Source: a virus. Taken from it: a DNA stretch of 35,757 nt. The stretch is taken from the IMG/VR virus record IMGVR_UViG_3300047462_000460, positions 1 through 35,757 of that record; one strand, 5' to 3'. Under the pieces are notes generated by a model that saw only the letters and a program-made list of their open reading frames with translations, was not told where the DNA came from and made no database searches. Within the stretch, counting starts at the first letter, position 1, and each line of letters starts with the position of its first letter. Position numbers and translations under genes: made by a program. Shown here piece after piece: positions 1 through 35,757 of this stretch.

Positions 1-145
1 GACCGCAGCATCGTCGACCGCAGCGTTGACCGCATCGCCGACCACAGCGCTGACCGCAACGCCGACCGCATCGTCGACCGCAACGCTGACCGCATCGCCG
101 ACCGCAGCGCGGACCGCAACGCGGACCGCACCGCCGACCGCGTTC
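1..145. repeat. Direct terminal repeat, left copy
   Basis: Bases 1-145 match 35613-35757 except at 127 (c versus a) and 131 (c versus t). Both copies lie inside a 12-bp tandem repeat, but both contain the same rare landmarks (a 15-bp unit at the start and a 'gaccacagc' variant), so the match is more than shared periodicity. It is the overlap expected from a circular or circularly permuted genome. Confidence 0.9.
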
Positions 146-375
146 CCGACCGCAGCGTCGACCGCACCGCCGACCGCAGCGCTGACCGCATCGTCGACCG
201 CATCGCGGACCGCAACGCGGACCGCATCGCCGACCGCGTTGCCGACCGCAGCGCCGACCGCGTTGCCGACCGCAACGCGGACCGCATCGCCGACCGCGTT
301 CCCGACCGCAGCGTCGACCGCAGCGTTGACCGCACCGTTGACCGCACCGCGGACCGCACCGTCGACCGCATCGTT
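1..375 (-). repeat. 12-bp tandem repeat coding xxAV tetrapeptides, left part
   Basis: A degenerate 12-bp unit built on gaccgc plus six variable bases is repeated without interruption. Read on the minus strand in the frame of the host gene it gives tetrapeptides x-x-Ala-Val, with Gly, Asp, Asn, Arg or Ser at position 1 and Asp, Asn, Ala, Gly or Val at position 2. Because 12 is a multiple of three, all frames on both strands stay open and produce spurious ORFs. One unit at bases 1-15 is 15 bp long (Asp-Asp-Ala-Ala-Val). Confidence 0.95.
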
Positions 376-672
376 CTTTTCGCCCTGCGGATGCAGGGAC
401 AAAAGAAACGCCGCCGTAGGAGCGGCAACCACCAAGATAGACGGTGAATCAACCCACACGATTCGCTTTGGCGGATCTAGCTTCGCGTAACGATAGGACG
501 CGATGATGCCCCGCTCGACGCGCGCGCGATCGGCCGGCTCCGTCGAGAGTCCGCGCGCGATCCACTCTTGCGCAAACGGTCCCATCGCCGCGTGCTGCTC
601 GGGCGTGAGCGCCATGAGCTTCTTCGCCACGTCAGTCGGCCACGCGAAGCGGCGCCATATCGGCCGAAACAT
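1..672 (-). CDS. DUF6745-type repeat protein, N-terminal part (continues at 35612)
   Basis: This is the 5' part of a gene that runs off the left edge and continues in frame at 35612 down to 34770. The joined product is 504 aa. Residues 1-99 carry a helical N-terminal segment with the stretch STEPADRARVERGIIASYR followed by DPPKRIVWVDSP, which I recognise from proteins that pair tetrapeptide repeats with DUF6745. Residues about 100-240 are some 35 xxAV repeats and the rest is the DUF6745-type domain. The ATG at 670-672 was chosen because it is the first start giving the conserved N-terminus; it overlaps the upstream 108-aa gene by 41 bases, which suggests translational coupling. Function is unknown. 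The repeat tract could expand or contract by slippage, so its exact length here is uncertain. Confidence 0.85.
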   Translation of the reverse strand, partial: MFRPIWRRFAWPTDVAKKLMALTPEQHAAMGPFAQEWIARGLSTEPADRARVERGIIASYRYAKLDPPKRIVWVDSPSILVVAAPTAAFLLSLHPQGEKNDAVDGAVRGAVNGAVNAAVDAAVGNAVGDAVRVAVGNAVGAAVGNAVGDAVRVAVRDAVDDAVSAAVGGAVDAAVGNAVGGAVRVAVRAAVGDAVSVAVDDAVGVAVSAVVGDAVNAAVDDAAV

Positions 673-958
673 ATTCACGCTGGCGACGCACAATATAATC
701 GCCTGGCGGAAGATGAATTTCGGTGTGCTCTTCATGCACGAGCGACACGCCGCTCGAGGCCATGATGCGAAGAAACCGATCGTCCGTGTCCGGCAGCGCG
801 AACAACTCGGCTTCCGCGTCGTGGATCGCGTGGGCATGCCCGGTCACCTCACCGTACGCGAGCACGATACGGCCGTTGTCGCGCGCGATCGCGTCAGCCG
901 GGGTTGCAGATTTCGGGGCGCTCTGCACGAGAACGTCACCTTGGCGGATAAGGAACAT
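632..958 (-). CDS. GEVTGH/HEEH small conserved protein
   Basis: A 108-aa protein starting MFLIRQGDVLV. It contains GEVTGHAHAI in the middle and HEEHTEIHLPPGDYIV near the end. The two His clusters followed by a PxG turn resemble a cupin-like metal-binding core, which is an inference. From memory, small proteins of this type accompany DUF6745 repeat proteins in other genomes, as here. Its ATG overlaps the TGA of the RHH gene (ATGA at 958), and its end overlaps the start of the repeat protein. No function is known to me. Confidence 0.8.
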   Translation of the reverse strand: MFLIRQGDVLVQSAPKSATPADAIARDNGRIVLAYGEVTGHAHAIHDAEAELFALPDTDDRFLRIMASSGVSLVHEEHTEIHLPPGDYIVRRQREYVSADMAPLRVAD

Positions 959-1131
959 CAGATTCTCTCTTTCGCGACCTTTGGTTTGTATTGGCGCAGC
1001 GCGGACTCGACGACATCGCATATCGGCCGACGCTCCTTGAACGCGAACACCCGAGCGAGATCATGACTCGCCTCGGTGATCCGCACGCTCTTACGCGGCG
1101 TGTCTGGCCCGTGGATACTTTTTCGTTCCAT
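958..1131 (-). CDS. Small ribbon-helix-helix-like protein
   Basis: A 57-aa basic protein. Residues about 15-50 (KSVRITEASHDLARVFAF, then CDVVESALRQY) follow the short beta-strand, helix, turn, helix pattern of ribbon-helix-helix DNA-binding proteins such as Arc/MetJ or ParD-type antitoxins. The ATG at 1131 is preceded by AAGG at an 8-base spacing. It is the first gene of the accessory unit and could autoregulate it. No toxin partner is recognisable next to it, so an antitoxin role is not supported. Confidence 0.6.
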   Translation of the reverse strand: MERKSIHGPDTPRKSVRITEASHDLARVFAFKERRPICDVVESALRQYKPKVAKERI

Positions 1132-1435
1132 TGAGTATACCTTACCACGCGAACCACAAAAAGGGAAGCCCCAAAACGAGAAGAAGCCCGCGTGTATCCC
1201 GACACAACGAACTTCTTTCGGGCCCAATTCGTCCCAACACGTACTCGAGCCTTTCGACGAAGGGGACCAAGCGCGATCGAAGCATAGTTGGTGGCACGCC
1301 ATCGAGCCTCTGCCTTTGCCGAGCCGTATCTCACCGACTCCAAAAAATCAGGATACGGTGAAGGTAAAAACGGGGATGCGCGAGGCTAAGGGCGACCGAA
1401 GGCCGTCCTGCCGATAACCGTAACACGCGCGTGGC
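1132..1435. other. Intergenic region upstream of the RHH gene
   Basis: About 300 bases without a credible gene, between the terminator at 1436-1465 and the RHH start. It should hold the promoter of the accessory unit. TATACT lies at 1134-1139 on the minus strand, but it ends only two bases before the ATG and has no good -35, so I do not call it. An inverted repeat at 1324-1358 is listed separately. Confidence 0.6.
1324..1358. promoter_or_regulatory. Inverted repeat, possible operator
   Basis: CCGTATC at 1324-1330 is the exact reverse complement of GATACGG at 1352-1358, and CACCG (1332-1336) mirrors CGGTG (1356-1360). The arms are 21 bases apart. It lies in the only gap upstream of the RHH gene, so it may bind that protein. 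This is inference only. Confidence 0.35.
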
Positions 1436-1465
1436 AAAAAAAAAAGAGCCGCATTTTCGCGACTC
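1436..1465 (-). terminator. Rho-independent terminator
   Basis: On the minus strand a 7-bp stem, GAGTCGC with GCGGCTC (one T-G wobble), encloses a 6-base loop and is followed at once by ten T residues (1445-1436). It starts six bases after the stop of the 33-aa gene and closes the repressor/recombination unit. Confidence 0.9.
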
Positions 1466-1470
1466 GAAAT

Positions 1471-1572
1471 TTACCGCACAAAGAACCGTATCGCGAAGTA
1501 GCCGACCGCGACGACGAGCGCGACGCGGAACGGGAACTCGAGCGCGGCGAAGAGGTCGTCGTCCTCGTTCAC
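1471..1572 (-). CDS. Small single-pass membrane protein
   Basis: A 33-aa peptide starting at a GTG (1570-1572) that overlaps the TGA of the previous gene. GGAGG sits 8 bases upstream. The N-terminus is acidic (NEDDD), followed by one hydrophobic segment, RVALVVAVGYFAIRFF, and a basic end. It is the last gene before the terminator. Unknown role; possibly a membrane anchor or superinfection-type peptide. Confidence 0.65.
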   Translation of the reverse strand: MNEDDDLFAALEFPFRVALVVAVGYFAIRFFVR

Positions 1573-1721
1573 CGCTTCAACCTCCGCGCGATCTCGGGTG
1601 TCCACTCCGACCAGTAGACGGTGCTCGTGCCGCTCGCAAGTTCGTAGCGGCGGCGCTTCTGCTCGGCCGAGACGGACGCGCGGCCCTGGCGCGGACGCAG
1701 CCATGCGAAGAGGAATCTCAT
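1569..1721 (-). CDS. Small basic hypothetical protein
   Basis: A 50-aa, Arg-rich protein starting MRFLFAWLRPRQGR. Its ATG overlaps the TGA of the ERF gene (ATGA at 1718-1721) and its stop overlaps the next GTG, so it sits in a coupled chain. No family recognised. Confidence 0.6.
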   Translation of the reverse strand: MRFLFAWLRPRQGRASVSAEQKRRRYELASGTSTVYWSEWTPEIARRLKR

Positions 1722-2398
1722 ACGCCTGCGGCCTCGAGCTTGTCGACCTCGGCCTTGAGGGCATCGAGCACGGCCGAGGCTTTGCCCGCCGCGCACACCG
1801 CGTCCCACGATCGAATCGGCTCGCCTGCGGCATCGTACCCCGCGACCGACTCGTAGAACTCGTAACGCCCATCGGCGTCGAACTGCAATTTGCCGAAGAG
1901 CACCATCGCAAGCTTGCGCTGCGCGTCGTCATTTGCCCCAGGAGCGGGCTTCGTGGTCCGATTGTCCGGGACGGCCGCTAAACGCGCTCTTGCGGGCTTG
2001 GGGGCGGCATTGCCGTCGTCGTCCTCGGCTGCGAGCCCGCACATCGCTTGCAGCGCGTAGCGGCGACCGTAGGTGATCGCCGAGCCCACGCCCTGCGGAT
2101 CGGCCTTCGTCGGCTTCAGATCCAACCGCGAGCGTATCCACTCGCCGCTCTCGGCGTGAATGAACATCGTCTCGACGCACACGGTCGCCCCGTCGCTGCC
2201 GGCGGCTTGCAGCGGCAGCACGCCCACGGCGAGCATCGCGGGCTCGGCCACCTCGAGGAGCCCCTCGAGGTTCGCGTACTTCGAATTGAAGTGCGGGTTC
2301 ACGGCAGTTTTCTTGAGCGGACCCATGTTGCCGCGCGCGACGACGAGGGCGGCTGCGATCTTGCCGAAGGTCTCGGAGGTCTCGATGATCCGCTCCAT
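1718..2398 (-). CDS. erf: ERF-family single-strand annealing protein
   Basis: A 226-aa protein. ERF proteins anneal complementary single strands during phage recombination and genome circularisation. Family signatures are visible: NPHFNSKYANLEGLL near residue 35, a central HAESGEWIRS followed by DPQGVGSAITYGRRYALQA, and AAEDDDGN just after. The C-terminal third is variable and probably host- or SSB-interacting. The start at 2398 forms an ATGA overlap with the upstream PD-(D/E)XK nuclease, its likely functional partner, which would supply the resected single strands. Confidence 0.92.
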   Translation of the reverse strand: MERIIETSETFGKIAAALVVARGNMGPLKKTAVNPHFNSKYANLEGLLEVAEPAMLAVGVLPLQAAGSDGATVCVETMFIHAESGEWIRSRLDLKPTKADPQGVGSAITYGRRYALQAMCGLAAEDDDGNAAPKPARARLAAVPDNRTTKPAPGANDDAQRKLAMVLFGKLQFDADGRYEFYESVAGYDAAGEPIRSWDAVCAAGKASAVLDALKAEVDKLEAAGV

Positions 2399-3027
2399 CA
2401 GAACACCTCGTGGTACTGCGGATTGCGCGGGCATTGCGTCCACGAGCAGTACGAGCAGGCCCAGGGCGCAAGGTCGCCCGGGTCCGCCTCGGGGATCGCC
2501 ATGCCCGGCCCCGTGCGCGCGTGAACTTCGGCCGCGCGACGCCCGATGATCGCACGGTACGCCTCGGGGTTGATCTCGTAGGTCGCCTCGACGTGCGTTC
2601 CGGCGTGCTCGACGAGCACGATCGCGCGCGGGGCGCCGATCGCGAGCGCGTACGCTGCGGCTTGAATCGCGTGGTGCGGCGAGACCTCATCCTTCGGCTT
2701 GCGCGCGGCGGTCGTCTTACACTCGATGACGAGCTCGCCGTCGACGAGCCCGTCCGGGTGCCCGGTGAGCCCGAGATACTCGACCTCGAAATCGGTCTTG
2801 ACGTCGTGACCGGCTTCGCGCAGCGTTTTCATGACGTCGGCTTCGTAGCCGAGCCCGATTGCGAACTGTGCGAGTTTCTCGGGGGTGAACGGCGCGCACG
2901 TCTTGCCGTTGCGGCGGTACCACGTCGCGCGCAGGCACGAGTATAAATCACTAATATGGGCCTTCTCTTCGTCGCCACGAGGCTTCGAGCGTTGCTTGAA
3001 GAGGACGTCCGTGAGGTCGACGATCAT
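2398..3027 (-). CDS. PD-(D/E)XK exonuclease, Cas4/RecB-like with Cys cluster
   Basis: A 209-aa nuclease. The core is GHPDG with D92, then E102-C-K104 (IECKTT) and a QAAAY motif at 122-126, matching the RecB-type QxxxY arrangement. Cys31 and a C-terminal cluster C191, C194, C199 are placed as in Cas4/AddB-type enzymes that hold a 4Fe-4S cluster. It probably resects DNA ends for the ERF protein encoded directly downstream. The ATG at 3027 was chosen for its ATGA-type overlap with the 37-aa gene and because the region before it is not protein-like. Confidence 0.85.
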   Translation of the reverse strand: MIVDLTDVLFKQRSKPRGDEEKAHISDLYSCLRATWYRRNGKTCAPFTPEKLAQFAIGLGYEADVMKTLREAGHDVKTDFEVEYLGLTGHPDGLVDGELVIECKTTAARKPKDEVSPHHAIQAAAYALAIGAPRAIVLVEHAGTHVEATYEINPEAYRAIIGRRAAEVHARTGPGMAIPEADPGDLAPWACSYCSWTQCPRNPQYHEVF

Positions 3028-3137
3028 CCGCGCTCCCTCGTCGTCTCGATGTCCGCCACGCGCGCCGCGCAGCCGAGGCACAGCCCCGCAAGGCCCCGGA
3101 GCGCCGGGCGTAGATCGCAAATCGCGCAGCGCTTCAC
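3024..3137 (-). CDS. 37-aa zinc-ribbon peptide
   Basis: GTG-started peptide reading KRCAICDLRPALRG, then CLGC, in 37 aa. Two CxxC pairs (C4/C7 and C20/C23) make a minimal zinc knuckle. The GTG at 3135-3137 overlaps the end of the upstream gene, and the TGA overlaps the nuclease ATG. It is shorter than a usual ORF cutoff. Function unknown; the position next to the nuclease suggests a recombination or regulatory accessory role. Confidence 0.65.
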   Translation of the reverse strand: MKRCAICDLRPALRGLAGLCLGCAARVADIETTRERG

Positions 3138-3469
3138 ATCTTCACCCGCATGACGAACACGTTTCGCACGACGTTGGTCGCCTCGAGTCCGATCGAGAGG
3201 CGGCGCACGAACGGCGAGCGCACGTGCAGGATGATCTCGTCGACCGCGACGCCCGTCGCCGCCATACGCAGGAGCGAGGGGTGCGCGCCGAGCAGCGGGT
3301 CCTCTTCGCGCGGCGCGGCCTTCCAGGTGCCCGTCGGCGAAGGCGTGTGCAGCCAGGCTTCGGTCTGGATGAGGTCGGCGAGGGAGAGCACCGCGAGCGC
3401 GGCTTTTTCGGTCGTCGTCGGAGCCGTCGATTTCCAGACGATCGGCGGCGGCGCGTCTTGCGTTATCAC
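3134..3469 (-). CDS. Hypothetical protein
   Basis: A 111-aa protein from a GTG at 3467-3469 that overlaps the TGA of the previous gene. It has a hydrophobic helix-like LAVLSLADLI near residue 25 and a C-terminal half rich in Val and Ile. No family recognised. It belongs to the coupled early unit. Confidence 0.65.
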   Translation of the reverse strand: MITQDAPPPIVWKSTAPTTTEKAALAVLSLADLIQTEAWLHTPSPTGTWKAAPREEDPLLGAHPSLLRMAATGVAVDEIILHVRSPFVRRLSIGLEATNVVRNVFVMRVKM

Positions 3470-3786
3470 GCGAGCGTCCTCGGGTACGCCTGGCAGCGCG
3501 GGCACGTCACCGCGTCGTCGGGCGCGTCGCACGTCGAGGGCAGCGAAAGCGCGTAAGCGACATCGGCTGCGTCTACCGCTTCCATCGCGTCGCGGATGAT
3601 GCCAAGCGCCGCGACGGGGGTCGCCTTGGCCTCGGAAACGGCGCGCAAGGCGCCCCGAGCGGTCGCGACGAGTGTTTGGTGCGCGAAATCCCGTTGCTCG
3701 CGTAGCGTGAGGCCCGTGCCGTTGCTGACCGCTTCATCGACGGCCGCGCGAACCGCGGCCTCAGTGCCGTGATTGACGTCCGTCAT
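3466..3786 (-). CDS. Hypothetical helical protein with C-terminal CPRC motif
   Basis: A 106-aa, Ala-rich and probably helical protein starting MTDVNHGTEAAVR. It ends with CDAPDDAVTCPRCQAY, a possible zinc-binding tail (Cys-x8-CxxC). The ATG at 3786 overlaps the stop of the 52-aa zinc peptide. Family not recognised. Confidence 0.65.
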   Translation of the reverse strand: MTDVNHGTEAAVRAAVDEAVSNGTGLTLREQRDFAHQTLVATARGALRAVSEAKATPVAALGIIRDAMEAVDAADVAYALSLPSTCDAPDDAVTCPRCQAYPRTLA

Positions 3787-3941
3787 TTCGCCACCTCGCA
3801 CGCGCGGTGCAAGTAGCCGCCGTTTGGGGCGAAGCGCCAATCCTGCATCGTCGAGATCGGCAGGCCGCAGCCCTCGCAGATGGCTTTCGGGGAGAAGACG
3901 GGCTGTGCTATTCTATCGGTGAAGTGCATGTTCTGACTCAT
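3783..3941 (-). CDS. 52-aa zinc-finger-like peptide
   Basis: A 52-aa peptide with ICEGCGLPI (C22, C25) and LHRAC (H45, C48), giving a CxxC...HxxC arrangement typical of small zinc knuckles. The ATG at 3939-3941 lies 24 bases after the repressor stop; a second Met at residue 5 is an alternative start. The stop overlaps the next ATG. Confidence 0.65.
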   Translation of the reverse strand: MSQNMHFTDRIAQPVFSPKAICEGCGLPISTMQDWRFAPNGGYLHRACEVAK

Positions 3942-3965
3942 GTGCTTTCTGGTCCGTGGCGCTGT

Positions 3966-4163
3966 TCAGGCGGCGCCCGGGCCGTTTTCTATGCGAAGTT
4001 CGGGATACGCGGCAACGAGGCGCGCGTAGGTCGAGAGGCGCGGCTCGGCGCCGCGTACGATGCCGAGGACCGCCTGGCGCGACACGCCGATCGTACGGGC
4101 GACTTCGCTTGCGCTCAACCGCCGCGTCCGCATCGTTTGCTCTAACCGTGTGCCGAAGTCCAT
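3966..4163 (-). CDS. Cro/CI-type helix-turn-helix repressor
   Basis: A 65-aa protein. Residues about 17-37 (SASEVARTIGVSRQAVLGIV) form a clear helix-turn-helix of the lambda Cro/C1 (Xre) class, and there is no dimerisation or self-cleavage domain. The ATG at 4161-4163 begins six bases after the -10 box, so the mRNA is probably leaderless. Two matching operators cover its own promoter, which predicts autoregulation. It heads the unit with the recombination genes. No divergent early gene is present, unlike the lambda immunity region. Confidence 0.88.
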   Translation of the reverse strand: MDFGTRLEQTMRTRRLSASEVARTIGVSRQAVLGIVRGAEPRLSTYARLVAAYPELRIENGPGAA

Positions 4164-4169
4164 GCGAGC

Positions 4170-4199
4170 ATTGTAAAGTACACTTGCGCCTAGCGTCAA
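4170..4199 (-). promoter_or_regulatory. Sigma70-type promoter of the repressor unit
   Basis: Minus strand: -35 TTGACG (4199-4194), an 18-base spacer, then -10 TACAAT (4175-4170). Six bases later comes the ATG of the repressor, so transcription should begin at or next to the start codon. Confidence 0.85.
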
Positions 4200-4207
4200 G
4201 TGTACTT
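4176..4207. promoter_or_regulatory. Twin operators overlapping the repressor promoter
   Basis: AAGTACACTTG (4176-4186) and CAAGTGTACTT (4197-4207) are perfect 11-bp inverted copies with a 10-bp spacer. Each contains AAGTnnACTT, itself a dyad. Their centres are 22 bp apart, about two helical turns. One operator fills the spacer next to the -10 and the other overlaps the -35. Confidence 0.85.
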
Positions 4208-4226
4208 GTCACGGATCGGCCGCGTT

Positions 4227-4240
4227 GTGCGCTATCGCAC
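4227..4240. other. Small hairpin in the gap upstream of the repressor promoter
   Basis: GTGCG (4227-4231) and CGCAC (4236-4240) form a 5-bp stem with a 4-base loop. It lies just after the stop of the 111-aa lysis-region gene. It has no T-run, so it is at best a weak terminator. Confidence 0.3.
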
Positions 4241-4247
4241 GCGCGGG

Positions 4248-4583
4248 TTAGACCTCGGCTGCGAGCTTCGCGATGAGCGCTTGCGTGGCCGTAAAGAGCA
4301 CCTGCGGGCCGTACTTCGTGATGAGCGACGCGGCGTAGGCCGAGAGCGCGGACTCGAGCATCGACTCGATGGGCCCGATCGCAAGACCCGCGACGCCCTT
4401 GACGCTCGGAATGTTCTTGAGAAGATTGGCGAGCGCCGCCTGCGCGTCGGATTCGATCGTCGCGACGTCCGCCTCGAAGGTCGCTTCGTTCGCGGTGAGT
4501 TCGGCTGCGATGAACGAGAGGGCTCCGGCTTCGAGTTCCTTGATGAACGTGTTTGCCGGCGGGAGGGTCGTCGTCGTGCTCAT
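4248..4583 (-). CDS. Hypothetical helical protein, end of lysis region
   Basis: A 111-aa protein starting MSTTTTLPPANTFIKELE. It is rich in Ala, Leu and Thr and looks all-helical, with amphipathic stretches (residues about 66-110). An AAAGGA Shine-Dalgarno stands upstream of the ATG at 4583, which overlaps the previous stop. It is the last gene of the late region. No family recognised; a membrane- or lysis-related role is only suggested by position. Confidence 0.6.
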   Translation of the reverse strand: MSTTTTLPPANTFIKELEAGALSFIAAELTANEATFEADVATIESDAQAALANLLKNIPSVKGVAGLAIGPIESMLESALSAYAASLITKYGPQVLFTATQALIAKLAAEV

Positions 4584-4906
4584 GGCGTGTCCTTTCCCGC
4601 CGGTGGCGGGGGCGGTGGTGTTGGAGGGGGTGCGGGCGCGGGGGCATACGTCCCCGCTTTCGAGACGCGGACGGCGCCAGAAACGCCACCGCCCCAGAGA
4701 AAACCAGCGAGTGTCGCGAGCCAATTTGCCTGGAACCATTCTACGGCACCGGCCGTGCCGTGAGCAAACGCGCCTTGCACCGTCGCATACGCAAGGGCGC
4801 TGCCGATCGCGGTGTTGAGGGAGAGCGTGTTGGCCGTGATCGCCGCGCGCATCGGCGCCGGCACACCGAGCCAAAAATTATAGATCGCGGCGAACGGATT
4901 GGTCAC
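4580..4906 (-). CDS. Holin-like membrane protein with proline-rich tail
   Basis: A 108-aa protein from a GTG at 4904-4906 overlapping the lysozyme TGA. Two hydrophobic stretches (about residues 21-48 and 58-80) are followed by a Pro-rich tail of APAPPPTPPPP type. Gene order directly after lysozyme and size fit a holin or phage membrane protein, but no specific holin family is recognised. Confidence 0.6.
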   Translation of the reverse strand: MTNPFAAIYNFWLGVPAPMRAAITANTLSLNTAIGSALAYATVQGAFAHGTAGAVEWFQANWLATLAGFLWGGGVSGAVRVSKAGTYAPAPAPPPTPPPPPPAGKDTP

Positions 4907-5331
4907 GAGAAGAACAGCGCTTTCTCGCGCGCGCGCCGCGTCACAAGCCCGGGCTCGACGTTCCCGGCCGCATCGTGAACCCACAGGCAAAAATGATCGT
5001 CCCAGGCCGCTTCGAACTGCCGCTCGTTGATGAGCGCGAGCCCGGGCGAGGCGGCAAGTGCGCCTGTGTTGTACTCGAAGTCCACAAGCGCCGCAAACTC
5101 GTTTGGCGTCAGTTCGATCTCCACGAGCGCTTGCACGGATTTTTCGGCGACCTCGAGGTCTTGCTCGAGCCACGCTTGCGCCTGCTCTTGCGTGCATGTC
5201 ATGCCGAGCGTCACGCCCGATGTGTGGCCGTAGCCGATCGTCGCAACGCCGCCGCCGTCGAGGTACGCCGTGAGTTCGCAGCCTTCGGATTCTTCGACGA
5301 GCGCGAGTCCCGCCGCGTTGATTTGCGGCAT
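4903..5331 (-). CDS. Endolysin, GH24 lysozyme
   Basis: A 142-aa T4/P22-type lysozyme that cleaves peptidoglycan between MurNAc and GlcNAc at the end of infection. The catalytic motif is visible: E16 in ESEGCELTAYLD, D25, and T31 in ATIGYGHT. The C-terminus has RRAREKALF, as is usual for this family. There is no signal peptide, so release should depend on a holin, for which neighbouring membrane proteins are candidates. The ATG overlaps the stop of the upstream 53-aa gene. Confidence 0.93.
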   Translation of the reverse strand: MPQINAAGLALVEESEGCELTAYLDGGGVATIGYGHTSGVTLGMTCTQEQAQAWLEQDLEVAEKSVQALVEIELTPNEFAALVDFEYNTGALAASPGLALINERQFEAAWDDHFCLWVHDAAGNVEPGLVTRRAREKALFFS

Positions 5332-5492
5332 CAGATCACGTGCAGCACGTAGAGCACGAGGAGGAGGAGCAGTAACGTGCCGACGCCGGGCAGCGCGTAG
5401 GAGCGGTACGGGTACGCGCCCGCGTTCCCGTAAAAATACGAGCCGCCCCCGAAGACGAAAAGCACGATGAGCACGATGATAAGCGGTGACAT
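5331..5492 (-). CDS. 53-aa membrane protein, DUF3309-like
   Basis: A very hydrophobic 53-aa protein: SPLIIVLIVLFVFGGGSYF at the N-terminus, then a Tyr/Gly/Pro turn and a second segment, GTLLLLLLVLYVLHVI. Two membrane segments with a GGG/Tyr-rich centre recall small DUF3309-type proteins. GGAGG stands just before the ATG, and the TGA overlaps the lysozyme ATG. It is a holin candidate by position. Confidence 0.65.
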   Translation of the reverse strand: MSPLIIVLIVLFVFGGGSYFYGNAGAYPYRSYALPGVGTLLLLLLVLYVLHVI

Positions 5493-5499
5493 GGGCCTC

Positions 5500-5907
5500 C
5501 TAGTGCAGCACGTGCGAGTCGGTCATGATGTTGTACGCGATGCGAATAAGCTCGACGAACATCCCGATGCCGATGCCCGTGATCCACGTCTGTTGCCGCG
5601 CTTGCTTTGCAAGATTCTCGGCGTGACGCTCGTCCATGTCCTTGCGGAGTTGGCGGATCTGCGCGCCGTGACCGTCCTCGCCCGAGACGCGCACGCCGAT
5701 GTCCGCAACGGTCTTTGCGAGATCGGCGACGGTGGTCGCGAGGCTCTTGATCGAGGGGACGATGCCGTCGTTGTCGCGGCTGCCCCAGAGTTCGCGCTCG
5801 TGCCGGGCGGCAAGGGCGACGGTTTCCTCGATACGCGCAACCGTATCGTCGCTCGCCCGCTCAGACACACGATAGTCCTCCGTCACCACACGCAATGCTG
5901 CGCCCAT
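5500..5907 (-). CDS. Coiled-coil protein with C-terminal membrane anchor
   Basis: A 135-aa protein. Residues about 45-105 form a heptad-like, charged coiled coil (SIKSLATTVADLAKTVADIG and following). Residues about 108-130 (WITGIGIGMFVELIRIAYNI) are a membrane segment. Such layout recalls XhlA/hemolysin-type or spanin-like phage lysis proteins, but identity is not certain. Confidence 0.65.
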   Translation of the reverse strand: MGAALRVVTEDYRVSERASDDTVARIEETVALAARHERELWGSRDNDGIVPSIKSLATTVADLAKTVADIGVRVSGEDGHGAQIRQLRKDMDERHAENLAKQARQQTWITGIGIGMFVELIRIAYNIMTDSHVLH

Positions 5908-5920
5908 CAGACACGAAAAC

Positions 5921-6352
5921 TCACGGGCGATAACCGATGGTTACGGCGGGGCCGGCCGTCGCGCTCACACACGAAAGCCCCGTGGAAAAAGCCGCGTTCA
6001 CGTTCTGCGTGTAGAGCAGCGTCGTGCCGTTATTGGCGGTGACGCCGCCAATAACGGTCCCCGTGGCCGTAAGGCCGTCGTAGCACGTCACGGTTCCCGT
6101 CGTGCCGACCGTCGTGACGACGATGCTCGAGAGGTAGCCCGGCCCCGTCGCGATCGCGTTTGCGGTCGTGGCGCTCGCGAGCGTGGCGTTCGTGGTCGGC
6201 GCGTTCGTCACCGGAAGCGCAGAGGGCGCGGTGATCGGAAGCTGCCCGTTTACGAGCGTAAGCGTTGTGCCGGTCGAGTCGACGAGCTGCACGGCGGGTG
6301 CCGAGAATCCGACGAACGCGAGGATCGCAAGGCAGCCGAAAAGCCATTTCAC
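5921..6352 (-). CDS. Exported protein of the late region
   Basis: A 143-aa protein from a GTG at 6350-6352, with a Sec signal peptide (KWLFGCLAILAFVGFSAPA) and a Thr/Ala/Val-rich mature part likely to be beta-structured, with a Cys pair. A TTG at 6365-6367 with AGG upstream is an alternative start. Family not recognised. The signal peptide implies action outside the cytoplasm. Confidence 0.6.
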   Translation of the reverse strand: MKWLFGCLAILAFVGFSAPAVQLVDSTGTTLTLVNGQLPITAPSALPVTNAPTTNATLASATTANAIATGPGYLSSIVVTTVGTTGTVTCYDGLTATGTVIGGVTANNGTTLLYTQNVNAAFSTGLSCVSATAGPAVTIGYRP

Positions 6353-6383
6353 GCCGCGCGCGTTCAAGGCACCTGTCTCGCAC

Positions 6384-8351
6384 TCATTTTGCGTAGTACC
6401 CGCCGCCGAGCGCCGAGAAGAGGTCTTGCGCCCCCGTCTCGCCCGCCTCGCCCTTCGTGCCCATGAGCATTTCGTTTGCCGCGCCGAGGGGCGCGGGGAT
6501 GAACGTGTTGGCAAGCGCCTGCGCTGCGCGCTCGTACTGCTTGCGGCCGCTTTTGCCGTGGCGCTGCAACTGCAGCCCGCGCAGCATCGAACCCGTGACG
6601 CTGTACGGGCTCGCCACGCCCGCGACCTGGCCGAGCGTCGAGGGTGAGAGGGCGTACGCGAGGGGGCTGTCGAGGAAATTGAGGCCCGCCATCGTCGGGG
6701 TCGAGAGGCGGTAGCCGTGCTGCTTGTCGCGATCGGGGCCGCCGCCGAAAACGTGCTCGAAGCCCGTGACGCGGCCGGGCTTGTCGGCAAGCGTCCGTAG
6801 CGTCGAGCCGAGCGCGGTCTGCGTGTGAAAGCGCGGGAATTGCGAGAGCGGCATGTGGTTGAGGAATTTCGTGAGCCCGTTCTCGGCGTCGGAGCCGAAG
6901 GCTTTGTGCAGCCCACGCGCGGCGTCGGCGCCGACCTTGCCTGCCTTCATCTCTTTTTCGAGGCCCGCCGCGCGCAGCCCGCGCTCGACCGGATTAAGGA
7001 TCGTGTCCTGCGCCTTGTTCGCAAAGCGCTGCAGATTACGCACGGAGACGGGGCCAATTCCGACCGGGTTGACCTCGGAGAAAAGCTTCTCGTACTGATT
7101 GTCCGCGCCGATTTTTTGCAGCTCGCCGACGAGATGGTTGAGCTGCTCGCCGCGGTGCCCGGTCGCCTCACGCGCGGCGTACATCAGCCCGCGCAGCGTC
7201 GTTGCGAGGCCGTATTTGTTGTACGCGAGGTTCGTGAGGTTCGCGACGTGCGGGATCGGCACGGAGAGAAACATCGACTTCAGCTGATGGTTCGTTTTGT
7301 CGATGGCTTTCGCAAGGAAATTGTCGGGGCGCACCTCGGGCGCGATGTGCTTCGCGACGCCTTCGAGGGCCTTTTCGACCGCATCGGGGTTCGCCGAGTC
7401 CTTGAAGTATTTGTCCGTGCCGCGAATACTGCGCAAGAGCGCGCCCGTCGCGCCGCCCGTCATGTTCGGGTCCTTCAGAAGCCCGGCATCGCGGAGCCCT
7501 GCGTGCGTGAGCGCCGAAGTGTGCGCCGCGCGCGCTTTGTCGAGTTCCTCGATGAGCTTCGAGGGCGTGAGCGTTGTGGGTACCGCGGCACCGTACTTGG
7601 CGAAGGCGTCGCGCACGGCTTGCGGAATCTGCCCGGCTTTGATTTCGTTGCGCGCGGTTGCGATCGCGTGATCTTCGAGGCGCTTGGCGCCTGCAGCGGA
7701 TTGCTTGGCGACGTTGCGGATTTGCTCGACGACGTTTTGGCCGTGCTCGGTGAGCCCGCCGAGGTGGTGCTCGGCGCTCAGTAGCGGCGAGGTGAACTTG
7801 CCCAGGGCCTCGCCCGCGCGCACGGCGCCGGGAACGAGCCTTGCGGCCTTGCCGATCGCGCCTGCGGGAATTGCGCTCGTCGGATCGGCGAGGACTTCCG
7901 CGCCAGCCTGAGCGGCGCCGCGCGCCAGGGTCGCGGGAAGCCCGGTGAGGTGCGCGTTGATCGTCGCGTCGGTCGGGATAAATCCACCCTGCTCTGGCGA
8001 GAGCGCCGCGCGCACGACCTTTGAGGTTTCTTCTTGCTTCTTCGGGTCCATGAACCACTTGCCGGCGTTGCCGATCGCGCCGCCGTAGTCACCCGGGTGC
8101 GCGTCGATGTACGAGCGCGACCCCGCAACCGCGCGTTCGGGGGCGCCGAGGGCTTCAAGAGCGCCCTTGCCGAGGTTGAGGGCACCACCGATGGCAGCGC
8201 CCCCCGCCTTGATTGCCATCTTCTCGAGGTTGGGCTTGACGGACCCGGCAACGGGCGTGAGATCGGGATTCGCGCCGACCGACCCCGCGACGGGCGTGAG
8301 GTCCGGGTGCGCCGTGCCCGCGACCGGCGTGAGATCGTCTACTTGTGCCAC
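6384..8351 (-). CDS. Large internal virion (ejection) protein candidate
   Basis: A 655-aa, mostly helical protein without recognised enzymatic motifs. The N-terminus holds three copies of DLTPVAG within 40 residues, then a Gly/Ala-rich segment (AGGAAIGGALNLGKGALEAL) that could insert into membranes. It lies downstream of two Ala/Gln-rich proteins and the tailspike, where short-tailed phages keep ejection proteins. Assignment is by position, size and composition only. The start overlaps the preceding gene by 13 bases. Confidence 0.55.
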   Translation of the reverse strand: MAQVDDLTPVAGTAHPDLTPVAGSVGANPDLTPVAGSVKPNLEKMAIKAGGAAIGGALNLGKGALEALGAPERAVAGSRSYIDAHPGDYGGAIGNAGKWFMDPKKQEETSKVVRAALSPEQGGFIPTDATINAHLTGLPATLARGAAQAGAEVLADPTSAIPAGAIGKAARLVPGAVRAGEALGKFTSPLLSAEHHLGGLTEHGQNVVEQIRNVAKQSAAGAKRLEDHAIATARNEIKAGQIPQAVRDAFAKYGAAVPTTLTPSKLIEELDKARAAHTSALTHAGLRDAGLLKDPNMTGGATGALLRSIRGTDKYFKDSANPDAVEKALEGVAKHIAPEVRPDNFLAKAIDKTNHQLKSMFLSVPIPHVANLTNLAYNKYGLATTLRGLMYAAREATGHRGEQLNHLVGELQKIGADNQYEKLFSEVNPVGIGPVSVRNLQRFANKAQDTILNPVERGLRAAGLEKEMKAGKVGADAARGLHKAFGSDAENGLTKFLNHMPLSQFPRFHTQTALGSTLRTLADKPGRVTGFEHVFGGGPDRDKQHGYRLSTPTMAGLNFLDSPLAYALSPSTLGQVAGVASPYSVTGSMLRGLQLQRHGKSGRKQYERAAQALANTFIPAPLGAANEMLMGTKGEAGETGAQDLFSALGGGYYAK

Positions 8352-9529
8352 GTCTTGCCGTTGTCGTCGCTATAGATGTCTTCGCCTTTGGCGTTTTTTG
8401 CGGTAAGGTGCGCCCCACCGCCACCACCGCCGCCGAGGTGCAAAAAGCTCGAGATCGCGTTCACGATCGGGTTGCCGCCCGAAGCCGGGGGCGCGGCAGG
8501 CGGCGCGGCCGCTGCGGATTTCGGTTGGGCTTTCGCTGCCTGGCGCTTCGCCGCGCCCGAGGGCTGTTTCGGCTTCCCGTGAACGACCTGCGGCACCATC
8601 TTCACGGTCCCGTCCGGTTGCGGCATTGGCACAACGACGATCGTCGGCGAGCTTGCACCTGGCTGCGGCATCGTAAAATTGAACGTCGGCGGCGCAGCGC
8701 CGTACCCGGCGGGCGGCGTTTGGTCGTTTGCCACGGCCGCCGCGCCTTGCTTTTGGGCGTTCTCCCAGCCCTTGAGTTGGCCGTCGTAGTCGTGAACGGC
8801 GGTCTGATACGCGCGCGTCATATCCTGGCCGTTTGCGGCGTTAAGCGCCGTCATCTCCGCGATGGCCATGCGCTCGTCTTGCGAGCGCTGCGCGCGCGCG
8901 TCGGCCGCACCCTCGCGCATTTGCGCGAGCGCGTAGGCCTGCGCACGATTTGCCGCCGCGATCTGCGCGTGCCCGTTTTGCGTCGCTTGCAGTTCTTTCA
9001 TCCGGTGCTGAAAGTTCACGTCGGCAATCGTACGCCAATTTTGGATCTGCTTCGTGCGCGCCGTATCGAGCCCGGCCCCCGCGACGTTCTTTTCGCCGCC
9101 CGTGTAGCGCTGATAGCCAAGGGTGAGGCCGTTAAATTGGTCGGCCCAATACTTGCCGGCGTCGGTGTTGGCAAGGTCGTGAACGGCGTAGTAGTTCGCG
9201 GCCTTGTGCGCGTAGTCCATCGCCTTTTCGGGGTGTGCCGGATCGTAGGCGGGCGGCTGCCCGAGCGTCTGGTACATTGTCGCGGTTGCGGCCGCTTCGC
9301 GCTTGGCCTGATCCGCGGCGGTTTCGACGCCCGCGTGGCGATCGGTCTCCTCGAGCGTGTTGTTCGCGAGTTCTTGGGCCGCGCGCTGATCTGCCTCCGA
9401 TTGGCGCGTGCGTTCGTACTGCTGCTGCTCTTTTGCGGCCTTGCGCGCGGGGTTGGCCGCGAGGTATCCCGCAGCCGTGCCGATGGCCTGGCCGAGTGGA
9501 TTGGGCGTGTCGAGTTGAACGATCGGCAC
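8339..9529 (-). CDS. Ala/Gln-rich internal virion protein candidate
   Basis: A 396-aa protein with a GTG start at 9527-9529 directly after the previous TAA. Residues 25-240 are highly helical and charged (AAKEQQQYERTRQSEADQRA and following). The C-terminal part is Pro/Ala-rich with a poly-Gly run (GGGGGGGAH). It ends with DIYSDDNGKTWHK. It is likely a virion or ejection component by context. Confidence 0.55.
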   Translation of the reverse strand: MPIVQLDTPNPLGQAIGTAAGYLAANPARKAAKEQQQYERTRQSEADQRAAQELANNTLEETDRHAGVETAADQAKREAAATATMYQTLGQPPAYDPAHPEKAMDYAHKAANYYAVHDLANTDAGKYWADQFNGLTLGYQRYTGGEKNVAGAGLDTARTKQIQNWRTIADVNFQHRMKELQATQNGHAQIAAANRAQAYALAQMREGAADARAQRSQDERMAIAEMTALNAANGQDMTRAYQTAVHDYDGQLKGWENAQKQGAAAVANDQTPPAGYGAAPPTFNFTMPQPGASSPTIVVVPMPQPDGTVKMVPQVVHGKPKQPSGAAKRQAAKAQPKSAAAAPPAAPPASGGNPIVNAISSFLHLGGGGGGGAHLTAKNAKGEDIYSDDNGKTWHK

Positions 9530-10405
9530 TTACACCGCCCCGCCCGTTGCCGCAGTCCCGGCCGCAGCGCCGATGCCCTCCGAGAGCGGCTGCATGATGC
9601 TCGAGAAGAGGCTCGGTTGCACCGGGACCTGTTGGTTGGCCTGGTCGCCCGCAAGTGAACCCGCAGTCGAGAGCCCCGTGCCTTGCAGACCGAGTTGGCC
9701 TTGAAGCTGCGCGAGCCAATCGGTGTTCTGCAGGTTCGCGGTATCTTGGCCCGCCGTGTTGTAGGCGCTTGCGTTGTACTGCTGCTGCTGCAAGAGGTCT
9801 TGGAGATTCTGCGAGGTCATCGTGTTGGCCGCGCCCGCGTTGTACTGCCCCGCCGAATTGAGCGCGTTTTGATTGGCAAGCGAGGCCGTGTTGAGCGCGC
9901 CCATGTTCGCAAGCCCGCTCTGTTCGTTCAGACCCGCGCCGTACTGCTGCGCGCTCACGAGTGAGGGCGCAAGCGCCGAGACCTGTTGGTTGCCGAGGTT
10001 CTGCATCGCGGCTTGCGCGGCGCTCGAGCCCGGGCTGATGCCTTGGGCGGCGAGCATCGACATGAGCGCTTGATTTTGCTGCGTGTCTTGGACGCCCGCC
10101 GCCGCGTTGAGTTCGTTCGTCGCGGTTTGCGGGTTGTAGTTGTTGTTGTAAGTCGACGCGCCCGTGGTCGCGGCTTGGTAGGTTGTGGGCTGCGCGGTCG
10201 GGGGCGCGGGGATGTAGGCCGGTTGCAGCGCGTTCGAACTAGCCACGGGCGCAGCCATCTTCGGCGCCGCGGTTGCAGGCTTCGCGGCGGTTGCGGTCGC
10301 AGCGGGGGTGCCGCCCGCGCTCTGCGTCGTGTTGTACGTGCCGCCGGTCGACGTGGGATAACTCACGCCGTATCGTTGCATGTTGGGGTTGTTCTCGATC
10401 GCCAT
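9530..10405 (-). CDS. Gln/Asn/Ala-rich virion protein candidate
   Basis: A 291-aa low-complexity protein. The first 100 residues are Pro/Thr/Ala-rich. Residues 110-250 are rich in Gln, Asn and Ala with repeated ALNxAxxYNA-type segments. No enzyme motif. The composition is common in podovirus ejection proteins. Start at ATG 10405; the stop abuts the next GTG. Confidence 0.55.
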   Translation of the reverse strand: MAIENNPNMQRYGVSYPTSTGGTYNTTQSAGGTPAATATAAKPATAAPKMAAPVASSNALQPAYIPAPPTAQPTTYQAATTGASTYNNNYNPQTATNELNAAAGVQDTQQNQALMSMLAAQGISPGSSAAQAAMQNLGNQQVSALAPSLVSAQQYGAGLNEQSGLANMGALNTASLANQNALNSAGQYNAGAANTMTSQNLQDLLQQQQYNASAYNTAGQDTANLQNTDWLAQLQGQLGLQGTGLSTAGSLAGDQANQQVPVQPSLFSSIMQPLSEGIGAAAGTAATGGAV

Positions 10406-10407
10406 GG

Positions 10408-10791
10408 TTACGCACTCGGCTTCGGCGCGGGCGTTTGCGCTTGCAGTTGCGCGACGAGCGCCTGCAGCTGCGGCGAGAGTTGCGTGATCTGCCCGGGCGC
10501 GCCTTGTCCGGGAGCGGTCGGGGCCGACCCCGCGACGGGCGTGGCCTGCGGGGTCGCCATGTTCGGCGCCGCTGTCGATGCGTGATATTCACCGCCGCCG
10601 ATGGTTTTGGGCGCGGAGAAGGTCGGCGCTTTGATCGGCGCGGCCGTCGATGCGGGGCTTGGGTTGGCCTTGAGGTAGGCCTGCAAGTTCGCAAGGGCAG
10701 CCGCCTGCTGTGCTGCGGCGTACTGCTGCGCGGTGTTTTGGTTTTGCTGCTCGGCAGCTTGCGCTTGCGTGTTGACGGAGCTTCCGGTCAT
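10408..10791 (-). CDS. Small Ala/Gln-rich virion protein candidate
   Basis: A 127-aa protein with an N-terminal helix rich in Ala and Gln (AEQQNQNTAQQYAAAQQAAA), a Pro/Ala/Thr-rich middle that contains ATPVAGSAPTAPG, and a second Gln-rich helix. The TPVAG motif is shared with the 655-aa protein. It lies two bases upstream of the 291-aa gene and is probably co-assembled. Confidence 0.5.
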   Translation of the reverse strand: MTGSSVNTQAQAAEQQNQNTAQQYAAAQQAAALANLQAYLKANPSPASTAAPIKAPTFSAPKTIGGGEYHASTAAPNMATPQATPVAGSAPTAPGQGAPGQITQLSPQLQALVAQLQAQTPAPKPSA

Positions 10792-10792
10792 T

Positions 10793-11068
10793 TTATCTTC
10801 TCACTCGCGGAACGACCGCCGCGTTCGCGGGGAATCGCTTCATTACTTGCCGCTCAAGGTGCTCGGGGCGCACGCACCGCTCGGTGCCGCACGTCGTCGC
10901 CACGTCGTCCCATTTCGAGAGCGGGCCGCGCGCGACTTCGTAGGCGAACCGGCACACGGGGACTTCGGTCGCCCCCATCGCAAAGGTCCGCTCGGGGTAC
11001 GGCCAGCACCCCGCTTGCGTGCGGTCGATGATCTCCCAGAATACGGTTGCATCCTTGCGAACGATCAT
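10793..11068 (-). CDS. Degenerate HNH-fold protein
   Basis: A 91-aa protein with CWPY, then RFAYEVARGPL and TTCGTERCVRPEHLE. This follows the phage HNH_3-type pattern CW...HRLAYE...HTCxNxxCVNPxHL. The catalytic His positions are replaced (CRFAYE, ATTC), while the Cys/Cys/His framework is kept. It is probably a non-catalytic DNA-binding relative. The ATG at 11068 overlaps the stop of the acetyltransferase-like gene. Confidence 0.6.
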   Translation of the reverse strand: MIVRKDATVFWEIIDRTQAGCWPYPERTFAMGATEVPVCRFAYEVARGPLSKWDDVATTCGTERCVRPEHLERQVMKRFPANAAVVPRVRR

Positions 11069-11490
11069 GCGACGGCCTTTCGTCCCTGCGGCTCGCGTGC
11101 GTAGAAAACGGCCGTTGGCTCGACGCACGCGACGTCGAGCGAGAGACAATCATGCCGCTCCACGGCCGCGCGCAGTCCCCGGTTCCACTCCGCAACCGTA
11201 AAGGTGAGCACGAGGTCTTCGGCATCGGCCATGTTCGCGAGGTCCTTGAGTAGCGCAACGCCCGCGCGTTTGCCCGCGAACCCCGCGACCGTCCAGACGT
11301 GAATCACGTAGATCGTCCCGCCGCGCTGACGCGCGTAGACGACCGCGCCCGTCATCCCGTCACGACGGTCGATATGGACATGAATGTCCGTTGCGACGGC
11401 GCCGTCTTCGGGCCACGGCGTGCGCAGAAATTGCGCGATGCAGAGGCGTTGCAGGTCGGGGGTATCCTCGGGCACCGACGCGCGGATCAT
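11065..11490 (-). CDS. GNAT-like acetyltransferase domain protein
   Basis: A 141-aa protein. The stretch TIYVIHVWTVAGFAGKRAGV followed by ALLKDLANMA resembles the GNAT beta4-alpha3 acetyl-CoA loop (R/Q-x-x-G-x-G/A is here GKRAGVA), and AVFYAR near the end fits the last strand. Substrate unknown. Its ATG overlaps the tailspike stop, so it is made with tail proteins and may be a virion component or may modify one. Confidence 0.5.
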   Translation of the reverse strand: MIRASVPEDTPDLQRLCIAQFLRTPWPEDGAVATDIHVHIDRRDGMTGAVVYARQRGGTIYVIHVWTVAGFAGKRAGVALLKDLANMADAEDLVLTFTVAEWNRGLRAAVERHDCLSLDVACVEPTAVFYAREPQGRKAVA

Positions 11491-13259
11491 GCGGTCGTAC
11501 CGAGTTGGACGCTATGGGTGTTGGACCCGAGCGCAAGTGAGTATGGGGTCGTGACCGCGGCGCTCGGGATGCAGTTGCCGATGATATTGCAATAATCGCA
11601 ACCTGCTGGCGTCGCGATTCCCGTCGTTATAGCGCCGGTCGCAGAACCATTTGCGACGTTACCCATAATAGAGCAGTGCGTCGAGCCCGTAAGCAACTGG
11701 ATGAAAAACCCCATATTGCCGTTGTTATACGCGTAACCGCTGTTGTTAGAAATGGTGCAACATGGCGAATTATCGACGACGATTCCGCTATTGACGCAGT
11801 TGAGCACCGTGTTCTCGGTGATCATACAGCCCGTAGAGCCTTGCGCGTAAATTCCGATTGGTAGGCCCGTGCTCCCATTGGCTTGCATTCCCGAGACGCG
11901 CACTCGCGCGGAACTGCCAGCGACATAGATTCCGATCGAACCTGTGCCGCCACCTGAAACCCAACCGTTTACGATCTCAAGCGCAGCTCCATTTCCGGCC
12001 GAAGCGAGATTATAAACATAGAATCCATACCCACCGGTTGGAAACGAATCAGCAATACATCCCCGCATGTGGATGTCCATATTGAGAAGGGCCGTCGACG
12101 ACGAGCCGTCGATGTAATAACAATATGTACAAGAGTCCGCCTCGCACATATCGAGGAAGAGGTCCGCGATCGCAACGCCATGCACCCAAAAGCCGTAGGC
12201 CGACCCAGAGAACGTGGTGTGCGCCGTAATGCAGTGCGAGATATAAACGCTCGGATTTTGCGATGTTGCGCTTGAAATATCGAATCCGACGACAGGCGTG
12301 ACTGTGACGCCCGTACTCGCCGCGTAGATGCGTTCGAGGAAACAATCCGTGTTGCCGCTATTGAGCCGGACTTGCGTCGAGTAATTCGTCACGCGCACGT
12401 CGACTATTTTGAGGTTGAATGTGGATGCCGCGAGTATACCGACGCACGCGGTGGTCGCTCCAATTGGCAGTGCAATGCCGAGGTTTTTAATAACCGGGTA
12501 CTCGAGGTTTGTAATCGAGATTCCGTTGACGCCATTCGTGCCGACGAGTTGCGTGCCGTAGACGAGGCCTCCGCTACCATCATACGGCGAAGGCCCAATC
12601 GTCGTGCCCTCGATCGTCGTCGAGTGATGCGCGACCGTCACGGTCGTTGTCAGTTTATAGGCTTTTGCGAGAAGTTTGAGGATGCCGCCCTGCGTCATCG
12701 CTCCCAAGGCGTTGTTGATGGCAAGCGAATCGCTCGTCGTGCCGTTGCCGACCGCGCCGAACCATTCCGCATAGATCATCGGCGTCGCGCCGTTGATCGA
12801 GATCGTGCCAGTCGTCGTAAACACCGGAACTGGCTGCGCGTTGATTGGTCCCGTGAACGTCTGGTTCGCCGTGCCCGAGATGACCGCGCCCGCCGCGAAC
12901 CACACCGGGCACGAGAACGTCGTCGCCGAAAGCACGTACGTCCCCGGCGGGAAGTAGATACCAGCGGCCGTGCTGCCAACCGTTCCCGTCGCGGCCGCCG
13001 TAACCGTGGCGTTCACGGCCGTCGAATCGTTCGTCGTGCCGTTTCCGGTTGCGCCGTAGTCTTTGACCGAATACCATCCGAGCTGCGTGAGGTTATTTGC
13101 GTAGTCGAGATACGCGGACGTCAGCCCGCGCGGGCCGATGTTCGCAAGCGCGGCGCCCGTTAAAAGCCCCGTCGTCACCGCGATCGTCGGCTGTTGCGGC
13201 GTCGGGGTCTGCCAGATCGGGCGCATCGGCGAGCCCTTCATGTTGTTGTTGATGTTCAT
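11487..13259 (-). CDS. Tailspike with pectate-lyase-type beta-helix
   Basis: A 590-aa protein. Two family-typical entries occur: YSVKDYGATGNGTTNDSTA near residue 65 and AEWFGAVGNGTTSDSLA near residue 165. Both are the start motif of Pectate_lyase_3-type right-handed beta-helices. From about residue 200 on, regular Gly/Asn/Ile/Val-rich turns continue to the end. The likely role is trimeric host recognition and polysaccharide depolymerisation. The ATG at 13259 is coupled to the upstream stop (ATGA). The 3' half is richer in A+T than its neighbours, as is usual for exchanged receptor-binding modules. Confidence 0.85.
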   Translation of the reverse strand: MNINNNMKGSPMRPIWQTPTPQQPTIAVTTGLLTGAALANIGPRGLTSAYLDYANNLTQLGWYSVKDYGATGNGTTNDSTAVNATVTAAATGTVGSTAAGIYFPPGTYVLSATTFSCPVWFAAGAVISGTANQTFTGPINAQPVPVFTTTGTISINGATPMIYAEWFGAVGNGTTSDSLAINNALGAMTQGGILKLLAKAYKLTTTVTVAHHSTTIEGTTIGPSPYDGSGGLVYGTQLVGTNGVNGISITNLEYPVIKNLGIALPIGATTACVGILAASTFNLKIVDVRVTNYSTQVRLNSGNTDCFLERIYAASTGVTVTPVVGFDISSATSQNPSVYISHCITAHTTFSGSAYGFWVHGVAIADLFLDMCEADSCTYCYYIDGSSSTALLNMDIHMRGCIADSFPTGGYGFYVYNLASAGNGAALEIVNGWVSGGGTGSIGIYVAGSSARVRVSGMQANGSTGLPIGIYAQGSTGCMITENTVLNCVNSGIVVDNSPCCTISNNSGYAYNNGNMGFFIQLLTGSTHCSIMGNVANGSATGAITTGIATPAGCDYCNIIGNCIPSAAVTTPYSLALGSNTHSVQLGTTA

Positions 13260-15025
13260 CGGACCGGTAACCGGCGACTGATTTCGAGCACGTACCCCAA
13301 AAGAATCCACTCCGTCGTGCTTGTCTCGGTGAGCAGCGTTTGAATGACGCGCCCGTCCGCGTTCTTCGAGGGCACGATCGTCACGGGCGCGTAGATCGTC
13401 GCGTTCGTGCCGCCGCCGAAGACGTTGGTTCCAAAGACCCCCGTACCGAAGACCGCACCGCCGCCGGGTAAGAGTTGCGTGTTTGCCGCAGCCGAGGTCG
13501 AGAGCAGAAAATCCGTCGTAAAGACGGCCGTGAACGTAAGCGGCGTCCCCGAGAGGGCAGCCGCGATCGCAAAGCGCGCGCTGTGCAAATGCTTGTAGTC
13601 AAAAAACGCGCTCTCGCGCGCGATCTGCGGAAAGCGATCGGCCGGTCCCGCGAACGTCGTCGTGATCGCGCCGCCGAACTCGACGAACCCGCTGCCGAAG
13701 ATCGCGACTTGATCCGCCGTCGCGCTCGTCCACACGAAGAGGTCGTTGTCGTAGGGGCCGTTGAGTTGCGCCGCCCCGGCAACTGTCATCGCCGCCGAAA
13801 ACGGATACTGCGAGAGCGCGCCGTGGATCTCGCCCGCCTGCGGATTGCCCGCGTCGTCGGGTTTGGAGAAGTCGAACCACACTCCCGCCGTGGGATAACC
13901 CGCCGCCGCCTGGTTGTTGGGCAATCCGCGATCGTAAAAGATCAAATAGCGCGAGCCGATCCGCACGCCCACGGCCGTCGTATACGCAAGGCAAAGTGCC
14001 CCGTACCCGTTGAGCGAGGAGTCGAAGAACGTCGGCACGCTTGCGCTAATCTGCATGACGACGTACCCGTCCGTATAATACACGCCGTCGTTTGAGAGAA
14101 AGACAAGGTACGTATCGAACGCCGCGAGCGACTCAGGGGCGACCATGCCGCGCGCGACGCTCACGCATTGAAATTGAAACCCGTAAACCGAGGCGTACAC
14201 GCCTGTGAATTGCCCGCGGTAGATCGCGCTCTCTTTGAAGACGATGATGTTGCCTTGAAGCGAGGTGATCCCCGTGACGTTGCCGCCGCCGACGCCGTCG
14301 TTGAAGCCGACGAGATACGGTTGATAGCTGCCGGGGTAGGCGGTCGACGTCGTCGCGCTCTGCGAGAACTGCTGCGGGTAGAAGGCGTTGGAGACATAGA
14401 CGGCCGTCGGCGCCGTCGATTCGCCCGAGTAGACGAGCACCGAGTTGTTGCTCACGGTCGTCACGAACCGCGGCGTGATGCCGCTGCTCGAGGTCAGCTT
14501 CTGCGGCAGGAAGCCCGCAGCCGTACTGACGGCCGTGAGCGTGGTGTGTCCGGGGCCTTGCCACATCCACGGCACGTCCACGCCGTTGCAGATGAAGCAC
14601 GTGTTCGCGCCGCTCGTCGGATCGTACATCTGCGCGACGTGAATGCGCTGCGCGCCCGTCCCCATCGGCGTCGTGATGTTCGTCCACGACGATGCGCCCA
14701 CTTGGGCAAAGGCGAGCTTCGTGCCGTTCTGGGCGAGGAGAACGGTCGTCGTGAGGTTCCCCGAGAGCGTCCAGCGCGTGGCGACGATCGTCGTGCCCGT
14801 GCCGCCCATGCCCGTCGCGCCGTTAGCCGTGACGTAGTAGCTCGAGGCCGGGCGCTTGGCGATGACGTTATCGTAGGCGGGCCAGCCGTTGATCGAGACG
14901 GCGAGCATGTTGCGGTCGAGGGCGTGCACGTCGCGCTTGGTGTTGAGGCCGCCGCTCGGGTCGGCGTACTCGACGTAGACGGGCGGTTCGGGTAGCCCGC
15001 CGACGTTTCGCGCGGGTTCAGCCAT
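13256..15025 (-). CDS. Tail nozzle / stabilisation-type structural protein
   Basis: A 589-aa beta-rich protein. The N-terminus, PSGGLNTKRDVHALDRNMLA followed by AKRP, matches the GGLNtr...kRPG opening common to podovirus nozzle and DNA-stabilisation proteins (T7 gp12 or P22 gp10 role). Repeated FLSNDGVYYTDG-type strands suggest a beta-propeller. The gene lies between the adaptor and the tailspike, as expected for the tail tip. Confidence 0.65.
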   Translation of the reverse strand: MAEPARNVGGLPEPPVYVEYADPSGGLNTKRDVHALDRNMLAVSINGWPAYDNVIAKRPASSYYVTANGATGMGGTGTTIVATRWTLSGNLTTTVLLAQNGTKLAFAQVGASSWTNITTPMGTGAQRIHVAQMYDPTSGANTCFICNGVDVPWMWQGPGHTTLTAVSTAAGFLPQKLTSSSGITPRFVTTVSNNSVLVYSGESTAPTAVYVSNAFYPQQFSQSATTSTAYPGSYQPYLVGFNDGVGGGNVTGITSLQGNIIVFKESAIYRGQFTGVYASVYGFQFQCVSVARGMVAPESLAAFDTYLVFLSNDGVYYTDGYVVMQISASVPTFFDSSLNGYGALCLAYTTAVGVRIGSRYLIFYDRGLPNNQAAAGYPTAGVWFDFSKPDDAGNPQAGEIHGALSQYPFSAAMTVAGAAQLNGPYDNDLFVWTSATADQVAIFGSGFVEFGGAITTTFAGPADRFPQIARESAFFDYKHLHSARFAIAAALSGTPLTFTAVFTTDFLLSTSAAANTQLLPGGGAVFGTGVFGTNVFGGGTNATIYAPVTIVPSKNADGRVIQTLLTETSTTEWILLGYVLEISRRLPVR

Positions 15026-16039
15026 CTACGCGCCCGTACAAAGAATATGAATAGTCGCAGCCGTGCCTGATGTAATGGAGCTGCTCGAGATGTTATAGCC
15101 AACGACGCTCACGCCCGTCGTTGAAACAATCGATTCATCAAGCCCGATTGGTGAGCCAACCGCCGTCGCGGTGCAAACCGGGGTCGATGCAAAGACGGCG
15201 TTTGCCGTAAACGTAACGGAATTCGGTGAAAGCAAGCAGTTCACGGCCGTCGCGCACGTATTCGTCGTTACTGCGGAAATGGTCGTCGCAACGGTGTGCG
15301 TCGTGCTCGCAAGTGCCGTTCCCGAGGCATTGACGACCGGCGCCACATAGGCCCCGCGCACCGTCGTTGCGCCTGCAATAACCGCCGTTCCGTTCGTATT
15401 GAAGACTGTTCCCGACGATCCGCCTGCGCCGTTGCCGATCGTGACCGCGCCGCCGCTTGAGAGGTTGAGATAGAGCGGCGCCGTGCCGAGCGAATTAAGC
15501 GCGCCCCCCGCCGTGCCGTTACCGAAGAACGAGTAGACGCCGTTGACATACGCGCCACCAAGAATGCCAAGATCGCCGCTATTATCGAGCGTGAGGAGGG
15601 TCGAACCGCCGTTCTGTGCGATGCCCAAGGCGGTAGCGCCAATGGTCGCGACCATCACGCCCGATGCAAACAACCCCGTCGTTGTTCCCGAGCTGTAATT
15701 CTGCCAGGTAAACGCATTTGCAGACGACGCCGCGACGGTCGATGCGATCGTGGTCGGAAACGTCATTACTGCCGTCGCACCGAACGTGCAGGTGGCAACC
15801 GTCGAGCAGATGATCTGCGAGGCGTAGATACCCGCCGACCCGATGTTCGAGTTGTCGATGTTGTTGCCGCAGGTCGCGAGCGCCGTGAAATTCGCATTAA
15901 ACGGCGCGGCGTTGATCGTCGTGCCCGTCGTGAACGTGTTAGGGACCGTGCAGGTCGTCGCGCGCGCTTCTTTGGGATGCGCGAATCCGATGAGCGTGGC
16001 GGCAAAGGCCGCGAGAACGATTAGCCGAGTGCGTCCCAT
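15026..16039 (-). CDS. Fibre-like protein with signal peptide
   Basis: A 337-aa protein. The N-terminus is a Sec-type signal (RTRLIVLAAFAATLIGFA) with a predicted cut after ARA. Then comes TINAAPFNANFTALATCGNN, a motif often seen near the start of fibre and appendage proteins. The rest is Gly/Ser/Thr/Ala-rich and beta-repetitive, with several Cys pairs. A signal peptide is unusual for a virion protein. The 3' end abuts the nozzle gene, and the 5' end overlaps the adaptor stop by 19 bases. Confidence 0.6.
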   Translation of the reverse strand: MGRTRLIVLAAFAATLIGFAHPKEARATTCTVPNTFTTGTTINAAPFNANFTALATCGNNIDNSNIGSAGIYASQIICSTVATCTFGATAVMTFPTTIASTVAASSANAFTWQNYSSGTTTGLFASGVMVATIGATALGIAQNGGSTLLTLDNSGDLGILGGAYVNGVYSFFGNGTAGGALNSLGTAPLYLNLSSGGAVTIGNGAGGSSGTVFNTNGTAVIAGATTVRGAYVAPVVNASGTALASTTHTVATTISAVTTNTCATAVNCLLSPNSVTFTANAVFASTPVCTATAVGSPIGLDESIVSTTGVSVVGYNISSSSITSGTAATIHILCTGA

Positions 16040-17181
16040 GGCCCATACCCCGATGTTGCGAGTGCGTCGCTGATCGGACGCAAGATGAGCGCGTCGCCCG
16101 CTGAATCGCGCGTGTAGTTGTCCTTCGCGCGCTGCACTTCTTCTTTGTATTTGTTCATGTAGAGTTCGCCGTTTTGAAACTCGCGCGCTTGCGGATTGAG
16201 AAACGCCGCCGCCCCCATCCATATCGCATCCTGCGTGTCCTCGGGTAAGAGCGGCACGTCCGTGGGGTTGACGAGGTAGCCCCAATTCGATGAGGGGATG
16301 TTCACGTTCGAGGTGATGATCGGGCAGTAGTCCACCGTGATGGTATCGCCGTACTCGCTCGGCGCCCCGTAAAAATAAAGCGACTTGCGTTGCGGCGAGA
16401 TCGCGCAATAATCCGGCCACGTCGTAAACGAGAACGGCAACAGGTACCCCGCACTCGTCTTGCGGTTGAATTCTTGCCAGGAGATCATGCGCGCGCCGGG
16501 CTCGAGTTCGAGCCGAAAGAGTTGCCCGAGCGCTTGATAGTACACGCGGCGCACGGTGCGAATCGGTTGATTCGCCGCGGTGCCGCCCGAGAGCGTGGCG
16601 CCGCTTGCGGTGAGGATGAGCGTGCCGCTCGAGGTTGCCGAGAGCGTCGTCGCGTTGCCCGCCGTGCCCCCGGCCCCCGCCATGAGCGTGAGCGTACTTT
16701 GCGTGTTGAGGGCTTGGTTCACGGGCGAGAGCACGGTCGAGGTCGGCAGGATCTGCGTGCCCGCGTTGATCTTCGCGATGAGCCCCGCAATGATCGTCGG
16801 GATCGTGGTCGACGACGACGGCACGGTGTACGTGTAGGCCGTGCCGCCGATCGTGACCGTGGGCGTTTGGCCGGCGGCGACCGTCCCCGTGAACGTGACG
16901 CTGCCCGTGGCATATGAGCCGATCGCGGTTGCGGGTTGGCCGAACGGCGACTGCAGTTGGTAGGCGTACTGCCCGGTCACGCTCGGAAAGGCGAGCTGCT
17001 GCGTGAGAAGTTCGATGTCGCCGAGGTCGGAGACGAAGCGCGTGTAGGCGCGGTTGATCGCGAAGTCGACCACGTTCTGGGCGAAGTCGGCGTTCTCGGG
17101 GTACGTGACCGTGCCGCCCGGGTTCGCGTAGGGCTGCGAGAGCGCTTGAAGGACCTGCGATTCCAGATCCGCGAGCGTCAC
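16021..17181 (-). CDS. Head-tail adaptor with inserted beta domain
   Basis: A 386-aa protein. The N-terminal part (LADLESQVLQALSQPY, then VVDFAINRAYTRFVSDLGDI) and the C-terminal part (from VYYQALGQLFRLELEPGARM to YMNKYKEEVQRAKDNY) read as one helical adaptor of the T7 gp11 / P22 gp4 functional class. Between them, residues about 90-200 are a Thr/Gly-rich beta domain (TVTIGGTAYTYTVPSS and on) that looks like an insertion. The GTG at 17179-17181 was chosen because it is one base after the TAA of the upstream gene; earlier Met codons lie in non-coding-like sequence. Confidence 0.6.
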   Translation of the reverse strand: MTLADLESQVLQALSQPYANPGGTVTYPENADFAQNVVDFAINRAYTRFVSDLGDIELLTQQLAFPSVTGQYAYQLQSPFGQPATAIGSYATGSVTFTGTVAAGQTPTVTIGGTAYTYTVPSSSTTIPTIIAGLIAKINAGTQILPTSTVLSPVNQALNTQSTLTLMAGAGGTAGNATTLSATSSGTLILTASGATLSGGTAANQPIRTVRRVYYQALGQLFRLELEPGARMISWQEFNRKTSAGYLLPFSFTTWPDYCAISPQRKSLYFYGAPSEYGDTITVDYCPIITSNVNIPSSNWGYLVNPTDVPLLPEDTQDAIWMGAAAFLNPQAREFQNGELYMNKYKEEVQRAKDNYTRDSAGDALILRPISDALATSGYGPWDALG

Positions 17182-17182
17182 G

Positions 17183-18016
17183 TTAGTGCCGCCAGGGAAA
17201 GGTAACGGACAGTTGCCCTTGCCGCGCGAGATACGTGATTTGATTCTGCGTGAGCGCGTAGTTGTAGATCGCCGAGATGCCCATTGCGCCCTGAAGGTTC
17301 GCATCGGAGAGCGACCCGTCGTTGCCGTAGGTCAGCCCGTAGGCGCCGATGCTCGCATAGGAGATCGTCCCGGGGGCCGAGGTCGTGCCTTGCAGGACGC
17401 CGTTGACGTAGATCCGCACGTTTAGGCCGTCGTAGCTGCCGAGCACGAAATAGGACGTGCCGGCGACGATGGGCGTCGTTGCAGTCGCGGTCTTGAGCGT
17501 CCCGCCGACGTTGACCGAGAACGCGAAGGTGTGGTTGGTCGTGCTCGACCCCGTGTGATAGAGGTTATAGGCCGCAAGCGAACTCGCATCGGAGCCGTAG
17601 CAGACCATGACTTGTTTGGCCGCAGCGACGATGACGCTCGGGGTGACCTGGCAGCCGACCGAGATCGCAGCGGTCGGTTGCAGCGTGACGTCGACGCCGA
17701 ACCCGCCGCCGATGACGTTTGCGCTCGAGAGCGTTGCCGTGTTCGGGAAGATCGCAGCCGAAAGCGCGTTTGCCACGGGCGAGGCCGACGTCGAGCCGTT
17801 GCCGACGACGTTTGCGCCGTAGACGAGATAGTTGCCGTTGGGATAGGGAGCCGATCCCGGGTTGAGATTGCCGCTCGCGCTTGAGTCGAAGGCGAAATTC
17901 TGCGGGTCTTGGCTTCCCGCCGTGATTGGTTGCCCGGGCAAGAGTTCGGCGAATTGAAAGAGCGCGATCGGCCCGGCCGCCCGAATACTCGCCGTCAGCG
18001 GCACCCACCCCGACAT
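17183..18016 (-). CDS. LamG / concanavalin A-like domain protein
   Basis: A 277-aa protein. Residues about 120-265 carry the LamG pattern: HTFAFSVNVGGTLKTATA, then YFVLGSYDGLNVRIYVNGVL and a closing IGAYG...GAMGISAIYNYALT. Such domains bind glycans or serve as capsid or tail decoration. It is in the virion block directly before the adaptor. Confidence 0.75.
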   Translation of the reverse strand: MSGWVPLTASIRAAGPIALFQFAELLPGQPITAGSQDPQNFAFDSSASGNLNPGSAPYPNGNYLVYGANVVGNGSTSASPVANALSAAIFPNTATLSSANVIGGGFGVDVTLQPTAAISVGCQVTPSVIVAAAKQVMVCYGSDASSLAAYNLYHTGSSTTNHTFAFSVNVGGTLKTATATTPIVAGTSYFVLGSYDGLNVRIYVNGVLQGTTSAPGTISYASIGAYGLTYGNDGSLSDANLQGAMGISAIYNYALTQNQITYLARQGQLSVTFPWRH

Positions 18017-18017
18017 T

Positions 18018-18242
18018 TTAGGACCTCTTGCGGAGTCGCAGGCCTTGGTTCGAGGCCTCTTTGCCGAAGACGTCCGAGCGAGACGGCGTGAGCGGCTTCT
18101 CGAAATACGAGTCGCCGTAGACGTCCTGCGTGAACTTGGAACCGGGCCCCATCACGTGCGTGATCGGATGGTCGACGGGGCGCGCGATCGATCCCTCGGC
18201 TTTGGGGTTCTTGCGAACGCCGTACTTACTCGGCCAACTCAT
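18018..18242 (-). CDS. Small basic hypothetical virion-region protein
   Basis: A 74-aa basic protein starting MSWPSKYGVRKNPKAEGS and ending LRLRKRS. The ATG at 18242 overlaps the previous TGA. No motif recognised. Confidence 0.65.
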   Translation of the reverse strand: MSWPSKYGVRKNPKAEGSIARPVDHPITHVMGPGSKFTQDVYGDSYFEKPLTPSRSDVFGKEASNQGLRLRKRS

Positions 18243-19177
18243 GATGCGGGTCCCTTTCGATTCGGTGCGGGTGCCGCGGGCGCGGCAGCCGACGTCGCTT
18301 GCTGCGCGAGTGCGGCCGCAATGCCCGCCGCGATGCGGGCGTTGAGATCGGCTTCGGTGAGCGTGAGCATCCCCGGCGCCGTGTCGTGGACGGGTGCGCC
18401 CTTGTGGTACACGCGCGGACCCTTGTCGCACACGCCGATCCAATCGAAAATGTCCCACGGCTTCGCGGCCGAGTTTGGGATTTTACGCTTGGCCGAATCG
18501 AGCCGGTGAATCGTGACGTGCGGGACGGGCGGCGGACCGAAGCGCCGCATCGCGCGATAGTTCACGCCGCCTTTGGCGTCGAAGACAGGCACGCCCGGCG
18601 GGAAATCCCACTCGTAGCCGCCCCACATTTCGTTCGCGACGCGATCGCGGTGCCATTGACGCTTGAGCCAATCGTCGAGCTGCTGACCCGGGCGCGCGCG
18701 CAGCTCGTAGCTCACGACGTCCCAATCGCCGAACCACAACCGCGCGACGGGCGCGGGCATGATGCTCGTGGGCTCGACGAGCGTCTCGGGGTCCATGTTG
18801 CACGAGCACTTCCCGAGCGGGCCCGGCGTGTAGCGCAGGTGATAGTGGATCCAATTGCCGGGCTCCCAGCGGGGCGCGGCGTATTCGAGGCTCTGCGTCG
18901 CGAGGCGATCGCTTGCAAGCACGGGCGGCGTGCCCTGGCCTTCGTCGCGGTAACTATCCGCGCCGATGGGCGCGGCTTCTTCGCGGCCGTAGACGAGCAC
19001 GATCGTGCGCTCGGGATCGCCGAGGTACGGCTCGTCGAGCGTGACGACCACTTCCTTGGTCATGAGGCGCTGTTGCAAGAGCAACTGCGTGCGGATCGAT
19101 TCGCCGGCATCGGGGCCCTGGGGCTCGACCGGCAGGTCCGCGCGCGAGAAGGCGTTCTTGCGACCTTCGAGCGCCAC
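18239..19177 (-). CDS. Hypothetical head-region protein
   Basis: A 312-aa protein of mixed composition with many Trp and Pro (WEPGNWIHYHLRYTPGP, DWLKRQWHRDRVANEMWGG) and a helical Ala-rich end. The context between decoration-type and LamG proteins suggests head completion or connector function, but no family is recognised. Confidence 0.6.
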   Translation of the reverse strand: MALEGRKNAFSRADLPVEPQGPDAGESIRTQLLLQQRLMTKEVVVTLDEPYLGDPERTIVLVYGREEAAPIGADSYRDEGQGTPPVLASDRLATQSLEYAAPRWEPGNWIHYHLRYTPGPLGKCSCNMDPETLVEPTSIMPAPVARLWFGDWDVVSYELRARPGQQLDDWLKRQWHRDRVANEMWGGYEWDFPPGVPVFDAKGGVNYRAMRRFGPPPVPHVTIHRLDSAKRKIPNSAAKPWDIFDWIGVCDKGPRVYHKGAPVHDTAPGMLTLTEADLNARIAAGIAAALAQQATSAAAPAAPAPNRKGPAS

Positions 19178-19306
19178 TTAGCGACGCCCCGAGATCTTGC
19201 GTTTGGACTTCTTGCGCTTGCCGCCTTTGCGCCCTTCGTCGGTTTTGCCGGTCATGCCGCCCGCGAAGGGATTGCCGCTGTCGTTGTGCTCGCCGTACTT
19301 CGCCAT
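19178..19306 (-). CDS. 42-aa highly basic peptide
   Basis: The peptide starts MAKYGEHNDSGNPFAGG and ends with a Lys/Arg cluster (GKRKKSKRKISGRR). Its ATG shares a base with the TAA of the upstream gene (TAATG). It could bind nucleic acid or be a minor virion peptide. Unknown family. Confidence 0.6.
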   Translation of the reverse strand: MAKYGEHNDSGNPFAGGMTGKTDEGRKGGKRKKSKRKISGRR

Positions 19307-20643
19307 TATGCGGTCACGAGGTCCACGTAGACGAGGCCGACGCTGAGCATGCCCGCCGTACCGGGGGCCGGGACGATGACGCCGGCCGAGGCGTTCGCGA
19401 TGCCGTAGACGGGCTCGCCCGCGACGTGCGCGTTCTGGAAGGTCGCGGTAAACGAGCCGTTCACGCCGCCCGTGAAGGCGACCGCCGTCGCGGAGCCGGC
19501 GACCGCGCCGTTGTACGTTTGCGTCGTGCCGTTGAGGACGGTGACGGTGTACGTGAGGAGCGAATTCGCCCACGCGCCGGGGTTCGCGGCCGAGAAGTAG
19601 ATCGTGCCCGCGGCGCTCGACCAACAGTAAACCAGCGGGCCGGATGCGGGGTTACCCGCCGTGCCCGAGGTGCTCGTCTGCGTGCAGCTTCCCGCGCCGA
19701 TGCCGTTGATGTTTTGCGGTGCGCCGAAGCAGAAGCCCGTCGCGTTGAGCGCGGCGACGATGAGGTTGGTCGTCTGCGCGAGCGTCGAGCCGCTTGGGAT
19801 CGTGATCGAAACCGTGAAGGTCGTCGTCGCCGTACCCGTGGGCGCGACGCCCGTGGAGCCTTGGTAACCCGCGAGCGTGAAGGTGATCTGCACGGTCGAC
19901 GCCGAGCCCGCGGTACCGACGATCGTGAGCGTCGAGATGCCCGGGGCCGCTGCGACCACGGCGCTCGGCGTGACGGTTTCTTGGTTCGCTTGGCCTGGGT
20001 TGAGGGTCAGCGGCGTTGCGGTCGTCATGCCGTTGGTATTGAGGACGGTGACCGTCTGCGCGCCCGCGCTGAAGCCCGCCGTCACCGACGTCCAAATCGG
20101 GGTTGCTGCGACCTGGCCGACCGTGAGGCCGCTCGTAGCGGTCGATGGGCCCTGCGAGAGCAGGAACGGGTAGAGCGAGGCGACGCCGATCGTCGCGCCG
20201 CGCGAGATGAAGTCCCCGACTTTGACGGTCGTGCCGCCGTTGGTGAGGCCGACGAGGACCGGGCGAAGGCCCGTGCGCCCGATGAGCCCCGGCTGCAAGA
20301 GCGGCGAGGTGTTGAGCGTTTGCGCTGCGGGGTTGAGCCACGGGTTCGAGACGGGCTGCCCGACGTAGACGCCGATGCTTTGCCCGGTCGAGCCGACCGT
20401 GCCGCCCGTCGTGCCCGAGAGCGGGAGGGAGACGAACGCATCGCCGCCCGCGAAGTTCTGGAAGCCCGAGAGCGAGGCGAGTTTGGAGAGGTAGCTGCCG
20501 CCGAGCGAGAGCAAATTGCGCGCGAGGGGATAGCCGACCGGCAGATACCCGCCGGGCGGGACCGTCACCGTGCCGTTGAGCGCCACATAGGACGTATCGG
20601 CGTTGAGGCCGTTTTGGTTGTTGCCGACGTCAGCCAAGCCCAT
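19306..20643 (-). CDS. Beta-rich virion protein, decoration candidate
   Basis: A 445-aa protein immediately after the capsid-side genes. The first half is Gly/Leu-rich. Residues about 190-400 are Thr/Val/Ala-rich strands (STVQITFTLAGYQGSTG, TTFTVSITIPSGSTLAQ), probably Ig-like domains. No catalytic motif. It may decorate the capsid or complete the head; this is inferred from position. Confidence 0.55.
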   Translation of the reverse strand: MGLADVGNNQNGLNADTSYVALNGTVTVPPGGYLPVGYPLARNLLSLGGSYLSKLASLSGFQNFAGGDAFVSLPLSGTTGGTVGSTGQSIGVYVGQPVSNPWLNPAAQTLNTSPLLQPGLIGRTGLRPVLVGLTNGGTTVKVGDFISRGATIGVASLYPFLLSQGPSTATSGLTVGQVAATPIWTSVTAGFSAGAQTVTVLNTNGMTTATPLTLNPGQANQETVTPSAVVAAAPGISTLTIVGTAGSASTVQITFTLAGYQGSTGVAPTGTATTTFTVSITIPSGSTLAQTTNLIVAALNATGFCFGAPQNINGIGAGSCTQTSTSGTAGNPASGPLVYCWSSAAGTIYFSAANPGAWANSLLTYTVTVLNGTTQTYNGAVAGSATAVAFTGGVNGSFTATFQNAHVAGEPVYGIANASAGVIVPAPGTAGMLSVGLVYVDLVTA

Positions 20644-20937
20644 TTATTTCTCGTTCTCTCCCGCGCCGCGAAGGCCGAAGGCTTTGAGCGCGTTGTTGCC
20701 GCCCGCTTTGCGACCGGCGCCGCGCGGCAGATCGCCGTCGCCCGGCTCGTTCGTGAACCCACGCGCGAGCGGTGCGGGCGGCGTCCCGGTGACCCCCTTG
20801 CCCTTGAAGCCAAGGACGGGTGTGAGGATGCCGCCTGCGGTGACGTGCAGCTGCTCGGCGCCGGAATGCGGCGCGCGTGCGCCGAGGGTCGGATGGGTCT
20901 CGCCGGCGCGCTCGCCGCTGTCTGCTTTACGTGCCAT
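20644..20937 (-). CDS. Gly-rich small head-region protein
   Basis: A 97-aa protein starting MARKADSGERAGETHP, Gly/Pro/Lys-rich and probably disordered. It follows the major capsid gene by 11 bases, and its stop abuts the next ATG. No family recognised. Confidence 0.6.
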   Translation of the reverse strand: MARKADSGERAGETHPTLGARAPHSGAEQLHVTAGGILTPVLGFKGKGVTGTPPAPLARGFTNEPGDGDLPRGAGRKAGGNNALKAFGLRGAGENEK

Positions 20938-20948
20938 TCGTATACTCC

Positions 20949-21965
20949 TTAACCGCTCACCCAGAAGACGGCCCAATGGGCCTGGGGTTTGGGAACGACG
21001 AGGTTGCCGCGGAAGAGAATGCGCGTGAACATCGTCGCGTTGCTCTGCGCTGCGATCCAATCGGTTTCGTGGAAGTTGAGCTTCGGGTTGATCGCAAGTT
21101 TGATGAAGCTCGAGTTGAGACCGCGGATGAACCCGCCGAGCGACGACGTCGTCGGCGACGAGGTGTTGGTCTCGAAGTGATTGTCGACGAAGAGCGGGTT
21201 GCCGTTGAAGATGTAGTCGTTGCCGCCCGCCGTGCGCGCCATATCCGGTTGGATGTAGGCGTCTTGCGTGAAGAGCCCCTCGATGAGCTGCGCGAGGATG
21301 AGCCGATTGCAGAAATACGCATCGGGTCGCGAGTTGTCGATCGAGGCGTTGATGTCGATTTGGTGGATGGTCGGCAAGAGGTTCGCGGCGACCGTGCCCG
21401 AGACGTTGTAGTTGACCTGCGCCGACCACTTCGTGCCGTACGTCGCGCGCGCGATGTTCGCGTAGGTCGGTGCGACCGGACCGTTGTCGATCGCCTCCGC
21501 CAAACCATCGAACCCGCGCGGCGAGATCGAGTTCGTATTGGTCACCACGTCTTGGCTCATGAGGTCGAGCATCGACATGCGCGTGATGTCGAGTTGTGCT
21601 TCGACCATACCGAGGATCGCTTCGTCGGATCCTTCGTTGTCGACGAGGTCCGTCACATTGAGCACGAGGGCGTCGGCGTATCCGCGCCACGGGAGCGACG
21701 CGCGCACGAGGTTGCCGGCAAGTGAATTGATCGGCAGATTATCCGCGCCGTCGAAGGCGATGGAGTTGGGCGACCGACCGAAGTTGTTCACCCACGTGAT
21801 CGCAGCGCCGCCCTTGACGTACCGCACCATGTCCCGCTGCAACAGGTACATGAAGAATTTATTGCCTTGAAAGAGCTGATCGTAAACGATGTCACCGAGC
21901 ACCGCTTCGCGGGTGACCGCTTGCAGGACGTTGGTGTAGGAATACGATGCGGAAACGTCTGCCAT
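20949..21965 (-). CDS. Major capsid protein, HK97-fold type
   Basis: A 338-aa protein. Family features include the N-terminal VLQAVTREAVLGDIVYDQLF, a spine-helix region with WRGYADALVLNVTDLVDNEG, and the C-terminal PKPQAHWAVFWVSG. Size and position directly after the scaffold fit a capsid of this class. The ATG at 21965 follows the scaffold stop by three bases. No separate HK97-type protease is present, but a Prp-type protease is encoded upstream. Confidence 0.85.
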   Translation of the reverse strand: MADVSASYSYTNVLQAVTREAVLGDIVYDQLFQGNKFFMYLLQRDMVRYVKGGAAITWVNNFGRSPNSIAFDGADNLPINSLAGNLVRASLPWRGYADALVLNVTDLVDNEGSDEAILGMVEAQLDITRMSMLDLMSQDVVTNTNSISPRGFDGLAEAIDNGPVAPTYANIARATYGTKWSAQVNYNVSGTVAANLLPTIHQIDINASIDNSRPDAYFCNRLILAQLIEGLFTQDAYIQPDMARTAGGNDYIFNGNPLFVDNHFETNTSSPTTSSLGGFIRGLNSSFIKLAINPKLNFHETDWIAAQSNATMFTRILFRGNLVVPKPQAHWAVFWVSG

Positions 21966-21968
21966 GGA

Positions 21969-22745
21969 TTAACCCGTCTTCCTTTGCGCGTTGAGTTTCG
22001 AGAGCATATAGTCCGTAAACGCGCCCGGTCTGCGCGGATCGGGTTTGTCGGGTTCAGCGGCGCGTGAGGCGCTCGGAACGCCGGGTGCGGCCGAGCGCGC
22101 GCGCAAGCTGCGCGGCGTCGGCGCTTCTTTTTTGGCGGCGGCGCGGCCGTAGAGGCGTTTGAAGGCCTCTTCGAGCGGCACGAAGCGCGGCGCGCCTGCG
22201 GCCACGGTCTCGTCGTGCAAGACTTTCGCGAAGCGGCCGAGGTCGTTTATCTCTTCGGACGTAAGGCCTTGTTCGGAAACAAGACGCTGTGCGTACTCGA
22301 GATTTTGCGAAATGAATGTTTGCTGCGCGGCTTTGGCTTCTTCTTGCTCGCGAGCGGTGCGGGCTTCGCGGTCTTTGCGAAGGACGCCGACTTCTTCGAG
22401 TGCGGGCTTGAGGCGTCCATCGATCTCCTCGAGCAGCTTGCGGTATTCCGGCGGAAGCTCTTGCTCGCGCGCTTTCTCTTGGGCTTGGCGCGTCTCGAAG
22501 TAACTCTTGCGCGCGCTGCGCTGAAACTCGCGATAGTCCTCGTCGTCGAGGATCGCGCGCACGTCTTCTTCGTACGGTGCGATGCGATCGAAAATTTGAC
22601 GGCTCTCGTTGTAGTAGCGCTCGAGTTCGGCGATGCGTGCATCGCGGGGATCGGGGACGGAATCGGCGCCCGGCGCGCGCCGAAGCTCACCCTCCGGTAG
22701 GGTGGGCGTCGATTCGAGGATGGGATCCGATTCCGTTCCGTTCAT
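21969..22745 (-). CDS. Scaffolding protein
   Basis: A 258-aa acidic, charged coiled-coil protein (residues 35-170, for example RIAELERYYNESRQIF and EKAREQELPPEYRKLLEEID) with a basic C-terminal tail ending SKLNAQRKTG. Coiled coil plus a basic capsid-binding tail, directly before the capsid gene, is the usual scaffold design. The ATG at 22745 is 12 bases after the stop of an 18-aa gene. Confidence 0.82.
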   Translation of the reverse strand: MNGTESDPILESTPTLPEGELRRAPGADSVPDPRDARIAELERYYNESRQIFDRIAPYEEDVRAILDDEDYREFQRSARKSYFETRQAQEKAREQELPPEYRKLLEEIDGRLKPALEEVGVLRKDREARTAREQEEAKAAQQTFISQNLEYAQRLVSEQGLTSEEINDLGRFAKVLHDETVAAGAPRFVPLEEAFKRLYGRAAAKKEAPTPRSLRARSAAPGVPSASRAAEPDKPDPRRPGAFTDYMLSKLNAQRKTG

Positions 22746-22757
22746 TGCTCGGTTACG

Positions 22758-22814
22758 CTACTTCTTGCGGCCGTGCTTCATGCGTCCGCCGCGACGGCGA
22801 AATACTTCCAGCAT
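22758..22814 (-). CDS. 18-aa basic micropeptide with strong ribosome site
   Basis: Peptide MLEVFRRRGGRMKHGRKK, from an ATG at 22812-22814. AAAGGAG lies 5-6 bases upstream, the best Shine-Dalgarno noticed in this window. The stop is 12 bases before the scaffold ATG, so the peptide may be real or may load ribosomes for the scaffold by reinitiation. Confidence 0.55.
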   Translation of the reverse strand: MLEVFRRRGGRMKHGRKK

Positions 22815-22827
22815 GGATGCTCCTTTG

Positions 22828-23337
22828 TTACGCCGGCAGAGCGCCGGCTTCACCGGGCGGACCACCGGGCATTGCGCCCATCGGACCCCCGGGAGGTAGG
22901 CCTGTAGCTCCACCGGGGGAGCCTGGTGCGCCACCGGGGGCACTTCCCGGCGGAGCGGCCCCGACGCCCAGGCCGGTCGTCGGGGAAGGTGTGGGGGGCG
23001 CGAACATCGTCGCAAGCGAGGCCTTGAGTTCGGCGCTCGCAAGCGGAAAACAACGCTTGAGCAGAATGTCGACGGCATCGGAGAGCTGCACCGAGGCGAG
23101 CAGTCGCATGATGCTCGCGCGCATCCCCTCGAGGAGCAGCATGCGCGGGTCGGCGTCGTCGATATTGGAGACGGCGACTTCGAGCGAGCGGCGGATGCGC
23201 TGAAAATCCAGGAGCAGCGCGTCGCTTGGATCGGTGCGATCGCTCGGCGTGTTCGGATTGGGCGGAGCGGACTGCGAAGCCAGGGCCGATTTGAGCCCCG
23301 ACATTGCGCTTGACGAGAGTCCCGCCATACCTGCCAT
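22828..23337 (-). CDS. Head-region protein with collagen-like Gly/Pro tail
   Basis: A 169-aa protein. Residues 1-110 are helical with QRIRRSLEVAVSNIDDADPR. The last 60 are Gly/Pro-rich (GGAPGSPGGATGLPPGGPMG). It lies between the protease and the scaffold. Met1 at 23337 or Met4 at 23328 may start it. No family recognised. Confidence 0.6.
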   Translation of the reverse strand: MAGMAGLSSSAMSGLKSALASQSAPPNPNTPSDRTDPSDALLLDFQRIRRSLEVAVSNIDDADPRMLLLEGMRASIMRLLASVQLSDAVDILLKRCFPLASAELKASLATMFAPPTPSPTTGLGVGAAPPGSAPGGAPGSPGGATGLPPGGPMGAMPGGPPGEAGALPA

Positions 23338-23376
23338 TGGCCCGCGCCGTTCCCGCCGCTTGGGGGAGCGTCCCTG

Positions 23377-23592
23377 CTACCGCGCGGGCTTTTTTTTCGG
23401 CTTCGCGCGCACGATGCGCTCGAAGCGCGCCTCGCGCGGATATTCCTTGGCGATTTTCTCGAGGCCGAGTTGCACCGTCTCCCAGAGCGCCGAGACCCCC
23501 GCGCAGACTTTTTCGTTTGCGTGTCCCGTGATGGCGAGGGTCGAGCCGCCTTCGGCGTCGAGCGTGTCCGTGATCGCGTAGATCCGAATCAC
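23377..23592 (-). CDS. prp: Prp-type cysteine protease (capsid processing candidate)
   Basis: A 71-aa protein from a GTG that overlaps the portal stop (GTGA). It has the catalytic pair of the YsxB/Prp family: H24 in ITGHANEKV and C30 in CAGVSALWETV, followed by the family-like GLEKIAKEYPREARFE. Known Prp of Firmicutes trims ribosomal protein L27 and, in phage 80alpha, capsid and scaffold proteins. Here the enzyme is phage-encoded between portal and scaffold, so it most likely processes head proteins. The loop between His and Cys is short (6 residues versus 12 in the S. aureus enzyme), and the tail is Lys-rich (AKPKKKPAR). Confidence 0.8.
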   Translation of the reverse strand: MIRIYAITDTLDAEGGSTLAITGHANEKVCAGVSALWETVQLGLEKIAKEYPREARFERIVRAKPKKKPAR

Positions 23593-25580
23593 TTCTTGGA
23601 CTTCGTGGGACTCGGGGGCTTGGGTGCGGCCGCGCGCGTGCGTGCCGGCGGTGCGATCGAGTTCGACTGCGGGTTGCGCCGCAGCACGTCGCGCCAATCG
23701 GCGACCGCGTACGCCGTCGAATCCAGCGCCTTCCACGCGCTGACTTTATCGCGCAGGCCGAGTTGCAATTCTTCGAGGATGCGGTTGCGCGTGCCCGAGC
23801 CCGACCACGCCGTGGTGCTGCCGATGACGATGTCGTAGCGGAAGCTGCCCATGAGCAACTCGCGCGAGGCGCGTTCCCAGGTCAACTCGCCCTCGGCGTT
23901 TTCCACGGCGATCGCGTGCGCGTCCGTGTAGTTCTTCGCGACCCAATAGCCGACGCGGCGGCCGATGCCGATGATGAAGGTCTCCATGTTCTGGGTCTTC
24001 TCGACGATCTTCGAGCCGCCGAGTTCGGCGAGGGAATCCGTCATCTTCGAGGAGTCCGCGCGCGGGGCGACGTCGGCCATCGACCCGGACATGATGCCGT
24101 CGACCCCCGCGATCTCGCGCATGTCTTTTTTGATTTCTTGGCGCCACCCGAACCACGCCGTGCTGATTTCGGGAAACGTGAGGGGCTCGAGATTGTTGAT
24201 CGCGCGGCCGACGTCGAGCACTTGCCCCGCTTGAAAAAGTAGCGAATTGCGCGTGGCGGGGCAGTCGCTCGTGCGTTTGAAAACGCGGTAGCTACCGTAG
24301 CGCAGATTGTCTTGCATGATCGAGGTCGAGACGTTAAGGACGATCTGACTATCAAGAAGGTCGTGGATCGTGCCTTTTGACCAGGGGCCCTCGAGCCATT
24401 CGCCCGCTTGATACAGCTCGTAGGGCTGCGGGTGATCCCAGGCAATGTCCTCGATGACGCGCCCTTCGGGATAGATCTTCGTCGTGCGGCGCCATTGCGG
24501 GTACATCCGCACGAGCTTGCGTTCGGTTTGATCCTCGAAGCTCAGTTTGTAGCCCGGCTCGCCGAGGATTTCGTCCCAGGGTCCATCTTGGGTGAAGCGC
24601 GGCGTGCCGTCGTCTTCGCGCAGCATCTTGCGTTTGGGGTTGCCGTCGCCGTCGAGCATGGGCACGTCTTCTTCGTGCATCGTGTAGTCGCGGTGGTAGA
24701 GTTCGACGACGTGCACGGCGTACTCGTCGGCGTAGCCGACGGGGGTGCGTCCGGTGAAGGCCGTGACGACGGGGACGCCGTTGACGATGGCGCCTGCGGT
24801 TCCCCAGGCGACGGAGCCCGAGCCCGTCGCGCTTTGGCTTTTGAATTGGTCGCGGATCGGGGAGTCGGCCGTGCCGCCGCCGAGGGCCGAGGCCGAGACC
24901 GGGGACCCGGCATTCTCGATGATTTCGGCGGCTTCGGGATAGAGCAGCATGGCGTCGGTGCGGCTCATCATGGCGCGATCGCCGATGAAGCGCATTTCTT
25001 CGGGGTGCGAGGCGCGCGGGTCGAGGATGAGGCGCCACCCCGGGATGATGTCGGTCGTGACGTCCCCCGCGCCGCCGCGCAGCGAGTCGTCCCACAGGGT
25101 TTTCGCCGCGCAGGTGCGAGTGGTTTCTCCCAGGCGCAGCGCGCGGCGCACCTTGCGCTGCATGCCGTCCTCGGTCCAAATTTTCGGCAAGAGTTGCTGC
25201 ATGACGCGCGCCGCTTCGCGATCGCCTGCGTCGTTGGGCGCGACGACCCAGATCGGGTCTTGCTTCGTCTGCAGGGAGATGAGCTGGTTGATGAGGGTCT
25301 TCGAGTAGGGGATGGTGAGTGCGGCGCGGTCGCGCGGCACGCGCACGTCCCAATGCCGACCGGCGTAGAGGTTGGCCCCGATGCGATCGGATTTGCGGCG
25401 TTCGTCTTCGCCTTGATCGGCGATGCGGATGTAGTTCTCGACGACGCGCGAGAGTTCGGCGACGAAGGTCGGCTCGCCAACGGGGTCCGTGGTCTCGTGG
25501 GGCTCGCCGCGCGCGAGGACGCGCTCGCGGCCGCCGGGGCCGTGCAGATCGTAGGTCGACGAATTCCCCGGGGATGCCAT
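23589..25580 (-). CDS. Portal protein
   Basis: A 663-aa protein. Typical portal features are an N-terminal helical region (YIRIADQGEDERRKSDRIGA), VPRDRAALTIPYSKTLINQL, IIPGWRLILDPRA, and a long central stem region. The C-terminus is rich in Pro, Thr and Lys. Order TerL, small genes, portal, protease, scaffold, capsid is the standard head module. It forms the DNA gate at the capsid vertex. Confidence 0.88.
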   Translation of the reverse strand: MASPGNSSTYDLHGPGGRERVLARGEPHETTDPVGEPTFVAELSRVVENYIRIADQGEDERRKSDRIGANLYAGRHWDVRVPRDRAALTIPYSKTLINQLISLQTKQDPIWVVAPNDAGDREAARVMQQLLPKIWTEDGMQRKVRRALRLGETTRTCAAKTLWDDSLRGGAGDVTTDIIPGWRLILDPRASHPEEMRFIGDRAMMSRTDAMLLYPEAAEIIENAGSPVSASALGGGTADSPIRDQFKSQSATGSGSVAWGTAGAIVNGVPVVTAFTGRTPVGYADEYAVHVVELYHRDYTMHEEDVPMLDGDGNPKRKMLREDDGTPRFTQDGPWDEILGEPGYKLSFEDQTERKLVRMYPQWRRTTKIYPEGRVIEDIAWDHPQPYELYQAGEWLEGPWSKGTIHDLLDSQIVLNVSTSIMQDNLRYGSYRVFKRTSDCPATRNSLLFQAGQVLDVGRAINNLEPLTFPEISTAWFGWRQEIKKDMREIAGVDGIMSGSMADVAPRADSSKMTDSLAELGGSKIVEKTQNMETFIIGIGRRVGYWVAKNYTDAHAIAVENAEGELTWERASRELLMGSFRYDIVIGSTTAWSGSGTRNRILEELQLGLRDKVSAWKALDSTAYAVADWRDVLRRNPQSNSIAPPARTRAAAPKPPSPTKSKK

Positions 25581-26087
25581 TTAGGGCGCGGGGTTCTTGA
25601 GGGTCACCGCTTCCGCCTCGTTCCATCCGCGCTCGGCGAGTTTGCGGTCGACGGCTTCGGGAGTTGCCAGGGGCGCGGGGCTCACCGAGCGATCGAAACG
25701 GATGCCGCGCTTGCGCACTTCTTTGGCGAGCCAGCCTTTCTCGAGCTTCGGCGGCTCCCAGAGATTTTTGCCCTCGCGGAGTTTTTGGGCGTCGGCGCGC
25801 GCTTCGGCCGGCGTGACGAATTCGATGCCGCGTTCGCGTTCGATGCGCTTGCGTTCCGCGCGCGAGGTCGGCATGGGCGCCCCGAGGGTCCAGGACCAAT
25901 TCTCGCTTGGGGCGCCGGGGGTCGTGCGCCGAAAATGCAGGCGATCTTCGGTGAACTGCGGCGGCTCGAAGATGCGCGGGGCATCGGCTTCGTGCGCGAG
26001 GCAGACGACCTGATCCGGCGCGCGGCGCATCGTCGCGTCGACGACGACCTCATGCCCCGCGGGGCACGCATACCCATACCGGCTCAC
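25581..26087 (-). CDS. Zinc-ribbon head-region protein
   Basis: A 168-aa protein from a GTG overlapping the preceding TGA. The N-terminus, SRYGYACPAGHEVVVDATM followed by CLAHE, offers C8/H12 and C29/H32 as metal ligands. The remainder is charged and helical. No family recognised; it lies between terminase and portal. Confidence 0.65.
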   Translation of the reverse strand: MSRYGYACPAGHEVVVDATMRRAPDQVVCLAHEADAPRIFEPPQFTEDRLHFRRTTPGAPSENWSWTLGAPMPTSRAERKRIERERGIEFVTPAEARADAQKLREGKNLWEPPKLEKGWLAKEVRKRGIRFDRSVSPAPLATPEAVDRKLAERGWNEAEAVTLKNPAP

Positions 26088-26218
26088 GCGCGGCCTTTTG
26101 CGGTGCGGCGTCCGGCTTTGCGTTTGCCGCCCTTGCGCGTCTCGGCGTCCCAGCGCTTGGCGATCTCGGGATGCACGGCGTGCATGAACCGGCGTTGTTT
26201 GTCGCTTGCGTACGGCAC
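26084..26218 (-). CDS. Small basic protein of the SEKQRR/EIAKRW type
   Basis: A 44-aa protein, PYASDKQRRFMHAV, then PEIAKRWDAETRKGGKRKAG. I recognise this short sequence type from other phages near the terminase or portal genes; function unknown. The GTG at 26216-26218 follows the terminase TAG directly. Confidence 0.75.
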   Translation of the reverse strand: MPYASDKQRRFMHAVHPEIAKRWDAETRKGGKRKAGRRTAKGRA

Positions 26219-28432
26219 CTAGAAATCTCCCCCGTTGTATCCCGCCCACCCGCCGCCCATGGCGCAGCTCGGCACGAGTTGTTCGTCGAGTCCCGAGGCG
26301 AAGAGGTTTTCCATCTCCGGTGCGATCTCCGGTCCGTAGACGTCCGCCGAGAGCCCGCGCCCGGCGAAGACCCCGTCCACGTCCGTGCGGTTGAGCCCGA
26401 GGTCGACGGCGGTCGGGGCCTTCATGCGCCGGGTCTCGAAGTCCGCGCGGGCGTTGGGTGGCGCTTGGCGCACGGCCCAGAGCGCGAGGCCGCAGGCGAG
26501 CACCGTGTCGTCGGCGCCTTTGCCCGTGCGTCCCCCCGCGTAGCGCTCTTCCATCCGCGAGGTCAGGCCGAGGTAGTAGAACCGGCTCATCTCGCGCCGC
26601 AGCCGCGGGCTTGCGATGCGGTAGTGCCGCGCCTTGATGAGGTTCGTGAGGTATGAGATCATGACGGGCTTCGAGTGCTCGGTCGTCGAGAATCCGAACT
26701 TGCGTTCTTTGAAGCGCGCTTCGTCCCACGCTTCATCACGCGCGAGGTTCGGGTAGTTCCAATCAAAGATGAGGCGCTTGAGGACGCTCGAGCCGAGGTG
26801 GTTGATCTCGGGGTTGACGATTGCGGTGTTGTACCACCACCCGAGGTGCGCGACGAGGTCGGCGAAGGCGGTGGGATCGAGCGTGCGGCTCCACATTTCG
26901 GCCGCCTGCGCGCCGCAGGTCACGCAGGTCACGTGCGCGCAGGCGCCGTCGTTCCCCGTCCCGAGTGAGGCGTCGGCCCCGACCGTGTAGAAATGCCCGG
27001 CCGCGGGCGGTTCCCACACGAGAATCTTGCCTTGCGGGTTGGATTCGAAGTGGCATTGCGACTTCATGCCGCTCGAGAGCGCGGCGAGTTCGTAGTAGAA
27101 CGGCGCCGGCATCGGGTCGAATTTGAGATCGCCGCGCGCGCAAGACCCCACGAGCGTCATCTTCGCCTGCGGCACGAGGATCTTCGCATCGGCTTCGGCG
27201 GCGCGGATGCAATGCTCGAGGTAGCTCGCATCGTCGCGAAAGACGCTGCCGTCCGCCGCGCGAAAGCACGTCTCGTCGTCCTTGGGGTACCACTCGTTGA
27301 AGACGTCGGCCGATTTGTACTTGTCGCGGATCATCTTGAAACGCCAATACATCTGCTCGGCGGTGACCCGCTTGCCGTCGTAGGCCAGGCGCAGCGTATC
27401 GAGCACCTTCCACTCCGCGCGATCTTCGGCCGAGAAGACGAAGTCGGGGGGAATCTCCTCGTAGTACCCCTCCTCGAAGAGGAACCACGGCAGAAAGACC
27501 GTGACCCAGGTGCGATCGTTGGATTCGCCGACCTCTTTTGCGTCCCAATACAGATCGCGGAAATCGTTCATGCCCTGTGGGGTCGACTCGACGATCATGG
27601 AACTCGCGCCGCCGAGGTAGTTCGGGCTCGAGGGTCCGGGCAGCTGCGGGAGAAGCGCGTCGAGGATCGGCTGCAAGAGGCCGCCGTCGCCGCCCCAGAA
27701 CGCGGCCTCGGACCCCGTGACGTGGGTCGACTGCGCGCCGAGGGCGACGTTTTGCTTGGTTGCCGCAGCCGTCGTCGACCCCGAATTCCACGCAAGGCCC
27801 CCGCGTTCGGCGAGGTAGAGTTCGTACTTGGGGACCTTGCCGCCGCCGGCCTTCGTATCGGAGCGCAAGCGCGGGCGCAGGCCCCCGACGTCGGGCAGGC
27901 ACTCGTGGACGGTGCGCACGATGTTGAGCTGGCGCGAGAGCAGGTCGACTTTGTCGCCGAGGAAGAGCGTGTGCACGTTTTTCTTGCGCCAGACTTGCCA
28001 ATACTGCCAGAGCGCGACGAAGGTCGTGATACCGAATTGCCGGGCTTTGAGAACGATGAGCCAGAGCGGCAGGTCGTTATCGAGGCAGTAGCAGATGCCC
28101 GTGCGCCACAGCACCCGCTGCGGGGAGTTGAAGATGAAGGGGTGCGGCTCGCCGCCGCCCTTCGGGGCGACCTTCGCAAGCAGCGCGCTCCAGGTCGGGA
28201 AGTCCGCCTCGCAGATGCTCACGAGTTCCCAGAACGCATCGGACCGCTGCCGCAGCAGCGCCTCCCACACTTCTTTGGGCACGCCTCGGAAATTCGGCCC
28301 CCACGCCGGACGTTCGACGCCCTTGCGATCGCGCCGAAACCCCGCCTCGACGGTAAACCCCACGAGCGCCAAGATCGCATGGGCGCGCGGGGTGATTTGC
28401 TCGGTGACGAGGTCAGGTGGTTTTTTCGGCAT
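26219..28432 (-). CDS. terL: Terminase large subunit
   Basis: A 737-aa packaging motor. ATPase: KARQFGITT at 129-137 (Walker A variant), SEAAFW at 241-246 (Walker B region with E242) and VESTPQG at 281-287 (coupling motif). RNase H-like nuclease: D487 in TVGADASLG, E542 in IVNPEI and D641/D642 in GKGADDTV. It is longer than many TerL proteins because of an extended N-terminal segment before the ATPase. The ATG at 28432 lies inside the end of the previous small gene (20-base overlap). Confidence 0.95.
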   Translation of the reverse strand: MPKKPPDLVTEQITPRAHAILALVGFTVEAGFRRDRKGVERPAWGPNFRGVPKEVWEALLRQRSDAFWELVSICEADFPTWSALLAKVAPKGGGEPHPFIFNSPQRVLWRTGICYCLDNDLPLWLIVLKARQFGITTFVALWQYWQVWRKKNVHTLFLGDKVDLLSRQLNIVRTVHECLPDVGGLRPRLRSDTKAGGGKVPKYELYLAERGGLAWNSGSTTAAATKQNVALGAQSTHVTGSEAAFWGGDGGLLQPILDALLPQLPGPSSPNYLGGASSMIVESTPQGMNDFRDLYWDAKEVGESNDRTWVTVFLPWFLFEEGYYEEIPPDFVFSAEDRAEWKVLDTLRLAYDGKRVTAEQMYWRFKMIRDKYKSADVFNEWYPKDDETCFRAADGSVFRDDASYLEHCIRAAEADAKILVPQAKMTLVGSCARGDLKFDPMPAPFYYELAALSSGMKSQCHFESNPQGKILVWEPPAAGHFYTVGADASLGTGNDGACAHVTCVTCGAQAAEMWSRTLDPTAFADLVAHLGWWYNTAIVNPEINHLGSSVLKRLIFDWNYPNLARDEAWDEARFKERKFGFSTTEHSKPVMISYLTNLIKARHYRIASPRLRREMSRFYYLGLTSRMEERYAGGRTGKGADDTVLACGLALWAVRQAPPNARADFETRRMKAPTAVDLGLNRTDVDGVFAGRGLSADVYGPEIAPEMENLFASGLDEQLVPSCAMGGGWAGYNGGDF

Positions 28433-28550
28433 CGTTCATCGCCGCAAGCACCCGCGCGCGCAGCATCGCATCACGCAGCGCTGCAACCGCCCCCGCCGCG
28501 ATGAGTTCGCGCCGCAGCCGCCGTGTCGCAACCCATATCGTCTCGCTCAG
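28413..28550 (-). CDS. 45-aa helical protein with apparent CTG start
   Basis: The open frame ends at 28413 and reads SETIWVATRRLRRELIAAG, then AALRDAMLRARVLAAMNDAE, a clean amphipathic helix pair. No ATG, GTG or TTG opens this part of the frame. The only suitable codon is CTG at 28548-28550, which overlaps the previous TGA (CTGA) and has GAGGA six bases upstream. It fills a gap otherwise empty between two coupled genes. Function unknown; possibly terminase-associated. Confidence 0.5.
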   Translation of the reverse strand: MSETIWVATRRLRRELIAAGAVAALRDAMLRARVLAAMNDAEKTT

Positions 28551-28888
28551 GGCAGATCCTCGGGCGGACCGAGGCCGCTCATCGGCAGGTCCTCGGGGAA
28601 GAGCCGCTCGCGCTGCCGCGCCTCGAGGATCGCACGCCGCCGCGCCGCTCGCGCCGCAGCCGAGGCATCCTCGCTCACCGCGTCGTCGAGTTCCACGTCG
28701 CTCGGCACGGGGTCGGGCTCGGCTGCGAAGTCGAACTGCGGCGTCGCCACCCACGGCCCACCCTCATCGGGATCGGGCGGCGGACTCGTCGCGACGACAT
28801 CCTCGTCCTCGCGTAAGAGTTCGCGCACGAAGGCCTGCGTGAAGATCGCGAGCGCCTCGCGCTTATCCACGCGCGCGCACGGACTCAC
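28547..28888 (-). CDS. Hypothetical acidic protein upstream of terminase
   Basis: A 113-aa protein with an N-terminal helix (KREALAIFTQAFVRELLRED), an acidic Pro/Asp-rich middle and a basic helix (SAAARAARRRAILEARQRER). The ATG overlaps the stop of the candidate small terminase. No family recognised. Confidence 0.6.
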   Translation of the reverse strand: MSPCARVDKREALAIFTQAFVRELLREDEDVVATSPPPDPDEGGPWVATPQFDFAAEPDPVPSDVELDDAVSEDASAAARAARRRAILEARQRERLFPEDLPMSGLGPPEDLP

Positions 28889-29469
28889 TCGCCATCGTCA
28901 TCACCCTCGTCGTCATCATCGTCATCCGGCTCCGCCACGACGGGCGTCGCGCCGACGGGCGTCGCGCCGACCGGCGCCGCAACCGCCTTCGGCGTATCAC
29001 CCAGCGGCCGCGAAATCATCGTCGGCTCCTCGTACTGCGCCGGACGATCGATCCGCGCAACGACCGAACGACTATCCACACGCACCGTCTGCTGCGGAAC
29101 GAACATCTTCCCCGCCTGCGCCACCGCCGCCAAAGACGCCGCACGATCGCGCTCGCCCCACGACGGATCGTTCTGCGTCATGTGCTCGTAGAGCGTCCGC
29201 TGCATCACCGCAATCGGGTCCGGCGCCTCGGGAACCGTCATCGCCCACACGTCGGCAATGAGCTCGCGCGCCGCATCCCCATTCCAAATCTGAGAAAACT
29301 TCCGCAGGCGCACTTTCTCGTTCACCGCTCGAGTATACCCCCCGCGCTCGAGCGCACGCAACTTCGCCGCACGATCGCGCTCCGGATCAAGACCGATCTC
29401 GCCCGCCTCCTCGCAGTACGCGAGCACCACCGCCTCGTGACGTAACCGCGTCCGATACCAATTCGGCAT
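28885..29469 (-). CDS. Candidate terminase small subunit
   Basis: A 194-aa protein starting at ATG 29469 (a GTG lies directly before it). The N-terminal 100 residues are helical and charged, then there is a Pro/Ala linker with two GATPV copies and a poly-Asp/Glu tail of about 17 residues. Position at the head of the packaging unit, two genes before TerL, and an acidic tail fit a small terminase, but no clear helix-turn-helix is visible. A 5-bp hairpin, TTCGG/CCGAA (29462-29476), has the start codon in its loop. Confidence 0.5.
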   Translation of the reverse strand: MPNWYRTRLRHEAVVLAYCEEAGEIGLDPERDRAAKLRALERGGYTRAVNEKVRLRKFSQIWNGDAARELIADVWAMTVPEAPDPIAVMQRTLYEHMTQNDPSWGERDRAASLAAVAQAGKMFVPQQTVRVDSRSVVARIDRPAQYEEPTMISRPLGDTPKAVAAPVGATPVGATPVVAEPDDDDDDEGDDDGE

Positions 29470-29758
29470 CACCGAAAATTAAAAAATCGAAAAATTATCC
29501 CTCTACGCCTGGCGCCCTTCGGCCGCGGGGCGCTTTCGCGGGGGGGCCGAGGTGATGGCCCGCACCGGGGCGGCCGGCGGAGCGGCGGTTCCTGCGTGCG
29601 CCGCATCACAGTTGCACGCGATCGCGAGCGTCGTAGGTCATGAAACCCGGATTCTGATTCCCAGAAACCGATCCACATCACACTCTTCGAGCGCCGAGCG
29701 CCCGTCGTAACCCAGGGCTTGCATACGTATGCGATACTTGCATGCAGCGGGGCCGCGA

Positions 29759-29774
29759 TCGTGATCTGCATCAC
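29759..29774. promoter_or_regulatory. CRP/FNR-type dyad
   Basis: The 16 bases at 29760-29775 read CGTGATCTGCATCACA. They differ from the CRP-type TGTGA-N6-TCACA layout at one base of the arms, and GTGAT/ATCAC is an exact inverted repeat. A plus-strand TTGACA follows at 29777-29782 without a convincing -10. Confidence 0.35.
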
Positions 29775-29780
29775 ACTTGA

Positions 29781-29846
29781 CAGCGTTGTCGGTTGGTGTA
29801 TCGAGCCGGGCTTCAGCGTTGTCGGTTGGTGTATCGAGCCGGGCTT
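29781..29846. repeat. Perfect 33-bp tandem duplication
   Basis: The 33-base unit at 29781-29813, beginning cagcgttgtcggttgg, is repeated exactly at 29814-29846. No frame over it looks coding. Confidence 0.9.
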
Positions 29847-30133
29847 CGGTGGTTGTGTTCGGGGACGCTCGTGTGTTGGGTGTTGCCGTTTGTGTGGGTG
29901 TTCCGCTCGTTTGCGCGAGCGTTCGGAATCTCGGTTGCGGGGTTCCTGCGTGTCGGTGTGTGTTTGCGTGTGCTGGCGCCGTCGCCTTTCGGCGTCGTCG
30001 CTTGCGGTTGCTGGGTTCCTGCGCCCGACGTCGGTCGGGCTTGGGGTGGGAAGGTGGTTGTTGGAAATCCCCCTCCCCCTCCCCCTTGTTGTTGTTGCGG
30101 GAATCGGGGCCCGCTTCTGTCGTTTACGGCCAC
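29813..30133 (-). CDS. Doubtful low-complexity ORF
   Basis: A 106-codon frame from a GTG at 30131-30133. It would encode a Gln/Gly/Pro/Thr/Asn-rich disordered protein (RFPQQQQGGGGGGFPTTTF). No Shine-Dalgarno, no family likeness, and the composition follows the A/C bias of the strand. It is probably not translated but cannot be excluded. Confidence 0.2.
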   Translation of the reverse strand: MAVNDRSGPRFPQQQQGGGGGGFPTTTFPPQARPTSGAGTQQPQATTPKGDGASTRKHTPTRRNPATEIPNARANERNTHTNGNTQHTSVPEHNHRSPARYTNRQR

Positions 30134-30186
30134 GGTGTTCGCGAGGCGACGTCTCCGCGGTCCGCGCGGTCGGCGTTACGTGCGGG

Positions 30187-30390
30187 TTACGTCGTCTTCT
30201 TGAGGGCGTTCCATGCGATCGTGCCGTTGCACGCCGGGTACGCTTTGCAGCCCGCGAACGTGGTGCGTTTCTTCGCGTTGAAGCGGATTTGCATCGGCCC
30301 GCCGCACTTCGGGCATGCGTCCTTGGCGTGGAAAGCGGTCCACGGGCGACGCGATCCCGGCACCACGGTTGCGGGCTGGAAGCGGCTCAT
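30187..30390 (-). CDS. Topoisomerase-type C4 zinc-ribbon protein
   Basis: A 67-aa protein. CPKCGG (C26, C29), then FAGCKAYPACNGTI (C48, C54), is the C4 zinc ribbon found at the C-terminus of bacterial topoisomerase I. Here it stands alone. The ATG at 30390 is preferred over in-frame codons at 30531-30534, because those lie next to the -10 box, upstream of the expected transcript start. The predicted 5' leader is about 120 bases and contains a hairpin. A nucleic-acid-binding role is likely. Confidence 0.75.
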   Translation of the reverse strand: MSRFQPATVVPGSRRPWTAFHAKDACPKCGGPMQIRFNAKKRTTFAGCKAYPACNGTIAWNALKKTT

Positions 30391-30470
30391 ACGCTTGCTG
30401 CGGAGCCGGAAGGTGTGGTAGAGTCGCCCCAACGGGTCGGTCGCGTCAATCGATTGGACCTCGTAGAGAG

Positions 30471-30496
30471 CCCCGGTGCTTTGGGCGGTGCCGGGG
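30471..30496 (-). promoter_or_regulatory. Leader hairpin (attenuator or terminator)
   Basis: CCCCGG (30471-30476) pairs with CCGGGG (30491-30496), extended by one C-G and two wobble pairs. On plus it is followed by TTTTCG and resembles an intrinsic terminator; on the transcribed minus strand it has no T-run. It lies in the predicted leader of the zinc-ribbon mRNA. Confidence 0.5.
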
Positions 30497-30517
30497 TTTT
30501 CGCTTTCTGTGGGAGCG

Positions 30518-30547
30518 ATTGTACGCCGCATCACACCCGCGTGTCTA
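30518..30547 (-). promoter_or_regulatory. Sigma70-type promoter upstream of zinc-ribbon gene
   Basis: Minus strand: -35 TAGACA (30547-30542), an 18-base spacer, -10 TACAAT (30523-30518). The -10 and spacer length are the same as in the repressor promoter. It lies just after the stop of the DUF1064-type gene and is the best candidate to drive the zinc-ribbon gene and perhaps the late genes. Confidence 0.75.
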
Positions 30548-30563
30548 GCCCCAGGCGCGCGCC

Positions 30564-30905
30564 TTAGAATTCCTCACGTTGCCAGGCTCCTTTCTCGCGG
30601 GTGATGCCGACGAAGCGCAGCGGGTAGAGCGACGCCGCGACCTTGATTTTCACGCGCGCGTCGTCCTCCCAATGCCCCTTGACTTCGTGGATCTCGATCG
30701 TTGCGTCCGTGAGCATGACCACGAAGTCGGGCGTATAAAACGTTTTCTCCGCGAGGCGCAACTTGATGGCATCGAAGGCGTACCACTCGATCTCGCCCGC
30801 GCGCTTGCGCAGCTCGAGATACGCGCCGTAAGCGGACTCGAGGCGGTTCATGACGCCGGGCTCCGAACGCACGCGACCCTTGGCGAGGCGCTTGGGCTTC
30901 GCCAT
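30564..30905 (-). CDS. DUF1064-type PD-(D/E)XK nuclease
   Basis: A 113-aa protein. YGAYLELRKRAGEIEWY, then YTPDFVVML with D60 and EIHEVKGHW with E74 and K76, give the PD...ExK nuclease core of the phage DUF1064 group, related in fold to Holliday-junction resolvases. The downstream DDARVKIKVAASLYPLRF is also family-typical. The ATG at 30905 is eight bases after the previous stop. It ends the accessory unit and may process replication or recombination intermediates before packaging. Confidence 0.85.
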   Translation of the reverse strand: MAKPKRLAKGRVRSEPGVMNRLESAYGAYLELRKRAGEIEWYAFDAIKLRLAEKTFYTPDFVVMLTDATIEIHEVKGHWEDDARVKIKVAASLYPLRFVGITREKGAWQREEF

Positions 30906-30913
30906 ACCGGCGA

Positions 30914-31288
30914 TCACTTCGGCATTTCGCAGACGGCTTCGCCGTCGCCCGGCGCATCGTCGTACCACGCCCGAATCGGGCCGTCGATGTCCCAGCCATA
31001 ATCGGGCATCTCCGTCGCCCATGTGCGCCACCGCACAATCTCCGCGTCTTTCTGCGCGATGACATCGCACTCCATTCGTGGATGTCGGCCTCCGACGTAG
31101 GTATTGCAGCGATCACACAAGCTCATCGTATGCGCACACCTGTCGTCGCAGACGTGGCCCGTGCGAATGCGCGCGATCTCCGCGTCTTTCTCCGCTAGGA
31201 GCGCATCGCAGGCGGTGAATGCTGCGTTAATTCTCGCCGTTAAGTCGCGTGCGAAGTCTGTAGCTATTCCCGATTCGTCGTTAGGCAT
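30914..31288 (-). CDS. Zinc-ribbon protein between duplicated coils
   Basis: A 124-aa protein. C47, C51, C58 and C61 (VCDDRCAHTMSLCDRCN) form a zinc ribbon, flanked by two similar helices, AEKDAEIARIRT (about 32-43) and AQKDAEIVRWRT (about 78-89). The end is acidic with WDIDGPIRAWYDD. The ATG at 31288 has GAGG five bases upstream. No family recognised. Confidence 0.7.
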   Translation of the reverse strand: MPNDESGIATDFARDLTARINAAFTACDALLAEKDAEIARIRTGHVCDDRCAHTMSLCDRCNTYVGGRHPRMECDVIAQKDAEIVRWRTWATEMPDYGWDIDGPIRAWYDDAPGDGEAVCEMPK

Positions 31289-31367
31289 TATCACCTCTTC
31301 GATATACGTTTAGCTTGGTGAGGTCCTCAAACGTCTCCGCGCTTGTAGGCAACGTATCTTTACTCAT
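31281..31367 (-). CDS. 28-aa micropeptide
   Basis: Peptide MSKDTLPTSAETFEDLTKLN plus eight residues. The ATG at 31367 overlaps the methyltransferase TGA, and its TAA overlaps the next start. It is plausible because it keeps the coupled arrangement; there is no motif. Confidence 0.45.
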   Translation of the reverse strand: MSKDTLPTSAETFEDLTKLNVYRRGDNA

Positions 31368-31867
31368 CTCATGCGTTCCATAAGTTGAAAATCGTTCGTG
31401 CGATCGCGAACCACGTCGCCCATGATGCCTGTCCCGGGAAATAGATCGGCCATCGTATCCCCAGGAACCCACCCTAATACGTCAAGAATCCAATGGCAAA
31501 AAGCGCGAGGCTTTGCCCCGGTCAACCCTTTTTTGAGCGTGATTACCTCACTCACCCAATCACGAACCGTTGGTTCAGTCCGACTGCGTTTCATGCGAGG
31601 ATGCCATACGATAACAGGTTCCCACGCATAAGCGGGGTTTACGTTTGGCTTAAATATGGCGAACGGTTTAACCCAAGCCATCACACGCACGTCGGTCGGG
31701 CACATAGCGAGAATTTGTTGTAGCGATGGAGACGAGCACGACAAAGCCCAACCGTCGTAATTGTCGCACAAGTTTTGAACGAGTGTGGGGTGATGCACCT
31801 CTTCTTTTTCAGGGTACAAGTGGGCGCACCCGATATAAGGCGGGTCGGCGTAAGCATATCGAGCCAT
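31364..31867 (-). CDS. DNA methyltransferase (DPPY class)
   Basis: A 167-aa protein. The catalytic motif IV, ADPPY (D8-Y11), is at the extreme N-terminus, and the SAM-binding motif I, ADLFPGTGIMG (D141-G147), is near the end. This order is that of beta-class N4-cytosine or N6-adenine methyltransferases. There is almost no target-recognition domain, so it is small for the family. The upstream in-frame sequence is not protein-like, so the ATG at 31867 is preferred. It forms a coupled group with a radical SAM enzyme in an AT-richer segment. Confidence 0.8.
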   Translation of the reverse strand: MARYAYADPPYIGCAHLYPEKEEVHHPTLVQNLCDNYDGWALSCSSPSLQQILAMCPTDVRVMAWVKPFAIFKPNVNPAYAWEPVIVWHPRMKRSRTEPTVRDWVSEVITLKKGLTGAKPRAFCHWILDVLGWVPGDTMADLFPGTGIMGDVVRDRTNDFQLMERMR

Positions 31868-31944
31868 CACCACGGGCCACCTTTGAGAAGCGCGCCGATC
31901 CGGGCGCACGCGGTTTTGATGCGCGCGAAGAACCGCCCTAACAT
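31867..31944 (-). CDS. 25-aa amphipathic micropeptide
   Basis: Peptide MLGRFFARIKTACARIGALL plus KGGPW. GGGGAG lies eight bases before the ATG at 31944. Its TGA overlaps the methyltransferase ATG. Basic amphipathic helix; role unknown. Confidence 0.5.
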   Translation of the reverse strand: MLGRFFARIKTACARIGALLKGGPW

Positions 31945-32072
31945 CCGTGCGTCTCCCCGCATTGTCCCGAGAATAGCACGGGCGCACCGAACGCCCCGAT
32001 CGCGGCGAGAATCAGCACGAACGCTGCGATCATCAGCATCGTAAGCAACGGGTCCTTGCGTAGCCATTTCAC
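31938..32072 (-). CDS. 44-aa single-pass membrane protein
   Basis: From a GTG at 32070-32072 that overlaps the radical SAM stop. KWLRKDPLL precedes one membrane segment, MLMIAAFVLILAAIGAFG, and a short Cys-containing tail. Positive residues at the N-terminus predict N-in topology. No family recognised. Confidence 0.65.
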   Translation of the reverse strand: MKWLRKDPLLTMLMIAAFVLILAAIGAFGAPVLFSGQCGETHGC

Positions 32073-32962
32073 GTAAAAAGCCCCTGTTGTTCGTCGTACA
32101 CCTCCACAACGCGACGATTGTCGCGCGTGCGATCGTACTCTTTAAAAGACTGCGTGCGCCATATGAACCTGTTTGCCCATCGCGCAACGTCTTTCAATTT
32201 CTGCCTCGTCCAATCGTGACGAACCAACGGCTCTTTATCAAGCGAGTTAAGCGCCATAACAGGTTGAACGTGAGGCTCGCAGCCAGCAGCGATCGTAAGA
32301 CGGATGCGCTCCATGCACTCAGCGAACGGCTCGTTGCCGATTAAAACATAGACACGTTTACGCGAGGAGGGCTCGTTTCGTAGCATGTTAAAAACGCGCG
32401 CCACTTCTTCGCGTTCCTGCATATCGTCAAACGCAAAGCGCCACGGTCCATTTCCTTCGTTTATAAGATCCTTCCATCGCTCATACACGTCAGGCGTAAA
32501 TGTTCGCGGCTCAAATCCTGAATTGGCGTCGATAAGCGGCACGCCCTCACCCCTATACCGCGCGATGATCTCTAGTTGATATTGAGCTGGAAGCGCCGAG
32601 AGGTTATTGTCGCAAAGGATCGGCCGAACCGGAAAATTGGGAAGCAGTGTGAATTCTTTGCCCTCCATTTTTGGCACAATACAGAACCAACACCCAACCG
32701 GGCACCCGCGCGAAGCCATTGTCGCGAGTGGATTGTGCCATGCTATCGCGTCTGGGAAATCGGCTCGGACCTCCGCAACGTCGGTTAATTTGTGTTTCAT
32801 TTGTGTTAAAAACAAAGCGGGTCCACCAGCAACGACGCGAATCCCTTGCGCCTTTGCAAACACAGCGCGCGACCATGCTTCATCTAACTTCCATGTGAAA
32901 GCGACTGACAAAAAAAGCGTGTCTCCTTGTTGTTTTTCCGCAAGACCCTTAGCCCATCCCAT
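32069..32962 (-). CDS. Radical SAM enzyme
   Basis: A 297-aa protein. The 4Fe-4S/SAM motif is RGCPVGCWFC (C87, C91, C94; CxxxCxxC). The N-terminal part, LFLSVAFTWKLDEAWSRA, then VVAGGPAL, resembles the cobalamin-binding-like region of B12-type radical SAM proteins, but the B12-ligand motif DxHxxG is not seen. The enzyme class makes a 5'-deoxyadenosyl radical for difficult substrate chemistry. Substrate unknown. Its 3' neighbours are a membrane peptide, a micropeptide and a DPPY methyltransferase in an AT-richer island, which suggests nucleic-acid modification. The ATG at 32962 overlaps the previous stop. Confidence 0.85.
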   Translation of the reverse strand: MGWAKGLAEKQQGDTLFLSVAFTWKLDEAWSRAVFAKAQGIRVVAGGPALFLTQMKHKLTDVAEVRADFPDAIAWHNPLATMASRGCPVGCWFCIVPKMEGKEFTLLPNFPVRPILCDNNLSALPAQYQLEIIARYRGEGVPLIDANSGFEPRTFTPDVYERWKDLINEGNGPWRFAFDDMQEREEVARVFNMLRNEPSSRKRVYVLIGNEPFAECMERIRLTIAAGCEPHVQPVMALNSLDKEPLVRHDWTRQKLKDVARWANRFIWRTQSFKEYDRTRDNRRVVEVYDEQQGLFT

Positions 32963-34524
32963 CAGCACGATCCGTTCGAGCAGAACACGAGCGGCGGCGA
33001 CCACGATCCCATCGAGAATTGAACGCCGCTGCCGTTCCAGGTGATCCCCGAGAGCGTCGCGACATCTTCCCACGGATCGCGCTTTCCCTGGAATGCGAAC
33101 TCCTGGCCGGATTGTACGCCGAAGCCGATGCCGCTTGAGCCCGACCAACCGCTATCGGTGTCGACGAACCCGTAGTGATAGCGATCCATCGTGCGATAAA
33201 TAATCGCTTGGTACGAGTTGAACGGGTACATTGCGTTGATCTGCGCGTCCGTCGCGTCGATCGCGCCGCGTGTGCCCTCGGGGATGCCGACCGTCGAACT
33301 CGCTTGATTCACGCCCGTCGTCGGGTTGAAGCATTGGCCGTCGGATGCGTTCGCCGGCGGAACGAAGCCGGGACCGTTGCACCGAAAGAAGGCAGCAAGC
33401 GCGTGCGGTAAAACGCACGACGGGTCCGTCGACTGCATACACGCGAGCAGTTCGCCCGCTTGCACGATGCCGAGCGTGAGCGCGACGTTCGTCGCGCGCG
33501 CGCCCGAGCAGGCCGTGCCGTTGCCGTTCTTCGGGCACACGCCGCCGCCGCCGACGGTAAGCGTTCCGCCAGGGGTCGTCGGTACCGGAGAGACAAGCCA
33601 AAAGTCATATTCATTGAGCGCGTCGCCGCCCGAGATATGGTGATCGCTTCCGCCTTGGCGCGTCGCGCCCGCGGGGAGAACGGCGATCGTCGACCCGTTG
33701 AGCGTCGGCGCGTTTTGTTTACACGTATAGGCAGCGTACGAGACGGCCGAGCACGAGACTTTCATCGCGAGCGGCGACGCTACGAGATCGTAGAGCGGAC
33801 TCGATCCGTCATTCACGTTCGATCCGTCCTCGGTGATCCAGAACGACGCGAAGATTCCTGGCGACTGCTCGGCCTGCCACGCCGCGCTCTGCGCTGCGCT
33901 CACGAGGTTCGGATTTGCGGGGAGCGGCTTGTAGAAGATCGAGGTCGGGAAGAGATACGTCGAACTCGGCGAGGCGATCGGCTTCGGCGGGGCCACAAAC
34001 TCGACGACCATCGGATCGTCACTCTTGAGCGTGTAGGCCGTTGTGCCGCTCGACCCGTTGCCGACGAACGTGCCGCCCGAGACGATCACCGACTTCTCAA
34101 AGAATCCGCCTTTCACGTAGATCGTCACGGAACCGTTTTCGCCCGCGACCGTCACGAGTAAGTCGCCGGCGGCATCGTATTTCGAGGTAAACCCGATATT
34201 GCAACAGGTCGGCGCAATCGTAACGATCGGTGCGCTAGTGGGAGCCGCCGAAGCCGGTGCGGGCGTTGCGGTAGCGATGGGGATCGGCGAAGCGCTTGCG
34301 CTCGAGCTCGGTGAGGGAGCGGATGACGGCTTCGGCGACGGCGTCGCGCTGGCGGCCGGCTTTGGTGAAGGGGCGTATGGCGTTGCGGATGCGGTCGGCG
34401 TCGGGCGCGCAGTCGGGGTCGGAGACGGTGACGGCGTCGGCGTCGGTGCGCTGCACAGCGCCAAGCTCGACGTCAGGAGGAAACAGGTCCAACCGCTCGG
34501 CAGCGGCCCGGGAACGAGTGCCAT
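32962..34524 (-). CDS. Secreted or surface protein with Pro/Thr/Ser linker
   Basis: A 520-aa protein starting ALVPGPLPSGWTCFLLTSSL, a signal-like N-terminus ending in LALC, which only partly fits a lipobox. About 80 residues of Pro/Thr/Ser/Ala linker follow (TPTPSPSPTPT-type). Then comes a Cys-rich globular region with SDHHISGGDALNEYDFWLV and a C-terminal beta-rich part ending FCSNGSC. Many Cys indicate an exported protein. The first 290 bases overlap the membrane-protein gene in another frame. Possibly a host-surface or superinfection factor; family not recognised. Confidence 0.65.
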   Translation of the reverse strand: MALVPGPLPSGWTCFLLTSSLALCSAPTPTPSPSPTPTARPTPTASATPYAPSPKPAASATPSPKPSSAPSPSSSASASPIPIATATPAPASAAPTSAPIVTIAPTCCNIGFTSKYDAAGDLLVTVAGENGSVTIYVKGGFFEKSVIVSGGTFVGNGSSGTTAYTLKSDDPMVVEFVAPPKPIASPSSTYLFPTSIFYKPLPANPNLVSAAQSAAWQAEQSPGIFASFWITEDGSNVNDGSSPLYDLVASPLAMKVSCSAVSYAAYTCKQNAPTLNGSTIAVLPAGATRQGGSDHHISGGDALNEYDFWLVSPVPTTPGGTLTVGGGGVCPKNGNGTACSGARATNVALTLGIVQAGELLACMQSTDPSCVLPHALAAFFRCNGPGFVPPANASDGQCFNPTTGVNQASSTVGIPEGTRGAIDATDAQINAMYPFNSYQAIIYRTMDRYHYGFVDTDSGWSGSSGIGFGVQSGQEFAFQGKRDPWEDVATLSGITWNGSGVQFSMGSWSPPLVFCSNGSC

Positions 34525-34627
34525 GTGGTCCGCCTTTACGAGCGATGCGAATGAGTTGCGATACGGCGAAGACACTGCCGACTCCGGCGACGATGAGATA
34601 CGCCGCGAAGATGAGTGGATCGATCAC
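34235..34627 (-). CDS. Membrane protein overlapped by the secreted-protein gene
   Basis: A 130-aa protein from a GTG at 34625-34627 overlapping the previous TGA. One N-terminal membrane segment (PLIFAAYLIVAGVGSVFAVS) is followed by RIARKGG, which predicts a cytoplasmic C-terminus. The rest is charged and helical (DAVAEAVIRSLTELERKRF). High GC at third positions across the overlap supports this frame as coding. No family recognised. Confidence 0.65.
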   Translation of the reverse strand: MIDPLIFAAYLIVAGVGSVFAVSQLIRIARKGGPHGTRSRAAAERLDLFPPDVELGAVQRTDADAVTVSDPDCAPDADRIRNAIRPFTKAGRQRDAVAEAVIRSLTELERKRFADPHRYRNARTGFGGSH

Positions 34628-34773
34628 GGCCGATTCCACCCCGGCACGAAATTCGGGTGCGCGTCCTCGTAGTGCGCCTTGAGCGCCGCGGTCGGGTCCG
34701 GATAGTCGGCGCTGCGAAAGCGCTTGAAGCACGTGCCGCAGATGACGCCACGCTTCGCTTCGCGATCGCTCAT
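34624..34773 (-). CDS. 49-aa C2H2 zinc-finger peptide
   Basis: Peptide with VICGTCFKRF (C12, C15) and ALKAHYEDAH (H34, H39), a C2H2-type arrangement with an 18-residue loop. The ATG at 34771-34773 overlaps the stop of the repeat protein, and the TGA overlaps the next GTG. It may bind DNA. Confidence 0.7.
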   Translation of the reverse strand: MSDREAKRGVICGTCFKRFRSADYPDPTAALKAHYEDAHPNFVPGWNRP

Positions 34774-35757
34774 GATTCAACCAGCGGCGAAAAATCTTTC
34801 GGTGCGATGTCGAACGTCCACGCGCGCGCCTCAAGCGCCGTTGAGCACGTCGGCGGCACGCGAAGAACGTACGTCTTCCACACACGCCCATCGCGCACGA
34901 CGTCGTTCGGCCCGGCCTCGTAGCCGATCGGCTCGGGCGATGCGTTGACGACCTCGAGCACGCACACGGCCTCGTCGTCGCGCTGATCGTAGCGATACAG
35001 TTTCCCGTGCAGCTCGTGCGCGTCAACGATCGTCGCGCCGATCTCGCGCACGAAGCGCGCGGCGGTGAAGCGGTCGAGCATCACGCGGCGGACCTCGGCG
35101 TTGCGCTCGGTTGCGATCTGCTCGGCGGTGATCGTCTCCGGCGATTCGACGAGCTGCTGCGGAACCGACATTCCGCGCAACGACCACAGCGCCGTTCCGT
35201 CGCGCCACGCGATCGCGGGGCCATGCTCGTTGTGCAACCGACGCCACCGTTGGCCGGGCATGAGCCGGTCCTCGAGGTGAAGCGTCACGGGCGGTTCACA
35301 CACCATCACGAAATCTTTGTGCGGCCACAGCCAACCGGCGCTCATCATATCGGCGTACGCATGGCTACGATCCCACGTATCGCCCGGGAGCTTTAGACCA
35401 ACGACATCGCGGAAAAACGCCACGTACGCCATGCCCCAATAATACCAGCCGCCGCCCCACCATCTGCCACCGAGATAGTACGCCCATCCGCGCCGGATCG
35501 TGTCGAGAAGCGCGTCTCTAATCTCTTTCGTCGCGCGAGGCCCTTGGGCCGAGCGCGCAACGCGGACCGCACCGCGGACCGCATCGCCGACCGCAGCGTT
35601 GACCGCACCGCGGACCGCAGCATCGTCGACCGCAGCGTTGACCGCATCGCCGACCACAGCGCTGACCGCAACGCCGACCGCATCGTCGACCGCAACGCTG
35701 ACCGCATCGCCGACCGCAGCGCGGACCGCAACGCGGACAGCATCGCCGACCGCGTTC
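34770..35757 (-). CDS. DUF6745-type repeat protein, C-terminal part (continues from 1..672)
   Basis: This is the 3' part of the junction-spanning 504-aa protein. After the last xxAV repeats comes a Trp/Tyr-rich segment (YYLGGRWWGGGWYYWGMAYV). Then follows the DUF6745-like domain: RRLHNEHGPAIAWRDG, LWSLRGMSVPQQLVESP and ERNAEVRRVMLDRFTAARFV. The frame is open from 34770 to 35757 and matches the frame of 1-672 when the 145-base overlap is merged. The stop overlaps the zinc-finger peptide start. Biochemical role unknown. Confidence 0.85.
   Translation of the reverse strand, partial: NAVGDAVRVAVRAAVGDAVSVAVDDAVGVAVSAVVGDAVNAAVDDAAVRGAVNAAVGDAVRGAVRVARSAQGPRATKEIRDALLDTIRRGWAYYLGGRWWGGGWYYWGMAYVAFFRDVVGLKLPGDTWDRSHAYADMMSAGWLWPHKDFVMVCEPPVTLHLEDRLMPGQRWRRLHNEHGPAIAWRDGTALWSLRGMSVPQQLVESPETITAEQIATERNAEVRRVMLDRFTAARFVREIGATIVDAHELHGKLYRYDQRDDEAVCVLEVVNASPEPIGYEAGPNDVVRDGRVWKTYVLRVPPTCSTALEARAWTFDIAPKDFSPLVES
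35565..35757 (-). repeat. 12-bp tandem repeat coding xxAV, right part
   Basis: The same degenerate 12-bp array as at 1-375. The first 48 bases (35565-35612) are unique to this end; the remainder duplicates bases 1-145. Merging gives about 35 tetrapeptide units. Confidence 0.95.
35613..35757. repeat. Direct terminal repeat, right copy
   Basis: Matches 1-145 with differences at 35739 and 35743. In the coding frame the first is silent (both Ala) and the second exchanges Gly for Asp at a position where both occur in other units. Confidence 0.9.

Follow-up and report, generated by a model that had tools for sequence, protein, structure and literature searches.

Among the head genes of the virus record IMGVR_UViG_3300047462_000460, analysed here as one stretch of 35,757 nucleotides (the window), lies an open reading frame for a protein of 71 residues with the look of the cysteine protease Prp. 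The locus raises the question whether so small a protein belongs to the Prp family, what has become of the rest of the fold, and whether it could serve as the prohead protease of the phage. We propose that it specifies a mini-Prp, a His/Cys peptidase of the Prp type with an internal deletion, which on balance probably acts in prohead assembly, its activity being predicted.

The gene and the compact Prp family

The head genes follow each other on the same strand in the order terminase large subunit, P22-like portal, mini-Prp, 169-aa ORF, presumed scaffold and major capsid protein (MCP):

26219..28432, minus strand: terminase large subunit (phrog_2, E 4.1e-8)
23589..25580, minus strand: portal protein, P22-like (PF16510, E 1.6e-9; phrog_156, E 4.7e-16)
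23377..23592, minus strand (23592→23377): mini-Prp gene, 71 aa, GTG start (ORF call, profile match, codon usage)
23521..23523, minus strand: codon of the presumed catalytic His24 (GHA), from alignment with mini-Prps
23503..23505, minus strand: codon of the presumed catalytic Cys30 (VCAGVSAL), from alignment with mini-Prps
22828..23337, minus strand: 169-aa Pro/Gly-rich ORF between mini-Prp and scaffold, without family match
21969..22745, minus strand: presumed scaffold, 258 aa, acidic and charged, a candidate substrate (assigned from its position upstream of the MCP and its composition)
20949..21965, minus strand: major capsid protein, 338 aa (phrog_9953, E 7.9e-24)

A preliminary description had placed a phage-owned Prp between portal and scaffold. 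This position is borne out, with the 169-aa ORF also intervening before the scaffold. The portal gene, ending in TGA, and the mini-Prp gene, beginning with GTG, overlap by 4 nt, and the 71-aa protein, VIRIYAITDTLDAEGGSTLAITGHANEKVCAGVSALWETVQLGLEKIAKEYPREARFERIVRAKPKKKPAR, is probably made together with the portal. The GC content by codon position (0.62/0.46/0.83) matches that of the portal gene (0.63/0.48/0.85). The motif GH..C[AG]xV[ST]A occurs once in the window and in none of 60 Markov-simulated windows, and among the 575 stop-to-stop ORFs of the window the 71-aa ORF is the sole match to a mini-Prp profile (42.9 bits, E 1.2e-12; runner-up E 0.95). The ORF is a real gene and a Prp relative; a chance ORF with a Prp-like motif, for which its small size and a Pfam score beneath the cut-off could be cited, is contradicted by this E value and by the simulated windows, and its probability is negligible.

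General Prp models recognise the protein at modest scores. Pfam PF04327 (Peptidase_Prp) aligns to residues 18-55 with 22.7 bits (E 1.2e-4), short of the curated cut-off of 27 bits, while the highest-scoring NCBIfam Prp model reaches 22 bits and a match to phrog_4478 ('peptidase') 21.7 bits. Other mini-Prps fall on both sides of the PF04327 cut-off, some over it (29.6-56) and some under it (21.6, 21.9). Against a profile of the 79 distinct phage mini-Prps among the matches listed, built with the window protein left out, the score is 46.1 bits. The His/Cys pair noted earlier is thus accompanied by profile similarity: His24 and Cys30 lie in GHA...VCAGVSAL, and Val33 and Ser34 are likewise kept in the GHA...C[AS]xVS context, as is Gly23. 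The window protein shares a beta-beta-alpha start, the GHA...C[AS]xVS[AL] pair and a C-terminal GL...yP..v.v segment with Prp proper (MEROPS C108, PF04327), as represented by SaPrp of S. aureus and TmPrp of T. maritima (1S12). It differs from SaPrp in lacking the Asp near the Cys, Asn26/Glu27 being found at that place; the S. aureus enzyme requires this Asp, D31, which holds the loop (PMC9405229).

The relatives were found through Streptomyces phage Kromp, to which tblastn with the window protein pointed weakly. Kromp gp6 is a 62-aa 'protease' whose gene lies between scaffold and MCP, and its Cys-to-Pro spacing (22) is identical to that of the window protein. A degenerate DNA pattern derived from these two proteins matched at least 119 IMG/VR stretches. 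At least 105 IMG/VR loci encode compact Prps of 61-77 aa, with at least 79 distinct sequences, and in these loci the gene adjoins scaffold and capsid genes. The invariance of the mini-Prp residues is partly by construction, because the pattern fixed Cys30, Ala31, Ala/Gly32, Val33, Ser/Thr34, Ala35, Gly43, Leu44 and Pro52 and the filter demanded Gly/Asp-His upstream; the His is present in every Prp-like match of the unfiltered list, among the matches listed.

Judged by its sequence, the window protein is a member of this compact phage branch of Prp. It has the length and the Cys-to-Pro spacing of the group and the same junction of helix 1 with helix 2/strand 5 at a Gly-Leu, and its gene sits in a portal-scaffold-MCP block as in the group; a position directly after the portal is also seen in phiFL3A, BL3 and Krappator27. 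It resembles Kromp gp6 and related phage proteins in its compact layout and in adjoining scaffold and MCP, whereas its His-Cys loop is shorter. Its His-Cys spacing of 6 is the shortest among the matches listed (others 7-14), and among these matches it is one of the most divergent mini-Prps. A DNA pattern with exactly this loop length returned chance matches only. No close relatives of the window phage were confirmed in IMG/VR by Prp, MCP, portal or TerL, and tblastn of its portal, MCP and scaffold against GenBank phages found none. One member of the list, L145, is a mini-Prp head module of actinophage type that lies in a Woeseiaceae MAG, hence in a gammaproteobacterium; because none of the other genomes of that class gave a match, 274 having been scanned, it is possibly a stray contig.

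The missing middle of the Prp fold

SaPrp and TmPrp have 94-106 residues in a b-b-a-b-b-a-b arrangement, while the 71-aa window protein is without the middle strands and parts of both helices. An AlphaFold model from a 40-sequence alignment (pLDDT 89) consists of two strands and one helix (residues 27-50), a confident beta-beta-alpha unit followed by a tail. This model and the deletion analysis below both depart from the complete Prp fold. The best viral structure match to the model is UniProt A0A6J5LQL6 (TM 0.72/0.82), a 61-aa protein of an uncultured phage that bears the name 'Cysteine protease Prp' in its database entry and shares 32% identity with the window protein. A Foldseek search of the PDB with the window model gave no significant match and no solved Prp; for another mini-Prp, S. 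aureus Prp turned up weakly (TM 0.49, E 3.2).

Full-length Prps align to the mini-Prp profile in two separate pieces, an N-terminal half and a C-terminal end. The origin of the segments on either side of the central Gly-Leu was examined with a reference set of distinct segments, 79 for helix 1 and 73 for helix 2, from full-length bacterial Prps, which had been collected by a CAGVSA pattern from bacterial genomes and are mostly chromosomal. The seven residues preceding the Gly-Leu fit Prp helix 1 in 79 of 81 mini-Prps, a comparison that is uninformative for the window protein itself. Those past it fit Prp helix 2/strand 5 in all 81, whereas their fit to the helix 1 side does not exceed that of shuffled sequences; for the window protein they score +10.0 versus -14.3, with shuffled controls at -24 ± 8. 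Since the N-side of the Gly-Leu corresponds to helix 1 and the C-side to helix 2 with the final strand, the central part of the fold has been deleted. The simplest history suggested by these alignments would be the internal loss of what lay between two Gly-Leu helix segments that resemble each other. The mini-Prp would then keep two strands, a single long helix and a C-terminal tail; at the Gly-Leu the front half of helix 1, which carries the Cys, would pass directly into the rear half of helix 2 and the final strand.

A simple C-terminal truncation was rejected because the mini-Prp tail matches the C-terminal part of Prp. That the window gene is a full-length Prp shortened by an assembly error or a recent truncation is also very unlikely. 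The Pfam alignment does reach only the first two thirds of the profile, but the same length and layout in at least 105 loci contradict this explanation, the retained tail is no random end, and the C-terminal half of Prp is not seen in the next ORF.

The shortened His-Cys loop mentioned in the preliminary description is real, but it is a known trait, shared with the T. maritima enzyme, and the loss of the central fold had been overlooked. As the alignments read, mini-Prps differ from other Prps by more than a short loop. Both Prps of phages and short loops were known before, and the new point is the miniaturised fold. Without the missing strands a mini-Prp monomer may not hold the active site, and the active unit would be a dimer or bound to an assembly.

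A probable role in prohead assembly

No profile match to the classical prohead proteases (S14, S78, herpes-like) was found in about 25 window proteins scanned, the presumed scaffold matching phrog_976 at just E 0.91, in agreement with what had been stated before. In the proposed mechanism the mini-Prp most likely acts in prohead assembly and would make a single cut in a head protein, or in a few of them, with the scaffold as the probable target.

The podovirus Cp-1, a Streptococcus phage, provides a precedent. Its orf13, which we take to be the Cp-1 capsid protease, is a short-loop Prp relative of 104 aa (PF04327, 18.5 bits) whose alignment spans the whole Prp profile. Like the window protein it is a phage-encoded podovirus protein with a short His-Cys loop and a gene in the structural region; unlike it, orf13 has the full-length Prp layout and a known substrate, the major head protein. 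With this precedent a phage-encoded Prp as capsid protease is already established, and a phage with a Prp of its own is not new. MEROPS clan CR contains Prp and the Cp-1 enzyme (PMC9405229), and the Cp-1 protease takes 48 residues off the N-terminus of the major head protein (PMC12445089). Residue 48 is a His followed by Ala (ARINH|AT, the bar marking the cut), which would fit a cut after His as suggested below for WFxLxRH|D. In phage 80alpha the host Prp cleaves between a Phe and an Ala, in the capsid protein as well as in the scaffold (PMC5744158).

In the mini-Prp loci the presumed scaffold and the MCP carry a common N-terminal motif, either xLQxF|A/S/T/N or WFxLxRH|D. Examples of such scaffold/MCP pairs are LELQLF|N and MNLQMF|T (L087), MDLQLF|A and MDLQKF|A (L107), FNIQRF|S and MNLQRF|N (L026), FNLQLF|T and FDLQLF|T (L231) and, in the short-loop locus L232, FNLSLF|G and ITLNRF|T. 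NLQxF stands on scaffold and MCP in the phages TP712, phiFL3A, BL3 and Fontainebleau, whose Prps are full-length. The second type is represented by GWFQLTRH|D and SWFRLDRH|D in Kromp, and by GWFRLDRH on scaffold and MCP alike in L009. Among the matches listed, the WFxLxRH type occurs in scorable mini-Prp loci on the scaffold side in 57/79, on the MCP side in 59/79 and on both in 51/79, against 2/687 control ORFs from elsewhere, counts that are approximate because ORF starts and neighbour choice were mechanical. The strict form WFxLxRH|D is found on scaffold and MCP in L005 (4249-6510) and in most WFxLxRH loci, and its presence on both proteins of mini-Prp phages is apparently undescribed in the literature found. 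A further Kromp protein, gp4, bears the annotation capsid maturation protease. Judging from 80alpha and Cp-1, mini-Prps would cleave at this motif, and the cut positions marked are predicted.

The window phage differs from Kromp and 80alpha in this respect. The mini-Prp phages share with 80alpha the N-terminal Prp motif common to scaffold and capsid protein, although the 80alpha enzyme is the full-length host Prp, whereas scaffold and MCP of the window phage show no common N-terminal motif (z -1.2). Among 240 N- and C-terminal comparisons of 16 window proteins no credible motif appeared, and the cleavage motif is absent from the N-termini of window ORFs of at least 100 aa, save one weak match on a plus-strand ORF of doubtful coding. 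MCP residues 9-329 align to positions 8-322 of the 329 in phrog_9953; being aligned with its family from the first residues, the MCP has no obvious pro-sequence or N-terminal extension. The presumed scaffold was without family match in profile scans. The 169-aa protein could be an assembly partner or substrate. A role of mini-Prps in head maturation is likely for the branch and plausible for the window phage: the prohead-protease claim is well supported in the relatives, by their matched motif and the Cp-1 precedent, but not directly in the window phage, whose scaffold and MCP have no motif in common.

An active protease with a target outside the head, for instance in the tail, among the ejected proteins or, as with L27, in the host, appears rather improbable. 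L27 is indeed among the Prp targets, and the motif is borne by a tail protein of some other phages (PMC5744158), but the window gene belongs to the head module and overlaps the portal gene, the scan of ORF N-termini offers no target beyond the doubtful plus-strand match, and cleavage of host L27 late in infection would bring no evident benefit. More weight should be given to a mini-Prp that is no longer a protease but an assembly factor or a decaying remnant, its fold kept without a substrate. The missing substrate motif, the strong divergence with a His-Cys spacing below that of the other matches listed and the loss of part of the fold would agree with this; against it stand the retained Gly23, His24, Cys30 and Ser34 and a codon usage resembling that of the adjoining portal gene. 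We consider such an inactive descendant unlikely, and prefer a mini-Prp acting in prohead assembly.

Wider implications and other features of the window

A bolder scheme can be put forward tentatively. Mini-Prps would be widespread phage cysteine proteases of about 62 residues, among the smallest known, that arose by deletion of the middle of Prp between similar helices; two copies would pair and rebuild the active fold, each lineage would have co-evolved with its own scaffold/capsid motif, and the window phage would represent a branch with a third, unrecognised substrate. Many phages are without a recognised prohead protease, and if mini-Prps of 62-71 residues perform this task, they would supply the missing enzyme in a large set of phages, actinobacterial ones among them, and would offer a minimal cysteine protease for study. 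The motifs WFxLxRH|D and xLQxF|A provide ready candidate peptide substrates, for example RSWFRLDRHDIRTT.

As to the remainder of the window, its ends (1-145 and 35613-35757) repeat each other within a 12-bp tandem array, which encodes a protein with a DUF6745 domain linked to 4-aa repeats (VGDA/VDDA). The contig probably represents a genome of about 35.6 kb in near-complete form. It also encodes a radical-SAM-like protein at 32069-33148 (weak match, E 0.017) and, at 11487-13310, a pectate-lyase-like beta-helix protein that is probably a tail spike.
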